From contig NZ_JAJNCU010000002.1 of the NCBI RefSeq assembly GCF_021026095.1, forward strand, positions 186,001 through 250,000: 64,000 nt of DNA. The letters run 5' to 3'. Below the pieces are notes generated by a model. That model did not search any database, was not told the DNA's origin, and was given only the letters and a program-made list of their open reading frames with translations. A program made the translations under genes and the position numbers. Origin of the DNA: Salinicoccus halitifaciens (lineage in GTDB: Bacteria > Bacillota > Bacilli > Staphylococcales > Salinicoccaceae). Positions 1 through 64,000 of this stretch are shown here, in pieces (position 1 is the first letter of the stretch; each line of letters begins with the position of its first letter).

Positions 1-1
1 A

Positions 2-265
2 GCCCCGGTGGAAGTGATGAATCAATTCAACAGGTGGTGCCGGCCGGGCGGGAAGATACTGCTGCTTGAACACGGGCTCAGCCGGTTCAGGGCGCTGCAG
101 CTGGTGCAGAAAGCGGTCGATCCCGTAACCATGAAATTGATCGGATGCCATCAGAAAAGGGATATATCAGCACTCGCCGGTGACTCGGAACTTCATCTCA
201 TACACCTTGAAAGACACATGTTCGGAGCTGTCTATCTGATCCGTGCCGAACCGCAAAAAAAATGA
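2..265 (+). CDS. class I SAM-dependent methyltransferase, C-terminal part
   Basis: The reading frame is already open at the left edge, so the true start and the SAM-binding N-terminal half lie outside the window. The visible end begins with a Pro-Gly-Gly turn followed by a hydrophobic strand ending LLLEHG, as in the fourth/fifth strand region of UbiE-like and related class I methyltransferases. It then has a basic helix and a terminal strand (HMFGAVYLIRAEP). The substrate cannot be told. No clear terminator follows the stop; a sigma-A promoter for the next gene starts 10 bp downstream. The family call rests on this short tail only. Confidence 0.6.
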   Translation, partial: APVEVMNQFNRWCRPGGKILLLEHGLSRFRALQLVQKAVDPVTMKLIGCHQKRDISALAGDSELHLIHLERHMFGAVYLIRAEPQKK

Positions 266-275
266 CGGTGACAAT

Positions 276-304
276 TTGACAGAAAATTTTTAATCATTTA
301 GAAT
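276..304 (+). promoter_or_regulatory. sigma-A promoter of fdhA
   Basis: TTGACA at 276-281 and TAGAAT at 299-304 are separated by exactly 17 bp. This near-consensus promoter sits about 90 bp upstream of the fdhA start. The leader between them contains short inverted repeats (AAGCTTTAGCTT near 350-361) of unknown meaning. Confidence 0.7.
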
Positions 305-393
305 GAGGTTTAGTAAGTCTTGTAAACGCATCCATGATTTTTGCTGCATGAAGCTTTAGCTTATCCGCATACTTATTTTCTAGGAGGTTTAAC

Positions 394-1608
394 ATGGCTG
401 GAAACCGTGGGGTAGTTTATACTGGAGCAGGTAGCGTTGAAGTAAGGGATATCGATTATCCGGATCTCGTACTCAGGGAAGGCCCTGGGGTACCGAAGGA
501 GAACGTCGGGCGTAAATGTGAACATGGGGTCGTCTTGAAAGTCATTACGACGAACATTTGCGGCAGTGACCAGCATATGGTCAGAGGAAGGACGACAGCA
601 CCTGAAGGACTTGTGCTCGGTCATGAGATTCTGGGTGAAGTCATCGAGGTCGGACGTGACGTGGAATTCGTCAAAAAAGGCGATATCGCCTCCGTACCTT
701 TCAACATCGCATGTGGCCGCTGTGTCATGTGCCGGGAGCAGAAAACACATATCTGTCTGAACACCAACCCGGAACGTGCCGGTGCGGCTTACGGCTATGT
801 GGATATGGGCGGCTGGGTCGGCGGCCAGTCCGAATATGTAATGGTGCCGTATGCTGACTTCCAGCTGCTGGTATTCCCGGACAGGGAAGTGGCGATGGAG
901 AAAGTATTGGATCTCACGATGCTTTCCGATATTTTCCCTACAGGATATCATGGCGCCTATTCAGCAGGCGTCAAGACCGGTTCTACAGTGTATATTGCAG
1001 GAGCCGGCCCGGTCGGACTCGCGGCAGCACACTCGGCGCAGCTTCTCGGTGCATCCCGTGTCATCGTCGGTGACCTGCAGGATGAGCGCCTCAAGCAGGC
1101 AGAAAGCTTCGGATGTGAAACGGTCAACGTTTCGAAGCATGACCGTTTGAGCGAGCAGATTGAAGATCTTCTTGGAGTGGACGAAGTGGACTGTGCCGTC
1201 GATGCAGTCGGATTCGAGGCATCAGGGCATGGTGCCGATGCCGGAGAACAGCCTGCAGCTGTGCTCAACAGTATCATGGATGTCACGACAGCAGGCGGTA
1301 AGCTTGGTATCCCGGGCCTCTATGTCACTGAGGATCCAGGAGCAGCGGATAAGGATGCGCAGCTCGGTACACTGAAAGTGCGTCTCGGTCTCGGCTGGGC
1401 CAAGGCACATACATTCGTTACAGGTCAGACACCTGCAATGAAATACAACCGTGACCTGATGAAGGCAATCCTTTCCGGCCGTGCAGACATTGCGAAAGCG
1501 GTCAACGCGACGGTCATCAGCCTTGATGAAGCGCCGGACGGATACAAAGATTTCGACAAGGGTGCAGCGAAGAAATTCGTCATCGACCCGCACGGTTCTC
1601 TGAAATAA
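394..1608 (+). CDS. fdhA: glutathione-independent formaldehyde dehydrogenase (zinc MDR family)
   Basis: This 404-residue zinc-dependent medium-chain dehydrogenase resembles Pseudomonas putida formaldehyde dehydrogenase/dismutase, which oxidises formaldehyde to formate with NAD and no glutathione. Visible features are the catalytic zinc ligands C56 and H77-E78, the structural zinc cysteines C107, C110, C113 and C121, and the Rossmann loop GAGPVG at 203-208. The long insertion around residues 310-350 is typical of this subgroup and absent from ordinary alcohol dehydrogenases. AGGAGG lies 7 bp before the ATG. It has its own promoter and a strong terminator, so it is monocistronic. Role: detoxification of formaldehyde and perhaps other short aldehydes. 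Confidence 0.88.
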   Translation: MAGNRGVVYTGAGSVEVRDIDYPDLVLREGPGVPKENVGRKCEHGVVLKVITTNICGSDQHMVRGRTTAPEGLVLGHEILGEVIEVGRDVEFVKKGDIASVPFNIACGRCVMCREQKTHICLNTNPERAGAAYGYVDMGGWVGGQSEYVMVPYADFQLLVFPDREVAMEKVLDLTMLSDIFPTGYHGAYSAGVKTGSTVYIAGAGPVGLAAAHSAQLLGASRVIVGDLQDERLKQAESFGCETVNVSKHDRLSEQIEDLLGVDEVDCAVDAVGFEASGHGADAGEQPAAVLNSIMDVTTAGGKLGIPGLYVTEDPGAADKDAQLGTLKVRLGLGWAKAHTFVTGQTPAMKYNRDLMKAILSGRADIAKAVNATVISLDEAPDGYKDFDKGAAKKFVIDPHGSLK

Positions 1609-1630
1609 AACCTTATATGAATTTATTAGA

Positions 1631-1659
1631 ATCCGGGACGGGGCGTCCCGGATTTTTTT
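1631..1659 (+). terminator. intrinsic terminator of fdhA
   Basis: A perfect 10-bp stem (ATCCGGGACG at 1631-1640 with CGTCCCGGAT at 1644-1653) has a GGG loop and is followed by a T7 run. Confidence 0.9.
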
Positions 1660-1683
1660 GTGCCGGCTATCTGGAGGGGGCCT

Positions 1684-2230
1684 GGCTGTTTAGATAGTCT
1701 TAATAATCCGGCTAACTGAACACTTGGAGGTCCTTGCCGTTTAGATAGCCTTAAAAATTCAGCTATCTGAACACTTGAAGGCCCTTGCCGTTTAGATAGT
1801 CTTAGAAATCCGGATATCTAAACGCTTGGAGGTCCTTGCCGTTTAGATAGCCTTAATAATCCGGTTATCTGAACACTTGAAGGCCCTAGCCGTTTAGTTA
1901 GTCTCAAAAATCCGGCTAACTGAACGCTTGAAGGCCCTTGCCGTTTAGATAGCCTTAATAGTCCAGCTATCTGAACACTTGGAGGCCCTTGCCGTTTAGA
2001 TAGCCTTAATAGTCCAGCTATCTGAACACTTGGAGGTCATAGCCGTTTAGATAGCCTTAATAATCCGGCTAACTGAACACTTGAAGGTCCTTGCTGTTTA
2101 GATAGTCTTAATAACCCAGCTATCTAAACGCTTGAAGGCCCTAGCCGTTTAGATAACCTCAAAAATCCGGCTATCTAAACACTTGAAGGCCCTAGCCGTT
2201 TAGATAATCTTAAAAATCCTCCCATCTGCA
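1684..2230. repeat. tandem array of eleven 51-bp hairpin units (GTTTAG family, array A)
   Basis: Units start at 1688, 1739, 1790, 1841, 1892, 1943, 1994, 2045, 2096, 2147 and 2198, an exact 51-bp step; the last is degenerate. Each unit has a left arm GTTTAGATAG, an A/T-rich loop with CTTAA, a right arm such as CTATCTGAAC, and a linker reading roughly ACTTGAAGGCCCTTGCC. The unit at 1892 has GTTAG on the left and CTAAC on the right, so both arms changed together. Units 1 and 8 carry only the right-arm change. The array fills the space between the fdhA terminator and the terminator of the convergent gene, and contains no credible gene. The same family recurs at 36318-36658. Confidence 0.95.
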
Positions 2231-2254
2231 CAGCATCCCCGTCCCCAGACAAAC

Positions 2255-2276
2255 AAAAAAGCGGCCGGGGCCGCTT
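2255..2276 (-). terminator. intrinsic terminator of the acidic exported protein gene
   Basis: Read on the minus strand, AGCGGCC-GG-GGCCGCT (2260-2275) is followed by a T run (A run at 2255-2260 on the plus strand). Confidence 0.8.
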
Positions 2277-2279
2277 CAA

Positions 2280-3056
2280 TCATGATTCACTGATCAAATA
2301 ATCATATATGTTCCGGGTGACTTCATTTTCAACTGCCGGAGCCATCACTTCTTCGTCTTCATCATAAGAATCTTCGACCCGCACATCCTGATTGTCGATA
2401 TAGTAATAGTCGTTTCCGGCGAAGTAGGCCTCATCTTCCGAGAGGACGGATTCTAAATCACTGCTTGGATCCACATTCGGGTTGCCGAGCAGGAAAACAA
2501 CTTTATCGTTATCGTAGACGTTTCTGTAGGCGACGCTGAGTGCCTCCAGGTCGCGTTCCACGCCGTCATCGTAGTCCCGGATCTGCAGCGCATCGATGAT
2601 GACCGCATCACTGTTTTCATTGACGCCCACCTCACTCAGTTCCGTAGTGTTCGCATCAAGCGTGAGCCTGTTGAACTGGATCGTCTCCGTCCCGAATTCA
2701 TCCTCCAGATTCTCCGTGAAATCATCACTGTAATAGTCCGGGAGGAGCACATCGATGATCAAGGCCTCATTGTTTTCGACCGCTTCTTCATGCAGTTCAT
2801 CCAAACTTTCCTGGTTGAAAGCAACTTCAGGATCGGACTCTTCTGCAGCCGCTTCTTCATGTTCGGTCTCTTCGGCGCTTCCACTGTCATCTTCCGGAGC
2901 CTCTTCCTGCTCTTCTGCATCATCTCCGGCGATGTCTTCTGCGGGTTCCGCCTCATCCATTGAGTCCGACTGTTCTGCGGACGGCCCTGCCATAAAATTG
3001 ACATACAGCCCGCCGGCAAATAGAATTAAAGCAACAACCAATAATATTTTCTTCAT
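2280..3056 (-). CDS. acidic exported protein, possibly SGNH-hydrolase-like
   Basis: The 258-residue product starts with a short signal/anchor (MKKILLVVALILFAGGLYVNF). A linker almost entirely of Asp, Glu, Ala and Ser runs to about residue 75, followed by a folded domain rich in Asp, Glu and Tyr. In the domain, segments such as AVIIDALQIRDYDDGV and VVFLLGNPNVDP recall the strand-and-loop pattern of secreted SGNH/GDSL-like proteins, but I cannot identify a catalytic Ser-Asp-His set. There is no lipobox Cys, so it is either secreted or N-terminally anchored. AGGAGG lies 3-10 bp before the ATG. The extreme acidity fits a cell-surface protein of a salt-tolerant organism. Function unknown. Confidence 0.6.
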   Translation of the reverse strand: MKKILLVVALILFAGGLYVNFMAGPSAEQSDSMDEAEPAEDIAGDDAEEQEEAPEDDSGSAEETEHEEAAAEESDPEVAFNQESLDELHEEAVENNEALIIDVLLPDYYSDDFTENLEDEFGTETIQFNRLTLDANTTELSEVGVNENSDAVIIDALQIRDYDDGVERDLEALSVAYRNVYDNDKVVFLLGNPNVDPSSDLESVLSEDEAYFAGNDYYYIDNQDVRVEDSYDEDEEVMAPAVENEVTRNIYDYLISES

Positions 3057-3182
3057 GAGGTCCTCCTGGAATGTGTGTATATTATTCTGATGTTTCTGTG
3101 ATATAATATGTAAAATAAAGAGATATCATACTATATTATACACAAAATGATTTTGATTGATAATATATAAGGATGAATATAT

Positions 3183-3692
3183 ATGCTTACTATGAATGAA
3201 TATTATAATATAACAAAACACCATTACATGGAAGCATCGATGGAGATGCTGGATCATTTCAGGGAAAACGTCATCGAAGTTCATCACATAGGTTCTACAA
3301 GCATCAAGGAAGTAAAAGGTTTCAACGATATCGATGTCCTTGTCATCCTTAAAACAATCACGGATACGTCCGAACTTAAGGAGATTCTGGTCGCTGAAGG
3401 TTATGAAATCATCGAGGATTTCAATCAGTATTTCAGTGATGAGATGGTGGCGCGGGGAAAATTCGGCGAGTTCAATGTGAACTTCATCTTTACGCCGCGC
3501 GGACTCAATAAGAAGTCCCAGATCCTCGTCTGCAAAGAACTGCTCACACAGAACGAAGGGTATCTTAAAAGCTTTCAAACTTTAAAAAAACGATACGAAG
3601 AAAAGAAGATAAATGAAGAACAATACCAAAAAGAAAAGAAGCAGTTTTTTTCCAACCTGCTGGAAAGTGCTGCAGATTTAAAAGGTGTTTAG
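3183..3692 (+). CDS. GrpB family (UPF0157) nucleotidyltransferase-like protein
   Basis: This 169-residue protein has the family signature HHIGSTS at residues 34-40, followed by the acidic pair in NDID (48-51). Together these form the metal and nucleotide-binding motif of the GrpB/UPF0157 branch of the nucleotidyltransferase fold. The C-terminal third is a Lys/Glu-rich helix. The biochemical role of the family is not settled; some members are fused to CoaE-like kinases, which is not the case here. The start is placed at the ATG after AAGGATGAAT. The gene stands alone and its upstream region is AT-rich. Confidence 0.8.
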   Translation: MLTMNEYYNITKHHYMEASMEMLDHFRENVIEVHHIGSTSIKEVKGFNDIDVLVILKTITDTSELKEILVAEGYEIIEDFNQYFSDEMVARGKFGEFNVNFIFTPRGLNKKSQILVCKELLTQNEGYLKSFQTLKKRYEEKKINEEQYQKEKKQFFSNLLESAADLKGV

Positions 3693-3787
3693 TTCCCGCC
3701 GGCATGCCGACCGGTTTTATCGAAGGTGATATTTCTTTCAACAACAGGACCTGGATCACTTTATTCTAAAACGAGTAGGAGAAAGAA

Positions 3788-4705
3788 ATGAAAACTGCGA
3801 GGATAATCTATAATCCGACATCAGGTCGGGAAACTTTCAAAAACGAGCTGCCCGATGTCCTCATACAGCTGGAAAGAAGCGGGTATATCGCGAGCGCGCA
3901 CGCGACGACGCGTGCAGGGGATGCGACGGAGGCGGCACGGGCCGCATGTGACCTCGGCTTCGATCTGATTATCGCGGTCGGCGGGGACGGCACGGTCAGC
4001 GAAGTGCTGAACGGCATCGCCGACTTCGAGGCGCGCCCGCATCTCGGCATCATACCGATGGGGACCGTGAACGATTTCGCCTCCGCTTTGTATATCCCAA
4101 GCGATATCAAATCCGCTGTGGAGACGATCATCAACGGCCGGACGATGTTCGTCGACATCGGCCAGATGAACAACAAATATTTCATGAATATCGCAGGCGG
4201 CGGCAAAATCACCGAAGTCTCCTACGAGGCGCCGAGCAAGCTGAAGGCAATCCTCGGCCCGTTGGCGTACTATATCAAGGGGATTGAAATACTGCCCCAG
4301 ATCACAAGCACGAACATCCGCATCGAATACGATGAAAATGTATTCGAAGGGGAAGTCATGCTGTTTTTGATCGGACTCACGAACTCCATCGGCGGTTTCG
4401 ACAAGCTGGTGCCGAACGCGAAGTTCAATGACGGCAAGTTCTCCCTGCTCATCGTAGAAGATGTGAGCCTGGTTGAACTGGCGCGGATCATGACGATGGC
4501 GGCACGGGGCGAGCACCTCAACCATGAAAAGGTGCATTACGCGAAAGCACGCGACATCAGGGTGTCTTCCTATGATGAAGTGCAGCTGAACCTGGATGGG
4601 GAATTCGGCGGGCTTCTGCCTGCGCGTTTTGTCAATCATCAGCAGCATATCGCGATCCGTGTGCCCGATGAATTTTATGAAGAACATATGCATGATGGAA
4701 TGTAA
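3788..4705 (+). CDS. dgkB: diacylglycerol kinase (DgkB-type lipid kinase)
   Basis: This soluble lipid kinase of the YegS/DgkB family (305 residues, usual length about 315) phosphorylates diacylglycerol so that it re-enters phospholipid synthesis after lipoteichoic acid polymerisation. The nucleotide-binding GGDGT is at 65-69 and the second conserved loop GTVNDFA at 92-98. The C-terminal beta-sandwich carries the conserved DGEFG element (NLDGEFGGLLP). In staphylococci dgkB lies directly before the 23S rRNA methyltransferase gene; here a 5'-nucleotidase gene has come between them, which supports the assignment. An AGGAG site precedes the ATG. Confidence 0.9.
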   Translation: MKTARIIYNPTSGRETFKNELPDVLIQLERSGYIASAHATTRAGDATEAARAACDLGFDLIIAVGGDGTVSEVLNGIADFEARPHLGIIPMGTVNDFASALYIPSDIKSAVETIINGRTMFVDIGQMNNKYFMNIAGGGKITEVSYEAPSKLKAILGPLAYYIKGIEILPQITSTNIRIEYDENVFEGEVMLFLIGLTNSIGGFDKLVPNAKFNDGKFSLLIVEDVSLVELARIMTMAARGEHLNHEKVHYAKARDIRVSSYDEVQLNLDGEFGGLLPARFVNHQQHIAIRVPDEFYEEHMHDGM

Positions 4706-4711
4706 CGGCAG

Positions 4712-4736
4712 CACAGTGGGGACCCACTGTGTTCTT
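4712..4736 (+). terminator. weak terminator or attenuator after dgkB
   Basis: CACAGTGGG-GA-CCCACTGTG (4712-4731) is a perfect 9-bp stem followed by TTCTTT. The tail is weak, so some readthrough into the nucleotidase gene is likely. Confidence 0.6.
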
Positions 4737-4761
4737 TAGTCTTTAACCACAGGAGGTCAAC

Positions 4762-6528
4762 ATGAAGCTGACTATTTTTGCAACTTCGGATGTCCATGGG
4801 GCAATCTACCCCTACAATTACTTCGACCATAAACCCACAGGCCAGGGCCTGCTGGTCCTGAGATCATATATAGAGCAGTATAAAAAAGAGCATCCGGATG
4901 AAATCGTCATCACGGTGGACAACGGGGACCTGCTCCAGGGGGACGTCTGGAGCGATTATGACGTCGAACACCCCGAAGACCCGCTGATCGCGGATCAGTT
5001 GAATGAAATGTATGACGTCATCGGGCTCGGCAACCATGAATTCAACTTCGGCCTGGAGTATCTGGATGCCGTCTACAGCAAAGTAAAAACACCGCTCATC
5101 AATTCCAACATCGAATTCCTCGACTCGCCGCTCAGTGACAAAATCAAAAAGAATGTGATACTCGATTATGATACGCCGGAAGGGGCGCTCAGGATCGGGT
5201 TTGTGAGTGCGGTTCCGACGCAGATCATGAAGTGGGACAAGCAGAACCTTGAAGGCAGGGTCGACGTTGATCCGATGCAGGACTCGATCGACCGCGAAGT
5301 CGCCGCACTGAAGGCGGAAGGTGCGGATATGGTGATACTGCTGTCGCACTCGGGGATGAGCCGTGCGAAGGATGACCTTGAGAAGTTCGGGGAAAACCAG
5401 ACGCTCCTCATGACGTTCCTGAAGGATATCGACGGGATCGTCTTCGGTCATACGCATGAACTCTTCCCGCATGACAGCTATGAAATCGATGTAAGCACAC
5501 TCGATATCGTCAAAGGGACGGTGAACGGTGTGCCGATGGTCCAGCCAGACGTTTCGGCGAGCCATCTCGGCAAACTGTCATTTGAAATCGATATGAAGGA
5601 CGAGTTCACCATCACCGATTCTAAGGCGCAGCTGATCGAGGCTGCGAAGATCACGCCTTCTGTCCGGCTGCTCGAAAAGTATGAAGGGCACCACAGGAAA
5701 GTGCTCAAATTCCTGAGCACCGAATTCGGTGAGATAGAGACGGCCTGGCATTCGTATTTTTCAAGGGTCGCCCCGTCCTATTCCGTGCAGGCGGTGGCCG
5801 AGGCGGTGAAGCATCATACACATGAAATCAAGGAAGAAATAAACCTCCCGGACCTGCCGGTGCTTGCTTTTGCGTCCGCGGTGAAGTCGGGGCGGGACGG
5901 CCCGGATGATTATACCGTCATCGATGCCGGCCCGTTCACACTGAGCGATGCGATCGATCTTTACAAACATGCGAACAGCTTCATGATCATCAAAGTGGAC
6001 GGGCGGACTTTGAAGGAATGGCTCGAGTGGAGCGCTTCCCAGTTCACGTCACCGGACGATGACAACCTTCTCCATCCGAACCGCTCCCGGGAAGGCTTCC
6101 CGGGTTACAACTTCGACTTGTTCATCGACCTTGACTATACGATCGACATCAGCCGCCCGCCGCGCTACAGCAGTGCAGCGAAGCAGATCAGCGATTCTGA
6201 ACGGATCACCGCCATGTCCTATGAAGGCAGGACAATCGCACCGGACGATGAATTCATCATCCCCGCACACAACTACCGGGTCTCATATACGCCGTTCCTG
6301 CGGGAGCGTGAAGTGCTCCACGCATCGGACCAGTCGATACGGGACCTCGTAATTAAATATATGAAGGAAGAACCTGACTTCAAGCTTAAAAATCCAATCA
6401 CCATCATACCCGGAGGCAGGTATCACTTCATTTCCGCGACGAAGGCGCAGGAGTACATCAAGGATGAGCCGATCAGGCATATCCGGGAAATCGATGATGG
6501 ATTCAGTTGGTACGAAATTGAAATGTAA
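4762..6528 (+). CDS. cytoplasmic bifunctional 5'-nucleotidase / UDP-sugar hydrolase-type metallophosphoesterase
   Basis: The 588 residues comprise an N-terminal calcineurin-like metallophosphoesterase domain (D10-x-H12, NGD around 55-57, GNHE at 90-93, SHSG near 195-198, GHTH at 229-232) and a C-terminal 5'-nucleotidase domain holding the substrate-binding region (about 350-560). It hydrolyses 5'-nucleotides, cyclic nucleotides or nucleotide sugars. Unlike YfkN/UshA relatives it has no signal peptide: the ATG runs straight into the first catalytic strand, so it should act in the cytoplasm. AGGAGG lies 5 bp before the ATG. It ends 12 bp before rlmD, so the two are probably co-transcribed. Confidence 0.85.
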   Translation: MKLTIFATSDVHGAIYPYNYFDHKPTGQGLLVLRSYIEQYKKEHPDEIVITVDNGDLLQGDVWSDYDVEHPEDPLIADQLNEMYDVIGLGNHEFNFGLEYLDAVYSKVKTPLINSNIEFLDSPLSDKIKKNVILDYDTPEGALRIGFVSAVPTQIMKWDKQNLEGRVDVDPMQDSIDREVAALKAEGADMVILLSHSGMSRAKDDLEKFGENQTLLMTFLKDIDGIVFGHTHELFPHDSYEIDVSTLDIVKGTVNGVPMVQPDVSASHLGKLSFEIDMKDEFTITDSKAQLIEAAKITPSVRLLEKYEGHHRKVLKFLSTEFGEIETAWHSYFSRVAPSYSVQAVAEAVKHHTHEIKEEINLPDLPVLAFASAVKSGRDGPDDYTVIDAGPFTLSDAIDLYKHANSFMIIKVDGRTLKEWLEWSASQFTSPDDDNLLHPNRSREGFPGYNFDLFIDLDYTIDISRPPRYSSAAKQISDSERITAMSYEGRTIAPDDEFIIPAHNYRVSYTPFLREREVLHASDQSIRDLVIKYMKEEPDFKLKNPITIIPGGRYHFISATKAQEYIKDEPIRHIREIDDGFSWYEIEM

Positions 6529-6540
6529 GAGGGATAATAA

Positions 6541-7905
6541 ATGACGCAATCTGTGACGAAGAACAGTTATTATACAAGTACGGTCGAGGATTACACCCAT
6601 CAGGGACTCGGCGTGGTTAAAATCGACGGTTATCCGGTCTTCATACAGGACGTATTGAAAGATGAAAAGATAGAATTCAAAGTGATCAAGACGAATAAAA
6701 AGTTCGGTTTCGGCAGGATGATCAAGGTCATCGAACCATCCAATGAACGCATCATCCCGCCGTGCGAATACTACTACCAGTGCGGCGGCTGCCAGATTCA
6801 GCCTTTGAGCTATGCCGAACAGAAAGGGTTCAAGAAAGGCGCGGTCGAAGCGGACATCAACCGCCAGGCCCGCCTCGGCGTCGATATCCATGACACGATC
6901 GGCATGGAACAGCCGCTTTATTACCGGAACAAGTCACAGATGCCAGTTCAGAAAGTGGACGGCGAAATCAGGATCGGGCTCTACAGGCCGAGGAGCCATG
7001 ATGTGATCGACATCAAACACTGTTACATCCAAAAGGATATCCATAACGACATCATGAATGAAGTACGGGAGCTCCTTAAGACGTTCGAGATCTCTATTTA
7101 CGATGAAAATAAGCATAAGGGACTGCTGCGCCATCTGATCATCCGTTCGAATCATGATGATTCCGAAGTGCAGGTGGGCTTCATCACGAACGGCCGTAAA
7201 AATCCGTTCAGCGGCATCATCCAGATTCTTGTGGAAAAATTCCCAATGATCACAAGCGTCGTGCAGAACTTCAATATGGATAAGACCAATGTGATCTACG
7301 GTTCAGAAACAAAAGTGCTCTACGGCAGTGAATACATCACCGATGAGCTGCTTGGCAAAAAGTTCAAAATACGTGCCCGCTCGTTCTATCAGGTGAACCA
7401 TGAGCAGACTGAAAAGCTGTACACCGAGGCATTGAAGCTCGCAGACTTGAAAGGCGATGAGACCATCGTCGACACATACTGCGGCATCGGCACCATCGGC
7501 CAGGTCGCGGCGGATCATGTAAAGAAACTCATCGGCATCGAAGTCGTCGACTCTGCGGTTGAAGATGCGAGGGAGAATGCGCAGCTGAACGGCATCAAAA
7601 ATGCCGAATACCATCTCGGCAAGTCTGAAGAAGTGATGAAGCGGCTCGTCGCCGACGGCGTCCAGCCCGATGTCGTATTCGTCGACCCGCCGAGGAAAGG
7701 CTGCCATGAAGACTTCCTTCAGAGCCTGATCGACGTGTCACCTGAAAAAATCGTCTATATATCATGCAACCCGAGCACGCTGCAGCGGGACTTGAAGATA
7801 TTGAGCGGAGAGGGCGGATATAAGGTGAGCCCCGTCACACCCGTCGACCTGTTCCCGCAGACGAACCATATTGAAGCGGTGACTGTGCTCACGAAAAACG
7901 AGTAG
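6541..7905 (+). CDS. rlmD: 23S rRNA (uracil-C5)-methyltransferase RlmD/RlmCD
   Basis: This RumA-type enzyme (454 residues) makes m5U in 23S rRNA; Gram-positive orthologues are reported to modify both U747 and U1939. An N-terminal TRAM domain (about 1-65) is followed by the 4Fe-4S cysteines C75, C81, C84 and C161. The SAM-binding region has DTYCGIGTIG. The FVDPPRKGC motif and the catalytic cysteine, about C409 in SCNPSTLQRD, complete the active site. The downstream GNAT gene begins at the stop codon, so the genes form one operon with the nucleotidase, the acetyltransferase and the YwqK-like protein. Confidence 0.93.
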   Translation: MTQSVTKNSYYTSTVEDYTHQGLGVVKIDGYPVFIQDVLKDEKIEFKVIKTNKKFGFGRMIKVIEPSNERIIPPCEYYYQCGGCQIQPLSYAEQKGFKKGAVEADINRQARLGVDIHDTIGMEQPLYYRNKSQMPVQKVDGEIRIGLYRPRSHDVIDIKHCYIQKDIHNDIMNEVRELLKTFEISIYDENKHKGLLRHLIIRSNHDDSEVQVGFITNGRKNPFSGIIQILVEKFPMITSVVQNFNMDKTNVIYGSETKVLYGSEYITDELLGKKFKIRARSFYQVNHEQTEKLYTEALKLADLKGDETIVDTYCGIGTIGQVAADHVKKLIGIEVVDSAVEDARENAQLNGIKNAEYHLGKSEEVMKRLVADGVQPDVVFVDPPRKGCHEDFLQSLIDVSPEKIVYISCNPSTLQRDLKILSGEGGYKVSPVTPVDLFPQTNHIEAVTVLTKNE

Positions 7906-7914
7906 GTGATGCGT

Positions 7915-8454
7915 ATGGAAATCATGGATATGGCCAAACTGAATGACTCACAGCTGAACCAGGCTGCAGAGATCTTGACGGACACTTTGAATATCGGCTA
8001 TCCGACACTTAAAGACGCCATGGAAGAAATAAAAGAACTCCTCATCCCTGAAAACACGCTGCTCGCTGCTGTGGAAGGGGACGAAGTCCTGGGATGGGGC
8101 GGTATTCTTGCGCCTGAATACGACGGTAATGTCTTTGAGCTTCATCCGCTGGCTGTTAGTGAAAAACATCAGGACAAAGGAACCGGCCGTGCAATCGTCG
8201 AAGCACTGGAAAAAGCCGCAAGGGAACAGGGCGGACTCACCATCTGGCTTGGTGCGGATGATGAGGGTGAAGAAGGAGAGACCTCTCTGGCAGATGCCGA
8301 TTTGTATGACGACCTGCCGTCAAAACTTGCAGAGTTCGACCCCGGCACGCATCAGGCAGGGTTTTATGTGAAGATGGGCTATAAGATCATCGGCGTCATG
8401 CCGGATGCGAACGGGCCGGGCAGACCGGATATTTTCTTCGGTAAGAAGTTGTGA
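7915..8454 (+). CDS. GNAT acetyltransferase, aminoglycoside 6'-N-acetyltransferase-like
   Basis: The 179-residue GNAT fold has the acetyl-CoA loop in SEKHQDKGTGRAIVEAL. The ending GPGRPDIFFGKKL, together with the acidic EEGETSLADADLYDDL segment, is characteristic of AAC(6')-type enzymes, although many chromosomal homologues do not modify drugs. I place the start at the third possible codon (7915), because AGGTG ends 6 bp before it; GTG at 7906 and ATG at 7909 are alternatives that lack a ribosome site. The gene follows rlmD without a gap. Substrate unknown. Confidence 0.75.
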   Translation: MEIMDMAKLNDSQLNQAAEILTDTLNIGYPTLKDAMEEIKELLIPENTLLAAVEGDEVLGWGGILAPEYDGNVFELHPLAVSEKHQDKGTGRAIVEALEKAAREQGGLTIWLGADDEGEEGETSLADADLYDDLPSKLAEFDPGTHQAGFYVKMGYKIIGVMPDANGPGRPDIFFGKKL

Positions 8455-8467
8455 AGGAGGATGGGAC

Positions 8468-8713
8468 ATGGTCAAAAAGAAGAAATCAGAAGTGATCGAC
8501 GGCTATACGATCAAGTATCATGCGGACGGCAACTCAATATGGTCGAAGGGGAAGATCATTGACGGCCAGCCGGACGGTTACTGGGAGTGGTACAGGGTGG
8601 ACGGCACAATCAAACGCTCAGGGCATTTTGAAGAAGGTGAACCCGTCGGTGAGTGGATCACTTATGACAGTAAAGGTGAACAGTACAAGACGACGAACCG
8701 GGACAAGAAGTGA
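8468..8713 (+). CDS. small YwqK-family protein with MORN-variant repeats
   Basis: This 81-residue soluble protein contains two MORN_2-like repeats: GYTIKYHADGNSIWSKG and GYWEWYRVDGTIKRSG, then GEWITYDSKGEQYK. Such proteins are often annotated as YwqK-family antitoxins, but no toxin gene is adjacent here, so that label should be treated with care. A long purine run (GAAGGAGG) lies 8 bp before the ATG and overlaps the stop of the acetyltransferase gene, so translation is probably coupled. Confidence 0.7.
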   Translation: MVKKKKSEVIDGYTIKYHADGNSIWSKGKIIDGQPDGYWEWYRVDGTIKRSGHFEEGEPVGEWITYDSKGEQYKTTNRDKK

Positions 8714-8796
8714 AGGTGCATCATCTGATTGATACAAGGATGAGAAGTAAAGTGATCAACCAGGTTTCGACCGGCAAGTCCTATAATATGAAGTTC

Positions 8797-8837
8797 ATTC
8801 CTCCTGTCAGTCATTTCGACTGACAGGAGGAATTTTT
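8797..8837 (+). terminator. strong terminator of the dgkB-to-YwqK gene group
   Basis: A perfect 16-bp stem (8797-8812 with 8818-8833, arms starting ATTCCTCCTGTCAGTC) has the loop ATTTC and is followed by TTTT. The arms contain AGGAGG and its complement. Confidence 0.92.
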
Positions 8838-8922
8838 ATAAATTTGATTCTGACGCACCCGCTTCAGGATATTAGGATGCTGGGGAGTGGGTACAATAAA
8901 TCTGAAGAGATATATTGGGGGG

Positions 8923-9728
8923 ATGGAGGGAAAAAGAAAAAATGCTGCTTTCATTCTTTCGGTCATTATTGTTGTTCTAATGGTGCTGGGCTCTGCTGCA
9001 GGGCTTTTTATCGACGACCTGTACCAGGACAACCACTTGGTTACTTCAGGATGGTATGGAAATGATCTGGTAACACTTCTGATTGCCGTACCCGTGCTGA
9101 TTACATCAATGATTTTCTTAAAGCGTGGGTCGCTGCGGGCAAGGCTGGTCTGGTTGGGAATGTTGTTTTATGCACTTTATAATTACGCTTTTTATTTGTT
9201 TGGTGCAGCATTCAACAGTCTTTTTTTGATTTATGTAGCACTGTTCACTTTTTTAATTTTTGCTCTCATTTTAAGTATATCCTCTCTGGATTTAAAAGTT
9301 GTTAAAGAGCAATTTCATCGCCGGACCCCTGTGAAAAAATCAGCGTTTATATGGCGATTGTAGCGTTGCTGCTGGGTGCTTTCCACATCTCTTTAGCGTT
9401 GGAATACATTTTTACCGGAGAGGTTCCTGAGTTGCTCATCCGATTGGAGCAATCTACAAATATAGTCTCTGCATTAGATTTATCATTAACCGTTTCACTC
9501 GGTCTTCTCGGAGCTGTCTGGCTTTGGAAACGCCGGCCGTGGGGTTATGTGCTGGCAGTGATATGGAATGTTAAGAGTGCTGTTTATCTGACTGCATTGT
9601 CTGCAGCCACTGTGAACGGATTTCGAACTGGCGCTTCAGATAGTATCATCGAGCTGACACTGTGGGGACCTATCGCTTTAGGTTGTCTGATCTCTTTAGT
9701 GTTTTTGCTGAAAAATATGAGGGTTTAA
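8923..9728 (+). pseudogene. multi-spanning membrane protein gene split by a -1 frameshift at an A6 tract
   Basis: Two overlapping frames together encode one membrane protein. The first (8923-9363) carries the N-terminal helices and the LVWLGMLFYALYNYAFYLFGAAFN segment. The second frame continues with ISVYMAIVALLLGAFHISL and WLWKRRPWGYVLA, to a stop at 9726-9728. The frames join cleanly if one extra A is added to the six-A run at 9334-9339; then RRTPVKK reads on into ISVYMAIV. Without it, frame one ends shortly after (AFIWRL stop). The ATG at 8923 is preferred over the GTG at 8887. Family function unknown (about 268 residues when repaired). The region is AT-richer than its neighbours. It could be a true pseudogene, a sequencing error, or a slippage site. 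Confidence 0.75.
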
Positions 9729-9774
9729 TAAAATGAAGTACAAGATGCACTTTATTCAAAAAACAAACTATTTT

Positions 9775-9803
9775 TTGAACTATTTGCCTGACTCATGTAT
9801 ATT
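9775..9803 (+). promoter_or_regulatory. sigma-A promoter of the tenA transcript
   Basis: TTGAAC (9775-9780) and TATATT (9798-9803) with a 17-bp spacer lie 18 bp before the TPP riboswitch. Confidence 0.65.
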
Positions 9804-9821
9804 GGCAGTATAACCGAATAT

Positions 9822-9904
9822 GTTTCAGCTGGGGGCAGCCTTTACGGCTTGAGAAGTACCCTTTGAACCTGATCTGGTTAATACCAGCGGAGGGAAGTGG
9901 AAAT
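9822..9904 (+). promoter_or_regulatory. TPP (THI-box) riboswitch
   Basis: The thiamine pyrophosphate aptamer is easily recognised. The GGGGGCAGCC segment leads into a variable hairpin, then comes the CTTGAGAAGTACCCTTTGAA stretch. The hallmark TGAACCTGATCTGGTTAATA follows, and the aptamer ends CCAGCGGAGGGAAGTGG. P1 can form from TTTC and GAAA at the two ends. TPP binding is expected to shut off the downstream gene. Confidence 0.96.
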
Positions 9905-9945
9905 CGCCGATTATTATGAACGATTTAATATAAGGGCATGCCCCT

Positions 9946-9985
9946 TTCCTCCGTTGTGAATATCATCAACAGGAGGAATTTTTTT
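9946..9985 (+). terminator. riboswitch expression platform: hairpin that hides the ribosome site and ends in T7
   Basis: TTCCTCCGTTG (9946-9956) pairs with CAACAGGAGGAA (9967-9978), with one bulged base, around a 10-nt loop, and is followed by seven T before the tenA ATG. The 3' arm is the tenA Shine-Dalgarno sequence itself. The same hairpin can therefore act as a terminator and as a ribosome-site lock. Confidence 0.8.
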
Positions 9986-10654
9986 ATGAGTTTTTCAGAG
10001 ATGCTGCGGGAGAAGACGAAAGACAGCTGGGAACAGAGTTTGAACCATCCGTTCGTGAAGGGGATCGTCGAGGGCGACCTGCCGCTTGAGACGTTCAAGA
10101 ACTATATCATGCAGGACATTTATTACTTAAAGCATTACGGTAAGATCCATGCATTTGCTGCGGCACATGCGGATGATTTCCATGTGTCGGCGAGCCTTGC
10201 GGAAAAAGCGAAGAATACGGCTGAAGCGGAACTCACGGTGCATAAGGAGCATGCGGAAATTCTGAACATCACGGATGAAGAAATGGAGAACTTCAAACCT
10301 GCACCGACGGCCTATGCGTACACTTCACATCTTTACAGGGCATCACTCTCAGGGAGCCTCGCCCAGATTGTTTCGGCAATCCTGCCGTGCTACTGGCTGT
10401 ATGCGGATATCGGCAAAACGTATGAGGACGCGGCGCCGGAGACTGAGATTTACCGGAACTGGATCAATATGTATGCAAGCGACTGGTTCCAGGAGTCGAC
10501 CGAGGAGATGATCGATCTCCTGGATGACCTTGCCGCAAAGGCAAGTGACGATGAGAAGGAGAAGATCATCGAACAGTTCGTCATCGCGAAGGAATATGAA
10601 CTGGCCTTCTGGGAGATGTCGTATACGTTCGAGACATGGCTTTCAGAGAAGTGA
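9986..10654 (+). CDS. tenA: aminopyrimidine aminohydrolase / thiaminase II TenA
   Basis: TenA (222 residues) hydrolyses 4-amino-5-aminomethyl-2-methylpyrimidine to the hydroxymethyl form, salvaging the pyrimidine half of degraded thiamine. The active-site residues are in place: D44 in MQDIYYL, the nucleophile C135 in AILPCYW, and the glutamate in AKEYELAFWEM near 206. It is all-helical and cytoplasmic. The start is the ATG after AGGAGG at 9971-9976; an upstream in-frame start at 9938 would lie inside the regulatory hairpin. In staphylococci tenA leads an operon with thiD, thiM and thiE; here the next gene is unrelated, so the riboswitch controls tenA alone. Confidence 0.95.
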   Translation: MSFSEMLREKTKDSWEQSLNHPFVKGIVEGDLPLETFKNYIMQDIYYLKHYGKIHAFAAAHADDFHVSASLAEKAKNTAEAELTVHKEHAEILNITDEEMENFKPAPTAYAYTSHLYRASLSGSLAQIVSAILPCYWLYADIGKTYEDAAPETEIYRNWINMYASDWFQESTEEMIDLLDDLAAKASDDEKEKIIEQFVIAKEYELAFWEMSYTFETWLSEK

Positions 10655-10737
10655 CGGATGTTTCAAATCTCCGCCTCGAGGGAATTATGTATAGGTAGAA
10701 AGCGTATACATGAACATCTTTTAGAGGAGGCAAATAT

Positions 10738-11529
10738 ATGTCTGTAAGAAAAGATATCAAACGTATCAATGGTATTGAGGACGACATCGGTGTACTGACT
10801 TTGTATCTGCATACGGATGCGAGCAATCCGGATCTGAACAACGGTGAATGGAAGATCCATTTGAAGAATGAGATTAAGGATTTGAAGTATCATGCAGATA
10901 ACGCGGCACCGGAAGCGGAGAAGAAAGCGCTGAAGAAACTGCTTAAAAAAGTGGAGGACCGTGTCGGCGAGCTGCAGAGGGACCTGCAGAAGGGGCTTGT
11001 CATTTTCGCATCGGCTGATGAGAAACTGTGGGAGGAAATGATCCTGCAGGTACCGGTGACGACGACGATGCACTGGGATAAGGCACCGGCGGTGCAGCAG
11101 CTGCAGGAACTGGTGCAGAGGTATCCGAATACCGGAATCATCGTACTGCAGCAGCAGGACGTGCGGTTTATTGAAACGGAGCTCGGATCGATCAAGGACG
11201 AGTTCGCCTACAGCTGGGATCTGAACCGTGAAGATTGGCTGGATTACGGCGGTGACACGCCGCCCGGATCGAGGAGCTCGGGACAGGATGATTTCCAGCA
11301 GCGCTTCGAGGAAAATAAAAGCCGCTGGTATAAGAACCTCGCCCCGCGCCTCGGTAAGGAAATCAAGGACCGGGGCCTTGAAGGTGCATACCTTGTCGGC
11401 AATAACGAAAATGTCCGCGACCTTGAGGACCATATGGCTTCAGCGCATCTTAAAGGTGTCCTGCCGAAGAACATCGGCATGAAACCAAGCCATGAAATCG
11501 TTACGGAAGTGTATGAAGAATTGGTTTAA
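10738..11529 (+). CDS. VLRF1 family aeRF1-type release factor
   Basis: This 263-residue protein belongs to the bacterial group related to archaeal/eukaryotic release factor 1 and to Vms1/ANKZF1. Those factors cut peptidyl-tRNA on stalled ribosomal subunits. The N-terminal alpha/beta part (1-100) has a helical linker. The central region GDTPPGSRSSGQDDFQQRFEEN is the flexible Gly/Ser/Gln loop at the position of the hydrolysing loop, and the C-terminal RNase-H-like part ends KPSHEIVTEVYEEL. GAGGAGG lies 7-8 bp before the ATG. It appears monocistronic, with a shared terminator downstream. The activity is inferred from the family, not visible in sequence. Confidence 0.75.
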   Translation: MSVRKDIKRINGIEDDIGVLTLYLHTDASNPDLNNGEWKIHLKNEIKDLKYHADNAAPEAEKKALKKLLKKVEDRVGELQRDLQKGLVIFASADEKLWEEMILQVPVTTTMHWDKAPAVQQLQELVQRYPNTGIIVLQQQDVRFIETELGSIKDEFAYSWDLNREDWLDYGGDTPPGSRSSGQDDFQQRFEENKSRWYKNLAPRLGKEIKDRGLEGAYLVGNNENVRDLEDHMASAHLKGVLPKNIGMKPSHEIVTEVYEELV

Positions 11530-11536
11530 AAGTGCA

Positions 11537-11566
11537 AAACAGGCATTCCACGCGGATGCCTGTTTT
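11537..11566. terminator. bidirectional terminator
   Basis: AAAACAGGCAT (11536-11546 region) pairs with ATGCCTGTTTT (11556-11566) around a 9-nt loop, with T and A runs on both sides. It serves the release-factor gene and the convergent membrane-protein gene. Confidence 0.88.
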
Positions 11567-11571
11567 TTATT

Positions 11572-11991
11572 TTAAATGAACCAGAATATAAGTACGCCGA
11601 CCGAGAAGCCAAAAATCGCATGGCTTGCAGTCCAGTTGAACCAGGAGATCCAATCCTCATGGTCGGGCGGCGTCGGGGTCAGGGCACTCAGGAAATAGAG
11701 GATGCCGCCGCCGAGGGAAAATACGAAGATGTAAGGCCATATCGCATGCTCAAGCTCAAAAGGGATAAGAAGGTAAAATAAAACGACCGCGCTCACGATG
11801 CACGTTACATAATGAAAGATAAGCCCGGTGATTTTCTTGTCCGCCCATTGCTTGAGGCCGGGGATGTAATCCATATTGTAAAGCAGGATGTCTGCTTTGT
11901 TGCCTGTCACTATTCTTACAAGCTTCATGACCGCAGCCAGGATGAGGCCGGCAACCGCGCCGATTAAAACCAGCATTAAAAACGTCTCCAT
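11572..11991 (-). CDS. small four-helix membrane protein, perhaps DUF1440/YagU-like
   Basis: The 139 residues contain four hydrophobic segments (about 4-25, 57-80, 86-107, 120-138). An LTPTPPDHEDWISWFNWTASHAIFG segment recalls the PLMGLTPP...HLVW region of YagU/DUF1440 proteins. The start is placed at the ATG 11991, 7 bp after GGAG; a GTG one codon earlier is too close to that site. The gene is convergent with the release-factor gene and shares its terminator. Function unknown. Confidence 0.6.
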   Translation of the reverse strand: METFLMLVLIGAVAGLILAAVMKLVRIVTGNKADILLYNMDYIPGLKQWADKKITGLIFHYVTCIVSAVVLFYLLIPFELEHAIWPYIFVFSLGGGILYFLSALTPTPPDHEDWISWFNWTASHAIFGFSVGVLIFWFI

Positions 11992-12096
11992 CACACCACT
12001 CCATTAACAATTGATATTAACTAATAACTCTCTACCCCGTAGAAACATGGTGAAATCATGAAATTACGGAATGCGAAGAATTTATTTACATGTCCA

Positions 12097-12340
12097 TCGG
12101 CCAAGTGGGGTTTGGTTTGGCCGATAGAATGCCGCCATCGGCCAAGTGGGATTCGGTTTGGCCGGTAGAACGCCGCCATCGGCCGAGTGGGATTCGGTTT
12201 GGCCGATAGAGCGCCGCCATCGGCCGAGTGGGATTCGGTTTGGCCGGTAGAACGCCCCATCGGCCAAGTGGGGTTTGGTTTGGCCGATAGTCCGCCTGTA
12301 TCGGCCAAATAGGGTCTGGTTTGGCCGGTGGAACGCTGAT
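12097..12340. repeat. tandem array of six 41-bp hairpin units (ATCGGCC family, array C)
   Basis: Units start at 12097, 12138, 12179, 12220, 12260 and 12301 (steps 41, 41, 41, 40, 41). Each has a left arm ATCGGCCAA, a spacer GTGGGGTTTGGT or GTGGGATTCGGT, and a right arm TTGGCCGAT or TTGGCCGGT, then a linker AGAACGCCGCC. Arm differences are mostly A/G or T/C changes that still pair by wobble. The 300-bp intergenic stretch from 12000 to 12343 holds nothing else that I can see apart from short flanks. A sigma-B type promoter follows directly at 12344. Confidence 0.95.
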
Positions 12341-12343
12341 ATA

Positions 12344-12369
12344 GTTAATAAGGTGAATAAACCGGGTAT
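12344..12369 (+). promoter_or_regulatory. sigma-B type promoter of the DUF1413 gene
   Basis: GTTAAT (12344-12349), a 14-bp spacer and a perfect GGGTAT (12364-12369) fit the sigma-B consensus GTTTAA-N12-14-GGGTAT. The promoter is 32 bp from the start codon. Confidence 0.65.
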
Positions 12370-12401
12370 ATATGTATAATCGGAATTGGAGGCTGAAAAG
12401 C

Positions 12402-12641
12402 ATGTTGAAAAAAGATGTGAAAAAACTGTTGAAGAAAGCCTGGCAGGAGACGAAGCAGCTGAAGGATGGAGAAGTTTTTATTCTGAAAGATCTGTTCAAG
12501 GGCTATAAATGGAACAGGCTGCCGACCGAGGTGAGGACGGCACTGGGCCGTGCATTCCTGGAAAAGGCGGGCGGCAAAAAATCCGTTGAAGTTCTTGGGA
12601 AAACACCTTCCCATCAGCAGCAGTACAAGAAAATAGGGTAG
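12402..12641 (+). CDS. DUF1413 domain protein
   Basis: This 79-residue basic protein shows the DUF1413 pattern LKDGEVFILKDLFKGYKWNRLPTEVRTALGRAFL. It is common in staphylococci and lactobacilli, and its function is unknown. TTGGAGG lies 9 bp before the ATG at 12402; a longer reading from 12372 lacks a ribosome site and overlaps the promoter. The gene seems to be transcribed alone from the sigma-B-like promoter, which would make it a stress-induced DNA- or RNA-binding candidate. Confidence 0.75.
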   Translation: MLKKDVKKLLKKAWQETKQLKDGEVFILKDLFKGYKWNRLPTEVRTALGRAFLEKAGGKKSVEVLGKTPSHQQQYKKIG

Positions 12642-12695
12642 GCTGGACGAGGGGGCGTGCCCCCTTATTCTTAATTATAAAGGCTGGTATATATA

Positions 12696-13436
12696 ATGAA
12701 ATACGTCGGAATCGACCTTGCGTGGACTTATAAGAATGAAACGGGTATATGCATACTTGATGATGCGGGGCGTGTGGTGCATCTGGATGCACAGGTCTAT
12801 ACAAATAAAGAGCTCCTCGAAATTATAAAAACGCATCATGACGGTGACATGATCATCGCCGTCGATGCGCCGCTCGTCGTGAACAACGAAGGCGGTTCAC
12901 GCGGTGCAGAGGGTGAGATGATGCGGGCGAAGATCAACGGCCACAGGCTCCGCGCCTTCAACGCCAACAGGAATTACTTCCTGAAGGTGTTCGGTGAAAT
13001 CCGGGGCGAGACGCTCATGCACATGATCCGGGACGCGATCCCGGACAGCCGGATCGGATTTGGCCATGATGGCACAAGCATCGTGGAGACGTTCCCGACC
13101 GGCATCATCGCAGGGTTGTTCCCGGAAATTGCCCCTGTGAAATACAAACGCAAGCCGAAGGCGACTGCCGAAGAGACGGTCCTTGAAATGGGGCGTTTAT
13201 TGGAAAGGTTTAGTAGACTGAAAACCAGGGAAGGGGACATTCTAGATTCCCGATTATCCATCAATGAGATTACAACAGGGGCTTCCCTGAAGCACCTGGA
13301 GGATAAAGTGGATGCATTTCTGTGCGCATTCGGCATGTATGCCATCCATAAAGGCATTGCCGTGGAGCGGACTTTCGGCACTGTGGACAGGGGGTTCATC
13401 ACCATACCGGTGCAGGATGGCCTGAAAAAACTATAA
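12696..13436 (+). CDS. DUF429 domain protein (RNase H-like fold, predicted nuclease)
   Basis: The 246 residues open with the DUF429 signature VGIDLAWT and continue with IIAVDAPLVV (second acidic strand), the RGAEGEMMR helix, FNANRNYFLKVFGEIRG and SIVETFPTGIIAGLFP. The C-terminal HLEDKVDAFLCAFGMYAIHKG is the third conserved block. The Asp positions (residues 6, 55 and in EDKVDA) match the metal-binding layout of RNase H-like proteins. The biological role is not known. It follows the DUF1413 gene by 54 bp. Confidence 0.8.
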   Translation: MKYVGIDLAWTYKNETGICILDDAGRVVHLDAQVYTNKELLEIIKTHHDGDMIIAVDAPLVVNNEGGSRGAEGEMMRAKINGHRLRAFNANRNYFLKVFGEIRGETLMHMIRDAIPDSRIGFGHDGTSIVETFPTGIIAGLFPEIAPVKYKRKPKATAEETVLEMGRLLERFSRLKTREGDILDSRLSINEITTGASLKHLEDKVDAFLCAFGMYAIHKGIAVERTFGTVDRGFITIPVQDGLKKL

Positions 13437-13538
13437 AACTTCGCTGAATGGACATTATTTTAATCTATTTGTGAAAAAAGAAACATGTTAGAATAGACAA
13501 TGCATTCATAAAAACAAGATTCCAATGGAGGTTATCAA

Positions 13539-14921
13539 ATGGAGGAGAAGCAGACGTACCGTTCAGGGAATCTGATCATACTCGGTATCGTTTTATCCAT
13601 CATTACTTACTGGCTGTTCGCCCAGGCCTTTTTAAACATCGGGCCGCATGTACAGGAGACATACGCTGGCGCGAGTGCCGGCATCATCAACTTGTCGATC
13701 AGTCTGACATCACTGATCACCGGCATCTTCATGGTGGCGGCGGGCAACGTGTCGGACAATATCGGCAAGGTGAAGGTCACTTATGCCGGTATCATTTTGA
13801 GCATCATCGGTTCGCTTTTGATCATCATCACGGCAAACCCGGCACTTCTGATCATCGGACGTATCGTGCAGGGGTTCTCGGCGGCGATGCTCATGCCGGC
13901 GACGATTTCAATCATCAATACGATCTTCACCGGTGACAGGCGGAGGAGCGCGCTCAGTTACTGGTCGATCGGTGCTTTCGGCGGTACCGGATTTGCATCA
14001 TTGTTCGCCGGGACGATCGCTACATTCATTTCATGGCAGTGGATTTTCATCATTTCCATCGCCCTGTCCGTGCTCGCACTGTTTTTACTTAAGGATCTTA
14101 AGGAAGTGAAGACGACGAAGGTCGAGTCATCACGGTTCGACTATCTCGGCCTCCTCATATTCATCATCATCATGAGTGCGCTCAGCATATTCATCACGCA
14201 GGGTGAGGAGCTCGGCTGGACGAGCGGCATTTCAATTGCACTGATCGTCATCACGATCGTCGCTTCCATTGCGTTCTACTTTGTGGAAAAACGCGTCAGG
14301 GAACCGTTCATCGATTTCTCGATCTTCTCCAACAAAGCCTATATCGGGACGGTCACAGCAAACTTCCTGCTGAACACGACGGTCGGCTCGATTGCACTGT
14401 TCAACATCTATACACAGTCGGAACTTGAACTCACACCGTTCATGTCGGGGCTGATCACGCTCCCTTACGTGGTGCTGATCCTCTTCACGATACGTGTCGG
14501 TGAGAAGAGCATCAAGAAGTACGGCGCAAAACGTGCCATCGTTGTATCACCGCTGATACTCGCGGTGGGTGTGATACTGTTGTCGCTCACATTCCTGGGT
14601 GACACTGCATACCTCATCAGCTGCCTGATCGGTTTCGCGCTGTTCGGCATCGGCATCGGATTTTTCGCAACGCCTGCACTGGATACGGCAGTCTCCACGA
14701 CGCCACCTGAAAAGGTCGGTGTGGCTTCTGCGATATTCAAGATGGCATCGACCCTCGGTGCAGCCTTTGGTCTTGCGATCATCATCTCGCTGTATACAGC
14801 GCTTGATGGCAATGTGGATACTTCAACGGCAGCGATGATTGCATTCGGCCTGAATGTCGTCGCGATCATCATCGGCTTCCTGTGTGCGAAGTTCGTCATA
14901 CCGGACCGCGCAGTCGAATAA
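13539..14921 (+). CDS. MFS multidrug efflux transporter, NorB-like
   Basis: This drug:H+ antiporter of 460 residues and 14 predicted membrane helices resembles staphylococcal NorB throughout. It opens with GIVLSIITYWLFAQAFLNI, has the motif-A loop GNVSDNIGKVKVTYAG, then GRIVQGFSAAMLMPATISIINT and GVASAIFKMASTLGAAFGLA near the C-terminus. It exports hydrophobic compounds such as quinolones or biocides. Substrates cannot be read from the sequence. AATGGAGG precedes the ATG. A second NorB-like gene lies at 31081, so the window holds two paralogues. Confidence 0.87.
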   Translation: MEEKQTYRSGNLIILGIVLSIITYWLFAQAFLNIGPHVQETYAGASAGIINLSISLTSLITGIFMVAAGNVSDNIGKVKVTYAGIILSIIGSLLIIITANPALLIIGRIVQGFSAAMLMPATISIINTIFTGDRRRSALSYWSIGAFGGTGFASLFAGTIATFISWQWIFIISIALSVLALFLLKDLKEVKTTKVESSRFDYLGLLIFIIIMSALSIFITQGEELGWTSGISIALIVITIVASIAFYFVEKRVREPFIDFSIFSNKAYIGTVTANFLLNTTVGSIALFNIYTQSELELTPFMSGLITLPYVVLILFTIRVGEKSIKKYGAKRAIVVSPLILAVGVILLSLTFLGDTAYLISCLIGFALFGIGIGFFATPALDTAVSTTPPEKVGVASAIFKMASTLGAAFGLAIIISLYTALDGNVDTSTAAMIAFGLNVVAIIIGFLCAKFVIPDRAVE

Positions 14922-14932
14922 AAATACTCATG

Positions 14933-14960
14933 ATCCTTCCCTTTGGGGAAGGATTTTTTT
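14933..14960 (+). terminator. intrinsic terminator of the NorB-like gene
   Basis: ATCCTTCCC (14933-14941) and GGGAAGGAT (14946-14954) form a perfect stem with the loop TTTG, followed by T7. Confidence 0.9.
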
Positions 14961-14961
14961 A

Positions 14962-15006
14962 TTGCTGCGGATTGCAGGCCGTGCTATACTACCTAACGTT
15001 CGTTAG
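14962..15006 (+). promoter_or_regulatory. promoter with TetR-type operator of the MFS-TetR operon
   Basis: TTGCTG (14962-14967), a 17-bp spacer and TATACT (14985-14990) form the promoter. Immediately after it, CTAACGTTCGTTAG (14993-15006) is an inverted repeat (CTAACG and CGTTAG around TT) covering the likely transcription start. The TetR regulator is the second gene of the operon, so autorepression by this box is the natural reading. Confidence 0.8.
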
Positions 15007-15029
15007 TAAAAATGAAGAGGTAGAAAATA

Positions 15030-16247
15030 ATGAATTACGAAACTACATCCATATTCAAAAACAGGACATTCATGTTGCTGCTCCTTGCCGGCATATTTGC
15101 GGTGACGGGCTTCAGCATGTTCCTGACCACCACGTCGTGGTACGTCATCCGGATGCTCGGCATGCCGGAGATGCTCGGACTTGTGCTGATCGTCATCACG
15201 GTGCCGCGGCTTGTGATGATGATTTACGGCGGCGTGCTTGCAGACAACTATAAAAAATCGACGATCATGTTCGGGACGAATATCACACAGGCCGTGCTGC
15301 TTGCCCTGATCACGATATTCATCTTCACCGACTACATGACACTCGGCTGGTTCCTCGTGCTCTCGGGGCTCTTCGGCATGCTTGATGCGTTCTTCGGACC
15401 GGCGAGCACCTCGCTGATACCAAAGATCGTGGAACGGCCCCAGCTGCAGAAGGCGAATGCTTATTTCCAGGGCGTGGACCAGATTTCATTCCTTCTCGGC
15501 CCGGTGCTTGCCGGATTCATCATGGAGTTCGGTTCAGTGACGGCGAGCTTCTTCACGGCATTCATACTGGTCGCACTCTCCGCCATCTTCGTGTTCCCGC
15601 CGCTGATCAGGGAAGGACCGGTTGAGAACACGGTGAAGCAGACACCACTGCAGAATTTCAGCGAAGGCTTCAATTATGTAAGGCAGTCCAACTTCCTGAA
15701 GGTCGGCATCATCGTGCTGGTGAGTTTGAACTTCTTCGTGTTCGGCACACTTCATATCGCGGTGCCGATTTTGACCGACCTGTACGGCGGCACGCCGATC
15801 AACTTGAGCATCATGGAGATGAGCCTCTCCCTCGGCCTGCTGGTCGGCACGGTCGTGCTCGGCAATTACTATATCAGACGCAAAGGCCGGATGGCACTTT
15901 ACGGACTGCTTGCCACGCTCGTCCTCTACATCATATTCAGCTTCATCGAGAGCCTCACGGTGCTTCCGGTCCTGCTGTTCATGATCGGACTCGCCATGGC
16001 CGCCGTCTTCATCCCGTTCTTCACCGCCGCCCAGCAGATTACGGAAAACAGGATGATGGGGCGGGTCATGAGCCTGATATTCCTTGCCATGAACGGCTTC
16101 GACCCGATCGCCTATGCGATCGTCGGCATCCTGACATCCGCCGGCATCTCCATCCAGTCCGTGCTGCTCGGCTTCGGCCTGATCGGCCTGATCATCGCCC
16201 TCGTCATCCTGTGGAAAGCAAAAGGATTCCAGAAACTTGAAACTTAA
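15030..16247 (+). CDS. MFS exporter (MFS_3 type)
   Basis: This 405-residue transporter has 12 predicted membrane helices. Its family features include the loop VLADNYKKSTIMFGTN after helix 2, GMLDAFFGPASTSLIPKIV and QKANAYFQGVDQISFLLGPVLAG, typical of the enterobactin-exporter/macrolide-efflux group. An AGAGG ribosome site lies 6 bp before the ATG. The next gene is a TetR repressor whose ribosome site overlaps this stop codon, and the shared promoter carries a TetR-type operator. It is therefore probably an inducible efflux pump; the inducer is likely one of its substrates. Confidence 0.85.
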   Translation: MNYETTSIFKNRTFMLLLLAGIFAVTGFSMFLTTTSWYVIRMLGMPEMLGLVLIVITVPRLVMMIYGGVLADNYKKSTIMFGTNITQAVLLALITIFIFTDYMTLGWFLVLSGLFGMLDAFFGPASTSLIPKIVERPQLQKANAYFQGVDQISFLLGPVLAGFIMEFGSVTASFFTAFILVALSAIFVFPPLIREGPVENTVKQTPLQNFSEGFNYVRQSNFLKVGIIVLVSLNFFVFGTLHIAVPILTDLYGGTPINLSIMEMSLSLGLLVGTVVLGNYYIRRKGRMALYGLLATLVLYIIFSFIESLTVLPVLLFMIGLAMAAVFIPFFTAAQQITENRMMGRVMSLIFLAMNGFDPIAYAIVGILTSAGISIQSVLLGFGLIGLIIALVILWKAKGFQKLET

Positions 16248-16259
16248 GGAGTGGAAATT

Positions 16260-16841
16260 TTGAATACGAAAGAGAAGATTTTACAGACAGGCAAAATACA
16301 ATTTGCAGCACACGGCTATGAAGGGACCACCATGGCGATGATTGCCGAGGCGGTCGGCATCAAGAAGCCGTCACTGTACGCCCACTACAGCAGCAAGGAA
16401 GCGATCTTCAAAGGTGTCCTTGAGGCCGAATTCGATGAGTACCTCACGTTCGTCACGGACATTTTGGAAAAAGAAAACCAGTCGGCTCTCGAGAAACTCT
16501 CCGCCCTCTACATGGCACACCTCCCGGAGGCCGGGGAGCCGGACGGCTCGAACGATTTTTATTACCGCTTCACAAAATTCCAGCCGCCCGGCCTGGAAGG
16601 ATATATATCCGGAAAATACCGGGAAGCGGAAGAAGCGCAGTTTGAAATATTCAGCGGTGTGGTGGAGGATGGCAAGAGGGAAGGCGCGATAGATCTCTCG
16701 CTTTCCGCCCGGCAGGTATATGAGACGTATTTCCTGCTCCTCGGCGGGATCGATTCGATGCAGGGGCTGTATGATGCTGAATATATACAAAAAAGCGGCA
16801 GGAATGCCTGGCAGGTTTTTTACCGGGGCATCAGAGCTTAA
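16260..16841 (+). CDS. TetR/AcrR family repressor
   Basis: The 193-residue regulator has an N-terminal helix-turn-helix (GYEGTTMAMIAEAVGIKKPSLYAHYSSKEAIF, about residues 16-48) and an all-helical ligand-binding C-terminal domain. I choose TTG at 16260 as start because AGGAG (16247-16251) is 8 bp upstream; the GTG at 16251 is part of that ribosome site. The ribosome site overlaps the stop codon of the exporter gene, so the two are translationally coupled. The likely operator is the inverted repeat at 14993-15006. Confidence 0.85.
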   Translation: MNTKEKILQTGKIQFAAHGYEGTTMAMIAEAVGIKKPSLYAHYSSKEAIFKGVLEAEFDEYLTFVTDILEKENQSALEKLSALYMAHLPEAGEPDGSNDFYYRFTKFQPPGLEGYISGKYREAEEAQFEIFSGVVEDGKREGAIDLSLSARQVYETYFLLLGGIDSMQGLYDAEYIQKSGRNAWQVFYRGIRA

Positions 16842-16883
16842 ATCAGGTATAATGGACTCAACATGTCATTAGGGAGGAACAAG

Positions 16884-17291
16884 ATGAATTCGATTACGTT
16901 GATGGATGCATATGCGATTGAAAATCTGCGGAGTTACGGCTACACGAATGAGGAGATCCTGTCGAAGGTGAAGGATAAGGATATCGATGAGTTCAAGAAA
17001 GTGAAGGAGAATCTGGACTTCACCTTATTGATTGATATGGAGGAGTCCGTGGGCCTCAGGACTTTATTGGAAGACGGCTATCAGGTGAAATTCCTGACTT
17101 TCAATGGTCTGAAGAACCTCATCAAGCTGAAGTTTGGTAAACTGGCTGAAGAGGACTATCAAGTGGATGAGTTCACTTTATCCGGCCTCAAGCTGGATGA
17201 AGATCAGGCAGTTGAATTGAAGAAAGCATTGTCGCCGAACTGGCAGATGAGTGAAGAAGACGGCAGTTACAAAGTACAACCTGTAAAATAA
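16884..17291 (+). CDS. conserved hypothetical protein
   Basis: I do not recognise this 135-residue soluble protein. It is acidic, with alternating short helices and strands, for example YGYTNEEILSKVKDKDIDEF, which reads like a small helical module, followed by VKFLTFNGLKNLIKLKFG. It has no signal peptide or membrane segment. AGGGAGG lies 7 bp before the ATG at 16884. A TATAAT box (16848-16853) upstream has no good -35 partner. The gene ends 23 bp before the quinone oxidoreductase gene, so they may be co-transcribed. Confidence 0.6.
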   Translation: MNSITLMDAYAIENLRSYGYTNEEILSKVKDKDIDEFKKVKENLDFTLLIDMEESVGLRTLLEDGYQVKFLTFNGLKNLIKLKFGKLAEEDYQVDEFTLSGLKLDEDQAVELKKALSPNWQMSEEDGSYKVQPVK

Positions 17292-17314
17292 TTGATTTCT
17301 AGGAGGATTATTTC

Positions 17315-18304
17315 ATGAAAGCAGTATATCATCAGGGCAAGCAGAGTTTGGAAAGCGTGAAATATGGCGAGGTTGAAATTGATGAAGTCGGGGAAAGCGA
17401 TGTAAAGGTCAGGCTGAAAACGGCGGGACTGAACCACCGTGACCTGTTCATTCCGGGCAGGCATGCAGAGGACGATCCGGCACTTGTGCTCGGTTCGGAC
17501 GGTGCAGGTGTGATTGAAGAAGTCGGCAGCGGCGTGAGTGACGTCAAAGTGGGCGATGAAGTGATCATCAACCCGTCTTTAGGCTGGGAGAAGAACGATG
17601 CAGCGCCGCCGGAAGGCTTTGAAATCGTCGGTTTTCCATTTAACGGCACATTCGCGGAATTCATCGTGCTGCCGGCGGAAAACGTCCTGCCGAAACCGGG
17701 GCACTTGAACTGGGAAGAAGCGGGCGTGCTCGCGCTGTCGGCGATGACGGCATACCGTGCGCTCTTCACAAGGGCGAAAGTCGAAAGCGGCATGACGGTG
17801 CTGATACCGGGTGCGACAGGCGGTGCGGGTACGTTCCTGCTCCAGTTCGCAAAAGCGGCAGGTGCGAAAGTGTATGTCACTTCACGTTCGGAAGAGAAGC
17901 GCAAGGCGGCACTCGAGCTCGGCGCGGACAAGGCGATCGACAGTGAAGGCGACTGGGACGAAGCTTTGGACGGCGAGAAGGTGGATATCGTGATCGAGAG
18001 CGTCGGCGCCGTGACTTTCAACAAGTCGGTCGACCAGCTGAAGAAGGGCGGCACACTCGTTGCCTTCGGCGCATCCGCGGGGGACACGGTCGACTTCAAC
18101 CTCCGCAAATTCTTCTACGGGCAGTACAACCTGCTCGGCTCGACGATGGCGAGCACCGAGGAGCTTGAAGAGATGCTTGAATTCATCGAGAAACACGATA
18201 TCAAGCCGGTCATGGACAAGAGCTATCCGCTGGACGAATACGAAGCGGCATTCGAAAGGCTGGACAAGGCAGGCATGATGGGCAAGATCGCATTTACGAT
18301 ATGA
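17315..18304 (+). CDS. zinc-free MDR oxidoreductase (quinone oxidoreductase-like)
   Basis: The 329-residue medium-chain dehydrogenase fold has an N-terminal GroES-like domain (GLNHRDLFIPG, LGSDGAGVIEEVG). The nucleotide-binding loop is PGATGGAGTFLLQFAKAAGAKVYVTSRS (about 166-195). Both the catalytic and structural zinc cysteines are missing, so despite the common label 'zinc-binding dehydrogenase' it should be a zinc-independent NADPH:quinone or enal reductase of the YogA type. TAGGAGG lies 8 bp before the ATG. A strong terminator follows. Confidence 0.85.
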   Translation: MKAVYHQGKQSLESVKYGEVEIDEVGESDVKVRLKTAGLNHRDLFIPGRHAEDDPALVLGSDGAGVIEEVGSGVSDVKVGDEVIINPSLGWEKNDAAPPEGFEIVGFPFNGTFAEFIVLPAENVLPKPGHLNWEEAGVLALSAMTAYRALFTRAKVESGMTVLIPGATGGAGTFLLQFAKAAGAKVYVTSRSEEKRKAALELGADKAIDSEGDWDEALDGEKVDIVIESVGAVTFNKSVDQLKKGGTLVAFGASAGDTVDFNLRKFFYGQYNLLGSTMASTEELEEMLEFIEKHDIKPVMDKSYPLDEYEAAFERLDKAGMMGKIAFTI

Positions 18305-18310
18305 TTTGGA

Positions 18311-18345
18311 AGCGCCGGGTGCATGAATGCATCCGGCGCTTTTTT
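18311..18345 (+). terminator. intrinsic terminator of the quinone oxidoreductase gene
   Basis: A 14-bp stem with one G-T pair (18311-18324 with 18327-18340, arms beginning AGCGCCGG) is followed by six T. Confidence 0.92.
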
Positions 18346-18423
18346 AATGTGCGCTTGCCTGGTTGAATAAAGGCCTGCCATATGGGATATATCTTCTGAT
18401 TCGTACGATATGCGTGCTTTCCA

Positions 18424-18561
18424 GCCAACGTTGCGAATCCGGTCCTGTATTTCGCAACCTTCGACGGCTATCCCGGCCAACGTTGCGAATCCGGCCCTGT
18501 ATTTCGCAACCTTCGACGGCTATCCCGGCCAACGTTGCGAATCCGGCCCTGTATTTCGCAA
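18424..18561. repeat. tandem array of three 52-bp hairpin units (GTTGCGAA family, array D)
   Basis: Units start at 18430, 18482 and 18534. Each has GTTGCGAA and TTCGCAAC as perfect 8-bp arms around a 13-nt loop (TCCGGCCCTGTAT). A linker reading CCTTCGACGGCTATCCCGGCCAAC separates units one to three. Copies two and three are identical over the hairpin; copy one differs by a single base (GGTCC for GGCCC). The rest of the 18346-18599 interval holds no gene that I can support. Confidence 0.93.
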
Positions 18562-18599
18562 CCATTCACATATTCTCACATTTAAAGGCACAGGGCCCT

Positions 18600-19289
18600 T
18601 TATTTCTCCCGGATTTCCATGGAGTATTTCAATTGTGCCACGATCAGCAGCACGCCGGCGACAATGATTGAAAATATCTGGGATTCACCGGTGAGGAGGG
18701 AGTAGAATATCATCAGCATGATCCCGATCATCAGTCCCACCTGGATCAGGCTGTAGGTTTTGTATAAACCGTTCAGCATGATGTGACGTTCGCCTTCGTC
18801 GCTTGCCGCAAGCAGTTTCTCGGCATATTTCTTATCCCCCGGCTTCGGTAAGTTCCTGTCCGGATAAAGGCGCCCGATGAGGCTGGTGTGCGTGACGGCG
18901 AGCCAGAGAGTGACTAGGAAAGCGGTCACGGCGAGGAGGATCAGCAGGAAATGCGCCTCAAGGATGATGAAAATCGAAACCGAGACCAGAGCGAGAACCA
19001 TCATCAGGGTGTCCACGACCTGGATGTCGTTGAATTTGTTGTAGCGGTAAACGTCATAGGAATCCATATCCATATATTTCGTATAATCCGTCGAGACCGT
19101 ATTGAGCTGCCTGTGCAGATAGACGCTCACAAAAATCAGGATGACCGCAATTAAAAGCAGCACGATCCCCGTCACCTGATAAATTCCCGCCATATCAATC
19201 TCATCATTCCTGGAAGCAAACATGCTGATCACAAGCCCTGTGAAAAACCCCAATATGACATACATCAGTATCCTTAAAATACGTTTCAT
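18600..19289 (-). CDS. DUF3169 family membrane protein
   Basis: The 229 residues have six hydrophobic segments in three hairpins (about 5-24, 35-58, 92-112, 114-132, 178-197, 202-220). A cytoplasmic loop contains the DUF3169-like stretch TDYTKYMDMDSYDVYRYNKFNDIQV, and LPKPGDKKYAEKLLAASDEGERHIMLNGLYKTY follows. Its start codon abuts the stop of the XRE regulator gene (TAG then ATG), a pairing usual for this family. Such pairs are thought to act as small regulator/sensor modules; the signal is unknown. Confidence 0.8.
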   Translation of the reverse strand: MKRILRILMYVILGFFTGLVISMFASRNDEIDMAGIYQVTGIVLLLIAVILIFVSVYLHRQLNTVSTDYTKYMDMDSYDVYRYNKFNDIQVVDTLMMVLALVSVSIFIILEAHFLLILLAVTAFLVTLWLAVTHTSLIGRLYPDRNLPKPGDKKYAEKLLAASDEGERHIMLNGLYKTYSLIQVGLMIGIMLMIFYSLLTGESQIFSIIVAGVLLIVAQLKYSMEIREK

Positions 19290-19493
19290 CTATAACTCCT
19301 CCTCTTCGAAAATAAAAATCTCCTCAATCGGCTCTTTGAAAATCCTCGACAGGCGTTTTGCGATGAGCAATGAGGGGACATATTCCTCACGCTCGATCAG
19401 ACTGATGGTCTGTCTTGAAACTTTGACGCGTTTGGCAAGTTCCGTCTGGTTCAGCCGCTCACGTGCCCGGAGCTCCTTCAACCTGGTTTTCAT
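19290..19493 (-). CDS. XRE family transcriptional regulator (small HTH protein)
   Basis: This 67-residue protein is almost entirely one lambda-repressor-like helix-turn-helix domain: LKELRARERLNQTELAKRVKVSRQTISLIEREEYVPSLLIAKRLSRIF, ending in an acidic tail. It belongs to the YozG type seen next to DUF3169 proteins. The start is the ATG at 19493, 7 bp after AAGGGTG; TTG two codons earlier overlaps that site. It is translationally coupled to the DUF3169 gene. The palindrome at 19561-19577 upstream is a candidate operator. Confidence 0.88.
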   Translation of the reverse strand: MKTRLKELRARERLNQTELAKRVKVSRQTISLIEREEYVPSLLIAKRLSRIFKEPIEEIFIFEEEEL

Positions 19494-19560
19494 GCTCAAT
19501 CACCCTTCGCTTTTATGTTCACCTGAATTGTAACATAAACTATTCATTTTGACTGCTTTA

Positions 19561-19577
19561 TTTGTCATAATGACAAA
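19561..19577. promoter_or_regulatory. palindromic operator candidate between XRE and abgB
   Basis: TTTGTCAT-A-ATGACAAA is a perfect 8-bp inverted repeat with one central base, in the 266-bp intergenic space between divergent genes. It is 68 bp upstream of the XRE start and 30 bp upstream of the abgB promoter. Which regulator binds it is not known. Confidence 0.5.
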
Positions 19578-19606
19578 ATTAATTGAATATATGACTGAAA
19601 ATTCTA

Positions 19607-19635
19607 TTGACAGTGGAAGGAAGAGATGGTTTAAT
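19607..19635 (+). promoter_or_regulatory. sigma-A promoter of abgB-abgT
   Basis: TTGACA (19607-19612) and TTTAAT (19630-19635) with a 17-bp spacer give a leader of about 120 nt to the abgB start. A short reading frame here has no ribosome site and is not called as a gene. Confidence 0.6.
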
Positions 19636-19759
19636 CTATCCTGGAGCTTTTTAAACCTGTTCAAAATCAGGAGAAATTCAAAGCAAAGTATGGCATTCCA
19701 TAGCGGAAAAGCCTTATACTGTATATCATACTATTCAGATTATTAGGGAGGAGAGTTTC

Positions 19760-21190
19760 ATGCAGGATTTTATTGCCGCATATCTTAAGGAACATGAAGC
19801 TTATTTCAGAGAGGTCAGTGCATACATATTCAATCATCCCGAAACACGGTTTGAAGAATATGATTCAGCCGCCTACCTCGCCGCAGAGTGTGAGAAGCAG
19901 GGTTTTAAGGTGGAGCGCAATGTTGCAGATATCGAAACCGCATTCACGGCGACTTTCGGCTCCGGTGCGCCTGAAATCGGATTTTTAGGCGAGTTTGATG
20001 CATTGTCCGGATTGAGCCAGAAGCCGGGGGAAGTGACCTACCAACCGATGGAGCGCGATATCGGGCACGGCTGCGGCCACAATCTGCTCGGCACGGGTGC
20101 TTTCGCAGCCGCATGTGCAGTCAAGGCCTACCTTGAGGAAAACAATCTGCCGGGCACGGTGACTTTCTTCGGCTGTCCGGGCGAGGAAGGCGGCTCGGGC
20201 AAGACGTTCATGGTGCGCGAAGGCGTATTCGACGGGGTGGACGCTGCATTGTCATGGCATCCGTCACCGGTCAACGCAATCATCAGCAACTCGACGCTCG
20301 CAAACTATCAGGTCTACTTCCAGTTCAAGGGCAAGTCGGCGCATGCGGCCTCAAGCCCGCACCTCGGCAGAAGCGCACTCGACGCGGTGGAACTGATGAA
20401 CTCGGGTGTGAACTACCTGCGTGAGCATGTCATTCCTGAAGCGCGTATGCATTATGCCGTGACGAATACGGGCGGCTATTCCCCGAACGTCGTGCAGGCG
20501 AATGCGGAAGTGCTGTATCTGATCCGCGCACCACGCACGGACCAGGTCGATGAGATCTACAAGCGCATCGTCAAAATTGCTGAAGGCGCCGCCCTCATGA
20601 CCGAGACGGAAGTCACGGTGAAGTTCGATAAGGGCTGCTCGAACTATGTGCCGAACCGCAGCCTTGAAGCGCTGCTTTACGACGAGTTCGTGGAAGTCGG
20701 CGCCGGTAAGGCAACTGAGGACGAAATAGCATTCGCAAAGCAGATTTGGGAGACGCTCCCTGAGACGGAGCAGAAGAACTACCTCGACCCGCTGGTCGCA
20801 TTCGGCTACAGGGGCGACGGCTCGGATTTTGAAGGGAAATATGTTGCAGAGTCCATCTCGACGTACAAAGGTGAGGCAGGACTCCTGCCTGGCTCGACGG
20901 ATGTCGGTGACGTGAGCTGGGTCGTTCCGACCGCACAGCTGACATCAGCCACTGCAGCACTCGGCACGGCACTGCATTCATGGCAGATGACGTCCCAGGG
21001 GCTGAGCGATTTCGCACACCGCGGCACACTGCGCGCAGCACAGGTCATGGCACAGACGGGCCTCCGCCTGATGACGTCCGAAGAGGAACTGCAGCAGGTC
21101 AAAGCGGAATTTGAAGATTTCAGGTCGAAACACGAATACATCAATCCGATACCTGAAGAGGTCAAACCGTCGCCTTTGAGCGCCGAATGA
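19760..21190 (+). CDS. abgB: M20 family metallohydrolase, AbgB-like (p-aminobenzoyl-glutamate hydrolase type)
   Basis: The 476-residue dinuclear-metal amidohydrolase closely follows the AbgB pattern. It has GEFDALSGLSQKPG for the first metal loop, GHGCGHNLLGTG for the cysteine/histidine metal ligands, GCPGEEGGSGK with the catalytic glutamate pair, and the dimerisation (lid) domain with FKGKSAHAA. It cleaves an amide between an aryl or acyl group and glutamate. The neighbouring AbgT-family transporter, 36 bp downstream, fits import or export of the substrate or product. AGGGAGGAG lies 5-9 bp before the ATG. Other N-acyl-amino-acid substrates are possible. Confidence 0.85.
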   Translation: MQDFIAAYLKEHEAYFREVSAYIFNHPETRFEEYDSAAYLAAECEKQGFKVERNVADIETAFTATFGSGAPEIGFLGEFDALSGLSQKPGEVTYQPMERDIGHGCGHNLLGTGAFAAACAVKAYLEENNLPGTVTFFGCPGEEGGSGKTFMVREGVFDGVDAALSWHPSPVNAIISNSTLANYQVYFQFKGKSAHAASSPHLGRSALDAVELMNSGVNYLREHVIPEARMHYAVTNTGGYSPNVVQANAEVLYLIRAPRTDQVDEIYKRIVKIAEGAALMTETEVTVKFDKGCSNYVPNRSLEALLYDEFVEVGAGKATEDEIAFAKQIWETLPETEQKNYLDPLVAFGYRGDGSDFEGKYVAESISTYKGEAGLLPGSTDVGDVSWVVPTAQLTSATAALGTALHSWQMTSQGLSDFAHRGTLRAAQVMAQTGLRLMTSEEELQQVKAEFEDFRSKHEYINPIPEEVKPSPLSAE

Positions 21191-21225
21191 TATAAAAATC
21201 AAATATTAGAATAAAGAGGTGACCT

Positions 21226-22749
21226 ATGGAAAAGAAGAAAGGCTTTTTTGGAAAAGCGCTCGACGTGATAGAAAGGGTCGGTAATAAACTGCCGGATCCA
21301 TTTGTACTGTTCATCATGCTTGCAGCCCTCATCATCGTCCTGTCCGCCATCTTCAGCATGGCGGGCGCCTCGGTCATCCACCCGGGTACAGGGGAGGAGC
21401 TCGATATCCGGAGCCTCCTGACGGGTGAAGGCCTGCAGTTCATGCTGACATCGATGCTTGAGAACTTTACAGGATTCGCACCGCTCGGCCTTGTGCTGGC
21501 GATGATGCTCGGTATCGGTCTGGCTGAAAAAGTCGGATTGCTCGACTACGCGATCCGCAAGACGATTTTGAAATCACCGCCGTTCCTGATTACATACACG
21601 CTTGTATTTGTCGGTATCCTCGGCAACATCGCATCGGACGCGGCAGCGGTCATCGTGCCGCCGCTCGGCGCCCTCGTATTCTATAAGATCGGCAGGCACC
21701 CGCTTGCAGGTCTTGCGGCCGGCTTCGCCGGTGCAGGCGCCGGGTTCACGGCGAACCTGTTCATTGCGGGGACCGACGCACTGCTTGCCGGCATCTCGAC
21801 GGAAGCGGCACAGATCATCGATGAGTCATTCGTGGTCACGCCGGTGGACAACTGGTTCTTCAACATCGCTTCCGTATTCGTCCTGACGATCGTCGGTGGA
21901 TTGATCACCACGAAATTCATAGAGCCAAGGCTCGGCGAGTACACAGGCGGCGCTGTGGAAAGTGAAAACACGGAGGAACTGCCGAATGCGAAAAAAGGTT
22001 TCATCACGGCAATCGTAGCAGGTCTTTTGTACTGGGCGATCATCGTTGCGGTGCTCATGATGCCGAACAGCCCGCTCACGGGTGAAGGCGGCACGATCAT
22101 ACCGTCGCCGTTCATAGACGGCATCGTACCGATCATCCTGATCTTCTTCGTCATCATCGGCCTTGCCTTCGGTATCGTCACCGGGAAAATCAAATCCGGC
22201 AAGGACATGACTTACTACATGACGGAATCCATCAAGGATATGGCGGGTTATATCGTGCTTGTCTTCGCGATTGCGCAGTTCATCGCGTACTTCAACTGGT
22301 CGAACCTCGGGACATGGATCGCGGTCAACGGTGCCGAATTCCTTCAGGATATCGAATTCACAGGTTTCGGCCTGATCGTCGCATACATCCTGTTCACGTC
22401 ACTACTGAACTTCCTGATCACTTCAGGATCGGCCAAGTGGGCGATCGAAGCGCCGATATTCGTGCCGATGTTCATGCAGCTCGGCTACCATCCGGCATTC
22501 ACACAGATGGCATACCGTATCGGGGACTCGTCCGTGAACATCATCACGCCGCTCTTCCCGTACATGGTCATCATCCTTGCGTTCATGCAGCGCTATGACA
22601 AGAATGCGAGCATCGGGACATACATTTCCCTGATGCTGCCGTATTCCCTTGCGTTCCTGATCACATGGATCATCATGCTGGCGATCTGGTTCTACACGGG
22701 TCTGCCGTACGGTCCGGGCGTCGGAACTTACCTCGAAGCATCAAGATAA
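21226..22749 (+). CDS. abgT: AbgT family transporter
   Basis: This 507-residue polytopic protein of the AbgT/MtrF family carries the signatures GNKLPDPFVLFIMLAALIIVLSAIF, GNIASDAAAVIVPPLGALVF, FAGAGAGFTANLFIAGTDALLAGIS and GDSSVNIITPLFPYMVIILAF. E. coli AbgT imports p-aminobenzoyl-glutamate, while Neisseria MtrF exports drugs such as sulfonamides; the pairing with abgB favours the first role here. AAGAGG precedes the ATG. The gene ends in a strong terminator. Confidence 0.9.
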   Translation: MEKKKGFFGKALDVIERVGNKLPDPFVLFIMLAALIIVLSAIFSMAGASVIHPGTGEELDIRSLLTGEGLQFMLTSMLENFTGFAPLGLVLAMMLGIGLAEKVGLLDYAIRKTILKSPPFLITYTLVFVGILGNIASDAAAVIVPPLGALVFYKIGRHPLAGLAAGFAGAGAGFTANLFIAGTDALLAGISTEAAQIIDESFVVTPVDNWFFNIASVFVLTIVGGLITTKFIEPRLGEYTGGAVESENTEELPNAKKGFITAIVAGLLYWAIIVAVLMMPNSPLTGEGGTIIPSPFIDGIVPIILIFFVIIGLAFGIVTGKIKSGKDMTYYMTESIKDMAGYIVLVFAIAQFIAYFNWSNLGTWIAVNGAEFLQDIEFTGFGLIVAYILFTSLLNFLITSGSAKWAIEAPIFVPMFMQLGYHPAFTQMAYRIGDSSVNIITPLFPYMVIILAFMQRYDKNASIGTYISLMLPYSLAFLITWIIMLAIWFYTGLPYGPGVGTYLEASR

Positions 22750-22765
22750 CTGCATACAATCAGAT

Positions 22766-22796
22766 GACCGGAGATTCACGTCTCCGGTCTTTTTTT
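22766..22796 (+). terminator. terminator of abgT
   Basis: GACCGGAGA (22766-22774) pairs with TCTCCGGTC (22781-22789) and is followed by T7. Confidence 0.92.
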
Positions 22797-22813
22797 ATTT
22801 TTGCAATAAAAAC

Positions 22814-22846
22814 CGGGAGGCTTCAAAAGGCCTCCCGTCATTTTTG
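22814..22846 (-). terminator. terminator of the NAD(P)-binding protein gene
   Basis: On the minus strand GGGAGGCC pairs with GCCTCCCGG (22815-22837 region, one bulge), followed by TTTTTATT. Confidence 0.8.
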
Positions 22847-22852
22847 GTCCTG

Positions 22853-23527
22853 TTATAGATTTTTCACCGCTTCATCCACATCGATGCCGCCCTGGTTGGC
22901 GTCGAACGATTTGCCGATCGCATTGTCATGGTCGAGGGAGGCGACGATCAGGTTCGCCACATCCTCCCTTGGAATTTCGAGTTTTTTGCCTTCCTGACGC
23001 AGATGGGCAGTGGCCTCGACCTTCCCTATACCCGGCTCGTTCACGAGCAGGGTCGGGCGGATGATGGTGTAGTCCAGCCCTGAATTTTCAAGCCACACAT
23101 CGGCGTAGTATTTCGCTGCAAAGTAGTAGCCGCCGATGCCGTTTCCCTCCATATTGTAGGACCAGTATTCGCGGTCATCGGCATTGATGGCGCTCACCAT
23201 GACGTAGCGTTTGACGCCCGCATTTTTGGCGGCTTCGATCGATTTGACCGCGCCGTCGAGGTCGACCATCATCGTCTTATCCGCACCGGTGTGGCCGCCG
23301 GAGCCGGCTGCGAAGACGACGGCAGTGACACCCTCCATCGCTTTTTCCATGTCCTCGATGGAACCTTCGAGGTCGATGAAGCGTGATTTGATGCCCTCGT
23401 TTTCATAGGCCTGCTTCTGTTCTTCCTTGCGCACGCCCGCGAGCACATCATGTGCCGCATGGTCTTTCAGTTTACGTGTGAGGAGCCGGCCGATCTGGCC
23501 GTTCGCCCCGATGACAAGTACATTCAT
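22853..23527 (-). CDS. atypical SDR / NAD(P)-binding protein (YhfK/SDR_a5 type)
   Basis: The 224-residue Rossmann protein starts with the glycine motif VIGANGQIGRLL (residues 5-16). It continues with VVFAAGSGGHTGADKTMMVDLDGAVKSIEAAKNAGVKRYVMVSAI and the DYTIIRPTLLVNEPG stretch typical of the NAD(P)-binding 'NmrA-like' atypical SDRs. The usual Tyr-x3-Lys appears in altered form (YYFAAKYYADVW). These proteins reduce flavins, quinones or act as redox sensors; the substrate is not known. AGGAGCG lies before the ATG. It is divergent from the sigma-B-controlled SDR gene. Confidence 0.8.
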   Translation of the reverse strand: MNVLVIGANGQIGRLLTRKLKDHAAHDVLAGVRKEEQKQAYENEGIKSRFIDLEGSIEDMEKAMEGVTAVVFAAGSGGHTGADKTMMVDLDGAVKSIEAAKNAGVKRYVMVSAINADDREYWSYNMEGNGIGGYYFAAKYYADVWLENSGLDYTIIRPTLLVNEPGIGKVEATAHLRQEGKKLEIPREDVANLIVASLDHDNAIGKSFDANQGGIDVDEAVKNL

Positions 23528-23608
23528 TCATCTCGCTCCTTTGTGATCATTTATCTTCATATAATATGTTATCCATTCAGCCCCACCGGTTCAACAAATC
23601 CGCACAGT

Positions 23609-23634
23609 GTTTATTCGGCGCGCCCAGCGGGTAT
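23609..23634 (+). promoter_or_regulatory. sigma-B promoter of the GSP39-like SDR gene
   Basis: GTTTAT (23609-23614), a 14-bp spacer and GGGTAT (23629-23634) match the sigma-B consensus in 11 of 12 positions. The start codon is 70 bp downstream. Confidence 0.85.
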
Positions 23635-23704
23635 TTATAATCATGTGAAAACAAGTCAATCAAATCATTAATAAAATAAAAAATTGAAACAGGAGTGAAG
23701 TTTG

Positions 23705-24598
23705 ATGGGAAAGTCTAATTTGAACGATCCACGCGAAATGTTCCATACGGACAAGTTCCCGGATCAGGAGCAGGATACACCGGCCCTGCAGAACAGGATG
23801 GATCCGAAGCCGGACTGCGGCGAGGAATCCTATAAGGGACATGGCCGTCTCGAAGGCCGTAATGCCCTCGTCACCGGCGGGGACTCCGGCATCGGCCGTG
23901 CAGCGGCGATCGCCTATGCAAGGGAAGGTGCAAACGTCGCCATCCACTACCTGCCGGGTGAAGAAGAGGACGCTGAAGAAGTGAAGGCACTGATTGAAAA
24001 AGAGGGCAGACAGGCGCTGCTTCTGCCGTATGACCTGCGTGATGAAGGTGCGGCAACAGAAATCGTCGAGAAGACGGTCGCAGCGTTCGGTGCTTTGGAT
24101 ATCCTTGTACTGAACGCAGCTCAGCAGATTGCACAGACTGAACTGTCCGACATCTCGATCAAGCAGGTCGAGGATACATTCAAAGTGAATGTCATCAGCA
24201 TGTTCGAATCAGTGAAGGCTGCTGAAAAACATCTGAAGCCGGGCAGTGCGATCGTCACGACCGCATCGGTCAACACTTATGACCCGAGTGAGACGATGAT
24301 GGATTATGCGGCGACGAATGGCGCTGTGGCGAACTTCACGGTGTCATGGTCCAAGTACTTTGCAGAAAAAGGCGTGCGCGTGAACGGCGTCGCGCCGGGC
24401 CCGATCTGGACGCCGCTCCAGATGGACAACGGCCAGCCGGAAGGTGCGATCCCCGAGTTCGGCCAGTCGACGCCGCTCGGACGCGCCGGACAGCCGGTTG
24501 AACTGGCACCTGTTTATGTACTGCTCGCTTCAGACGAAGCAAGCTATATCACAGGCCAGATTTACGGCGTCACCGGAGGCATTCCGATCGACTTATAA
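23705..24598 (+). CDS. general-stress SDR (GSP39/YdaD-like) with Asn replacing the catalytic Lys
   Basis: The 297 residues have an N-terminal extension (1-50) and a classical SDR fold: the cofactor loop TGGDSGIG (57-64), LNAAQ in place of NNAG (136-140), Ser188 and Tyr201. At the position of the catalytic lysine (Tyr-x3-Lys) there is Asn205, in DYAATNGAV. The family, including Bacillus GSP39, is induced by sigma-B stress, and a near-perfect sigma-B promoter is present. The start is the ATG after AGGAGTGAAG. Without the lysine normal hydride transfer is doubtful; it may be a weak enzyme or have a non-catalytic role. Confidence 0.88.
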   Translation: MGKSNLNDPREMFHTDKFPDQEQDTPALQNRMDPKPDCGEESYKGHGRLEGRNALVTGGDSGIGRAAAIAYAREGANVAIHYLPGEEEDAEEVKALIEKEGRQALLLPYDLRDEGAATEIVEKTVAAFGALDILVLNAAQQIAQTELSDISIKQVEDTFKVNVISMFESVKAAEKHLKPGSAIVTTASVNTYDPSETMMDYAATNGAVANFTVSWSKYFAEKGVRVNGVAPGPIWTPLQMDNGQPEGAIPEFGQSTPLGRAGQPVELAPVYVLLASDEASYITGQIYGVTGGIPIDL

Positions 24599-24605
24599 TA
24601 TAACG

Positions 24606-24642
24606 AAAGCATCCCGGACAATTTTGTCCGGGATGCTTTTTT
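24606..24642. terminator. bidirectional terminator between the SDR and gltS genes
   Basis: A perfect 16-bp stem (24606-24621 with 24624-24639, arms AAAGCATCCCGGACAA) is followed by T on the plus strand and preceded by A on the other side. Confidence 0.88.
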
Positions 24643-24646
24643 ATGA

Positions 24647-26059
24647 TCAGTTTTCAGCTTTTTTCTTCTTGAACTGGTAGCGGCCGAGCAGCAGCCAGCC
24701 GAGCGTGATGATGGCGGTGATGATCAGCATCGGCACCGGCCCGATCGCCACGATGAGCGGGACGGATGCGGCTGTCACGATACCGCCGCCGACGATGAGG
24801 TCGAGGAAGAGCTGCTTATAGCTGAAGCCTTCCTTTGCAGGGGACTCGTCGTCCGGGTCCGCAAGCTTGATCATGAGCAGGCCTGCGGCACTGAGCCCCA
24901 TGCCCTGCCCGAAGTCGCCGATGGCACGCTCAAACCAGTAGTCCGGCATGATGCGCGGTGCGACGACGAGGAATGAAAAGACCGACCATCCGATACCTGC
25001 AAGACTCAGCAGGATGAAAGGAACCAGGTAGTCCCCGATGACCGCAAGTGAGAGCGTGGCGATGGCTGAAGCGATCAGCATATCGAGTGCCAGCCCCTGG
25101 ATGCGGTTGATGACGCCGCGGTCGACGACGTTGTATTTTACGAAATTGTTCAGGAACAGCTGCACAAGGACGGCACCGACCATTGCGAGCGGGAAGAGCG
25201 GCAGATGGGTGAAAATCTCAATCTGATCGATCCATAACTGTTCCTCGATCCATATCAGACCCTGCAGCAGCGCATAGCCGATCGCAATGGCGAGCGCGAT
25301 GTATCCGAAATGGACGGTGAGCGTCTCTATGAATTCAGAGCGCGTCGTCTGCCTGCCCGCCGGTTCCTCCTGCTGTTCCTCCTTCGAGAAGAGGACCTTC
25401 TTCCTGTCTTCATCTATGTCTTCAGGATTTTTGAGTATTTCAGTCTCGCCTTTACGGGCTGCCCAGTTGAGCAGTGCGACACTGAGCATCACGCCGACGA
25501 TGAGGCTGACCGTCGCAAGGCCGATGGCAAGGTCAAGCCCTTCCTCGAACCCGACTGATGCGAATGTATCGGAGAGGCCGGCGGCAGTCCCGTGTCCGCC
25601 GACGAAGCTGATCTCAAGCAGCGCACCGGCTGCCGGGTTCATGCCGAAGAAGGGTGTAAGTACAAGCAGTGCCAGCGTGATGCCGACCACATACTGGCCC
25701 CATGACAGGAAATGTGCAAAGGTGATCTGAGGACCTGCGATATCCCACGCATCCTTCAATTTAGGGAACGTCATGCCCAAAAACAGCGAGGCAAAGATGA
25801 CGTTGATCAGCATGCCGGGAAGAGTGTCCCATACGTCAATCATCACCTGGGGAAACAGACCGCCCTCATCAAAGAGATTGACGCCGAGCCGTCCGAGGAT
25901 CTCCGGGCCGAGCAGCAGACCGACGGCCCCGGCGATCAGCGAGCTTGGTACGAAATAATTCTGCAGAAACGGGGTGAACACACGGATCCATTTACCGATC
26001 AGGAGCAGTATGCCAAGGATCAGTAAACTGAACCCGACGACATCGGGTGAAAGTTCCAT
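24647..26059 (-). CDS. gltS: sodium/glutamate symporter (GltS family)
   Basis: This 470-residue polytopic carrier belongs to the ESS family. It has the N-terminal NYFVPSSLIAGAVGLLLGPEIL loop, the conserved SFVGGHGTAAGLSDTF pore loop and the C-terminal half mirror loop RAIGDFGQGMGLSAAGLLMIKLADPD. It takes up glutamate with sodium. A hydrophilic insertion of about 50 residues (RKGETEILKNPED...RQTTRSEF, roughly 205-245) makes it longer than E. coli GltS (401). Glutamate uptake also helps osmotic balance in salt-tolerant bacteria. AAGGAGAATG overlaps the region just before the start. Confidence 0.85.
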   Translation of the reverse strand: MELSPDVVGFSLLILGILLLIGKWIRVFTPFLQNYFVPSSLIAGAVGLLLGPEILGRLGVNLFDEGGLFPQVMIDVWDTLPGMLINVIFASLFLGMTFPKLKDAWDIAGPQITFAHFLSWGQYVVGITLALLVLTPFFGMNPAAGALLEISFVGGHGTAAGLSDTFASVGFEEGLDLAIGLATVSLIVGVMLSVALLNWAARKGETEILKNPEDIDEDRKKVLFSKEEQQEEPAGRQTTRSEFIETLTVHFGYIALAIAIGYALLQGLIWIEEQLWIDQIEIFTHLPLFPLAMVGAVLVQLFLNNFVKYNVVDRGVINRIQGLALDMLIASAIATLSLAVIGDYLVPFILLSLAGIGWSVFSFLVVAPRIMPDYWFERAIGDFGQGMGLSAAGLLMIKLADPDDESPAKEGFSYKQLFLDLIVGGGIVTAASVPLIVAIGPVPMLIITAIITLGWLLLGRYQFKKKKAEN

Positions 26060-26135
26060 TTACATTCTCCTTACATATAATATTGGCTGTTATTCCTCTT
26101 GCCGGATATGTAAAAATTAAACATCCTGTTCATAT

Positions 26136-26163
26136 GAAAAAGCCCCGCACAGGGTGCGGGGCT
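26136..26163 (-). terminator. terminator of the cytosine-deaminase-like gene
   Basis: AGCCCCGCAC (26141-26150) and GTGCGGGGCT (26154-26163) form a 10-bp stem; on the minus strand it is followed by TTTTT. Confidence 0.9.
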
Positions 26164-26168
26164 CTTCA

Positions 26169-27428
26169 TCAGCCTTTCAGGAATTCATTCTCGATTTCAT
26201 TCTTGCGTACTTCGCGCTTGAAGATATATTCGCCGCTGCGGACGGATGCGAGCACTTCGGCGCGTTCACGAACCGCTTCATATGCATCATGTGCATCGAG
26301 CACGATGAAGTTCGCGGGTTTTCCGGCTTCTATGCCGTAGCCGCCGTAGTCTTCATCAATCCGCATGACGGCAGCACCATTGAAGGTGATGAGATCGAGC
26401 GCCTTGTTGATTTCATCGATGTGCGTATAATGCGCGAGGTGGATGCCGTTGTCGAGTATGTTCATCATATTGCCGTTGCCGAGCGGGTACCAGTAGTCTG
26501 CGATGGAATCCTGTGCGAAAGCCACGGTATTGCCGTTTTCAAGCAGTTCCTTCACACGCGTCAGGCCCCGGCGCTTCGGATAGTTGTCGCCGCGCCCCTG
26601 CAGATGGGCGTTTTCAGTCGGACAGGAGATGAAGTTGATCTTCGATGCCTTGAAGAGTCCCATCATTTTATTCGCATAGGAATTCTCGACTGCACCGAAG
26701 GAGCATGTATGGCTCGCGGTCGTCTTTTCGCCGTACTCCTTCTCCATGACGAGTGCGTTCAGCACTTCCAAAAACCTGCTGTTCGGGTCGTCGTTTTCAT
26801 CACAGTGGATGTCGATCATCACATCATATTCCAGTGCGAGGTCGACGATGCGCCTGAGCGACTCCACCCCGTGTTCATACGAAATCTCGAAATGCGGGAT
26901 GCCGCCGACGACGTCCGCCCCCATATCGAGCGCTTTCCTCACCAGTTCTTCGCCGCCTTCATATCTGAAGAACCCTTCCTGCGGGAATGCGACGAGCTGC
27001 AGCGTCACGCTGTCCTTCAATTCCTCACGCAATTTGAGGAGTGCCTTCATGCCGGTCAGTTCCGGATCCGTCACATCGACATGTGTGCGGATATACTGGA
27101 CCCCGTGGCTCACTTCCTTGCGGATGCCCTCGAGTGCCCGCTCACGCACCTTTTCCTCGGTCAGCGTCTTTTTATTGTCGCTCCAGCGCTGGATGCCTTC
27201 GAAAAGTGTGCCTGAGACGTTGGCATTCCCTTCGCCGAGGCCGGAGAAGATGTAATCGAGATGCAGGTGCGGATCGACATACGGCGGGAGGACGAGCTTC
27301 CCTTCAAGGTCGATCACTTCATCGGCATCACCGAGGTCCGTGCCGACGGCTGAAAACTTCCCGTCCTCAACCAGAATCTCCGTTGACCCGGTGTCACCGT
27401 ATATGTTCGCGTTAATGAACTTCTTCAT
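26169..27428 (-). CDS. cytosine deaminase-like amidohydrolase
   Basis: The 419-residue amidohydrolase-superfamily TIM barrel is close to E. coli CodA. Metal ligands are H54 and H56 (DPHLHLD), H208 with E211 (HCDEND), H240 (SHTCSF) and D307 (AQDSIADYWYPLG). The HLQGRGDNYPKRRGLTRVKELLE block is nearly the CodA sequence. It probably deaminates cytosine or a related heterocycle. The last motif reads AQDS where CodA has GHDD, so substrate choice may differ. The start is the ATG at 27428 after AAAAGGAG; the open frame runs further upstream to 27716 without a ribosome site. No cytosine permease gene is adjacent. Confidence 0.82.
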   Translation of the reverse strand: MKKFINANIYGDTGSTEILVEDGKFSAVGTDLGDADEVIDLEGKLVLPPYVDPHLHLDYIFSGLGEGNANVSGTLFEGIQRWSDNKKTLTEEKVRERALEGIRKEVSHGVQYIRTHVDVTDPELTGMKALLKLREELKDSVTLQLVAFPQEGFFRYEGGEELVRKALDMGADVVGGIPHFEISYEHGVESLRRIVDLALEYDVMIDIHCDENDDPNSRFLEVLNALVMEKEYGEKTTASHTCSFGAVENSYANKMMGLFKASKINFISCPTENAHLQGRGDNYPKRRGLTRVKELLENGNTVAFAQDSIADYWYPLGNGNMMNILDNGIHLAHYTHIDEINKALDLITFNGAAVMRIDEDYGGYGIEAGKPANFIVLDAHDAYEAVRERAEVLASVRSGEYIFKREVRKNEIENEFLKG

Positions 27429-27570
27429 ACAATAAACTCCTTTTAAATCATTAGTGATATCCATGCCCATTATATCAAAATGCATTTTGAAAGGGTCACA
27501 ATACCAATCTCCAGGTGTAGACATGCCCTTAAAGGGATATAATATAGTAAACATAAGGGGGCGGTGCATC

Positions 27571-27954
27571 ATGCGGTTATTCTTTTTATTCATGTGCTTC
27601 ACGATCGAGCTCACCGGCTGTACGGCAGTGGGGGATTCCGAAGTCGAGGCGGTGGATGTGGACGCGCTCGACAGCGACATGCAGGAATATGTGCAGAATG
27701 AGGACATCATCAACATTATGCATATCAGGGCAGAGGACGGGGAGGGCGATTACCTCGCCTTCTACGCACCGGGCGCCACACGTCTGACGGTGGAGGAAGC
27801 GGAAGAGGGCATCCTTGATATCAGGATGGAGAAACCGGATGATGCGGAAGCCGAAATCCTCCACGTCTACAAACTGGAGATCGGCACCGAAGTCGAGACG
27901 CTCAGGTATTACATCAATGGTACGGAGACCCACGTGGAAGTATTGCCCAAGTGA
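27571..27954 (+). CDS. small lipoprotein of unknown function
   Basis: The 127-residue product has a signal peptide ending in the lipobox LTGC (Cys16 becomes the lipidated N-terminus). A compact acidic domain with several beta-strands follows (YLAFYAPGATRLTVEEAEEGILDIRM, HVYKLEIGTEVETLRYYINGT). I do not recognise the family. Start: the ATG at 27571 after AGGGGGCGG; earlier in-frame codons lack ribosome sites. The next gene is 29 bp downstream, so the two may form an operon of envelope proteins. Confidence 0.65.
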   Translation: MRLFFLFMCFTIELTGCTAVGDSEVEAVDVDALDSDMQEYVQNEDIINIMHIRAEDGEGDYLAFYAPGATRLTVEEAEEGILDIRMEKPDDAEAEILHVYKLEIGTEVETLRYYINGTETHVEVLPK

Positions 27955-27983
27955 TGAAATGATCTCGGAAGGCGGGGGATGCC

Positions 27984-28673
27984 ATGGCGGATTACGGGGA
28001 ATACATCGGCATATTCAGCATCGATCATCTGATCTATATTTTCGGACTGATTGTTGTTGCGGCGGCTTTTTTCTCGAATACCTCACGGGTCAAGGACCGG
28101 AGGCGGACGATCACTGTGGTGATCCTCATCGTCATCCTGCTGCAGCAGCTCCTGTTGTACGGATCCTACTATTTCATAGTGGGTGATGAGACAGGCTTTG
28201 ATGCGTCCGTTTCACTGCCGCTCCATATCAGCCGCATCAATTCACTGCTCGGCATACTTTATCTGCTGACCCGGAATGCTGCGGTCTTCAGGGTGCTCGC
28301 ATTATTTGCACTGTTCGCGTGGCTCAGCTTCCTGTACCCGAGCCAGGTGTACGGCGTGACCCATCCCATCGGCATCAGCTTCTTCATAAACCACGTCGTG
28401 ACTTTACTGCTGCCGTTCTACGGGATGGTCGCCTATGGGAAGGAAATAAAAACCGGTGACAGCCTGAAGGTCCTCCCGTGGTTTGTGGTCTACCTCGCTG
28501 TTGCATATGTGACAAATATGCTGACGGGCGGCAACTATTTTTATCTCCAGGACAGGCCGGTGTTCGAGGGGATTTCCGATGCCGCCTATATCGCCGCCTC
28601 CATATTGTTCGCCTACGTGCTGTTCAAGGCGGGCGAGCTGATGTACAGGAAAGTGCGCCCGCTGCTTGATTGA
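27984..28673 (+). CDS. YwaF/TIGR02206-type membrane protein
   Basis: This 229-residue integral membrane protein has six to seven hydrophobic helices. The family signatures are visible: LPLHISRINSLLGILYLLTRN, the HPIGISFFINHVVTLLLPFYG pair of helices, and the C-terminal TGGNYFYLQDRPVFEGI loop. Members occur widely in Bacillota, and their transport or enzymatic role is unknown. GGCGGGGG lies 9 bp before the ATG. It follows the small lipoprotein gene closely and ends in a shared bidirectional terminator. Confidence 0.78.
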   Translation: MADYGEYIGIFSIDHLIYIFGLIVVAAAFFSNTSRVKDRRRTITVVILIVILLQQLLLYGSYYFIVGDETGFDASVSLPLHISRINSLLGILYLLTRNAAVFRVLALFALFAWLSFLYPSQVYGVTHPIGISFFINHVVTLLLPFYGMVAYGKEIKTGDSLKVLPWFVVYLAVAYVTNMLTGGNYFYLQDRPVFEGISDAAYIAASILFAYVLFKAGELMYRKVRPLLD

Positions 28674-28677
28674 CGGA

Positions 28678-28712
28678 AAAAGCTGACCCCGGCACTGCCG
28701 GGGTCAGCTTTT
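28678..28712. terminator. bidirectional terminator between the YwaF-like gene and glpQ
   Basis: A perfect 16-bp stem (28678-28693 with 28697-28712, arms AAAAGCTGACCCCGGC) with a 3-nt loop has A and T runs as part of the arms. Confidence 0.92.
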
Positions 28713-28724
28713 CATGTCTAGTTG

Positions 28725-29573
28725 TTATTGCGGTTGTCCTGTATGGCTGATCAGATCCGGGAAGTCGGAAATGATGCCGTCGACGCCATTATCGATCAGT
28801 TCGTTGACACGTGTCTGGTCATTGATGGTGTAGGGTGCGATCTTCAGGCCATGTGCTTGGACGCGCTCAACCAGCTCTGCGTCCACCATCCTGTGATTCG
28901 GGTTGAAGTAATCGGCGTAAGTCGCAAACTGTGCCAGTGCTTCATCTGAAATGCCGTCTGCCAGGTTGCCGACGAGGACACCCGTCGGAATGTTCGGGAG
29001 CAGTGAGTTGAAGTATGCAACCGAGCCATGGTCGAAGGACTGGACGATGATCTTGCCGTTGTTCGGTTTGTCCATATTCCTTTCCGCGAGTGCTGCAGCA
29101 ACAGCGTCCTCAATGCCAGGGTGGGCGGAAGGGTCTTTTATTTCAATCAGGATGCCGATTTTGCCGCGGTAGGCATCCAGGATTTCTTCCAGTGTAGGGA
29201 TCTGCTCGCCTGCGAATTCAGGGCCGAACCAGCTGCCCGCATCAAGCTGCTTCAGTTCTTCCAAAGTGAAGTCACTCACCCTGCCTGAACCGTTAGTCGT
29301 CCGGTCGACCATCAGGTCGTGGATGGCGACGACTTCACCGTCCGCACTCATATGGACATCAATCTCGATGAAATCCGCTTTCATTTCAAACGCCCTGTCG
29401 AATGCCGCCATCGTGTTCTCCGGCGCATAGCCCGAAGCACCCCTGTGGGCGACGTTCAATGTGTGGTCGGCAGCATTGGCCGACGCCTTTTTACCATCCA
29501 TCAATCCTGCTGCACTGATCAAAAGCAGTGCAGCTATCAAAACTTTCAAGAAATTGCCTGCAGAAATGTTCAA
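28725..29573 (-). CDS. glpQ: secreted glycerophosphodiester phosphodiesterase
   Basis: GlpQ releases glycerol 3-phosphate from deacylated phospholipids outside the membrane. The 282-residue precursor has a signal peptide (hydrophobic 9-23, cleavage probably after ASA at 30-32). It then has the catalytic HR in AHRGASGYAPENT (H43, R44), the calcium ligands in EIDVH (E70, D72) and H85 in AIHD. A conserved EIK motif (IEIKDP) follows. The start codon is TTG, supported by AGGAGGA 7 bp upstream. The product lacks the extra C-terminal membrane part of GdpD, so it is soluble and extracellular. Confidence 0.9.
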   Translation of the reverse strand: MNISAGNFLKVLIAALLLISAAGLMDGKKASANAADHTLNVAHRGASGYAPENTMAAFDRAFEMKADFIEIDVHMSADGEVVAIHDLMVDRTTNGSGRVSDFTLEELKQLDAGSWFGPEFAGEQIPTLEEILDAYRGKIGILIEIKDPSAHPGIEDAVAAALAERNMDKPNNGKIIVQSFDHGSVAYFNSLLPNIPTGVLVGNLADGISDEALAQFATYADYFNPNHRMVDAELVERVQAHGLKIAPYTINDQTRVNELIDNGVDGIISDFPDLISHTGQPQ

Positions 29574-29684
29574 AGATGTTTCCTCCTCTTAAAATGTCTT
29601 ACCTGGATAGTGTAGGGGAGGAATATTCATGGCGGATGAAGTTCCTGTTAACGTGCAGTAAACTTTCAATCCCATTGTAAAGAT

Positions 29685-30097
29685 CCGGAAAACTGACAGA
29701 GCCTCGCCCGCCTTGATGGCCATCCGGATTTCTTTGAGCAAACCAGCCAGAACCTTGTTGGTTGGCTCTCCATCCGGAAATCCTCCTGAAAACCAGACAG
29801 AGTGTCTCTGGCAGACACCTCCGTCCGGATCTCTTTAAGAAAACCAGACAGAACCCCGTTGGTTGGCGCCTCCGTCCGGATTTCTTTGAGAAAACCAGAC
29901 AGAGGCCCGCTGGCCAACGCCTCCGTCCGGAAATCCGCCCGAAAACCAGACAGAGGCCCGCTGGCCAACGCCTCCATCCGGAAAAACTCCCGGAAACCAG
30001 ACAGAGACCCACTGGCCCACGTCTCCGTCCGGAAATTCTCCCGGAAACCGGACAGAAGCCCGCTGGCCCACGTCTCCATCCGCCGGACCGGGGCGAG
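29685..30097. repeat. tandem array of about eight 51-bp hairpin units (TCCGG family, array E)
   Basis: Units begin ATCCGGA or GTCCGGA at 29722, 29772, 29823, 29874, 29925, 29976, 30027 and 30078 (steps 50, then 51), with a degenerate piece upstream near 29683. Arms are CCGTCCGG on the left and CCAGACAG on the right; on the minus-strand RNA they pair fully if G-U pairs are allowed. A second short hairpin sits in the linker (GGCCCGCTGGCC, or TGTCT-ctggc-AGACA at 29803). The array ends five bases before the LysR stop codon. It fills the 530-bp space between the two minus-strand genes, and I see no gene in it. Confidence 0.95.
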
Positions 30098-30102
30098 CCT
30101 GC

Positions 30103-30963
30103 CTAACCGAGCAGGTAGCCGTGCGTCATTTTGATGCAGTCTTCCATGACGGGGGAGAAATGCCTGTCCTTCATGAAGGAGAGGTACAAATCGGGGCTCT
30201 TCAAATCGTGCTGGAGGTTGATGCTCTTAACATCGTCGTCGGTGTAGTGCTTGGCGTAGAATTCCGGTATGACGGCAAACCCGAGGCCTTTTTTGACGAG
30301 CCGCACCGCGGTGCCGATCGTGTCCACGCGGATGATGTTCCTGAACTGCAGGTTATTCTCCTGGAGGAATTTATTGAGCACGGTGGAGTTTTCGATGAAA
30401 ATCAAAGTGTGTGCCGTCAAATCCTCAAGCTTCACGACCTGAAGCGGAAAATCCTTATGGACGAGCACCGAGTAGACATTCTGTCCGAGGTGGATCGACT
30501 CCATGCCGTCTTCCAGGTAATTCAGGGTGGTGAGGCCGAAGTGCAGCTGGTGCGTCTTGACCTGTTTGATGATGTGCGTCGTCGTGCCTTCCGTCAGCTG
30601 GATGTCGAGGTCGTTATATTTATCAAGGTAGATCTCAAACAGCTCCGGCGTCACCATCCTGAAAGTCTCGGTGATGCCGACCTTCAACTTGCCGCTCCCT
30701 TTCTTCCTTATATACTGCACTTCATCTTCCATGTTGCCGTACATCGACAGCACGAGCTTCACATGCTGGTAAAACTCGGCGCCGGCATCGGTGAGCTTGA
30801 ACATGCCGTCGTTCCGTTCGAGCAGCCGGAAACCGAGCTCCTCTTCAAGCTTGCCGAGAGACATGCTCAGGGAAGGCTGGGAAATAAAGAGCGCGTTGGC
30901 CGCCCAGCTGATCTTCCCGTGCCTCACGATCGCATCAAAGTATCGCAACTGCTTGATGTCCAT
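30103..30963 (-). CDS. LysR family transcriptional regulator
   Basis: The 286-residue regulator has the N-terminal winged helix-turn-helix (QLRYFDAIVRHGKISWAANALFISQPSLSMSLGKLEEELGFRLLER, residues 5-49) and a periplasmic-binding-like effector domain (about 90-286). It is divergent from the NorB-like exporter gene with a 117-bp intergenic region containing a LysR-type dyad. This arrangement usually means the regulator controls both genes. AGAAGGAGAAG precedes the ATG. The effector is unknown. Confidence 0.88.
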   Translation of the reverse strand: MDIKQLRYFDAIVRHGKISWAANALFISQPSLSMSLGKLEEELGFRLLERNDGMFKLTDAGAEFYQHVKLVLSMYGNMEDEVQYIRKKGSGKLKVGITETFRMVTPELFEIYLDKYNDLDIQLTEGTTTHIIKQVKTHQLHFGLTTLNYLEDGMESIHLGQNVYSVLVHKDFPLQVVKLEDLTAHTLIFIENSTVLNKFLQENNLQFRNIIRVDTIGTAVRLVKKGLGFAVIPEFYAKHYTDDDVKSINLQHDLKSPDLYLSFMKDRHFSPVMEDCIKMTHGYLLG

Positions 30964-30993
30964 GGTTTTCTTCTCCTTCTATAAATAAAACCT

Positions 30994-31019
30994 ATAGTTA
31001 TATAGTTTTTATATACTAT
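30994..31019. promoter_or_regulatory. LysR-type operator between the divergent regulator and exporter
   Basis: ATAGT and ACTAT flank TATATA-GTTTT-TATATA (30999-31015), giving a near-perfect dyad with one extra T. It holds T-N11-A matches typical of LysR boxes. Confidence 0.55.
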
Positions 31020-31080
31020 TCAAATAAAATTATAGCATGTATGATGACATTACGTTAATAATCTCACAAATTAAGTTAGG

Positions 31081-32499
31081 ATGAAATTCATGAAAGCGTC
31101 TTCTGGAAAAAGCAATCTTTACATAGTGGGTATCGTGCTGGCCGTGCTGACATTCTGGCTGTTCGCGAACTCCATGATCAACATCATTCCCGCGATGAGT
31201 GCGGATATGGACATCTCACTCGGTGCGTTGAATATCGCAACAAGCCTGACCGCATTATTCTCAGGGCTGTTCATCGTCGTGGCGGGCGGCCTTTCCGACC
31301 GTTCGGGCCGTAAGAAAATGACCTACATCGGACTGATACTGAGCATAGCGGGGAGCCTGCTCGTGCTGCTTGCACAGGGGCCATTCTTCCTGATCACCGG
31401 CCGCGCGCTCCAGGGTATTTCAGCGGCGTTCATCATGCCGGCAACAATCTCCCTGATCAAGACGGCATTCGATGAAAAGGACCGTCAGCGGGCACTCAGC
31501 TACTGGTCGTTCGGTTCATGGGGCGGCGCGGGTGTCGCAACGCTTGCCGGCGGGCTGATCGCAACCTACATGGGCTGGAGATGGATATTCGTCATTTCCA
31601 TCATCGTCGCACTGATCTCCATGTGGATTTTAAGGGACATCAAGGAAAGCAAGGCGAATGACCACAATAAAGCCCCGTTCGACTATGGTGGATTTGTTTT
31701 ATTCGTGCTGGTGCTCCTCGGCGTGAACATCATCGTCACCCAGGGCCAGGAACTTGGCTGGACAAGCCCGCTCATGATCGTGCTGATGGCAGGCACTCTG
31801 CTGCTGCTTGCTGTGTTCTTTGAATATGAAAAGCGGCGGAAGCATCAGTTCATCGACTTCAACCTGTTCAAGATCAAACCGTATACAGGTGCGGTCGTCT
31901 CGAACTTCCTGCAGAACGGGATCGTCGCATCGATCGTCGTCGCGAACATCTACGTGCAGGTCGCAAGGGGCTTCACTTCATTTGAAGCGGGACTGCTGAC
32001 CATCGGGCATATCGTGACGCTGCTTGTGATGATCCGTGTCGGGGAGCGCATGCTGCAGACGATGGGCGCGAGGAAACCGATGCTCTGGTCGATACTGATC
32101 GCATCCCTCGGGATGAGCATGGCGGCCATGACTTTCCTGCCGGACTTTGCATACATCATCGTCGTATTCATCGGCTTCCTGATCGCAGGCGTGGGTGTCG
32201 GCATGTATGCCACACCTTCAATGGACACATCACTCGTCCACATCAACAATGACCAGGTGGGCATCGCCTCAGGCATCTACAAGATGGCGAGTTCACTCGG
32301 CAACTCATTCGGAATCGCGATTTCAACCGCCGTGTACGGTACGGTGCAGATGATGACGGACAACATCCATGTCGCAGGCGCAATGGGGATACTCACCGCG
32401 TTCGTCTTCGGTGTCATCTCCTTCTGGGTCGTCGCGAAGACGATCTCACCGGAAGAGGGGCTCGCTTCGGAACCATTGGACATGGTCGGCAAAGCTTAA
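31081..32499 (+). CDS. MFS multidrug efflux transporter, NorB-like (second paralogue)
   Basis: This exporter of 472 residues and 14 predicted helices is even closer to staphylococcal NorB than the gene at 13539. It has GIVLAVLTFWLFANSMINIIPAM, GGLSDRSGRKKMTYIGLILSIAGSLL, GRALQGISAAFIMPATISLIKTAF, DRQRALSYWSFGSWGGAGVATL and GMYATPSMDTSLVHINNDQVGIASGIYKMASSLG. The ATG at 31081 follows GTTAGG; an ATG three codons on is an alternative. The divergent LysR gene suggests inducible expression. It ends in an intrinsic terminator. Confidence 0.88.
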   Translation: MKFMKASSGKSNLYIVGIVLAVLTFWLFANSMINIIPAMSADMDISLGALNIATSLTALFSGLFIVVAGGLSDRSGRKKMTYIGLILSIAGSLLVLLAQGPFFLITGRALQGISAAFIMPATISLIKTAFDEKDRQRALSYWSFGSWGGAGVATLAGGLIATYMGWRWIFVISIIVALISMWILRDIKESKANDHNKAPFDYGGFVLFVLVLLGVNIIVTQGQELGWTSPLMIVLMAGTLLLLAVFFEYEKRRKHQFIDFNLFKIKPYTGAVVSNFLQNGIVASIVVANIYVQVARGFTSFEAGLLTIGHIVTLLVMIRVGERMLQTMGARKPMLWSILIASLGMSMAAMTFLPDFAYIIVVFIGFLIAGVGVGMYATPSMDTSLVHINNDQVGIASGIYKMASSLGNSFGIAISTAVYGTVQMMTDNIHVAGAMGILTAFVFGVISFWVVAKTISPEEGLASEPLDMVGKA

Positions 32500-32514
32500 T
32501 ATCAATTTTCAAAG

Positions 32515-32544
32515 ACTGCAGGGCTCACGTCCTGCGGTTTTTTT
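32515..32544 (+). terminator. terminator of the second NorB-like gene
   Basis: ACTGCAGG (32515-32522) pairs with CCTGCGGT (32531-32538, one G-T pair) and is followed by a T run. Confidence 0.8.
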
Positions 32545-32708
32545 ATTCCATCACTGAACTTTGATAATATTTAAATTAAAACAAATTATTAGAAAATTAT
32601 ATTGGTTAAGAAGGGCGTTTATGGTAAAGTTTATATAAGATATGCAGTGGCCTACATATTTATGTGAAAGCTGATGTATATTCACAAAAGTGTATAGGGG
32701 GAAAAAGA

Positions 32709-34406
32709 ATGAGAAAGTATTTGATGCTTTCATTGATGTCTGTGTTCGTGCTAGTGCTTGCGGCATGTGCGGATGATTCAGAGGTCGATGAAGAAGCTGC
32801 AGGGGACAACGCCGATGACGGCGATGCAGCGACGGAGGAATCGGCATCCGGTGACATCGTGATTGCCATGCAGGATGACGCGGTGTCACTGGATCCGCAC
32901 GGCAGTAACGACTCTGCCTCATCACAGGTGCGTCAGAACATCTATGAAAGCCTGGTGCAGCAGGATGCCAACATGGAACTGGTTCCGGGTCTTGCGGAGG
33001 AATGGGAAGCCGTTGAGGAAGACGTGTGGAACTTGACGCTCAGGGAAGGTACGACATTCCACAGCGGTGAAGAGTTCACTGCCGAAGATGTCAAAGCGAC
33101 ATTCGACAGGGTGCGTGACGAAGCGGTCGCTTCAGAAGTCGCTTTCCTGTTTGAAATGATCGAGGAAGTTGAAATCGTGGGCGACTACGAAGTCAACCTC
33201 CATACGGAATATCCTTTTGCGCCGCTTCCGAGCCACCTGGCACATAACACTGGCGGCATCATGAGCAAATCGCTCATCGATGAAGACTACCAGAATGCTT
33301 TGGATGAAGCGGGTGTCGACATGACTGCAGATGAATACTATGAACTCCGTGAAGAAGGCGGGGACGAGTATGAAGATGTCATGGATCAGATTTCAGGCGA
33401 CATCGGCAACGTCATCAGCTCAAATCCGGATGGCACGAACCACGGTGTCCTGGAAGAGCGCAACCCTGGACAGGAAACGGTACTTACAAGATTTGAAGAC
33501 TTCCAGGGCGGGGAGCGGAACTTTGATTCAGTCACTTTCCGTGTCATCCCTGAAGTGAGTGCAAGACTTGCCGAACTTGAAACAGGCGGTGTACAGGTTG
33601 CACGCGACATCGATGCATCCAACGCACAGCGTGTTGAGAGCGGTGAAAACACCGAGCTGCTGGAGCAGGAATCACTGCGTACGGACTACCTCGGTTTCAA
33701 CACCCAGAAAGAACCTTTCGACGATGAGAAAGTGAGACAGGCGATTGCACACGCAATCGATACTGAAGCAATCGTTGAAGGCGTGTACGACGGCATGGGC
33801 ATTTCGGCGACACACCCGATCCCGCCGGATGTATGGGGTTATGACGACAGCCTTGAAGGCCAGCAGTACGACCTCGACAGAGCGAAGGAACTGCTTGCTG
33901 AAAGTGATCATCCTGACGGATTCTCAACCGAGTTATGGGTGAGGGACGACCAGATGATCGTCGACACAGCACTGTATATCCAGGAGAGCCTCGGCGAACT
34001 GAACATCGATGTACAGGTTGAGCAGATGGAGTGGGGCGCGTTCCTCGACAGGACAGGCCAGGGCGACCAGGAAATGTACCTGCTCGGCTGGACGACTGTA
34101 ACGGCGGATGCGGACTACGGCTTATATGCACTGCATCATTCCGATAACTTCGGTGCCGTCGGCAACCGTTCATTCTATGCGAATGACGAACTCGACGAAG
34201 CACTTGATGACGGCAGGACTGAATCTGATGAAGATGCACGTGCGGAAGCTTACTCCACTGCACAGCAGATCATCATAGAAGAAGCGCCGATTGCACCGAT
34301 CGTGCATTCCAACTTCTCAATCGGTGTCGATACCAGCCAGGTTGACGGCATTGAGCTGGATGCCCTCGGTGACGTACGGTTTGAGAACGTGACATTCAAC
34401 GAATAA
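32709..34406 (+). CDS. peptide ABC transporter substrate-binding lipoprotein (OppA family), copy 1
   Basis: The 565-residue SBP_bac_5 protein has a signal peptide with lipobox LAAC (Cys20), an Asp/Glu-rich linker to about residue 48, and then the two-lobed binding domain. The domain starts DIVIAMQDDAVSLDPHGSNDSASSQV and includes LREGTTFHSGEEFTAEDVKATFDRV and the later VRQAIAHAIDTEAIVEGVYDG block. No permease or ATPase genes are adjacent. The next gene is a close paralogue in the same orientation. AGGGGG precedes the ATG. It probably binds oligopeptides or nickel/heme-like ligands for a transporter encoded elsewhere. Confidence 0.88.
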   Translation: MRKYLMLSLMSVFVLVLAACADDSEVDEEAAGDNADDGDAATEESASGDIVIAMQDDAVSLDPHGSNDSASSQVRQNIYESLVQQDANMELVPGLAEEWEAVEEDVWNLTLREGTTFHSGEEFTAEDVKATFDRVRDEAVASEVAFLFEMIEEVEIVGDYEVNLHTEYPFAPLPSHLAHNTGGIMSKSLIDEDYQNALDEAGVDMTADEYYELREEGGDEYEDVMDQISGDIGNVISSNPDGTNHGVLEERNPGQETVLTRFEDFQGGERNFDSVTFRVIPEVSARLAELETGGVQVARDIDASNAQRVESGENTELLEQESLRTDYLGFNTQKEPFDDEKVRQAIAHAIDTEAIVEGVYDGMGISATHPIPPDVWGYDDSLEGQQYDLDRAKELLAESDHPDGFSTELWVRDDQMIVDTALYIQESLGELNIDVQVEQMEWGAFLDRTGQGDQEMYLLGWTTVTADADYGLYALHHSDNFGAVGNRSFYANDELDEALDDGRTESDEDARAEAYSTAQQIIIEEAPIAPIVHSNFSIGVDTSQVDGIELDALGDVRFENVTFNE

Positions 34407-34424
34407 TTGAAAGAGATTCAACAG

Positions 34425-34457
34425 ATGACCCCAAATAAGATTTTGGGGTCATTTTTA
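34425..34457 (+). terminator. terminator of OppA-like copy 1
   Basis: ATGACCCCAAA (34425-34435) pairs with TTTGGGGTCAT (34442-34452), followed by a T run. The two paralogues are thus separate transcription units. Confidence 0.9.
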
Positions 34458-34568
34458 ATTTTTGGAGAACTTTATTTCGAAAATCATGTGAATTTTTTAA
34501 TGAACTTCCGTCCCACAGTACATTAACGTGTTAAAGTATTATTAGTTTTATATGAAGGAGGAATAATG

Positions 34569-36242
34569 ATGAATAAATACATGTTGCTTATGCTGACGGG
34601 TGTGCTTGCTTTGGTGCTCTCGGCCTGCGCGGACGATTCCAATGTGGATGAAGCGGCGGAAGGGGACGGCGCGGCGGATGCGGGCGACCTTGTGATCGCC
34701 ATGCAGGATGACGTCGTCTCCATCGACCCGCACGGCAGCAACGACACCGCTTCGGCGCAGGTGCGCATGAATATATACGAGACGCTGGTGAATCAGACCA
34801 TGGAGATGGAACTCACCGCAGGCCTGGCCGAGGAATGGGAGACCATTGAAGATGATGTGTGGAACTTTCAGCTCAGGGAAGGCACGACCTTCCACAGCGG
34901 CGAGGCATTCACGGCAGAAGATGTGAAGGCGACGCTCGACCGTGTGAATGATGAGGCGGTCGCATCGGAAGCGGCCTTCCTGTTCGAGATGATCGAGGAA
35001 GTGGAGATCGTCGGTGATTATGAAGTGAACATCCATACCGAGTTCCCATTTGCACCGCTGCCGAGCCATCTCGCGCACAACACCGGCGGCATCATCAGCA
35101 AGTCGCTGATCGATGAGGATTATCAGTATGCGCTCGATGAAGCGGGGGTCGATATGACGGCGGATGAGTATTACGTGCTCCGCGAAGACGGCGGGGATGA
35201 GTATGAGGAAGTCATGGATCAGATTTCCGAACATGTCGGTTCGGTGATCGGCTCCGAGACGGACGGCACGAACCATGTGATGCTTGAAGAACGAAATCCG
35301 GGACAGGAAACGGTCCTGACGAAGTTTGAGGGTTTCCAGGGAGAAGGCGGTGAACGCGGCTTTGATACGGTGACTTTCCGCGTCATTCCGGAGTCCGGTG
35401 CGAGGCTTGCGGAGCTTGAGACGGGCGGCGTCCAGATCGTCCGTGATGTTGACTCTGCGAATGCGGACCGTGTCGAAAGCGGCGAAAATACGGAGCTTTT
35501 GGAGCAGGAATCATCCCGTACGGATTATTTGGGCTTCAACACTGAAAAGGAGCCGTTTGATGACGTGCGCGTCAGGCAGGCCATTGCATATGCAATCGAC
35601 AGGGACATGATCGTCGAAGGCGTCTACGACAACATGGGCATTGCAGCCACACACCCGATTGCACCGGATGTATGGGGTTATGACGATTCACTCGACGGCC
35701 GTGAATATGACCTGGAGAGGGCGAAAGAACTACTCGCAGAAAGTGATCATCCGGACGGATTCTCGACCGAACTGTGGGTGAGGGACGATCAGATGAACGT
35801 CGACACTGCCTTGTACATCCAGGAAAGCCTGGCCGAGCTCGGCATTGAAGTGTCGGTGCAGCAGCTTGAATGGGGCACGTTCCTTGAGCGGACGGGCCAG
35901 GGCGATCATGAAATGTTCGCAATGGGCTGGACGACGGTGACCGGTGATGCCGACAACGGATTATACGCACTGTATCATTCGGAGAATAAAGGCGCGACAG
36001 GCAACCGTTCATTCTATGCAAATGATGAACTGGACGCGGCACTCGATGCAGGACGGAGCGAGGCTGATGAAGGCGACCGCGCCGATGCCTATTCGGCCGC
36101 ACAGGAAATCATCATTGAAGAAGCACCGACGGTCTCACTCGTCCATCCGAACTTCGCGGTCGGCGTGGATACGTCACAAGTTGACGGCGTGGCCATCGAC
36201 CCGATCGGCCTGGTGCGCATAGAGAATCTGACATTCAAATAA
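34569..36242 (+). CDS. peptide ABC transporter substrate-binding lipoprotein (OppA family), copy 2
   Basis: This 557-residue tandem paralogue of the gene at 32709 aligns over the whole length. It has lipobox LSAC, a shorter acidic linker, the start DLVIAMQDDVVSIDPHGSNDTASAQV and the same LLEQESSRTDYLGFNTEKEPFDD core. Differences cluster in lobe two (for example NGLYALYHSENKGATGNRSFY against YGLYALHHSDNFGAVGNRSFY), which could change ligand preference. The start is the second of two adjacent ATGs, 7 bp after AGGAGG. Copy 2 uses more G/C-ending codons than copy 1. No transporter core genes are nearby. Confidence 0.88.
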   Translation: MNKYMLLMLTGVLALVLSACADDSNVDEAAEGDGAADAGDLVIAMQDDVVSIDPHGSNDTASAQVRMNIYETLVNQTMEMELTAGLAEEWETIEDDVWNFQLREGTTFHSGEAFTAEDVKATLDRVNDEAVASEAAFLFEMIEEVEIVGDYEVNIHTEFPFAPLPSHLAHNTGGIISKSLIDEDYQYALDEAGVDMTADEYYVLREDGGDEYEEVMDQISEHVGSVIGSETDGTNHVMLEERNPGQETVLTKFEGFQGEGGERGFDTVTFRVIPESGARLAELETGGVQIVRDVDSANADRVESGENTELLEQESSRTDYLGFNTEKEPFDDVRVRQAIAYAIDRDMIVEGVYDNMGIAATHPIAPDVWGYDDSLDGREYDLERAKELLAESDHPDGFSTELWVRDDQMNVDTALYIQESLAELGIEVSVQQLEWGTFLERTGQGDHEMFAMGWTTVTGDADNGLYALYHSENKGATGNRSFYANDELDAALDAGRSEADEGDRADAYSAAQEIIIEEAPTVSLVHPNFAVGVDTSQVDGVAIDPIGLVRIENLTFK

Positions 36243-36251
36243 TTGCTGGGA

Positions 36252-36278
36252 GGTCGGGACATGGGTCCCGGCCTTTTT
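36252..36278 (+). terminator. terminator of OppA-like copy 2
   Basis: GGTCGGGAC (36252-36260 region) pairs with GTCCCGGCC with one G-T pair, followed by TTTTTGT. Confidence 0.82.
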
Positions 36279-36317
36279 GTATTTTGAGGGTTTTTATGGG
36301 GGGCGGCGAGGCTTGCT

Positions 36318-36658
36318 GTTTAGATAGCCTTAAAAATCCAGCTATCTGAACGTTTGAAGAGCCTTTCTGTTTAGTTAACCTTAAAAATCCAGCTAACTAA
36401 ACGTCTGAAGCTCCTTGCTGTTTAGATGGCCATAAAAATCCAGCTATCTGAACGTTTGAAGAGCCTTTCTGTTTAGTTAACCTTAAAAATCCAGCTAACT
36501 AAACGTCTGAAGCCCCTTACTGTTTAGATAGCCATGAAAATACAGCTAACTAAACGTTTGAAGTCCCTTACTGTTTAGTTAACCTTAAAAATCCAGCTAA
36601 CTAAACGCTTGAAGGGCCTTACTGTTTAGATAGCCATGAAAATCCAGCTAACTGAACA
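36318..36658. repeat. tandem array of seven 51-bp hairpin units (GTTTAG family, array B)
   Basis: Units start at 36318, 36369, 36420, 36471, 36522, 36573 and 36624, all 51 bp apart. Left arms alternate between GTTTAGATAG (units 1, 5, 7; GATGG in 3) and GTTTAGTTAA (units 2, 4, 6). Right arms follow in units 1 to 4 and 6: CTATCTGAAC or CTAACTAAAC. The array therefore has a 102-bp higher-order period. Units 5 and 7 carry a mismatched pair. It is the same family as array A at 1684, about 34.6 kb away. The array fills the gap between a terminator and the next promoter; no gene is seen in it. Confidence 0.95.
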
Positions 36659-36690
36659 CCTCAGTTGTCCGCAGGGTATACGCTGACTTG

Positions 36691-36719
36691 TTGTGCATCT
36701 TCAGGAACTCGATTATGAT
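36691..36719 (+). promoter_or_regulatory. promoter of the beta-lactamase-like gene
   Basis: TTGTGC (36691-36696), a 17-bp spacer and TATGAT (36714-36719) lie just downstream of array B. The transcript would begin only a few bases before the ribosome site. Confidence 0.55.
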
Positions 36720-36741
36720 GATGTATAAAGGGGGAGTCACC

Positions 36742-37515
36742 ATGATGAAAGAAGAGATAGACATGCTGGTGCGGCAGCAGTCGACGAAAAACATCTCGTA
36801 TGTGATCGAACACGAAGGGGAAGTGATCCGTCACCGGGAAAATAAAGTCCATCGCTCGGCAAGCGTCATCAAAATACCGCTCTGCCTTGCCGCACTTAAA
36901 AAGGCGCACGATGTGGATCGGGATGACCTGCTGCTCGTCAAAAAGAAGGTCGGCGGTTCGGGGGTGCTTCATGCATTGAATGATGTGGAAGTGATTCCTC
37001 TGAAAGATACGGTGGTGCTTGCGATGATCGTCTCGGACAATACGGCTTCCAACATGCTGATGGACTATGTCGGATTTAAAAATCTTGAGAAATCATTCAG
37101 GGAGTGGGGCATCAACGACTCGGTGCTCGGGCGGCATTTCATGGATACGTCGGGGGATGCATCTAAAATATCGAACACCGCCACTGCCGAAGATATGATG
37201 ACGGCACTTCACCTTATATATGAAGAAAATAAATTCATCCCGGAGCCTGTGAGACAGGATATGCAGAAGCATATGCGCAATTCGCAGTTCAACGACCGCG
37301 TCGGCGGTGCGCTGAACGACGGCGGGGATGAGGATCATATCACCGTGTCGAATAAGACGGGCACGCTTGATAACCTCGAGCATGACATCGGCGTCCTGCA
37401 GTCGAAGGATAAGACGGTGAAGTTCTCCGTGCTCTCTTCTGATTGGAACAGCAACCTCGAAGCACGGTATTTCCTGAATGACCTCGGAAAAACCCTGATT
37501 AAATACTTCCAATAA
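36742..37515 (+). CDS. cytoplasmic class A beta-lactamase-like serine hydrolase
   Basis: The 257 residues carry all three penicillin-recognising motifs of the class A fold: SVIK (Ser41, Lys44), SDN (98-100) and KTG (205-207). There is no signal peptide and no lipobox, so unlike true secreted beta-lactamases it should remain inside the cell. Proteins of this type (PF13354) are common in Bacillota, and their substrate is mostly unknown. A peptidase or amidase role is possible. The start is one of two adjacent ATGs after GGGGGAG. It ends in a terminator shared with ggt. Confidence 0.82.
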   Translation: MMKEEIDMLVRQQSTKNISYVIEHEGEVIRHRENKVHRSASVIKIPLCLAALKKAHDVDRDDLLLVKKKVGGSGVLHALNDVEVIPLKDTVVLAMIVSDNTASNMLMDYVGFKNLEKSFREWGINDSVLGRHFMDTSGDASKISNTATAEDMMTALHLIYEENKFIPEPVRQDMQKHMRNSQFNDRVGGALNDGGDEDHITVSNKTGTLDNLEHDIGVLQSKDKTVKFSVLSSDWNSNLEARYFLNDLGKTLIKYFQ

Positions 37516-37516
37516 A

Positions 37517-37547
37517 AAACCCACCTCTAATGAGGTGGGTTTATTTT
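37517..37547. terminator. bidirectional terminator between the hydrolase gene and ggt
   Basis: AAACCCACCTC (37517-37527) and GAGGTGGGTTT (37532-37542) form a perfect stem with loop TAAT, flanked by A and T runs. Confidence 0.9.
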
Positions 37548-37556
37548 GGATTACAA

Positions 37557-39314
37557 TTATTCAAGTTCGAGTCCGAATGAGGCACCGTTCCTGTTTTCAT
37601 CGGTGGCGCCGGTGTAGACACCTTCGTCAGGGTCGTACATGATGCTATTCACGTTGCCGATCGGTGCCGGCTCGTCAGTGAAACCGTGGCCCATATCGTT
37701 CAGCTGTGAAATCACTTCTTCAGGGATGCCTTCCTCATGGAGGTAGTTGTCCGGGTTGTTTGTGAATATCCTAGGTTCGTTCAGTGCATCTGCGAGAGGC
37801 AGGTCGTACTCGTATGTGTTCAGGATTGTCTGAAGCACGGAAGTGATGATCGTCTGACCGCCCGGTGAGCCGACTGTGAGGACCGGCTGGCCGTCATTGA
37901 AGACGATCGTCGGCGTCATGCTGCTGAGCGGGCGTTTATTCGGCTGGACTTCGTTCGCACCGCCCGGCTCCGGATCGAAGTCGGTCAGTTCGTTGTTCAA
38001 CAGGAAGCCGTATTCCGGCACCATGATGCCCGACCCGAAGACCTGCTCGATGGTTGTCGTGTAGGATACGACGTTACCGTAAGAATCGACGACGGAGTAG
38101 TGGGTCGTCTGTCCGTCCACCCTGTCACCCGGCTGTGCGACCGCACCCTGTCTTTCAAAGTCTTCCTGGTAAGGCATGACATCTCCCGCTTCAGGATTTT
38201 CAATCACGGAATCAAGGCTGATGAGATTGCGTCTTTCTTCAATGTAATCCGGATGGAGCAGACCTTCCACCGGCACATCGACGAACTCAGGGTCGCCTGC
38301 ATATTCCGCACGGTCCGCATAAGCGAGGTGCATCGTTTCAGCAAGCAGATGATATTTCTCGACTGACTTGATGTCATACTGCGATAAATCGAAGCCGTCA
38401 AGGATGCCGAGCATCTGCAGGAGGAAGACCCCGCCTGAACTTGGCGGCGGCATCGTTGCGATGTCGTAATCCTTATACTGTCCCCACACCGGTTCATCGA
38501 TTGTGACATCATACTTCTGCATGTCCTCAACGGCGAGCGAGCCGCCGAATTCCTGTACGGTGCTGGCAACCGCTTCTGCGATTTCACCGTTGTAGAATAC
38601 ATCGGTTCCCTGCTCGCTGATCATTCTTAATGTATGCGCAAGATCCGGCTGGACGAGCATGTCACCTTCAGCAAGCGGCGCACCGTCACTGAAGAACACT
38701 TCGCTTGCGGCACTCCTTTCGAGTTTTTCCGCATGTGTCTCTATTTCACCCGCGAGGAAGTCATCGATCGGGAAACCTTCTTCGGCAAGCGCGATCGCCG
38801 GGGCGATCAGGTCATGCATGGCGATTGTTCCCCACATGTTGTGGCTGGTCTCAAGTCCCGCTGCAGTGCCCGGGACACCGACCGAGTTGCCGTGGATTAC
38901 ACGGTCTTCAAAATCCATCGGTTCCCCGTCATCACCGAGGAACATTTCCGGATATGCGCCCGCCGGTGCACGCTCACGGCTGTTGATGATCGTTGTTTCC
39001 TTCGTCGCTGCATCATACACCATCATGAAACCGCCGCCGCCGATGCCTGACATCATGGGCTCGGTCACCGTCAACGCGTACTGCATGGCGATTGCGGCAT
39101 CCACCGCATTACCGCCGGACTCCAGAACATCAAGCCCGACCTGGGAGGCGAGCGGGTGGGCGGAGACAATCATGCCGTCACTGCCGGTCGCCGTATTGTT
39201 TTCCGTCCCGTAATCCGGCTGGAAGGATGAAGCGGCCGCAAACTGGGATAAAGTGACGGCTGTGAGCAGCGCCACCCCTGCAATCATGCTGAGACGTCTG
39301 AGGAAAGATTTCAT
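37557..39314 (-). CDS. ggt: secreted gamma-glutamyltransferase
   Basis: The 585-residue precursor has a signal peptide (about 1-29). It matures by self-cleavage before Thr403 (motif GQTTHYSVVD), which becomes the N-terminal nucleophile of the small subunit. Other conserved parts are NAVDAAIAMQYALTVTEPMMSGIGGGGF (69-96), NSRERAP with the glutamyl-binding Arg113, and the SSGGVFLLQMLGIL block. The lid-loop equivalent around 435-450 is present. It hydrolyses glutathione or poly-gamma-glutamate and supplies glutamate outside the cell. I start at the ATG 39314, 8 bp after GGAG; the GTG at 39323 overlaps that site. Confidence 0.92.
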   Translation of the reverse strand: MKSFLRRLSMIAGVALLTAVTLSQFAAASSFQPDYGTENNTATGSDGMIVSAHPLASQVGLDVLESGGNAVDAAIAMQYALTVTEPMMSGIGGGGFMMVYDAATKETTIINSRERAPAGAYPEMFLGDDGEPMDFEDRVIHGNSVGVPGTAAGLETSHNMWGTIAMHDLIAPAIALAEEGFPIDDFLAGEIETHAEKLERSAASEVFFSDGAPLAEGDMLVQPDLAHTLRMISEQGTDVFYNGEIAEAVASTVQEFGGSLAVEDMQKYDVTIDEPVWGQYKDYDIATMPPPSSGGVFLLQMLGILDGFDLSQYDIKSVEKYHLLAETMHLAYADRAEYAGDPEFVDVPVEGLLHPDYIEERRNLISLDSVIENPEAGDVMPYQEDFERQGAVAQPGDRVDGQTTHYSVVDSYGNVVSYTTTIEQVFGSGIMVPEYGFLLNNELTDFDPEPGGANEVQPNKRPLSSMTPTIVFNDGQPVLTVGSPGGQTIITSVLQTILNTYEYDLPLADALNEPRIFTNNPDNYLHEEGIPEEVISQLNDMGHGFTDEPAPIGNVNSIMYDPDEGVYTGATDENRNGASFGLELE

Positions 39315-39554
39315 AAAAAACACTCCTTAAGATAGTTTTAATGATTCAATCGTCGTGTCTGCCGGCTACAACCTGATGAATTCCAAATTTTCAGATAACG
39401 TTAATGTAATAATACCATAAAGTGGATATGAGGGGAAGGGTATGGCGGGTTTCGGCAGATGTTGTAGAAGGGCTGTCGGTTCCAACAGATGCTCGCGGAT
39501 CGAACGAGCATTTGATGGGCGGTTCAACATAATAAATATCTCCATCCACCAAAA

Positions 39555-39580
39555 AACCTGAACGGAATTCCGTTCAGGTT
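39555..39580 (-). terminator. terminator overlapping the ctaG stop codon
   Basis: AACCTGAACGGAA and its exact complement form a 26-nt palindrome; on the minus strand it is followed by TTTTTTGG. The ctaG stop codon (39574-39576) lies inside the stem. The 240 bp between here and ggt hold only a small inverted repeat (ATGCTCG/CGAGCAT near 39491-39513) that I cannot explain. Confidence 0.82.
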
Positions 39581-40359
39581 TTCGCCATTCCGGCGTCGGC
39601 CCCGGCTTCACGTGCCGAGGTCTCCTTTTTATACCAGTGGTAGCATAAAATGATGATCAATATTAAATCGACGATATCGCCGCCGTAGTACATCACTATG
39701 GCCCCTGTCCGGCCTTCGCCTGTCGGCACGCCGGGCGGCGGACTCTGATAGATCAGCTTCGACAGTGCCTTATGGAAGCCGAGCGCCGCAACGAGCGCAA
39801 CGGCCCGGTACCAGTAGGCGTGCCTGTGTGAAGTGATGTCCACGTAGATGATGCTGATGGTGAATAAGTATCCGGCAAGGAACACATGCAGGTGGACGAT
39901 GATGAAAAGGATCATGCTTTCATGCATCCACACATATAAATCTGTCATGTAAATCAGGAACAGTCCACCGATGTTCAGAACGGATGCGGTGAACGGGTTG
40001 GTGATGAACCTCCCGTAGGCGCTGTTCAGCACACGGCTGACAATCCGCGCATCCCCGGTCGGCAGCGCCCGCAGAAGCAGGGTCATCGGCTTGCTGTAGA
40101 CGAGGAATATCGGCGCAAGCATCCCGAGCAGCAGATGGCCGTACATATGCGCGATGAAGTTTTCATGTGCGGCATCACCGAGCGGCCCGACGAAGGCACT
40201 GGCTGCGGTGACGAGCCCTAAGATCCATAAAAACGGCCGCCTCACCGGCCATCTTCCGAACTTGCGGTTCGAGACGCGCATCGCCATCAGGTAGCCGAGG
40301 GTCAGGATAACGGCTGTGACTACGACGGCATCCTGTATCGCATGGAAATGTTCGTGCAT
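39574..40359 (-). CDS. ctaG: CtaG-family cytochrome c oxidase assembly membrane protein
   Basis: The 261 residues form seven membrane helices. The histidine-rich signature of the caa3_CtaG family is present: AHENFIAHMYGHLLLGMLAPIFLVYSKPMTLLLRAL, YVWMHESMILFIIVHLHVFLAGYLF and DITSHRHAYWYRAVALVAALGFHKALSKLIY. Members help assemble heme-copper oxidase, probably by handling copper. It lies three bases after a DUF2243 protein gene and its ribosome site (AGGGGGAT) sits in the end of that gene, so the two are one operon. No oxidase structural genes are in the window. Confidence 0.85.
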   Translation of the reverse strand: MHEHFHAIQDAVVVTAVILTLGYLMAMRVSNRKFGRWPVRRPFLWILGLVTAASAFVGPLGDAAHENFIAHMYGHLLLGMLAPIFLVYSKPMTLLLRALPTGDARIVSRVLNSAYGRFITNPFTASVLNIGGLFLIYMTDLYVWMHESMILFIIVHLHVFLAGYLFTISIIYVDITSHRHAYWYRAVALVAALGFHKALSKLIYQSPPPGVPTGEGRTGAIVMYYGGDIVDLILIIILCYHWYKKETSAREAGADAGMAKT

Positions 40360-40362
40360 ATC

Positions 40363-40836
40363 CTAATCCCCCTGGACCGCGGGATCATTCTTCCTGATCC
40401 TGTACCACAGGAAGGCACCGATTGCGAGCAGCAGGATGGCCGAAGAAATCCATGCGATATCATACGGCAGCAGATCCACGTTGTAACGGATCTGGTGGAT
40501 GCGCAGCACCTTATGGCTCACGACGCCGTCAAAGAGCTGGAAAGCGCCCATCCCCAAAAGCAGCCCGGCAGCCCACCTGACGGGGGAGTAGGTATGGATC
40601 CTGACCACATGGGCAAATAAAAATATCCCCGCAACGATGGCGAACAGAGCGAATGAATTCAACAGACCGTCTGAAAAGATCCCGAACTGGGTCGTGTCGA
40701 AGTCGAAGAAATGATGCCATTGGAGCAGCTGGTGAAAAATGATTTCATCAACAAGCGCCATCACACCGATCCCGATCAGCACCCCGGAGGTCATGATTTT
40801 ACGTCTTGCAGACACCGAATCCTTTTTTTCCTTCAT
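40363..40836 (-). CDS. DUF2243 membrane protein
   Basis: The 157-residue protein has four membrane helices. It shows the DUF2243 pattern IGVMALVDEIIFHQLLQWHHFFD, then GLLLGMGAFQLFDGVVSHKVLRIHQIR and a final helix. The several conserved His and Asp residues at membrane edges suggest metal binding. DUF2243 genes regularly sit beside ctaG, as here. The start is placed at the ATG 40836 (MKEKKDS) after AAGGGGTG; the frame is open further upstream without a ribosome site. Exact role unknown. Confidence 0.8.
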   Translation of the reverse strand: MKEKKDSVSARRKIMTSGVLIGIGVMALVDEIIFHQLLQWHHFFDFDTTQFGIFSDGLLNSFALFAIVAGIFLFAHVVRIHTYSPVRWAAGLLLGMGAFQLFDGVVSHKVLRIHQIRYNVDLLPYDIAWISSAILLLAIGAFLWYRIRKNDPAVQGD

Positions 40837-40934
40837 TATAAACAACACCCCTTCATTGTCTATGTATATTACATACAGTACCCTCAAACATCATTGAAAT
40901 AACGGATATCCGCGAAGTTTATTTTTTGGCATGT

Positions 40935-40959
40935 GTTTATAAAACTGGCTCATGGGTAA
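40935..40959 (+). promoter_or_regulatory. sigma-B promoter of the YflT/YsnF-type stress gene
   Basis: GTTTAT (40935-40940), a 13-bp spacer and GGGTAA (40954-40959) fit the sigma-B consensus. The leader to the start codon is about 100 nt. Confidence 0.75.
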
Positions 40960-41067
40960 ATATGGATTACATGCGAAAGGCATTCGCTGTTTGTTAATGA
41001 TGAAAATATGAATATGAATTAAAAATTGGACTTGAAATTTATAATCATCAAAATGGAGGTATTTATC

Positions 41068-42159
41068 ATGCGGAAGATCGAAACATTTGCAACCGAAGAA
41101 GAACTGCTCAGAAGAATAGAGCAGCTCAGGGCGGATGGCGTCACTGAAGACATGATGACCGTCGTGGGCAACGAAGGCACCACCACCGATGCATTGGATG
41201 ACACGGGCGTGAATTACCGTTCCGCCGACGGCAGTGCATGGGATAAGATCGCGTCATGGTTCAGCGATGATCAGCCGGAGGACCGGGTGATGGACGACCT
41301 CGGCCTCACGAAAGAGGAAGAGGATACATTCATGAATGCACTGGACAGGGGCGAACTGCTGCTGTATGTCAACAACCGTACGACGGATGATGACACTTAT
41401 TATGCAGGCAATGACGGCTCTTTTGAGAAGGATGACGCTGCACCGGGTGCTGTGCCTCCCGCTGAAGATGCAAGACGTCAGGAAAACTTCGACAACCGTA
41501 CAGTGACGGAAGATGCAGCACCGGGTAAGAGCGAACAGTTCGTACCGGAAACGCACAGGGAAGATCCGTTGACTAAAACAAGTGCCGATTACGGCATCGA
41601 TCAACCTGTCCGTGATGACAACTACAGCTATGACGATAATAATGTAACGGAGGATGAGAGAATGAGAGACGATAAATTTGTAACTGATGAAGAAAGACGC
41701 AGAAACGACAACTTTGGCGTGACGGATGAAGAGTGGGACAGACTTTCAGATGAAGAGCGGATCGAGCTCAGGGAAGAACGTCTGAGAGTGGATAAGGAAA
41801 ACGTGAAAACCGGTGAAGTGCATGTGGATAAGCATGTTGAAACAGAGCATCAGGAAATCGATGTACCGGTCGAGCGTGATGAAGTGACGATTGAAAGACG
41901 TCCTGTCGAAGGCGAGCGGAGAACAGGTTCGATGGATGAGCGGATCGAGGATAATGATTCCATCCATATCCCTGTATCTGAAGAGCGAGTGAACGTCGAG
42001 AAGGAAAATGTGGTCGATGAGGAAGTCGTCGTCCGCAAGAATAAAGTCCAGGATACGGAGCACATCTCTGAAGATGTCCGCCGTGAGGAAGTCGACATTG
42101 AAGAGACGACCAACACGGACCGTGAAACCCGTAACCGTGACGACAGAGACAGACTATAA
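41068..42159 (+). CDS. general stress protein with YflT-like and DUF2382 (YsnF) domains
   Basis: The 363 residues start with a YflT/GSP17M-like domain (RKIETFATEEELLRRIEQLRADGVTEDMMTVVGNE, to about 105). A long acidic, low-complexity linker follows. The C-terminal DUF2382 domain (about 215-345) is made of repeated strands such as LREERLRVDKENVKTGEVHVDKHVETEHQEIDVPVERDEVTIERRPV. Such proteins are abundant in sigma-B-induced cells and are thought to be protective. The sigma-B promoter upstream agrees. TGGAGG lies 8 bp before the ATG at 41068. The linker and tail carry many Asp, Asn and Arg residues. Confidence 0.88.
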   Translation: MRKIETFATEEELLRRIEQLRADGVTEDMMTVVGNEGTTTDALDDTGVNYRSADGSAWDKIASWFSDDQPEDRVMDDLGLTKEEEDTFMNALDRGELLLYVNNRTTDDDTYYAGNDGSFEKDDAAPGAVPPAEDARRQENFDNRTVTEDAAPGKSEQFVPETHREDPLTKTSADYGIDQPVRDDNYSYDDNNVTEDERMRDDKFVTDEERRRNDNFGVTDEEWDRLSDEERIELREERLRVDKENVKTGEVHVDKHVETEHQEIDVPVERDEVTIERRPVEGERRTGSMDERIEDNDSIHIPVSEERVNVEKENVVDEEVVVRKNKVQDTEHISEDVRREEVDIEETTNTDRETRNRDDRDRL

Positions 42160-42170
42160 ATTTAAATATG

Positions 42171-42199
42171 AAAACCGGACATTGATGTCCGGTTTTTTT
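42171..42199. terminator. terminator between the stress gene and ybaK
   Basis: AAAACCGGACAT (42171-42182) pairs with ATGTCCGGTTTT (42185-42196), followed by T. Confidence 0.9.
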
Positions 42200-42205
42200 C
42201 ATGCC

Positions 42206-42688
42206 TTAAGTGATGTCGGCGTACTCACCATCTGTGATCTCGAGGAGATCATCCGGGGCCAATTCCACCTGCATGCCTCTTTTGCCGGCGGATACGACGA
42301 TCGTATCGAGCTCTGCCGCAGATTGAGCCAGAAATGTCGGGAAGGATTTCTTCATCCCGACCGGTGAGCAGCCGCCGCGGACGTAGCCCGTCGTCTTCTC
42401 AAGGGCATTGATGTCGAGCATATCCACTTTCTTGTTTCCGCTCGCTTCAGCGAGCTTCTTCAAGTCGAGCTTGGTCCCTGCCGGTATGCATGCGACAATC
42501 TCACCTGTATTGCTGCCGGTTGCGACCATGGTCTTATATATCTTATGGAATGGCATGCCCGTCTCATCTGCATCATTCTGCGCTTTTTCATTATCATCAT
42601 TCCACGCATACTGATGGACATTGTATCCGATGCCGTGATTTTCGAGCTGCCGCATCGCATTCGTCTTCTGTATCTTCTTTTTCTTCAT
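42206..42688 (-). CDS. ybaK: Cys-tRNA(Pro)/aminoacyl-tRNA deacylase YbaK
   Basis: The 160-residue YbaK/EbsC-type editing enzyme removes cysteine wrongly attached to tRNA(Pro). Signatures are KTMVATG (Lys in the active site), KLDLKKLAEASGNKKVDML and GYVRGGCSPVGMKKSFPTFL, the GxxPG-like loop of the INS superfamily in its YbaK form. It is cytoplasmic. AGGAGTG lies 7 bp before the ATG. It is convergent with the stress gene. Confidence 0.9.
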   Translation of the reverse strand: MKKKKIQKTNAMRQLENHGIGYNVHQYAWNDDNEKAQNDADETGMPFHKIYKTMVATGSNTGEIVACIPAGTKLDLKKLAEASGNKKVDMLDINALEKTTGYVRGGCSPVGMKKSFPTFLAQSAAELDTIVVSAGKRGMQVELAPDDLLEITDGEYADIT

Positions 42689-42781
42689 GGAAGCACTCCT
42701 CTCAAAATCCCATCGGTTTTATTTTAACACAGGCAGGTTTTCCTGCCCGGCCTGAAGTTTCTTGAAAAATATGCATTAGTG

Positions 42782-42807
42782 GTTTAAAAGCAGACTATTC
42801 AGGGAAG
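42782..42807 (+). promoter_or_regulatory. sigma-B-like promoter of the CotF-like gene pair
   Basis: GTTTAA (42782-42787), a 14-bp spacer and GGGAAG (42802-42807) fit the staphylococcal sigma-B form GGGWAW in five of six -10 positions. The start codon is 42 bp away. Confidence 0.6.
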
Positions 42808-42849
42808 CTGATTATAGAGCAATCCAGAACATATGAAAGGAGAACAGGA

Positions 42850-43083
42850 ATGGCTAAAAATTCGAATAAGAACAAGAATAAGAATCAAACAGCACAAAAA
42901 CCGAACCTTGCAGTACATGAGACACTCGAGCTGCATGAGGTGCTGACGGTGAAGCAGGCGGCATACCTTAAAGCGAACATGATGGAAGAAATCGCCAAAG
43001 ACAAGGACTTGAAGCAGATCATCCGCAAAGACGCGAGGAATTCGAAAAAAGCGATCAAAGAAATTCAGGAACTTTTACCTTAA
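42850..43083 (+). CDS. small helical protein paired with a CotF-like protein
   Basis: The 77-residue protein has a Lys/Asn-rich N-terminal tail (about 1-20), followed by two helices: HETLELHEVLTVKQAAYLKANMMEEI and KDLKQIIRKDARNSKKAIKEIQELL. It resembles the small partner that often precedes Coat_F-domain proteins in Bacillota. GAAAGGAG lies 10 bp before the ATG. The next gene starts 16 bp downstream with a ribosome site overlapping this stop, so they are an operon. Probably stress-induced. Function unknown. Confidence 0.7.
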   Translation: MAKNSNKNKNKNQTAQKPNLAVHETLELHEVLTVKQAAYLKANMMEEIAKDKDLKQIIRKDARNSKKAIKEIQELLP

Positions 43084-43099
43084 GGAGGGAGCAGTATAA

Positions 43100-43399
43100 A
43101 TGGATTTGATTAAAGAACTCGATAAATCAGGAGAAAATAAAGACCAGATCATCGCAACCGAGCTGCTCGTGACGGCGAAGGCGGCGGTGCGCACATATGC
43201 TGTGGCACTCACCGAAACGGCATCCCCCGAGGTCAGGGACGTGCTGAAGCGCCAGCTGAAGCAGGCGATCGACCAGCATGGAAGAATTGCCGATTACATG
43301 ATGGAGAACAACATGTACTATGCGCATGATGTCGACAAGCAGCTTGAGCTCGACAAGAAGAAAGTGAAGACCGCGAAAAAGCTGGTCAAAGATAAATAA
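43100..43399 (+). CDS. CotF-family (Coat_F domain) protein
   Basis: The 99 residues have the Coat_F helical bundle signature: IIATELLVTAKAAVRTYAVALTETASPEVRDVLKRQLKQAIDQHGRIADYMMENNMYYAHDVDKQL. It is ferritin-like in pattern but lacks a clear metal site. In spore formers relatives are coat proteins. This organism is probably a non-sporulating coccus, so the role must be different, perhaps stress protection. AAGGAGGGAG lies 9 bp before the ATG. It ends in a terminator. Confidence 0.8.
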   Translation: MDLIKELDKSGENKDQIIATELLVTAKAAVRTYAVALTETASPEVRDVLKRQLKQAIDQHGRIADYMMENNMYYAHDVDKQLELDKKKVKTAKKLVKDK

Positions 43400-43434
43400 C
43401 ACCGGAGGCCCCGAGCCTTTCCGGTTGTGTCCGG

Positions 43435-43473
43435 ACATCCCTTTGGATATTATATCCTTTAGGGATGTTTTTA
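43435..43473 (+). terminator. terminator of the CotF-like operon
   Basis: ACATCCCT (43435-43442) pairs with AGGGATGT (43461-43468) around an inner GGATAT-T-ATATCC hairpin, followed by TTTTTAT. Confidence 0.82.
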
Positions 43474-43513
43474 TATTCTGAAAACTAAACAACAGATTAC
43501 AGGAGGCACTAAC

Positions 43514-44170
43514 ATGACACAGGAAAATTTGTATGAAAAAGGCAACATCAAAAGGTTATCGGAATTCGCCAAACTGGCACCCGATGCGTTCAAGAGCTTC
43601 GCGGCATTCGACAAGGCGGCCGTCGCGGACGGTGTGATCCCGAGACGCACGAAGGAACTGATTGCGGTTGCGGTGGCACACGTCACGGGATGCCCGTACT
43701 GCATCGACATCCATGTCAACGCGGCAAAGGAACTGGACGTATCAAAAGAGGAAATCGCTGAAGCGGTCATGGTCGCGACCGGCCTGAAGGCAGGCTCTGC
43801 GATGGCGCACGGCGTGAACGCCCTCCAGGCCTACGACGGCAACAACGACGGCGACTTGTATGAGAAATCCAACATCGACCGCCTGGGTGAGTTCGCAAAA
43901 CTCGCACCGGACGCGTTCAGGGCATTCGCACAGCTCGATAAGGAAGCGGTGAAGCCCGGCAAGATCTCCGGGAAGGATAAAGAGCTCATCGCTGTTGCGG
44001 TGGCGCACGTCACGGGATGCCCGTACTGCATCGAGATACATACCGCCAATGCGAAGAAGCTCGATGTGACGAAAGAGGAGATGGCGGAAGCGATCCTCGT
44101 CGGCACGGCACTGAAGGCGGGCTCCGCGATGGCACACGGCGTCAACGCACTGAACGCATTCGACGATTAA
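43514..44170 (+). CDS. double-domain carboxymuconolactone decarboxylase/AhpD-like protein
   Basis: The 218 residues consist of two near-identical AhpD-core domains (about 1-107 and 115-218). Each has the redox motif CPYC (C60/C63 and C169/C172) followed by the x-x-H helix (CIDIH, CIEIH) and the GLKAGSAMAHGVNAL ending. Single-domain relatives act as alkylhydroperoxidase or thiol-disulfide partners and form oligomers, so this gene fuses two subunits in one chain. It is cytoplasmic and likely part of oxidative-stress defence. ACAGGAGG lies 7 bp before the ATG. It ends in a strong terminator. Confidence 0.87.
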   Translation: MTQENLYEKGNIKRLSEFAKLAPDAFKSFAAFDKAAVADGVIPRRTKELIAVAVAHVTGCPYCIDIHVNAAKELDVSKEEIAEAVMVATGLKAGSAMAHGVNALQAYDGNNDGDLYEKSNIDRLGEFAKLAPDAFRAFAQLDKEAVKPGKISGKDKELIAVAVAHVTGCPYCIEIHTANAKKLDVTKEEMAEAILVGTALKAGSAMAHGVNALNAFDD

Positions 44171-44180
44171 TATTGATGAC

Positions 44181-44209
44181 ATCCGGACAGGGGACTGTCC
44201 GGATTTTTT
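44181..44209 (+). terminator. terminator of the AhpD-like gene
   Basis: ATCCGGACAG (44181-44190) and CTGTCCGGAT (44195-44204) form a perfect stem with loop GGGA, then TTTTTT. Its arms match the arms of the repeat array that follows. Confidence 0.9.
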
Positions 44210-44213
44210 GTGC

Positions 44214-44430
44214 AGCCGGATGGGAATAAAGAACCCGCGGCGGCTGTCAGGATATCTCCTGGGGAAATAGGACAGATACAAAGAGTTTCCAGGCGCTGTC
44301 CGGATACCCTCTATAAATCCAGACAGAAGCGGAATCCACCCTGCCGCCATCCGGTTTTCCCACTAGTTTCCGGACAGTCTGAGGCGGAGCGCCGTCCGGA
44401 TCCACCTACATATTCCGGATGGAACCACGC
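44214..44430. repeat. degenerate TCCGG-family hairpin array (array F)
   Basis: Hairpin units begin at about 44246 (GTCAGG), 44298 (GTCCGG), 44349 (ATCCGG) and 44394 (GTCCGG), spaced 52, 51 and 45 bp. The clearest has CTGTCCGGAT and ATCCAGACAG as 10-bp arms (44296-44326). Loops and linkers have drifted. The arms match array E at 29685-30097. The 300-bp interval between the AhpD-like gene and the acetamidase holds no gene. Confidence 0.75.
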
Positions 44431-44461
44431 CCATCATCAACGCTGTCCTTTATTCCATAAG

Positions 44462-44500
44462 AAAAACGGATGGAGCTCCCGCAACGGGGAATTCCATCCG
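44462..44500 (-). terminator. terminator of the acetamidase gene
   Basis: CGGATGGA (44467-44474) pairs with TCCATCCG (44493-44500) around an inner CCCG/CGGG hairpin; on the minus strand it is followed by TTTTTC. Confidence 0.75.
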
Positions 44501-44509
44501 CATGATGAT

Positions 44510-45811
44510 TTAAGCATAATGCCGCTTCGTCAGCTGATCGAGCCTGATCCTCCGGAGCATCTCCTTCGGTACAAGGAAAGTCACGGTGACGACGCCCGGA
44601 TTCCGGCCGATGTCGATCGAGCCGGTAATCGTCGCGCGGTTCATCACTTCAGGCACTTCGATATCCAGCAGTTTCGCCGCGCGCTCGAGCCCGTTCTGGG
44701 TCGCGTCATTCAATGTCGCGCCGGTGCCGATGAAGGACAGCGGATAAGACTCTTCGATCCGCTCGATGCCCCATTGGTCCGCAAGCACCTGCGCTTTCTC
44801 CATCTCCTCCTCCGTATACGGTTTTGCGACCGCAGGCAGATCTTCCTTTAAAGGCAGGAGTATCGGACCTTCCACCGTCAAATCTTTGATGACGCTCACG
44901 CTGAGGTCGACAACACCCGCAACATCGGTGGTGTGCCCCGCAATTTCACCGTTCCCCTGCATGGCGTGCATATCGCCGAGATAGACGCCGCCGCCCGGAA
45001 CTTTGACCGGACAGATCAGAATCGCGCCTTCACGCACCCGGTTGATGTCCATATGGCCGTCCGTCCGGTCTTCAAGTTCTTCGACGGTCTTCACATAGTC
45101 ATGCGGCGCATCGAGCAGGAACTGCCCGAAGTCACCGGCGTTGTGGGAATCCGGAAAAGGGCTCGCAGGCGTCGTGCCGAGCTGGCCGAGAAACGGGATG
45201 ACGCGGGCGATTGCACCGACGATATCGTGCGGGGCGAATGTGACGACCGGGTTCTGGATGGAATTTTCCGGCGTGCACATGTATTCCTTCGACTTATGCG
45301 CAATCCGCTCCGCTGCTTCCTGATTCAAAGTGATGCCGAGCGACCGCTCCTTATTAAAAGCCATCGTGTAGGCATTGGTGAAGTTGAACGGCGTGACATC
45401 TTCATCACATTCCGCACACCGGACCGCACCCTGGCCAATCCCCTTGATGACGGATTTCGGATTTTTGGCACCGCAGTTCGGGCATATGCCTGCAACGAAC
45501 GGGTCGCCTGAAAATCTGCCTTCCATCGGTTTGTCATGCCCCGAAGCTGTCGCAAAGGAAGTCACGCGGATCGAATTGATCTTGATTGCGATCGCATCGC
45601 CAACTTCTGCGCCTTCGACATAGACCGGCTGCGTCACTTCATGTCCGCCTTTCAGTTCGGGCGTGATCATCGGGCCCCAACAGCCCGGTGCCGTATTGGC
45701 GATGATCGTGCCGTTGTTTTTGACGTGATAAGACATTTCAACATTCGGGTCGAGTGTGCCATCTGTGAAACGGTCGACGTAAACGGTTTGTTTGAAATCA
45801 TGGTTACTCAT
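44510..45811 (-). CDS. acetamidase/formamidase family hydrolase
   Basis: This 433-residue enzyme of the FmdA_AmdA family hydrolyses short amides to ammonia and a carboxylate. Conserved parts are NTAPGCWGPMITPELKGGHEVTQPVYVEGAEVGDAIAIKI, the zinc-ribbon-like pairs CPNC and CAEC (about 109-140), HNAGDFGQ and VPGGGVYLGDMHAMQGNGEIAGHTTDVAGVVDL with the metal-binding His and Glu residues. It is cytoplasmic. AGGAG lies before the ATG. No amide transporter or regulator gene adjoins it. Confidence 0.88.
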   Translation of the reverse strand: MSNHDFKQTVYVDRFTDGTLDPNVEMSYHVKNNGTIIANTAPGCWGPMITPELKGGHEVTQPVYVEGAEVGDAIAIKINSIRVTSFATASGHDKPMEGRFSGDPFVAGICPNCGAKNPKSVIKGIGQGAVRCAECDEDVTPFNFTNAYTMAFNKERSLGITLNQEAAERIAHKSKEYMCTPENSIQNPVVTFAPHDIVGAIARVIPFLGQLGTTPASPFPDSHNAGDFGQFLLDAPHDYVKTVEELEDRTDGHMDINRVREGAILICPVKVPGGGVYLGDMHAMQGNGEIAGHTTDVAGVVDLSVSVIKDLTVEGPILLPLKEDLPAVAKPYTEEEMEKAQVLADQWGIERIEESYPLSFIGTGATLNDATQNGLERAAKLLDIEVPEVMNRATITGSIDIGRNPGVVTVTFLVPKEMLRRIRLDQLTKRHYA

Positions 45812-45965
45812 TCTTATCAGCTCCTCTTACCTTTCATTATATTCCAAAAGTGTCTGTAAATCATTAATGAGCGACGCTCTGATGAGATTCTTAAGGTTTA
45901 ACATATGCTCAATCGGATAGAGTAATTATATGAGGAAAATAAAAACCAATGAAAGGGTTGAAAAC

Positions 45966-47132
45966 ATGTCTGTAAAAGAAGAAGTGATCGACAAACATAT
46001 GGATCATATCATCAATTTCCGGAGAAGGCTCCATAAAAATCCAGAACTGAGCTTTGAGGAATATGAGACGACGAAACTGATCGCGAACGGCTTAGAGGAC
46101 ACCAAAATAGAATTTTATGAACTGAGTGAGAAGACCGGACTGATCGGTCTGCTGGAAAAAGATCCGGATTATGAATATGTCGCGGTACGGGCGGATATCG
46201 ATGCGCTGCCGATAGAAGAGGAGACGGATCTTGAGTTCAAGTCAGAAACCGAAGGCAGGATGCATGCATGCGGACACGATATCCATTCAAGCATCCTCTA
46301 CGGATTCGCAAAGATCATCAATGATTTATATGATGACCTCCAATACAATATCGTCTTCGTATTCCAGCCGGCGGAGGAGATACTGAAAGGTGCAAAATAC
46401 ATCAAGGAGGAAATGCAGCGCCTGGAAGTGCCGGTGGATAAAATCGTCATGTACCATACTTGGCCGAACTTGAATGAGGGACTCGTCGGGTACAGGGAAG
46501 ACCAGTTCTGCGCCGGCGCACAGAGCTTCAATGTCAAACTGACCGCCAAAGGCGGCCATGCCGCACACCCGCATAAGACAGCGGACCCGGTCTATCTCGC
46601 TGCAGACATCATCCACTTCATCCAGGCGATCGTATCGAGGTACAACAATCCGGCAACACCCCTCGTCATGACGATCGGACAGATCCATGCCGGCGAGCGG
46701 AACAACGTGATTCCTGATGTATGTACATTCGGCGGCACGATGCGGAGCTTCTCAGAGGAATCCATCCGGGACGCCAAGGAAATCATGGAGAAATACATTA
46801 AAGAAGTCACGGCCATGGTCGGGGCGGATTATGAAATTGAGTTCAAGAACTACTGCCCGCCGCTCATCAACACACCTGAAATCGTGGAAGAATTCGTCAA
46901 CGCAGGTGAGGATGAGTCGGTTTATCACAGACTGCCGGAACCATCCATGGGATCCGAAGACTTTTCCTTCTATCTGGACGAATACGTCGGTGCAGCATTC
47001 CGCATCGGCACACGCATGGAAGACGTGGAGGAAAGCGGCTACTCCCTCCACAGCCCGGAAATCATATTTTCCGAGAAAAGCATCAAAACAGGAATAAAAG
47101 CCCTCGTCGACTTTACGACGAGAGCGGAATAA
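45966..47132 (+). CDS. M20D family amidohydrolase (N-acyl-amino-acid or hippurate hydrolase type)
   Basis: The 388-residue di-metal peptidase fold has RRRLHKNPELSFEEYETT near the N-terminus, VAVRADIDALPIEEETDLEF, the metal ligands in MHACGHDIHSS, QPAEEILKGA with the catalytic Glu pair, and the lid-domain motif TAKGGHAAHPHKTADP. PSMGSEDFSFYL supplies the last metal-binding area. It cleaves N-acyl groups from amino acids. I start at the ATG 45966 (AAAGGG 8-9 bp upstream). It differs clearly from the AbgB-like gene at 19760, so the two M20 genes are not recent copies. Confidence 0.85.
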   Translation: MSVKEEVIDKHMDHIINFRRRLHKNPELSFEEYETTKLIANGLEDTKIEFYELSEKTGLIGLLEKDPDYEYVAVRADIDALPIEEETDLEFKSETEGRMHACGHDIHSSILYGFAKIINDLYDDLQYNIVFVFQPAEEILKGAKYIKEEMQRLEVPVDKIVMYHTWPNLNEGLVGYREDQFCAGAQSFNVKLTAKGGHAAHPHKTADPVYLAADIIHFIQAIVSRYNNPATPLVMTIGQIHAGERNNVIPDVCTFGGTMRSFSEESIRDAKEIMEKYIKEVTAMVGADYEIEFKNYCPPLINTPEIVEEFVNAGEDESVYHRLPEPSMGSEDFSFYLDEYVGAAFRIGTRMEDVEESGYSLHSPEIIFSEKSIKTGIKALVDFTTRAE

Positions 47133-47144
47133 AATTTTTTTCTT

Positions 47145-47196
47145 AAGCTCTCCTTAATGGTTGTGTTAAGCAATCATTTTAAGGAGGGCTTTTCTA
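47145..47196. terminator. bidirectional terminator between M20 and TetR genes
   Basis: AAGCTCTCCTTAA (47145-47157) pairs with TTAAGGAGGGCTT (47179-47191, one G-T pair) around a 21-nt loop, with TTTTC after it. Confidence 0.75.
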
Positions 47197-47802
47197 TTTA
47201 TAAGATCTATCCAGTCTGATATGAAAAGTTTTATAAGGGGAAATCTTCATCAGCTCAAGTATTTGTGCATTCATGAATTCCGGTTCATATTTGTAATCTT
47301 CATGTACCCATTGTTTAATCAGACCGACTACGGCATATGCCAGGTAGCTCGCTAAAAGATCACTCTGAACATTATTATCTCTCACATTGCCTTCTTCAAG
47401 GTTAATCTTTTTGAATGATTCAAACATCCGGTCTTCAACAAGAGATGAAAGGTCGGACTTTAAAATGATGGAGTAATAATCTGCATTTTGGAAAATATTA
47501 TTGAATAAATATAATTCTGAGGGGGTAAGACGGTTAAATGGGAATGGATGTTTATTTAAGAATGGCTTTCTGTACGCATATAACAATTCGCGGTGTTTCT
47601 CAGCCATTAATGAACGAAGCAGTTCCTCTTTGTTTGGGTAATGATTATAAAAAGAACTTCTGGTGATGCCAGCAGCTTTTGAAATATCAGTGACATTTAA
47701 ATTGTTAAATTGTTCATGTGCCAAGAAAGCGAGAAGAGCTTTTTTTAAAGAACGTTTGGTAGTAAGTACTCTGCGGTCTAGGTATAATTCTTCCTTATCC
47801 AT
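47194..47802 (-). CDS. TetR family repressor
   Basis: The 202-residue regulator has an N-terminal helix-turn-helix (FNNLNVTDISKAAGITRSSFYNHYPNKEELLRSLM, about 32-66). The C-terminal domain is of the TetR_C_7/YxaF-like helical type. The DNA is notably AT-richer than the flanking genes and codon use changes accordingly, as in the divergent SDR gene, so this pair may have been acquired together. GGAGGAGGAC precedes the ATG. The likely operator is the inverted repeat at 47902-47919, over the SDR transcription start. Confidence 0.85.
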   Translation of the reverse strand: MDKEELYLDRRVLTTKRSLKKALLAFLAHEQFNNLNVTDISKAAGITRSSFYNHYPNKEELLRSLMAEKHRELLYAYRKPFLNKHPFPFNRLTPSELYLFNNIFQNADYYSIILKSDLSSLVEDRMFESFKKINLEEGNVRDNNVQSDLLASYLAYAVVGLIKQWVHEDYKYEPEFMNAQILELMKISPYKTFHIRLDRSYK

Positions 47803-47848
47803 GTCCTCCTCCTTTTTATTTTACATTTTCATAACAAGTGTCCAAAAA

Positions 47849-47862
47849 TGAATGCGCTTACA
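47849..47862. promoter_or_regulatory. CcpA-type cre site upstream of the SDR gene
   Basis: TGAATGCGCTTACA matches the cre consensus TGWAANCGNTNWCA in 13 of 14 positions. It lies just upstream of a TATACT -10 box at 47886-47891. Confidence 0.65.
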
Positions 47863-47901
47863 TATAAAGATTAATTAATTTTTATTATACTAAATTTACA
47901 A

Positions 47902-47919
47902 GTAGATTTACAAATCTAC
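47902..47919. promoter_or_regulatory. TetR operator of the SDR gene
   Basis: GTAGATTTACAAATCTAC is an 8-bp inverted repeat around AC, starting 11 bp after the -10 box TATACT, so it covers the transcription start. The divergent TetR gene is the natural partner. Confidence 0.7.
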
Positions 47920-47943
47920 TATATAAACAAGGGGGATTTTATA

Positions 47944-48687
47944 ATGGGAAGATTGGATGGTAAAGTTGCTGTAATCACAGGTGGTGCCGGAGGCATGGGG
48001 AAAATCCATGCCAAGGTTTTTGTTGAAGAAGGGGCGAAAGTCATCATTGCGGATTTAGGTGTGTCGAAAGGTAAGGACACAGCTGAAGAATTAGGGGATC
48101 AAGCTAAATTTATCGAACTGGATGTTACGGATGAAGAAAGTTGGACAAGGCTGGTCGAAGAGACTGAAAAGCATTTCGGGCCGATAAATATTTTAGTCAA
48201 TAACGCGGGCATCGTTGTATCGAAGTCAATTGAGGAAACCTCACTGGAAGATTTCAGGAAGACGACAGCTATCAACCAAGATGGGGTTTTTCTGGGGATG
48301 AAACATGTTTTAGAATCCATGAAGAAAGCAGAGAGCGGTTCCATCGTCAATATTTCCTCAATTGCCGGCATTGTAGGCAGTGCAAACAACAGTGCATATA
48401 TAGCCTCAAAGTTTGCTGTCAGAGGGCTGACCAAAGCGGCTGCGGTCGAGTTCGCTCCCCATAACATCAGAGTGAATTCAGTACATCCAGGAACGATACG
48501 TACACCTATGACAGAGCAGGAAGACGTCAAGGAACTGGTGCAGGCTATGGCTCAGATGATACCGATGAAGCGAATCGCCGAACCGATAGAAATCACCAAT
48601 CTCGTATTATATCTTGCTTCTGATGAATCAAGTTATTCAACGGGGACGGAATTTATTGCAGACGGCGGCCTGATACAACAGATGTAA
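47944..48687 (+). CDS. SDR family oxidoreductase
   Basis: This 247-residue classical short-chain dehydrogenase has the cofactor loop TGGAGGMGK (residues 12-20), NNAG (NILVNNAGIV), the catalytic Ser in NISSIAGI, and Tyr/Lys in AYIASKFAV. Asp37 in the IIADLGV strand points to NAD rather than NADP. It resembles 3-alpha-hydroxysteroid/glucose 1-dehydrogenase-like enzymes; the substrate is open. AAGGGGGA precedes the ATG. Control by the divergent TetR protein and by CcpA is suggested by boxes in the 141-bp intergenic region. The DNA is AT-rich. Confidence 0.88.
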   Translation: MGRLDGKVAVITGGAGGMGKIHAKVFVEEGAKVIIADLGVSKGKDTAEELGDQAKFIELDVTDEESWTRLVEETEKHFGPINILVNNAGIVVSKSIEETSLEDFRKTTAINQDGVFLGMKHVLESMKKAESGSIVNISSIAGIVGSANNSAYIASKFAVRGLTKAAAVEFAPHNIRVNSVHPGTIRTPMTEQEDVKELVQAMAQMIPMKRIAEPIEITNLVLYLASDESSYSTGTEFIADGGLIQQM

Positions 48688-48724
48688 ACTAAAGATTGAA
48701 CAGCAAATAATTTTGTATGTAGAA

Positions 48725-48764
48725 AAAGAGGATGTACGGTCCATGGACCGTACATCCTCTTTTA
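48725..48764. terminator. bidirectional terminator, 40-nt perfect palindrome
   Basis: Positions 48725-48764 read the same on both strands (arms AAAAGAGGATGTACGGTCCA). It serves the SDR gene and the convergent YkvI-like gene. Confidence 0.92.
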
Positions 48765-48790
48765 AGCATTACATAATGGAAGATAAACTT

Positions 48791-49861
48791 TCATCTCTGC
48801 TCCGCAACTTCCCCGGCCCGTCCCCTCGTCCTGATGACATTGACCAGGAGTCCAGCAAGGAGTACAAATCCTACATAACCCTGCAGCGGATACACGGTGT
48901 TCACCAGCTGGGTGAATCCGACGAAGCTGAGTGAGAACGCGGCGATGCTTAAGATGACGACGCCGATCTTGAAGTTCCTAGTATCTGCCTGGATGAAGCG
49001 TGCGCCGACGGTGTAGAGGCACGGGACCGCCGTGCTCAGTATCATCCCGAACAGGGCGATGCTCATCAGTGTGCCGAGCAGCGGGTGGAACTGGTCTGCA
49101 AGCAGCAGCATCGGCATGTCTGCATACTGCAGGATATCGATATTCGCATATACCGCAAGGTTGATGATCAGCGCGATGAGTCCGAGGACGATGCCGCCGA
49201 GGACTGCACCGCGTTTGGCGGAGACTTTATCCTTTTCATTCGCTCCGATCATCATCATGATACCGAAAGCGATGACGATGTTGAACGATACATGGAGCAG
49301 CGCACTCAAAAACCAGTTTGGTGAAGCGGCGAGCTGCTGTGTCGCAACGCTTTCAAGCGTCGCAAAGTCCGTACTGCTCGTTGTGACAGAGTAGATTGCG
49401 ATGATGATGACGAGCAGGAATGCGAACGGTGTGATCCAGCTGATGACCGTGACGATCCTGTTAAGGCCGAGCGTCATCACGAGCATTACAAGCAGCGTCA
49501 AAACAATGTTGCCAATGATTGCCGGGATCCCGAACTGCTGCGAGACGAGTGAGCCCGCCCCTGCGACCATCACGACCGCGACGCCGAATAAAAAGAATAC
49601 AATCAGAATATCTATGACCGGGCCGATGTACCTGCCCGTAATATGATAGAGTGCCCGCTTATGGGAGGTCGCTTTCAATTTATCCCCGAGCACTATCAGA
49701 TAATATCCAAGCAGGGGGTAGAGGATCATCGTGATGACTGCACCGATGGTGCCGATCCATCCCGAGCTTGTAAAGAATTGGAGGACTTCCTGTCCCGAAG
49801 CATAGCCGGCCCCGATGATGGCTCCGATGTAGACGCCGGCGATTCTTAAGGTGTTCTTCAT
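48791..49861 (-). CDS. YkvI family membrane protein (APC/LeuT-fold transporter-like)
   Basis: The 356 residues contain about ten membrane helices. The first helix is broken by the conserved GAIIGAGYASGQEVLQFF segment, as in LeuT-fold carriers. GKYIG-like (GRYIGPVIDILIVFFLFGVAVVMVAGAGSLVSQQFG) and the later FNIVIAFGIMMMIGANEKDKVSAKRGAVLGG follow. YkvI proteins are related to branched-chain amino acid and NSS-type symporters, and their substrate is not established. The start is the ATG 49861 after AGGAGA; an open frame extends upstream without a ribosome site. Confidence 0.82.
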   Translation of the reverse strand: MKNTLRIAGVYIGAIIGAGYASGQEVLQFFTSSGWIGTIGAVITMILYPLLGYYLIVLGDKLKATSHKRALYHITGRYIGPVIDILIVFFLFGVAVVMVAGAGSLVSQQFGIPAIIGNIVLTLLVMLVMTLGLNRIVTVISWITPFAFLLVIIIAIYSVTTSSTDFATLESVATQQLAASPNWFLSALLHVSFNIVIAFGIMMMIGANEKDKVSAKRGAVLGGIVLGLIALIINLAVYANIDILQYADMPMLLLADQFHPLLGTLMSIALFGMILSTAVPCLYTVGARFIQADTRNFKIGVVILSIAAFSLSFVGFTQLVNTVYPLQGYVGFVLLAGLLVNVIRTRGRAGEVAEQR

Positions 49862-50139
49862 TTTACACTCTCCTGAAAGGTTGGACTTGATGATATGAAA
49901 TGATCCGGGGTGAAAATAATGATTGACACCGCTTACAATGTATACGAAGATAAAATTACACCCGGTAAACTTCATACCTATCCATGTTAACGCACCTGTA
50001 AAAACTTGACAAGCCGGCCCGCATTTCGCTGCCGCTAAAAATCTTCTTTACATCTCCATTATAAGTAATGTATAATTATTAAGTATTTTTAATAAAATTG
50101 AATAAAATCATGTCCCACATGAGAACGGAGGTCTTCATT

Positions 50140-51504
50140 ATGAACGAACCTGATAAAAATTCCGCAGACAGCAGGATCACCACGAAAAGTCTGCTGAGGT
50201 TCCTGCTGCCTTCATTGTTCGGCATACTCATATTCCTGGTGCCGATCACTGATGCGGACGGCAACTTCAATATACTGCTCGGTGTCATCACTGAATTCTT
50301 CATCGATTTATTCGCTGATTTCCTGCCGACCGTCATCACGCTCGTCATCATAGTTTCAACTGTTTTATCCCTGATTACATATTTCTTCAAGCCAAATTTC
50401 ATCACCTCGTCGAGGATGCTGAATGCGCTGTTCAATACGAATCTCCTTTGGCTGATCGTGAGGATCGTCGGGATGATCGCCATCCTGATGACTTACTTCC
50501 AGACCGGGATCGAAGCGGTGTATTCCGATGTGACCGGCGGTACGATGCTCGGCCTGCTCACGACGCTGATCATGTGGTTCCTCGTCGCATCATTCCTGAT
50601 GCCTTACCTGATCAACTTCGGCATCATGGAATTCACAGGGACACTGCTGAGGAAAGTGATCAAACCGCTGTTCACACTGCCCGGGAGATCCGCAATCGAC
50701 CTGCTTGCTTCATGGATCGGCAACGTCAACGTCGGTGTCGTCCTGACCCGTGAACAGTACGGGCGCGGCTTCTACACGGGCAGGGAGGCGGTCGCGATTG
50801 CGACGAACTTCTCGGCCGTATCACTGCCGTTCTGTCTGGTGATCGCACGCATGCTGGAAGTCGATCATATGTTTCCGATCCTTTACCTGACCATCGTCAT
50901 CACCGGCATCATCTGTGCAATCATCATCCCGAGGATTCCGCCGATTTCAAGAATACCGGACACTTTCGCTGTGGAGAACCATTACACGGAAACGGTGCCT
51001 GAAAACAAAAATGTATTCAAATGGGCACTTGAACAGGGCGTGAACCGTGCGGCTAAATCGGGCTCCTTCAAGCAGCAGCTGAAGCAGGGGTATGAAGTCT
51101 TCATCGACATTTCATTCGTCCTGATTCCTCAGGTCATGGCGATCGGTACAATCGCTTTGATCATTGCCGAATTCACACCTGTGTTCAACATCATTTCGCA
51201 GCCAATGGTCTATGTGCTTGAGTTCCTGCGCATCCCTGAGGCCGAGGCCGCGGCACCGGCGACAATCACCGGTTTCATCGACATGTTCATACCGGCTGTG
51301 CTCGCAACAGGCATCGAAGCGGAAATCACACGCTTCTTCATCGCAGCCTTATCACTCGTCCAGATCATTTATCTGACCGAGATGGCGACGCTGATCATCA
51401 TTTCGAAGATGCCGGCGAACTTCTGGACGCTGCTGCTCATATTCATTGAGAGGACAATCATTGCGATGCCGGTCATTGCGATCATTGCACACATCATCTA
51501 CTGA
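50140..51504 (+). CDS. YjiH family membrane protein with nucleoside-recognition (Gate) domain
   Basis: The 454-residue polytopic protein carries Gate-domain features: NFGIMEFTGTLLRKVIKPLFTLPGRSAIDLLASWIGNVNVGVVLTREQYGRGFYTGREAVAIATNFSAVSLPF. A second symmetrical half contains LIPQVMAIGTIALIIAEFTPVF and the PATITGFIDMFIPAVLATG loop. YjiH proteins are probably transporters of small organic solutes. The ATG at 50140 follows GGAGG. The hydroxyacid dehydrogenase gene starts 24 bp downstream in the same operon, suggesting transport of a 2-keto or 2-hydroxy acid. Confidence 0.82.
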   Translation: MNEPDKNSADSRITTKSLLRFLLPSLFGILIFLVPITDADGNFNILLGVITEFFIDLFADFLPTVITLVIIVSTVLSLITYFFKPNFITSSRMLNALFNTNLLWLIVRIVGMIAILMTYFQTGIEAVYSDVTGGTMLGLLTTLIMWFLVASFLMPYLINFGIMEFTGTLLRKVIKPLFTLPGRSAIDLLASWIGNVNVGVVLTREQYGRGFYTGREAVAIATNFSAVSLPFCLVIARMLEVDHMFPILYLTIVITGIICAIIIPRIPPISRIPDTFAVENHYTETVPENKNVFKWALEQGVNRAAKSGSFKQQLKQGYEVFIDISFVLIPQVMAIGTIALIIAEFTPVFNIISQPMVYVLEFLRIPEAEAAAPATITGFIDMFIPAVLATGIEAEITRFFIAALSLVQIIYLTEMATLIIISKMPANFWTLLLIFIERTIIAMPVIAIIAHIIY

Positions 51505-51528
51505 TAAACTTCAAGGGGAGGAAAAATC

Positions 51529-52500
51529 GTGATCAAAGTCGTACGCACCTATGATTTCCCCGGTGCGCTTGAAATTGAAAGAGAGATTTTCGGGGACATG
51601 ATTGAGATCGTAGAGGCGCCGTCATCCACCGAGGAAGAGCTGATCGAGAACTGCAAAGATGCCGATGCGGTGATATGTGAATACGAACCATTCACTAAAC
51701 GAGTCATCGATGCACTGCCGAATCTGAAGCTCATCGCCTTCGGCACGATCGGTTACAATTATGCGGATGTCGATTATGCGAGGTCAAAGGGTATCGCAGT
51801 CTCGCACATCTCCAAATACTGCATCAAGGAAGTCGCGGATTACACGGTCGGCATGATGCTGAATCTGAACAGCCGGATTCACGCGTTCCACCGCCTTGTG
51901 AAAGAAGATAAGAAATGGGACTTCGAAGCTTTCCCGGGGATACACCGGTTTGATACGCAGACGGTCGGGCTCCTCGGCTTCGGCAATATCCCGAGGCTGG
52001 TGGCCGAAAGGCTGAAGCCGTTCGGTGTAAGGATCATCGCCTACGATCCATTCGTGGACAAGGAGGAGGCAAAGGAGCAGTATGGCGTGGAGATCACATC
52101 ATTGGAAGAAGTGCTCGCGCAATCGGATATACTGAGTCTCCACCTCCCGGTCAATAAAGACACCGAGAAGATCATCAACGATTCGAGCATTGCGAAGATG
52201 AAAGACGGCGTTATGCTGATCAACTCCGCAAGGGGCGGGCTCGTCGATGAATCATCAATTGTGAAAGGGATCGAGTCGGGGAAGCTTCAGTATTATGCAG
52301 CCGATGTGCTCGCTGACGAAGACCCGGATCTTGAAACGCATCCTTTCATGCAGCATGACAATATTATCCTCACCCCGCACATTGCGTTCTACTCGGAAGA
52401 AGCAGTGCGGGAAGCATCTGTTGAAACGGCCATGAACGTTAAGCACTTTTTCGAAGGCAATTATAAGGACGCACAGATCGTAAACGGCGTGCACCTTTGA
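51529..52500 (+). CDS. D-isomer specific 2-hydroxyacid dehydrogenase (CtBP-like group)
   Basis: The 323-residue NAD-dependent dehydrogenase has the substrate-domain GTIGYNYADVDYARSKGIAVSHI. The Rossmann loop is GLLGFGNIPRLVAERLKPF, where Pro stands at the usual third Gly, a feature of the CtBP-like branch. Catalytic residues are Arg in NSARGGLVD, Glu in ADEDPDLETHP and His in LTPHIAFYS. The start codon is GTG, 7-8 bp after GGGGAGGA. It likely reduces a 2-keto acid or oxidises a D-2-hydroxy acid. It is the second gene after the YjiH transporter. Confidence 0.87.
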   Translation: MIKVVRTYDFPGALEIEREIFGDMIEIVEAPSSTEEELIENCKDADAVICEYEPFTKRVIDALPNLKLIAFGTIGYNYADVDYARSKGIAVSHISKYCIKEVADYTVGMMLNLNSRIHAFHRLVKEDKKWDFEAFPGIHRFDTQTVGLLGFGNIPRLVAERLKPFGVRIIAYDPFVDKEEAKEQYGVEITSLEEVLAQSDILSLHLPVNKDTEKIINDSSIAKMKDGVMLINSARGGLVDESSIVKGIESGKLQYYAADVLADEDPDLETHPFMQHDNIILTPHIAFYSEEAVREASVETAMNVKHFFEGNYKDAQIVNGVHL

Positions 52501-52526
52501 ATATCATCATAAATCCAACTTAAAAG

Positions 52527-52562
52527 AGAAGCACCCGGGAGATATCCCGGGTGCTTCTTCAA
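52527..52562 (+). terminator. terminator of the YjiH-dehydrogenase operon
   Basis: AAGCACCCGGGA (52529-52540) pairs with TCCCGGGTGCTT (52545-52556); the tail CTTC is short. It may also serve the convergent LuxR gene. Confidence 0.8.
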
Positions 52563-52575
52563 TTTCTGATATAAA

Positions 52576-53262
52576 TCAGAGTATCCCCATCTTATACATC
52601 ACAGCCACGGCATGGGCCCTGTTGGACGCACCGAGCTTCCTTCTTGCGGCTTTGATGTACTGTTCGATCGTGGATTCGCTGATATGTCGCCGCTCTGAAA
52701 TCTCCTTCACTATATAGCCGTCCGCGATATCCCGCATCACTTCAAATTCCCGTCTGCTCAATACATTCTGCAGGGCATAGTTCTCCTGTATCAGTTCACC
52801 GACTTTTTCGCCGTACAGTGTGAGTGAGGCGAGCAGCTCTTCATCGAATAATTCCTGGTTTTTGAACTGGTTGCTGTAGATGAATCCGATGACGTTGCCA
52901 CGCTGCAGGATCGGTGTGATGAGGAAACCCGTCACTTTGCTGCCGACGATATGGTTGCTCGGTGTCATTCTGATGAGTTCTTTATCACTGAAGAAATTTG
53001 CCGCCTTATTCTGTACGGCGGTCAGCAGTGCCGGCAGCGTGCGTATATCATAGCGTTCCTCGTGGATATAATGGATGCTGCCGCCTTCCGCCGCAATCAC
53101 GCCTTCGCCCAAAAAACCGATCGGTGAATATCTGAAAAGATGCGCATTATCAACGGGGAAATACTCCAGATAAACTTCGAGTGTCGCAATCAATCTGCCT
53201 TCATGTGTCGTCTCTTCTTTGATTTTTTCCATATGTTCCGAAAAGGTAGATGTCTCAAGCAT
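52576..53262 (-). CDS. GAF-LuxR transcriptional regulator
   Basis: The 228 residues have an N-terminal GAF-like sensor domain (about 30-160, with GFLITPILQRGNVIGFIYSNQFKNQELFDEELLASL). The C-terminal LuxR/GerE helix-turn-helix domain is LSRREFEVMRDIADGYIVKEISERRHISESTIEQYIKAARRKLGASNRAHAVAVMYKMGIL. The start is the ATG 53262, 8 bp after GGAG; the GTG two codons before is too close. It is divergent from the alcohol/aldehyde dehydrogenase operon and probably controls it in response to a small molecule. No receiver domain is present, so it is not a two-component regulator. Confidence 0.85.
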   Translation of the reverse strand: MLETSTFSEHMEKIKEETTHEGRLIATLEVYLEYFPVDNAHLFRYSPIGFLGEGVIAAEGGSIHYIHEERYDIRTLPALLTAVQNKAANFFSDKELIRMTPSNHIVGSKVTGFLITPILQRGNVIGFIYSNQFKNQELFDEELLASLTLYGEKVGELIQENYALQNVLSRREFEVMRDIADGYIVKEISERRHISESTIEQYIKAARRKLGASNRAHAVAVMYKMGIL

Positions 53263-53350
53263 GGTCACTACTCCTTTTTCATCATGCTGGCCGGGGGTTA
53301 TTGGTCATATGATAAGTATTTAGAATATTATAACATGGAAGTGGATATAT

Positions 53351-53373
53351 AGATGACTGCGATGCAGTCATCT
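53351..53373. promoter_or_regulatory. perfect palindrome in the dehydrogenase leader
   Basis: AGATGACTGC (53351-53360) and GCAGTCATCT (53364-53373) are exact inverted repeats around GAT, 13 bp before the ribosome site. There is no T run, so it is not a terminator. It may be the GAF-LuxR binding site or an RNA hairpin. Confidence 0.6.
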
Positions 53374-53399
53374 CATTCAAACAAAGGGGAGAAATGAAT

Positions 53400-54434
53400 A
53401 TGAAAGCATTAGTATTGGAAGGTACGGAAAAAGCGGTTGTAAAGGATATGCCGGTGCCTGAAATCGACGCGGACGGCATCCTGATCAGAACAAAGGCAAA
53501 CGGGGTATGCCGCAGTGACTGGCATGTATGGGTGGGGGACCATGACATCGTCCAGCAGATCATCGGGCATGAGTTCGCAGGTGTCGTTGAAGAAGTGGGG
53601 GAGAACATCAAGAACTTCAAACGCGGCGACCGTGTGATCGTACCATTTTCGGGCAGTGAGGGGACATGTCCGCATTGCCTGTCGGGTGATACGCATCTCT
53701 GTGATTCATTCCTTGTGCCGGGGACGGCCTACCAGGGCGGCTACGGTGAATATGTTGCGGTGCCGCTCGGCGACCGCAATGCGATCCATCTGCCGGACAG
53801 CCTGGACTTTGCGGATGCTGCGGCACTCGGCTGCAGGTTCATGTCGGCATACCACGGCGTGGTGGACCGGGTGAATGTACTGCCTGGTGAGAAAGTCGTC
53901 GTCTACGGTTGCGGCGGCATCGGGCTGTCGACGATCCAGATTGCATCATCCATGGGTGCATTTGTCATCGGTGTCGACATCAATGAAGGCAACCTTGAGC
54001 TTGCGAAGAAACTCGGTGCGGATTATGTCGTCAACAGCAGCAAAGAAGATGCGGTTGAAGCGGTCAAGGAGCTGACCAACGGCGGTGCGGACGTTTCAGT
54101 GGATGCGCTCGGCATCAAGGAAACATGCATCAACGGCATCAAGAGCCTGAAAAAAGGCGGGCGCCACCTGCAGATCGGTGTGACGACGAAGGCGGAGGGC
54201 GGTTCGATCGCCGTACCGATCGATGAAATGGTCATCAATGAAAAATCGATTATTACGACACTCGGCATCCCGGCTGCAAGGTTCGGCCCACTTTTGAATC
54301 AGGTGGCGCTGGATAAGCTGAACCCGAGCAAAATGGTGTCAGGTCACATCAAACTATCCGAAGTGGAGAATGTATTCCAGGACATGAGCGACTACAAAGT
54401 GACCGGCACATATGTCGTCACCGACTACAGCTGA
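53400..54434 (+). CDS. zinc-dependent alcohol dehydrogenase
   Basis: The 344-residue medium-chain alcohol dehydrogenase has catalytic zinc ligands C37 (GVCRSDWH) and H57-E58 (GHEF). The structural zinc loop reads E87-GTC90-PHC93-x7-C101, so the first of four cysteines is replaced by Glu. The nucleotide loop is YGCGGIGLSTIQIA, and GVDIN indicates NAD preference. I start at the second ATG (53400), 8 bp after GGGGAG; the ATG at 53394 is too close. It pairs with the aldehyde dehydrogenase 26 bp downstream to oxidise an alcohol to an acid in two steps. Confidence 0.88.
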   Translation: MKALVLEGTEKAVVKDMPVPEIDADGILIRTKANGVCRSDWHVWVGDHDIVQQIIGHEFAGVVEEVGENIKNFKRGDRVIVPFSGSEGTCPHCLSGDTHLCDSFLVPGTAYQGGYGEYVAVPLGDRNAIHLPDSLDFADAAALGCRFMSAYHGVVDRVNVLPGEKVVVYGCGGIGLSTIQIASSMGAFVIGVDINEGNLELAKKLGADYVVNSSKEDAVEAVKELTNGGADVSVDALGIKETCINGIKSLKKGGRHLQIGVTTKAEGGSIAVPIDEMVINEKSIITTLGIPAARFGPLLNQVALDKLNPSKMVSGHIKLSEVENVFQDMSDYKVTGTYVVTDYS

Positions 54435-54460
54435 TAATAAAAACAAAGGGGAGAAATAAA

Positions 54461-55966
54461 ATGGCAAAAGTATTGGATTCCGTACCTGAAAAAGCGAAAG
54501 CATTCCTATCCGGACCAAAGAAGATGCTGATCGACGGTGAGTGGGTTGAAGGAGCTTCCGGAAAGACATTCGAGACGATCAATCCGGCAAACGGCGAGGT
54601 CATCACGACGATATATGAAGCGGGCGAAGAGGATGTGGACAAAGCGGTCCGGGCGGCAAGAAAAGCCTTCAAGGGACCGTGGTCGAAATTCTCACCGGCC
54701 GAACGTGCAAGGGCGCTCCATAAGCTTGCAGACCTGATGGAGGAGCATCAGGATGAACTGACATACCTGGAGACGATCGATTTCGGCAGTGTGGAAAGCT
54801 TATCCCGCCATGCCTGGGTGCTCGGTGCTGCGGAGCATATCCGCTACTATGCCGGCTGGGCGACGAAGCTGAACGGCGAGACGATGTCGCTGACTTCAGG
54901 CGGTAATAAACACGCATACACCGTGGTGGAACCGGTCGGTGTCTGCGGACAGATCACTTCATGGAACTTCCCGCTTCTCGGAGTGGCGTGGAAACTGGCA
55001 CCTGCGCTTGCTGCAGGGAATACGACGGTGCTGAAGCCGTCGCAGAATACATCTCTCAGCACATTGTATCTTGCGACTCTGATTGAAAAAGCAGGCATTC
55101 CAGAAGGCGTCGTCAATATCGTGACCGGCGGCGGGAGCACGACGGGTGAGTATATCACGAGTCATAAGGATATCGATAAAGTGGCCTTCACGGGTTCCAC
55201 ATCGGTCGGTAAGCATATCCTTCGAAAATCCGCCGATACATTGAAGAAAGTGACGCTTGAACTCGGCGGAAAATCCCCGCATATCATCTTTGCGGATGCA
55301 AACCTTGAAAAGGCGGTGCAGCATGCGTTCTTCGGTTTTACAATGAACCAGGGCGAAGTGTGTGCAGCAGGAACAAGGGTGTATGTGGAACGTTCCGTCT
55401 ATCAGGAAGTGACGGATCAGCTGGTTGAGCTGGCAAAGAACATGAAGGTAGGGGACCCGTTCGATCCGGCAGCGGAGATGGGACCGCTCGTCTCGAAGGA
55501 ACAGTTCGATCGTGTCAGCGGTTATGTGAAGCTTGCCGAAGAAGAAGGCGGGAGGATTCTCGTCGGCGGCAAGGCGCCGGAAGATGAAAACCTTAAAGGC
55601 GGATATTATTTCGAACCGACAATCATCGCCGACGTCGATGAGCACTGCCGTGTGGTGACCGAGGAGATCTTCGGGCCGGTGCTGTGCATCATGCCGTTCG
55701 ATGATGTGGACGAAGTCATCGAGCGCGGCAACCTGACTGAGTACGGTCTGTCCTCAGGCGTGCATACGAGGGACATCAACAAAGCGCATAAAGTGATCAG
55801 TGCATTGGATGCCGGCACCGTATGGGTGAACGGCTACATGAACAGCAACTCCCACGTGCCGCTCGGCGGCTTCAAACAGAGCGGGGTGGGTGCTGAGATG
55901 GGCTATCCGGGCATCGAGATCTATACGAAATCGAAGAGCGTCGTCATCGATCTGGATGATGAATAA
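54461..55966 (+). CDS. aldehyde dehydrogenase (NAD-dependent)
   Basis: The 501-residue ALDH has all key residues: the oxyanion Asn in SWNFPL, Lys/Ser in LKPSQNTS, the cofactor loop FTGSTSVGKHI, the general base Glu in LELGGKSP (about 268) and the nucleophile Cys in GEVCAAGTR (about 303), with EEIFGPVL near the C-terminus. It resembles phenylacetaldehyde, betaine-aldehyde and general aldehyde dehydrogenases; substrate unproven. AGGGGAG lies 8 bp before the ATG. It forms an operon with the alcohol dehydrogenase, under a divergent GAF-LuxR regulator. Confidence 0.92.
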   Translation: MAKVLDSVPEKAKAFLSGPKKMLIDGEWVEGASGKTFETINPANGEVITTIYEAGEEDVDKAVRAARKAFKGPWSKFSPAERARALHKLADLMEEHQDELTYLETIDFGSVESLSRHAWVLGAAEHIRYYAGWATKLNGETMSLTSGGNKHAYTVVEPVGVCGQITSWNFPLLGVAWKLAPALAAGNTTVLKPSQNTSLSTLYLATLIEKAGIPEGVVNIVTGGGSTTGEYITSHKDIDKVAFTGSTSVGKHILRKSADTLKKVTLELGGKSPHIIFADANLEKAVQHAFFGFTMNQGEVCAAGTRVYVERSVYQEVTDQLVELAKNMKVGDPFDPAAEMGPLVSKEQFDRVSGYVKLAEEEGGRILVGGKAPEDENLKGGYYFEPTIIADVDEHCRVVTEEIFGPVLCIMPFDDVDEVIERGNLTEYGLSSGVHTRDINKAHKVISALDAGTVWVNGYMNSNSHVPLGGFKQSGVGAEMGYPGIEIYTKSKSVVIDLDDE

Positions 55967-55976
55967 TATAAAAACG

Positions 55977-56007
55977 GCTGGAGAGTTTTTATTCTCCAGC
56001 TTTTTTT
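55977..56007 (+). terminator. terminator of the alcohol/aldehyde dehydrogenase operon
   Basis: GCTGGAGA (55977-55984) pairs with TCTCCAGC (55993-56000), followed by T7. Confidence 0.92.
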
Positions 56008-56026
56008 ATGAATATTAATAAATTAT

Positions 56027-57025
56027 TTACTGGCACCCACACGATTTTCTAACTACCATCGATGCGGGTAACTCAAAATTCTCTATGTCATTTTCTTTGT
56101 TTATCTTTTTTAGAAGCAATTTAAAAGCTTTTTCTCCGATCTCTTGAGGAGGTAAAATCATGTTGGTCACTGGTGGATCTATAATTGCCGAGGCGGGTGA
56201 GTCACCGAAACCAATTAAGGCAATATCGTCCGGAATTGTAATAGAGAGTTCTCTTAATTTAGAAATTACGCCTACCGTCATAAAATCATTAAGAATAAAT
56301 AAAGCAGTTATCTCTTTATGTCGTTTCAAAAGTTCTTCAGCAGCTTTCCCACCGCCATCCACTGTCCCATAACCAATTTCCAGGTAATTATTTTTATAAG
56401 TTAAATTGTATTTTTCCAAAGCTTCCTTGTAACCTCGAATTCTTTCCTCTGTTGTCGAGACATTGGGTACTGAATATATGAGACCAATGTTGTTATGTCC
56501 ATGTTCTATAAGATGTTCTGTCGCATCAAAACCAATCGTGTAGTTATCCCCGGTTACACGAGGAGCATTTTTGACCACCTCATTATAACGGTTGACCAGG
56601 ACGATGGGCATCGACTTGGTAAACTTATTTAAGTAATCAAGATCATTGGAAGTGGGAGAGAGTATAATCCCATCGACCATTTTTGAGTGGAGTATTTTTA
56701 TAGTTTTTTCTTCATAAACTGCATCTTCATTTGTATTGACGAGAAGAAGACTGTATCCCATCTCACGTGCCTTTTTCTCAACACCAAAAATCATTTCATT
56801 GACGAAAGAATCAGTAGAACTTGAAACGACCAAAGCTGCAGTCTTCGTAGATTTTCTTCTTAAGTTTTTTGCAGTAGAGTTCGGAACATAATTATATTTA
56901 TCGATGATTTCAAGTACTTTCTTCTTCTTTACTTCCGTAATATTTTTTGTGTCATTTATAACATGTGACACGGTTGCGACTGAAACTCCTGCTTCCCTGG
57001 CAATGTCTTTCATCGTCACTTTCAT
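56027..57025 (-). CDS. LacI family transcriptional regulator
   Basis: The 332-residue repressor has the LacI helix-turn-helix and hinge (TMKDIAREAGVSVATVSHVINDTKNITEVKKKKVLEII, with hinge helix NSTAKNLRRK) and a periplasmic-binding-like sugar domain (about 60-325). It ends in SCGCQ, an unusual cysteine-rich tail also seen in some sugar regulators. It is divergent from the split-transketolase operon; a LacI-type box lies in that promoter. The DNA is AT-rich (well below the window's average), as is the whole block to 62775. Confidence 0.9.
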   Translation of the reverse strand: MKVTMKDIAREAGVSVATVSHVINDTKNITEVKKKKVLEIIDKYNYVPNSTAKNLRRKSTKTAALVVSSSTDSFVNEMIFGVEKKAREMGYSLLLVNTNEDAVYEEKTIKILHSKMVDGIILSPTSNDLDYLNKFTKSMPIVLVNRYNEVVKNAPRVTGDNYTIGFDATEHLIEHGHNNIGLIYSVPNVSTTEERIRGYKEALEKYNLTYKNNYLEIGYGTVDGGGKAAEELLKRHKEITALFILNDFMTVGVISKLRELSITIPDDIALIGFGDSPASAIIDPPVTNMILPPQEIGEKAFKLLLKKINKENDIENFELPASMVVRKSCGCQ

Positions 57026-57118
57026 CTTTTTTCCCCTTCATCCCAATATTTAACGTCCTTTAACTTACAGTCATTTTATTCAACTTATCCATTATTATCA
57101 ACATGTTCAGTTCATTAA

Positions 57119-57151
57119 ATAAAAATGAATTTTAAAAATATTCATTTTTAT
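57119..57151. promoter_or_regulatory. long AT-rich inverted repeat upstream of the transketolase promoter
   Basis: ATAAAAATGAAT (57119-57130) and ATTCATTTTTAT (57140-57151) are perfect 12-bp arms around 9 bp, ending 2 bp before the -35 box. It could be a second regulator site or curved activating DNA. Confidence 0.5.
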
Positions 57152-57153
57152 TG

Positions 57154-57183
57154 TTGACAAGTAAAACGTTTTCATAGTAGTAT
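57154..57183 (+). promoter_or_regulatory. transketolase-operon promoter with LacI/CcpA-type operator in the spacer
   Basis: TTGACA (57154-57159) and TAGTAT (57178-57183) have an 18-bp spacer. Within it GTAAAACGTTTTCA (57161-57174) has the LacI-family core AAAACGTTTT and matches 12 of 14 cre positions. Repressor bound here would block RNA polymerase. Confidence 0.75.
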
Positions 57184-57223
57184 GCAGTTATAAGTTAAAC
57201 GATTAACCAATAGGAGGATTAAT

Positions 57224-58072
57224 ATGACTGAGGTAAATACAGACATTAAGAACAAAGTAGAACTAATTAAAGAAAAGGCTAAACTGTCTCGTCTGGAAAC
57301 GATAAGATTGATTGCTAAAGCGAAAAGCGGACATTACGGATCTTCATTTTCGAGCTCGGAAATTTTTGCAACCCTGTACTATCATGTAATGAATTATGAC
57401 CCTGAAAATCATAGGTGGAAGAGTAGAGACCGTTTCGTGATGGGCAAGGGGCACTCAGCAGTTGGTGTCTATCCTATACTTGCAGATGTTGGATTTTTCC
57501 CTAAAGAAGAATTAGATACTTACACGGACCTCGGTAGTCCATTCGGCGACCACCCAGATATGAATAAAATCAAAGGGATCGATTTCGGTTCAGGCTCTAT
57601 TGGCCATGGGTTGTCGGTTGGTGTAGGGATGTCACTCGGTGCACGTCTTGATAATGAAGACTATAGAACTTTCATTTTGATGGGTGACGGAGAAATGCAA
57701 GAAGGGCAGGTATGGGAAGCAGCGATGAGCGCTGCAAATTTCAAGCTTGGTAACTTAATTGGAATTGTCGATAATAATAAAGTGACAGTCGACGGTCATA
57801 CACACGAAATGATGAATATTGAACCATTAAAAGAAAAATGGGAAAGTTTTGGCTGGAATGTTATTGAAGTTGACGGCCATAACATTGAGAAATTGATTGA
57901 AACTTTCGATAATCTTCCACAAGCGAACTCGGATATCCCGACAGTGATAATCGCCGACACAATTGCAGGAAAAGGTGTTTCATTCATGGAGCACGGTTAT
58001 GAGTGGCATGTAGCGAACCTTGGTGAAGACGACATTAAACGTGCTGTAGAAGAAATTGAAGGAGGACAATAA
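57224..58072 (+). CDS. transketolase-like protein, N-terminal subunit
   Basis: The 282-residue thiamine diphosphate-binding half of a split transketolase has H37, H77 (GKGHSAVG), H110 and the ThDP motif GDGEMQEGQVWEAAMSAANFKLGNLIGIVDNN (154-185). The loop after H37 reads GHYGSSFS instead of the usual GHPGGSLS, and GDHPDMNK replaces the usual GHPE region, so donor or acceptor choice may differ from pentose-phosphate enzymes. AGGAGG lies 6-7 bp before the ATG. The partner subunit gene starts one base after this stop codon. Confidence 0.88.
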   Translation: MTEVNTDIKNKVELIKEKAKLSRLETIRLIAKAKSGHYGSSFSSSEIFATLYYHVMNYDPENHRWKSRDRFVMGKGHSAVGVYPILADVGFFPKEELDTYTDLGSPFGDHPDMNKIKGIDFGSGSIGHGLSVGVGMSLGARLDNEDYRTFILMGDGEMQEGQVWEAAMSAANFKLGNLIGIVDNNKVTVDGHTHEMMNIEPLKEKWESFGWNVIEVDGHNIEKLIETFDNLPQANSDIPTVIIADTIAGKGVSFMEHGYEWHVANLGEDDIKRAVEEIEGGQ

Positions 58073-58073
58073 G

Positions 58074-59066
58074 ATGACTACACAGAATACGTTCCATAAA
58101 GATACATGGGAATTATATAAAGGACTGGAAATGTCCAAACAATTGACATCCGGAAAGACATTGGCTGCACTTGCAGATGAGTATCCTGAGGTGGTCGCAA
58201 TGAGTGCAGATCTGAGTAAACCAACAGGTTTATGGCCATTCGCTAAAGAGTACCCGGAGCGCTTTTTCAACTTCGGTTTGGCTGAAAAAAATATGGTTAC
58301 AGCTGCGGCTGGTCTCGCTTCCACCGGTAAAATTCCATTTGTTTCAACTTATGCTTCTTTTCTCGGTGTACTTGCAGCAGAGAATATTAGAACTGCTGTC
58401 GCTTATCCGAATTTGAATGTTAGGTTGATAGGTACACATACAGGAATTGCAATGGGTTTTTATGGCACATCGCATCACGCAACTGAAGACATTTCGATTA
58501 CAAGGGCGATGGCAAACATGACTGTTATTTCGCCGGCGGATGGTGTGGCTTTGGCAGAAATGATTGAAGAATCTGTAAGAACTTACGATGGACCGATTTA
58601 TTTCAGAGTCAGCCGTGGCAGGGAAGAGCCTGTATACACTGAGAGTAAGGAAGTTCAAAATAAAATCGGTAAAGCAAATATCCTTAGAGACGGCTCGGAC
58701 TTGACCATTATTGCATGTGGAATTGAGGTGCTTCAGGCACTGAGAGCAGCTGATCAATTGAGTGAGGCGGGTATAGAAACGCGTGTCATTGATATGCATA
58801 CAATCAAACCTATGGATGTTGAAGCAGTGTTGAATGCAGCTGAAGAAACAGGTGCTGTCCTCACAGTAGAAGAACATAATATCCAAGGCGGGCTTGGTAG
58901 TGCAGTGGCAGAGGTACTGATGGAGTCGAATGTATCATGTAAATTTAAACGCCATGGTTTCTATGATGAAAACTCCTTAATTGGTAAGCCTTATCACTTA
59001 TATAAACATTATAAATTGGATGCGGAAGGTATTGCTTCTGTAGCTAAAGAATTTTTGAATAAGTAA
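58074..59066 (+). CDS. transketolase-like protein, C-terminal subunit
   Basis: The 330-residue pyrimidine-binding half plus C-terminal domain has catalytic Glu71 in NFGLAEKNMV (usually GIAEQNM). The THTGIAMGFYGTSHHATEDISI loop follows, where common transketolases have GEDGxTHQ. FRVSRGREEPVYTE replaces the usual GRPKVP region that contacts sugar phosphate. These changes hint at a non-standard, perhaps unphosphorylated substrate. GGAGGAC overlaps the end of the N-subunit gene and precedes the ATG by 7-8 bp, so the two halves are translationally coupled. Confidence 0.88.
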   Translation: MTTQNTFHKDTWELYKGLEMSKQLTSGKTLAALADEYPEVVAMSADLSKPTGLWPFAKEYPERFFNFGLAEKNMVTAAAGLASTGKIPFVSTYASFLGVLAAENIRTAVAYPNLNVRLIGTHTGIAMGFYGTSHHATEDISITRAMANMTVISPADGVALAEMIEESVRTYDGPIYFRVSRGREEPVYTESKEVQNKIGKANILRDGSDLTIIACGIEVLQALRAADQLSEAGIETRVIDMHTIKPMDVEAVLNAAEETGAVLTVEEHNIQGGLGSAVAEVLMESNVSCKFKRHGFYDENSLIGKPYHLYKHYKLDAEGIASVAKEFLNK

Positions 59067-59108
59067 AAGGTAAAATATAAAAAAGAAATTTAACGGGGAG
59101 TTGGAACA

Positions 59109-59870
59109 ATGGACTTTGAAGGAAAAGTGGCTTTAATCACCGGGGGCGGATCAGAAAAAGGCATAGGTAGAGCCACAGCCCTTAAACTGAGTGAACGCGG
59201 CGCTACTGTCATCCTTGCAGATGTGAATGGTGAAGGTGCTAAAAAAGTAGCTGAGGGAATAAAAAAGGATGGCGGTAATGCAATCGGTATTACAATAGAC
59301 GTGACGGATTATAAGCAAGTTAATGAAACAGTAAAGCAATTAAAAGATGAGCACGGTAAAATAGACATTCTTGTGAATAACGCAGGGATTTCAAGACCGA
59401 CAAGGGTGCTGGATATTACGGAAGATGAATGGGATCTTGTATTCGATATTAATATGAAAGGCCTCTTCTTTGTTACTCAGGCAGTTCTCAAATCGATGAA
59501 AGAAGAGAAATACGGCAGAGTCATCAACTTAAGTTCCGTCTCTGGAAAGCGCGGGGGTGGAATCTTTGGCGGCTCACATTACTCAGCAGCGAAAGCAGGC
59601 GTAACCGGCTTCACTAAAGCCATCGCAAGAGAGATGGCGGAATTTAATATCACTTGTAATACTGTTGCCCCTGGATTGGTGGGGGGAACAAATATTACGG
59701 GAGGCTTACTTACAGAAGAAGCAGAAAAAGAGATTATTAAAAGTATTCCTTTGAAGCGGGTAGGGAGTGTGGATGATATCGCATACTCCATTGCTTTCCT
59801 TGCTTCAGAAGAAGCAGGCTACATTACAGGGGAAGAATTAGATATCAATGGAGGTTCACATATCGATTAG
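59109..59870 (+). CDS. SDR family oxidoreductase of the transketolase/TRAP cluster
   Basis: This 253-residue classical short-chain dehydrogenase has the cofactor loop GGGSEKGIGRA (11-21), NNAGIS, the catalytic Ser in NLSSVSGKRGG, and Tyr/Lys in HYSAAKAGV. The ADVN strand end indicates NAD. It is similar to 3-oxoacyl-ACP reductase-like sugar and polyol dehydrogenases. It lies 42 bp after the transketolase genes and upstream of the TRAP genes, so it probably oxidises the imported substrate to the ketose used by the transketolase, or reduces the product. GGGGAG precedes the ATG. Confidence 0.88.
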   Translation: MDFEGKVALITGGGSEKGIGRATALKLSERGATVILADVNGEGAKKVAEGIKKDGGNAIGITIDVTDYKQVNETVKQLKDEHGKIDILVNNAGISRPTRVLDITEDEWDLVFDINMKGLFFVTQAVLKSMKEEKYGRVINLSSVSGKRGGGIFGGSHYSAAKAGVTGFTKAIAREMAEFNITCNTVAPGLVGGTNITGGLLTEEAEKEIIKSIPLKRVGSVDDIAYSIAFLASEEAGYITGEELDINGGSHID

Positions 59871-59885
59871 CAAAATTATGTCAGC

Positions 59886-59912
59886 AGAAGGTCAAATGAC
59901 CTTCTTGCTTTT
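59886..59912 (+). terminator. partial terminator between the SDR and TRAP genes
   Basis: AGAAGGTCA (59886-59894) pairs with TGACCTTCT (59897-59905), followed by TGCTTTTTA. It may reduce readthrough rather than stop it. Confidence 0.6.
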
Positions 59913-59921
59913 TAAATGATA

Positions 59922-59935
59922 TGTATGCGCTTACA
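59922..59935. promoter_or_regulatory. CcpA-type cre site before the TRAP genes
   Basis: TGTATGCGCTTACA matches TGWAANCGNTNWCA at 13 of 14 positions and shares ATGCGCTTACA with the site at 47849-47862. It lies 51 bp before the dctP start. Confidence 0.65.
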
Positions 59936-59985
59936 TAAAAATTCAATTTGCACTTTCTTTGTGGAACTTAAAAAGGGGTGAAGGT

Positions 59986-60984
59986 ATGAAGTTCATCAGA
60001 ATATTCATGTTAAGCATTATTGCCATATTATCGTTGACCGTAATATACATCTTCATATTTGAAGGAGATATAGTTGACTCAGAAGAAGAAGTGACGATTC
60101 GTTTTGCACATGGACAGCCTGAGACCAACGAAAGACATCTTGCGGTGATTCATTTTAAAGAACTGGTTGAGGACCAATCTGATATGAATGTGAGAATCTA
60201 TCCAAATGAACAATTAGGTTCAGAAGCGGAAATGATTGAAAGCGTGACCTTGAATGATCTTCAAATGGTTGCTGCAAGTGCATTTAGTCAATATAATCCG
60301 AATATCAGTATTTTTGAATTACCGTATTTATTCGACTCTTATGAAGAAGCATGGAAAGTGCTCGATGGGGAAGTGGGACAGGAAGTAGCCGAACCATTGC
60401 TGGAAGATAACTTACGAATAATAGCCTATTTTGAAAACGGCATGCGCCATGTCACCGCCAACAAGAAGATAGAGGAACCAGAAGATTTTAATGGACTTAG
60501 CATAAGGACCCCGGAATTTCCGATCTCACTTGCAACATTTCAGGCTTTAGGTGCGAATCCGACACCTATGGCATTCGGCGAGTTGTATATGGCATTGCAA
60601 CAAGGTACAGTCGATGCGCAGGAAAATCCAATGGCAAATACGTATACGAGCCGTTTCCAGGAGGTCCAAGAATATCTCAATAAGACATCGCACCAGTATA
60701 TGCCTCTTCCGGTAGCCATCAGTGATGATTTCTGGAACTCTTTGTCCTCTGAACAACAGGACATTGTTGAAACGAGTGCACAGGAAGCTGCCCAATACCA
60801 TAGGAATTTAATCGTTGAAAGTGAAGAACAGATTGAAGAGGAACTGATTAAAGAAGGGATGGAAATTGTGGAGATGGATACAGAACCATTTAGGGAGCAG
60901 ATTGAAAGTGTGCATCAAGATTATAGAGATATTTACGGAGATGAGCTCCTGGATAAAATCCTGGAAGAACTCGATAGTGAATGA
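59986..60984 (+). CDS. TRAP transporter substrate-binding protein DctP
   Basis: This 332-residue extracytoplasmic solute receptor has an uncleaved or weakly cleaved N-terminal anchor (about 5-25) and no lipobox. DctP features are IRFAHGQPETNERHLAVIHFKELVED, YPNEQLGSEAEMIESV, FELPYLFDSYEEAWKVLDGEVGQEV and the ligand-carboxylate Arg in LSIRTPEFP. GELYMALQQGTVDAQENP follows. Together with DctQ and DctM it imports an organic acid or acidic sugar with sodium. GGGGTGAAGG precedes the ATG. First gene of the dctPQM set. Confidence 0.9.
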   Translation: MKFIRIFMLSIIAILSLTVIYIFIFEGDIVDSEEEVTIRFAHGQPETNERHLAVIHFKELVEDQSDMNVRIYPNEQLGSEAEMIESVTLNDLQMVAASAFSQYNPNISIFELPYLFDSYEEAWKVLDGEVGQEVAEPLLEDNLRIIAYFENGMRHVTANKKIEEPEDFNGLSIRTPEFPISLATFQALGANPTPMAFGELYMALQQGTVDAQENPMANTYTSRFQEVQEYLNKTSHQYMPLPVAISDDFWNSLSSEQQDIVETSAQEAAQYHRNLIVESEEQIEEELIKEGMEIVEMDTEPFREQIESVHQDYRDIYGDELLDKILEELDSE

Positions 60985-61003
60985 ACCAACAGGGAGTGGA
61001 TCG

Positions 61004-61510
61004 ATGATGAGAATTCTGAAGTGGCTTGATGAACATTTGGAAGAATATATTTTAGTGATTTTAAGTGTCTTCACTGTTGTTGTTATTTTTTCTCAAGTTG
61101 TTTTGAGATATATATTCAGCAGTTCCCTGCCATGGTCGGAAGAAATCGCCAGGTATGCTTTCATCTGGATGATTTATATAGGTGTAAGTTATGGGGTAAA
61201 AAGACAGAAGCATCTTAGTGTGGATGTTATCACGATGCTTTTTGAAAGAAAAGGCCAAATTATCATAAATATTATTAGCAATATACTATTCCTCATATTC
61301 GCACTTGTCATTACTTATTACGGCATTAATATCGTTGGAAGGATAACAAGGGAGTCTGCTGCGCTAGAGATACCGATGGAATATGTCTATCTCGCTCTTG
61401 TAGTAGGGATGATTCTGACAACAGTCAGGCTGGTACAGAATATTTACAGTAATTTCATGGATTTGAAAAATGGCAGAAATGATGAAGGATTGGAGGGAGA
61501 AACCTCATGA
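61004..61510 (+). CDS. TRAP transporter small permease DctQ
   Basis: The 168-residue protein has four membrane helices. The DctQ hallmark is present: VFTVVVIFSQVVLRYIFSSSLPWSEEIARYAFIWMIYIGVSYGVKRQKHLSVDVI. GGGAG lies 7 bp before the ATG at 61004. The gene overlaps dctM by four bases (ATGA), so the permease parts are translated together. Confidence 0.9.
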   Translation: MMRILKWLDEHLEEYILVILSVFTVVVIFSQVVLRYIFSSSLPWSEEIARYAFIWMIYIGVSYGVKRQKHLSVDVITMLFERKGQIIINIISNILFLIFALVITYYGINIVGRITRESAALEIPMEYVYLALVVGMILTTVRLVQNIYSNFMDLKNGRNDEGLEGETS

Positions 61511-62775
61511 CAGCTATCGTACTTTTTGCAAGCTTCTTTTTATTTATGTTCCTCTCGGTGCCCATCGCCATCTCATTAGGACTCGCCTTGATAGTAACAG
61601 CTTTGTATTCTCCTGATTTAACTCTGACGTTCCTTTCACAAAGCCTAATCACTTCGACAGACAGCTTTGTACTGATGGCCGTCCCTTTTTTTATACTTGC
61701 TGGAGAAATAATGGGCAGAGGTGGTATATCATCAAGATTGTTTGACGTAGCGAGTGTGTTTGTTGGCAGGTATACTGGCGGATTTGCAATGGCAGCAATT
61801 CTGACAAGTATGTTCTTTGCAGCTATTTCAGGATCTGGGCCAGCGACAGTGGCTGCAATTGGAGGTATGTTAATTCCGGCAATGGTGGCAGAAGGCTATG
61901 ACAGGAGATTTGCAACGGCTGTGATTGTATCTGCAGGTGCATTAGGAATCATCATTCCACCTAGCATACCTTTAGTCCTTTATGGTGTTGCAGGCAGTCA
62001 ATCCATAGGTGACCTCTTTATAGCAGGCATCATTCCAGGTGTTCTGGTCGGTCTTCTGCTAATACTTTACGCTTATTTCTATTCTAAAAAACAAGGATAT
62101 ACTGGGACAGGAGAATCTTTCAGTTTCAAAAAATTACTGTATGCAATAAATCGGGCAAAATGGTCATTATTGATTCCGGTAATCATACTTGGCGGTATAT
62201 ATGGTGGAATCTTTACACCAACTGAAGCAGCAGTCGTAGCAGTAGTCTATGCAACTGTGGTTAGTCTTTTCCTTCACAAAGAGATAAAACTCAGAGATTT
62301 TCATGTGGCTATCAGAGAAGCGGCATTGAGTTCGGTAGTAATATTACTCATTATAGGTACGGCCAATGCTTTTGGCACTGTACTTTCTATGGAGCAAATC
62401 CCTCAAGTTGTCGCTGAAGGATTCTTATCCATAACGGAAAATACAATCATGTTAATGATACTGATTATCATACTTCTACTCATTATCGGATTATTTATCG
62501 ATACTTCAGCAGCAGTCATTATATTCACACCAATCTTATTACCAATGGTTATTGAAATAGGGATCAATCCAATTCATTTCGGAATTGTGATGATTGTAGC
62601 ACTTTCAATTGGATTTATCACACCACCGATGGGGGTGAACTTATTTGTAGGTTCAAGTATTTCGGGGTTAAGTGTACCAATCTTAGCGAAAGCAGTCATG
62701 CCTTTCTTTATTGTATTGCTGCTTGGGTTAATTATTATTACATTAATTCCACAAATATCATTGATGCTGTTATAG
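61507..62775 (+). CDS. TRAP transporter large permease DctM
   Basis: This 422-residue ion-coupled permease of the DctM family has about 12-13 helices. Signatures are FILAGEIMGRGGISSRLFDVA, FAAISGSGPATVAAIGGMLIPAMVAEGYDRRFATAVIVSAGALGIIIPPSIPLVLYGV, GGIYGGIFTPTEAAVVAVVYA and GFITPPMGVNLFVGSSISG. It overlaps dctQ by four bases and ends in a terminator. With DctPQ it forms a complete transporter for the AT-rich catabolic cluster. Confidence 0.92.
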   Translation: MTAIVLFASFFLFMFLSVPIAISLGLALIVTALYSPDLTLTFLSQSLITSTDSFVLMAVPFFILAGEIMGRGGISSRLFDVASVFVGRYTGGFAMAAILTSMFFAAISGSGPATVAAIGGMLIPAMVAEGYDRRFATAVIVSAGALGIIIPPSIPLVLYGVAGSQSIGDLFIAGIIPGVLVGLLLILYAYFYSKKQGYTGTGESFSFKKLLYAINRAKWSLLIPVIILGGIYGGIFTPTEAAVVAVVYATVVSLFLHKEIKLRDFHVAIREAALSSVVILLIIGTANAFGTVLSMEQIPQVVAEGFLSITENTIMLMILIIILLLIIGLFIDTSAAVIIFTPILLPMVIEIGINPIHFGIVMIVALSIGFITPPMGVNLFVGSSISGLSVPILAKAVMPFFIVLLLGLIIITLIPQISLMLL

Positions 62776-62786
62776 AATCAAAATAG

Positions 62787-62825
62787 AAAAAGACTGGCGG
62801 GGGCAAGAGGCCGTCAGTCTTTTTA
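62787..62825. terminator. terminator of the TRAP operon and convergent CNNM gene
   Basis: AAAAAGACTGGCGG (62787-62800) pairs with CCGTCAGTCTTTTT (62811-62824, one G-T pair), flanked by A and T runs. Confidence 0.85.
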
Positions 62826-62840
62826 TTTCTGATATGAATA

Positions 62841-64000
62841 TTATTTTGAATGAGAGCCCGTTTCCACAAGCTGCCTCGTTATTTTGACCGTATGGATCCT
62901 TCTATCACCGACCTCGAGTATCTCAAAGACGAGACCTTCAGTTTCCAGTGTCTCACCGGTCTCGGGGAGGTAGCCGAGCTCGCCGAGTATGAAGCCGGCG
63001 AGGTTGTCATCCTCATCCGGGATATCCCCATCGAGCATGTTGTTCAGCTGGTGGAGGGGGATCTTGCTGTCGCAGATGATTTCATCGTCGGTGTGTTTCT
63101 TGACCATGACGCCGTCCACGTCGGTTTCATCCCTGATTTCCCGGCCGATCATGGTTTCGATCAGTTCCTCGTGGGTGAGGATCCCTTCCGTGCCGCCGTA
63201 CTCGTCGAGTACGATTGCGAGGTGTTTATTCTCCTGGAGCATCCGTTTGAAGACTACGTCGACCGGCTGGAATTCGTAAATTGTAAGCGGGTCGAGGTCG
63301 GAGAAGTCCGTGATGGCTTTCTCCGTCTGATCGGACCATGCGACGAAGAATTTCGTGTGGAAGACGCCGATCATGTTGTCCAGGTCACCGTCATAGACAG
63401 GGTAGCGGCTGTACCTTGAGTGAAGCATGACTTTCTTCGCATCCTCATAGGATATATGCGCGCTGAGTGCATCGACTTCCGTCCGGGGTGTCTGCAGGAT
63501 ATCCGCAACATTCAGGTCCGGGAAATCGAGCACGCCTTTCAGGCTGTATACTTCATCATTTTCAAAAGTGCCTTCGGTGTGGCCGATGTCGACCATCGCG
63601 CGCATATCCGACCTTGAAATCGTCAGTTCCCGGCCGTCATCTTTTCCAAGGAGCTTGATTGTCGTCTTGGTGATCAGGTTAAGCAGGAAAATGAATGGTC
63701 TGAGGACGAAGAGGATGGCCATCGTCGGATAGTAGACGATATGGGAAATCCTTTCGGGGAAAGCGGCTGCCACTGATTTTGGCAGGACTTCTGCGAAAAT
63801 GATGATGAGAACGGTGAGGATCGCGGTCGTGATGCCGATGTTCCAGCCGTATTCAATCGCAACGATGGTGACGAGCGACGGCAGGACGATATTCGGCAGG
63901 TTGTTTGCGATGAGGATACCCGGGATGAAGATTGTCGGGTTGTTGACGAGCTTCAAAAGACGCTCGGATTTTTTATCGCCGCTTCGGGCTTTCATCTGCA
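62841..64000 (-). CDS. CNNM/CorC family transporter (HlyC/CorC), N-terminus outside the window
   Basis: The frame is open to the right edge, so the first part of the membrane domain is missing. The visible 385 residues or so hold the rest of the DUF21/CNNM transmembrane domain (NPTIFIPGILIANNLPNIVLPSLVTI to about residue 110). Two CBS domains follow (about 150-270, with DILQTPRTEVDAL and RYSRYPVYDGDLDNMIGVFH). The C-terminal CorC_HlyC domain contains DEYGGTEGILTHEELIETMIGREIRDETD. The family moves magnesium or other divalent ions, often sodium-coupled. Confidence 0.88.
   Translation of the reverse strand, partial: QMKARSGDKKSERLLKLVNNPTIFIPGILIANNLPNIVLPSLVTIVAIEYGWNIGITTAILTVLIIIFAEVLPKSVAAAFPERISHIVYYPTMAILFVLRPFIFLLNLITKTTIKLLGKDDGRELTISRSDMRAMVDIGHTEGTFENDEVYSLKGVLDFPDLNVADILQTPRTEVDALSAHISYEDAKKVMLHSRYSRYPVYDGDLDNMIGVFHTKFFVAWSDQTEKAITDFSDLDPLTIYEFQPVDVVFKRMLQENKHLAIVLDEYGGTEGILTHEELIETMIGREIRDETDVDGVMVKKHTDDEIICDSKIPLHQLNNMLDGDIPDEDDNLAGFILGELGYLPETGETLETEGLVFEILEVGDRRIHTVKITRQLVETGSHSK

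Follow-up and report, generated by a model that had tools for sequence, protein, structure and literature searches.

Block duplication in an intergenic array of Salinicoccus halitifaciens, and the nearly fixed period of such arrays in its order

INTRODUCTION

Between a solute-binding protein gene and a Beta-lactamase2 family gene of Salinicoccus halitifaciens lies an array of seven 51-bp units (array B), each built around an inverted repeat. Two questions are raised by this locus: how its units came to alternate in sequence, and why arrays of unrelated sequence keep so narrow a range of unit lengths. The window, that is, the whole stretch of 64,000 nucleotides that was analysed, corresponds to positions 186001-250000 of contig C4 of a 2.68-Mb genome (G000). 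It was compared with Salinicoccus kekensis DSM 23173 (G002), which belongs to the same genus, and with Lacicoccus alkaliphilus DSM 16010 (G001).

RESULTS

Array B and its surroundings

The features of the window on which the analysis draws are the following.

34566..36242, + strand: upstream gene, family 5 solute-binding protein (PF00496, E=3.1e-85)
36252..36279, + strand: terminator-like hairpin with a T run, between the upstream gene and array B (-23.8 kcal/mol, crude finder)
36312..36657, no strand: array B; its seven 51-bp units each consist of a dyad spanning 34 bp (about GTTTAGWTRR ... YYAWCTRAAC) and a 17-bp linker; first dyad at 36318-36351
36312..36515, no strand: duplicated 102-bp block, array B units 1-2 and 3-4 (from unit identities and the permutation p=0.0079)
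36688..37515, + strand: downstream gene, Beta-lactamase2 family protein by domain match (PF13354, E=1.4e-45); coordinates of the open reading frame, likely start the ATG at 36742
1681..2219, no strand: array A, 10.6 units of 51 bp of the array B family, between convergent genes, with terminator-like hairpins on both sides
12094..12336, no strand: array with six 41-bp units from a different family (ATCGGCCAAG ... TTTGGCCGAT), flanked by divergent genes
18424..18563, no strand: array with 2.7 copies of a 52-bp unit from a further family (AAGGTTGCGA / TCGCAACGTT), between convergent genes
29723..30082, no strand: array with about six 51-bp units from a further family (CTCCRTCCGGA ... CCAGACAGAG)

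Besides that of array B, the window holds three more families whose periods are of much the same sort (41, 52 and 51 bp), and which the sequence-only finding on array B leaves unmentioned. The S. kekensis orthologue of the array at 12094..12336 holds about one unit. In the gap at 18424-18563, S. kekensis has an unrelated 51-bp array of the CTGCTCA family instead, so that two different arrays occupy one site. A TPP riboswitch (RF00059, 9821-9912), away from the arrays, was the single Rfam match in the window.

The first four units of array B

Tandem Repeats Finder (TRF) described array B better with a period of 102 bp (92% matches, score 566) than with one of 51 bp (83%, 469). Units two steps apart were on average identical at 45.8 of 51 positions, against 41.7 of 51 for adjacent units (unit-order permutation, p=0.0079), and the pairs 1-3 and 2-4 matched at 49/51 and 50/51 positions, the pairs 3-5, 4-6 and 5-7 at 43/51, 46/51 and 41/51. 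The 102-bp super-period that the sequence-only reading had ascribed to the whole array is thus a property of units 1-4, which units 5-7 barely follow. The linkers had likewise been said to alternate; they do so strictly in units 1-4, while unit 5 carries GTTTGAAGTCCC, unit 6 carries GCTTGAAGGGCC and unit 7 is a degenerate end. Units 1 and 3 had been assigned the arm pair GATAG/CTATC, which is right except that the left arm of unit 3 reads GATGG; the unit alignment also bore out that in units 5 and 7 the left arm is GATAG and the right arm CTAAC. Growth by duplication of a two-unit block is supported for units 1-4, units 5-7 again following only weakly. In array A, no two-unit order was found (unit-order permutation, p=0.26). 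Unequal exchange or slippage would add or remove one or a few units per step, and we propose that the super-period of array B could have arisen by unit gain and loss of this kind.

Array B in related genomes

Contig C5 of S. kekensis is largely collinear with contig C4 of the window genome, the long blocks being mostly 88-95% identical. At the array B gap it holds five units, compared with seven in the window, the first of them split by an insert of about 2.3 kb; unit order and number therefore differ between the two species, as a history of expansion and contraction had been predicted to show. Since the S. kekensis orthologue contains both arm types without any such alternation, the block duplication is most readily dated to a time after the two species separated. 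Array B is absent from L. alkaliphilus (no TRF array at the locus), where the upstream gene's end is followed by the hairpin and then by the downstream gene.

The S. kekensis insert (C5, about 170106-172391) lies inside array B and, judged by eye, is flanked by short GATGG repeats and has similar inverted ends. It contains two ORFs of 100 amino acids or more, one of them lipoprotein-like, with no transposase evident by eye. It looks like a non-autonomous element; an IS element had been the first reading.

Stepwise change in unit number, which had been suggested as a check in relatives, was examined along the two contigs. In comparisons of array length limited to changes above 20 bp, with most loci counted from both sides, two arrays lacking anchors and the array B row including the S. 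kekensis insert, 24/33 came within 0.10 of a unit of a whole number; the deviations averaged 0.109, where chance would give 0.25. Copy changes between relatives by close to whole units, the behaviour of a minisatellite, were thus seen in most comparisons. The other 9/33 were not near a whole unit, and include the site at which the 52-bp family faces a different, 51-bp family in S. kekensis.

Array A and other loci of the family

Arrays A and B had been placed in one family, and their 79% identity across the matched part confirms it. The further proposal that units convert between the two loci was not supported: the units of array A are on average nearer those of its S. kekensis orthologue (0.81) than those of array B (0.767). 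For the best single pair of units, identity was 0.88 between array B and its S. kekensis orthologue, 0.78 between array A and that orthologue, and 0.86 between arrays A and B; a 1-bp shift in the S. kekensis orthologue of array B lowers its mean identities. Recent A-B conversion in particular finds no support in these unit comparisons.

By a hand count of matches, the family occupies nine loci in the window genome and nine in S. kekensis. Its cluster also takes in one array each from G003, G004 and G033, the last belonging to a different family of the order. The dyad span was 34 bp in 32/33 forward rows among the matches listed for the window genus and G033 (50 matches, 26-42 bp allowed), while among the matches listed elsewhere spans scatter from 26 to 41 bp.

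Periods of non-coding arrays in the order

Non-coding arrays of period 30-80 bp were collected by running TRF on 2.31 Mb of sequence drawn from 15 genomes in the order. Among the 78 obtained, 22 had a period of 41 bp, 2 of 42, 1 of 50, 40 of 51 and 9 of 52; the remainder were one array each at 33, 36, 54 (a short array) and 75 bp, which places 74/78 at 41-42 or 50-52 bp. All arrays with three or more copies (54/54) had a period of 41, 42, 51 or 52 bp. Arrays of 41-42 or 50-52 bp were present in 10/15 sampled genomes; in the surveyed sequence none was found in G022 (180 kb), G060, G016 or G034, and G006 held only the arrays of 33 and 75 bp, which are of coding type. The stretches of G001, G003, G004, G008, G011 (first run), G033 (first run) and G060 had been picked around earlier pattern or protein matches; because of this non-random sampling the counts give no array density, and the CTGCTCA and GTTTAG families are over-drawn. 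A later sample of 400 kb in 9 runs yielded periods of 41, 41 and 39 bp in G084, 51 bp (2.2 copies) in G016 and 61 bp (2.6 copies) in G097. The remaining six runs, of which two were on genomes with arrays elsewhere, yielded no non-coding arrays. The 61-bp array (stretch L187 of G097, 15556-15714) is non-coding, and its unit is near six helical turns.

The coding filter had removed 13 arrays, and one 52-bp array of the window genome was restored for the analyses of clustering, phasing, arms, gene context and copy number, from which the arrays of period 33, 36, 54 and 75 bp were excluded. The resulting 75 arrays fell into 25 clusters, i.e. about 25 sequence families at the threshold used, which is strict and arbitrary (a looser first setting chained nearly all arrays together); the linkers of these families were compared by eye. 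Array period is therefore nearly fixed, at 41 or 51-52 bp, across about 25 sequence families.

Unit geometry and arm sequences

Dyads were found in most arrays. Their inverted arms are of about 10 bp and their span is nearly fixed within a family: in the CTGCTCA family it was 38 bp in 68/73 forward rows among the matches listed (150 matches, seven genomes, 24-40 bp allowed), so that spans of 34 and 38 bp occur with the same 51-bp period. Families and loops can also replace one another inside an array. In S. kekensis (C5:248803-249236) a CTGCTCA-family array runs into a GTTTAG-family array with the 51-bp register kept, and the orthologue of this mixed array in the window genome (C4:145083-145390) contains a hybrid unit with one arm from each family. 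In a 41-bp array of G084 (stretch L182, 6457-6772) the 16-bp loop is swapped half way for an unrelated 16-bp loop, the outer arms and linker remaining the same. The step from one family to the next measures 42 bp in G033 instead of 51. Differing spans at one period, together with replacement of families and loops without loss of register, indicate that unit length is largely kept while sequence changes.

In each of four families examined, information content was higher in the arms than in the loops, a comparison biased towards arm conservation by the dropping of units with fewer than 12 matching arm positions; the family CGTAAG with AAGGTTGCG retained only 7 arrays, of two sub-types. The two unit types of array B had been called co-varying, for which the evidence proved weak. 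The arms GTTAA and CTAAC are imperfect partners, A facing C at one inner position, and in array B in isolation the A/T arm position is paired in 5/7 units, with a chance of about 0.29 (6/21, calculated by hand). In 88 units from 20 arrays of the family this position was paired in 39/88, whereas shuffling across all units predicts 30.3 (p=0.005) and shuffling inside each array predicts 34.8 (p=0.047); for all arm positions together the values were p=0.046 over all units and p=0.084 within arrays. An earlier extraction by regular expression had given 32/83 paired, below chance. Compensatory arm changes were thus weak at one position of this family, and none were seen within arrays in three others. 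G.U combinations were not in excess of A.C combinations in 3/4 families (46 vs 47, 27 vs 43 and 4 vs 6); in the fourth, 47 G.U and 17 A.C combinations were near the column prediction (43.3 vs 12.6). The weak covariation of the arms, with G.U not favoured in three of the families, argues to some extent against a role as RNA or hairpin. Array B had sub-threshold Rfam matches, and no family above threshold.

Helical phasing of A/T content

The relative power of the helical harmonic of A/T content was 2.04 for 51-bp arrays (10 families), 3.26 for 52-bp arrays (1 family) and 1.46 for 41-bp arrays (12 families), while control windows gave 1.07 (non-array intergenic sequence, 2505 cut) and 0.95 (coding sequence, 1937 cut). 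The family mean was 2.03, compared with 0.97 and 1.13 for the neighbouring harmonics. Phasing at 10.2-10.4 bp was therefore clear for the 51-52 bp arrays and weak for the 41-bp class, in which the next harmonic was equally strong (1.53); in the 52-bp family harmonics 8 and 11 were strong too (2.41 and 3.10). When each array was counted separately the lead was small at 51 bp (0.068 vs 0.063 and 0.061), and at 41 bp another harmonic led. Taken singly, 18/75 arrays were phased with p<0.05.

Gene context

With genes called by a hexamer ORF caller, 55/57 arrays lay outside called genes, the remaining two being coding-type repeats. In five genomes arrays were found in 32/178 convergent gaps and in 21/691 others (odds ratio 7.0, p=5e-11), gaps common to the window genome and S. 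kekensis not being independent. For gaps of 120-250 bp after subtraction of array length, the figures were 19/49 convergent, 10/148 tandem and 2/119 divergent. The preference was weak in G005 (3/48 vs 5/208). A terminator-like hairpin was present at 57/80 gene 3' ends facing arrays, as detected by a crude finder that reaches 25 bp into the array.

DISCUSSION

The nearly fixed period and the preference for convergent gaps hint at a role in packing or untwisting DNA rather than at simple junk. A role at the DNA level involving helical phasing appears to fit the data best, partly by inference, and a tolerated minisatellite is almost as likely. Tentatively, the arrays may be helically phased DNA that carries a protein able to bend or wrap it at places left over-twisted by converging transcription, much like BIME-2; by that analogy, and that of the periodic gyrase motif of Escherichia coli, we infer gyrase or a nucleoid protein as the partner. 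The arms would be half-sites for a dyad-symmetric DNA-binding protein, and a period of whole turns would place every bend and every site on the same side of the helix, which is why we propose that an array could hold a wrapping or bending complex. Such an array might then act as BIME-2 does in E. coli, as a strong gyrase site or a topological buffer between converging genes. Helical phasing predicts a period of 61 bp, and also one of 31 bp, of which none was seen in the samples; it does not predict 54 or 39 bp. Against this reading, a single protein would hardly require some 25 unrelated arm sequences, and L. alkaliphilus does without array B. In E. coli, according to PMC6379681, the gyrase signal of BIME-2 is independent of transcription: it rises rather than falls when transcription is blocked.

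Another account, which we hold to be possible and nearly as credible, is that the arrays are tolerated or selfish minisatellites descended from one 41-bp and one 51-bp ancestor, propagated by slippage and unequal exchange and surviving between convergent genes; convergent gaps may merely tolerate them. It agrees with copy changes that are mostly of whole units, with the degenerate terminal units, with arrays lying mostly outside transcription units, with the presence of array B in two species and its absence from the L. alkaliphilus junction, and with the super-period of array B, which unequal exchange would be expected to produce. Neutral drift should, however, scatter the period, which instead survives complete sequence change, and neither the arms common to loci of different genomes with differing loops nor the array-specific helical phasing would be expected.

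A bolder form of the phasing proposal is less likely than not. In it, a lineage of Gram-positive bacteria would maintain, across the chromosome, arrays on which a protein that manages supercoils docks between converging genes; these would be helically phased and independent of sequence, the register being fixed and the sequence free to change, even inside a single array. All that the arrays would then have in common is inverted arms and a unit as long as four or five turns of the helix, which would make them a structural code rather than a sequence motif.

It is improbable that the arrays are operator-like sites at which bound proteins form road-blocks to read-through polymerase between convergent genes, with no topological role. 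Conserved inverted arms and convergent placement agree with this, but the near whole-turn periods and the A/T phasing would be left unexplained, and the many arm families would require many proteins.

Slightly less probable still are REP/BIME-type non-autonomous repeats moved by a transposase. The arrays do consist of intergenic palindromic units in tandem, with several families per genome and mixed arrays, and the complete lack of array B at the L. alkaliphilus junction would agree with mobility. Against this, no Y1 (RAYT-type) transposase (PF01797) was found in the window genome or S. kekensis, and only a fragment in 1/6 genomes of the genus, in a search that covered the window genus and whose control was positive in 5/14 known genomes. 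Visual inspection of the consensus units showed no GTAG or CGTC tag and no constant flank of that kind beside the stem. At most orthologous sites the difference amounts to whole copies of a unit already present. Plasmids and phages gave no match to the array B family, and plasmids none to one mixed array. The units are arranged head to tail and do not alternate, the central AAAAATC pointing in one direction in arrays A and B and in the mixed-family arrays inspected; for the remaining arrays orientation was judged solely from TRF tandem calls. Membership of the REP/BIME class was rejected on the lack of a transposase in the two main genomes, of the tag and of alternating orientation.

Least probable of all is that transcribed arrays act as RNA hairpins, terminators or 3'-end stabilisers between converging genes: the dyads can fold and the arrays are located at gene 3' ends, yet covariation within arrays is slight, G.U excess is lacking in three of four families, no above-threshold Rfam family falls on array B and most of the facing 3' ends already have a terminator-like hairpin before the array.

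If the period is selected, each chromosome offers many natural replicates in which to ask whether bacteria build helically phased DNA as a means of managing supercoils. BIME-2 had raised this question of phased DNA between converging genes and could not separate it from sequence; here copy number, period and arm sequence vary apart, and each can therefore be tested apart. If the arrays are only minisatellites, the near-absence of periods besides 41 and 51-52 bp still needs a mechanism.

Comparison with known systems

MIRU/VNTR loci and the staphylococcal STAR minisatellites resemble the present arrays as intergenic tandem repeats, with units some tens of bp long and variation among strains; the present arrays differ in having a period and dyad geometry common to unrelated families. 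Papers on bacterial stem-loop families (PMC2267715) and on the genome of Salinicoccus roseus (PMC10642018) might bear on them. Among the titles and opening lines of abstracts listed from an open-access library, no description of such arrays in this clade was found.

The repeats tagged with GTAG or CGTC are similarly palindromic and intergenic, mostly between convergent and co-directional genes, and most of their loops are very short, as set out in PMC3733652, whose main text contains neither 'firmicutes' nor 'staphylococc'; here the loops of the two best-known families are of roughly 12-18 bases and the tag is unseen.

The BIME-2/REP arrays of enterobacteria, as described in parts of PMC2817692 and PMC6379681, are also intergenic arrays of imperfect palindromes in variable number, and BIME-2 binds gyrase. 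The REPs of enterobacterial BIMEs switch orientation from one to the next and are associated with RAYT transposases (same sections of PMC2817692 and PMC6379681), whereas the present arrays run head to tail, with a nearly fixed period of 41 or 51-52 bp and no RAYT-type gene in the two main genomes. Gyrase sites of E. coli, enriched in BIME-2, show a GC periodicity of 10.75 bp on both flanks in the data of PMC6379681. The consensus gyrase site described there resembles the present arrays in that base composition is helically periodic over the flanking arms, clearly so in the 51-52 bp classes and weakly in the 41-bp class, at a period of 10.75 bp in E. coli and of 10.2-10.4 bp in the present arrays.
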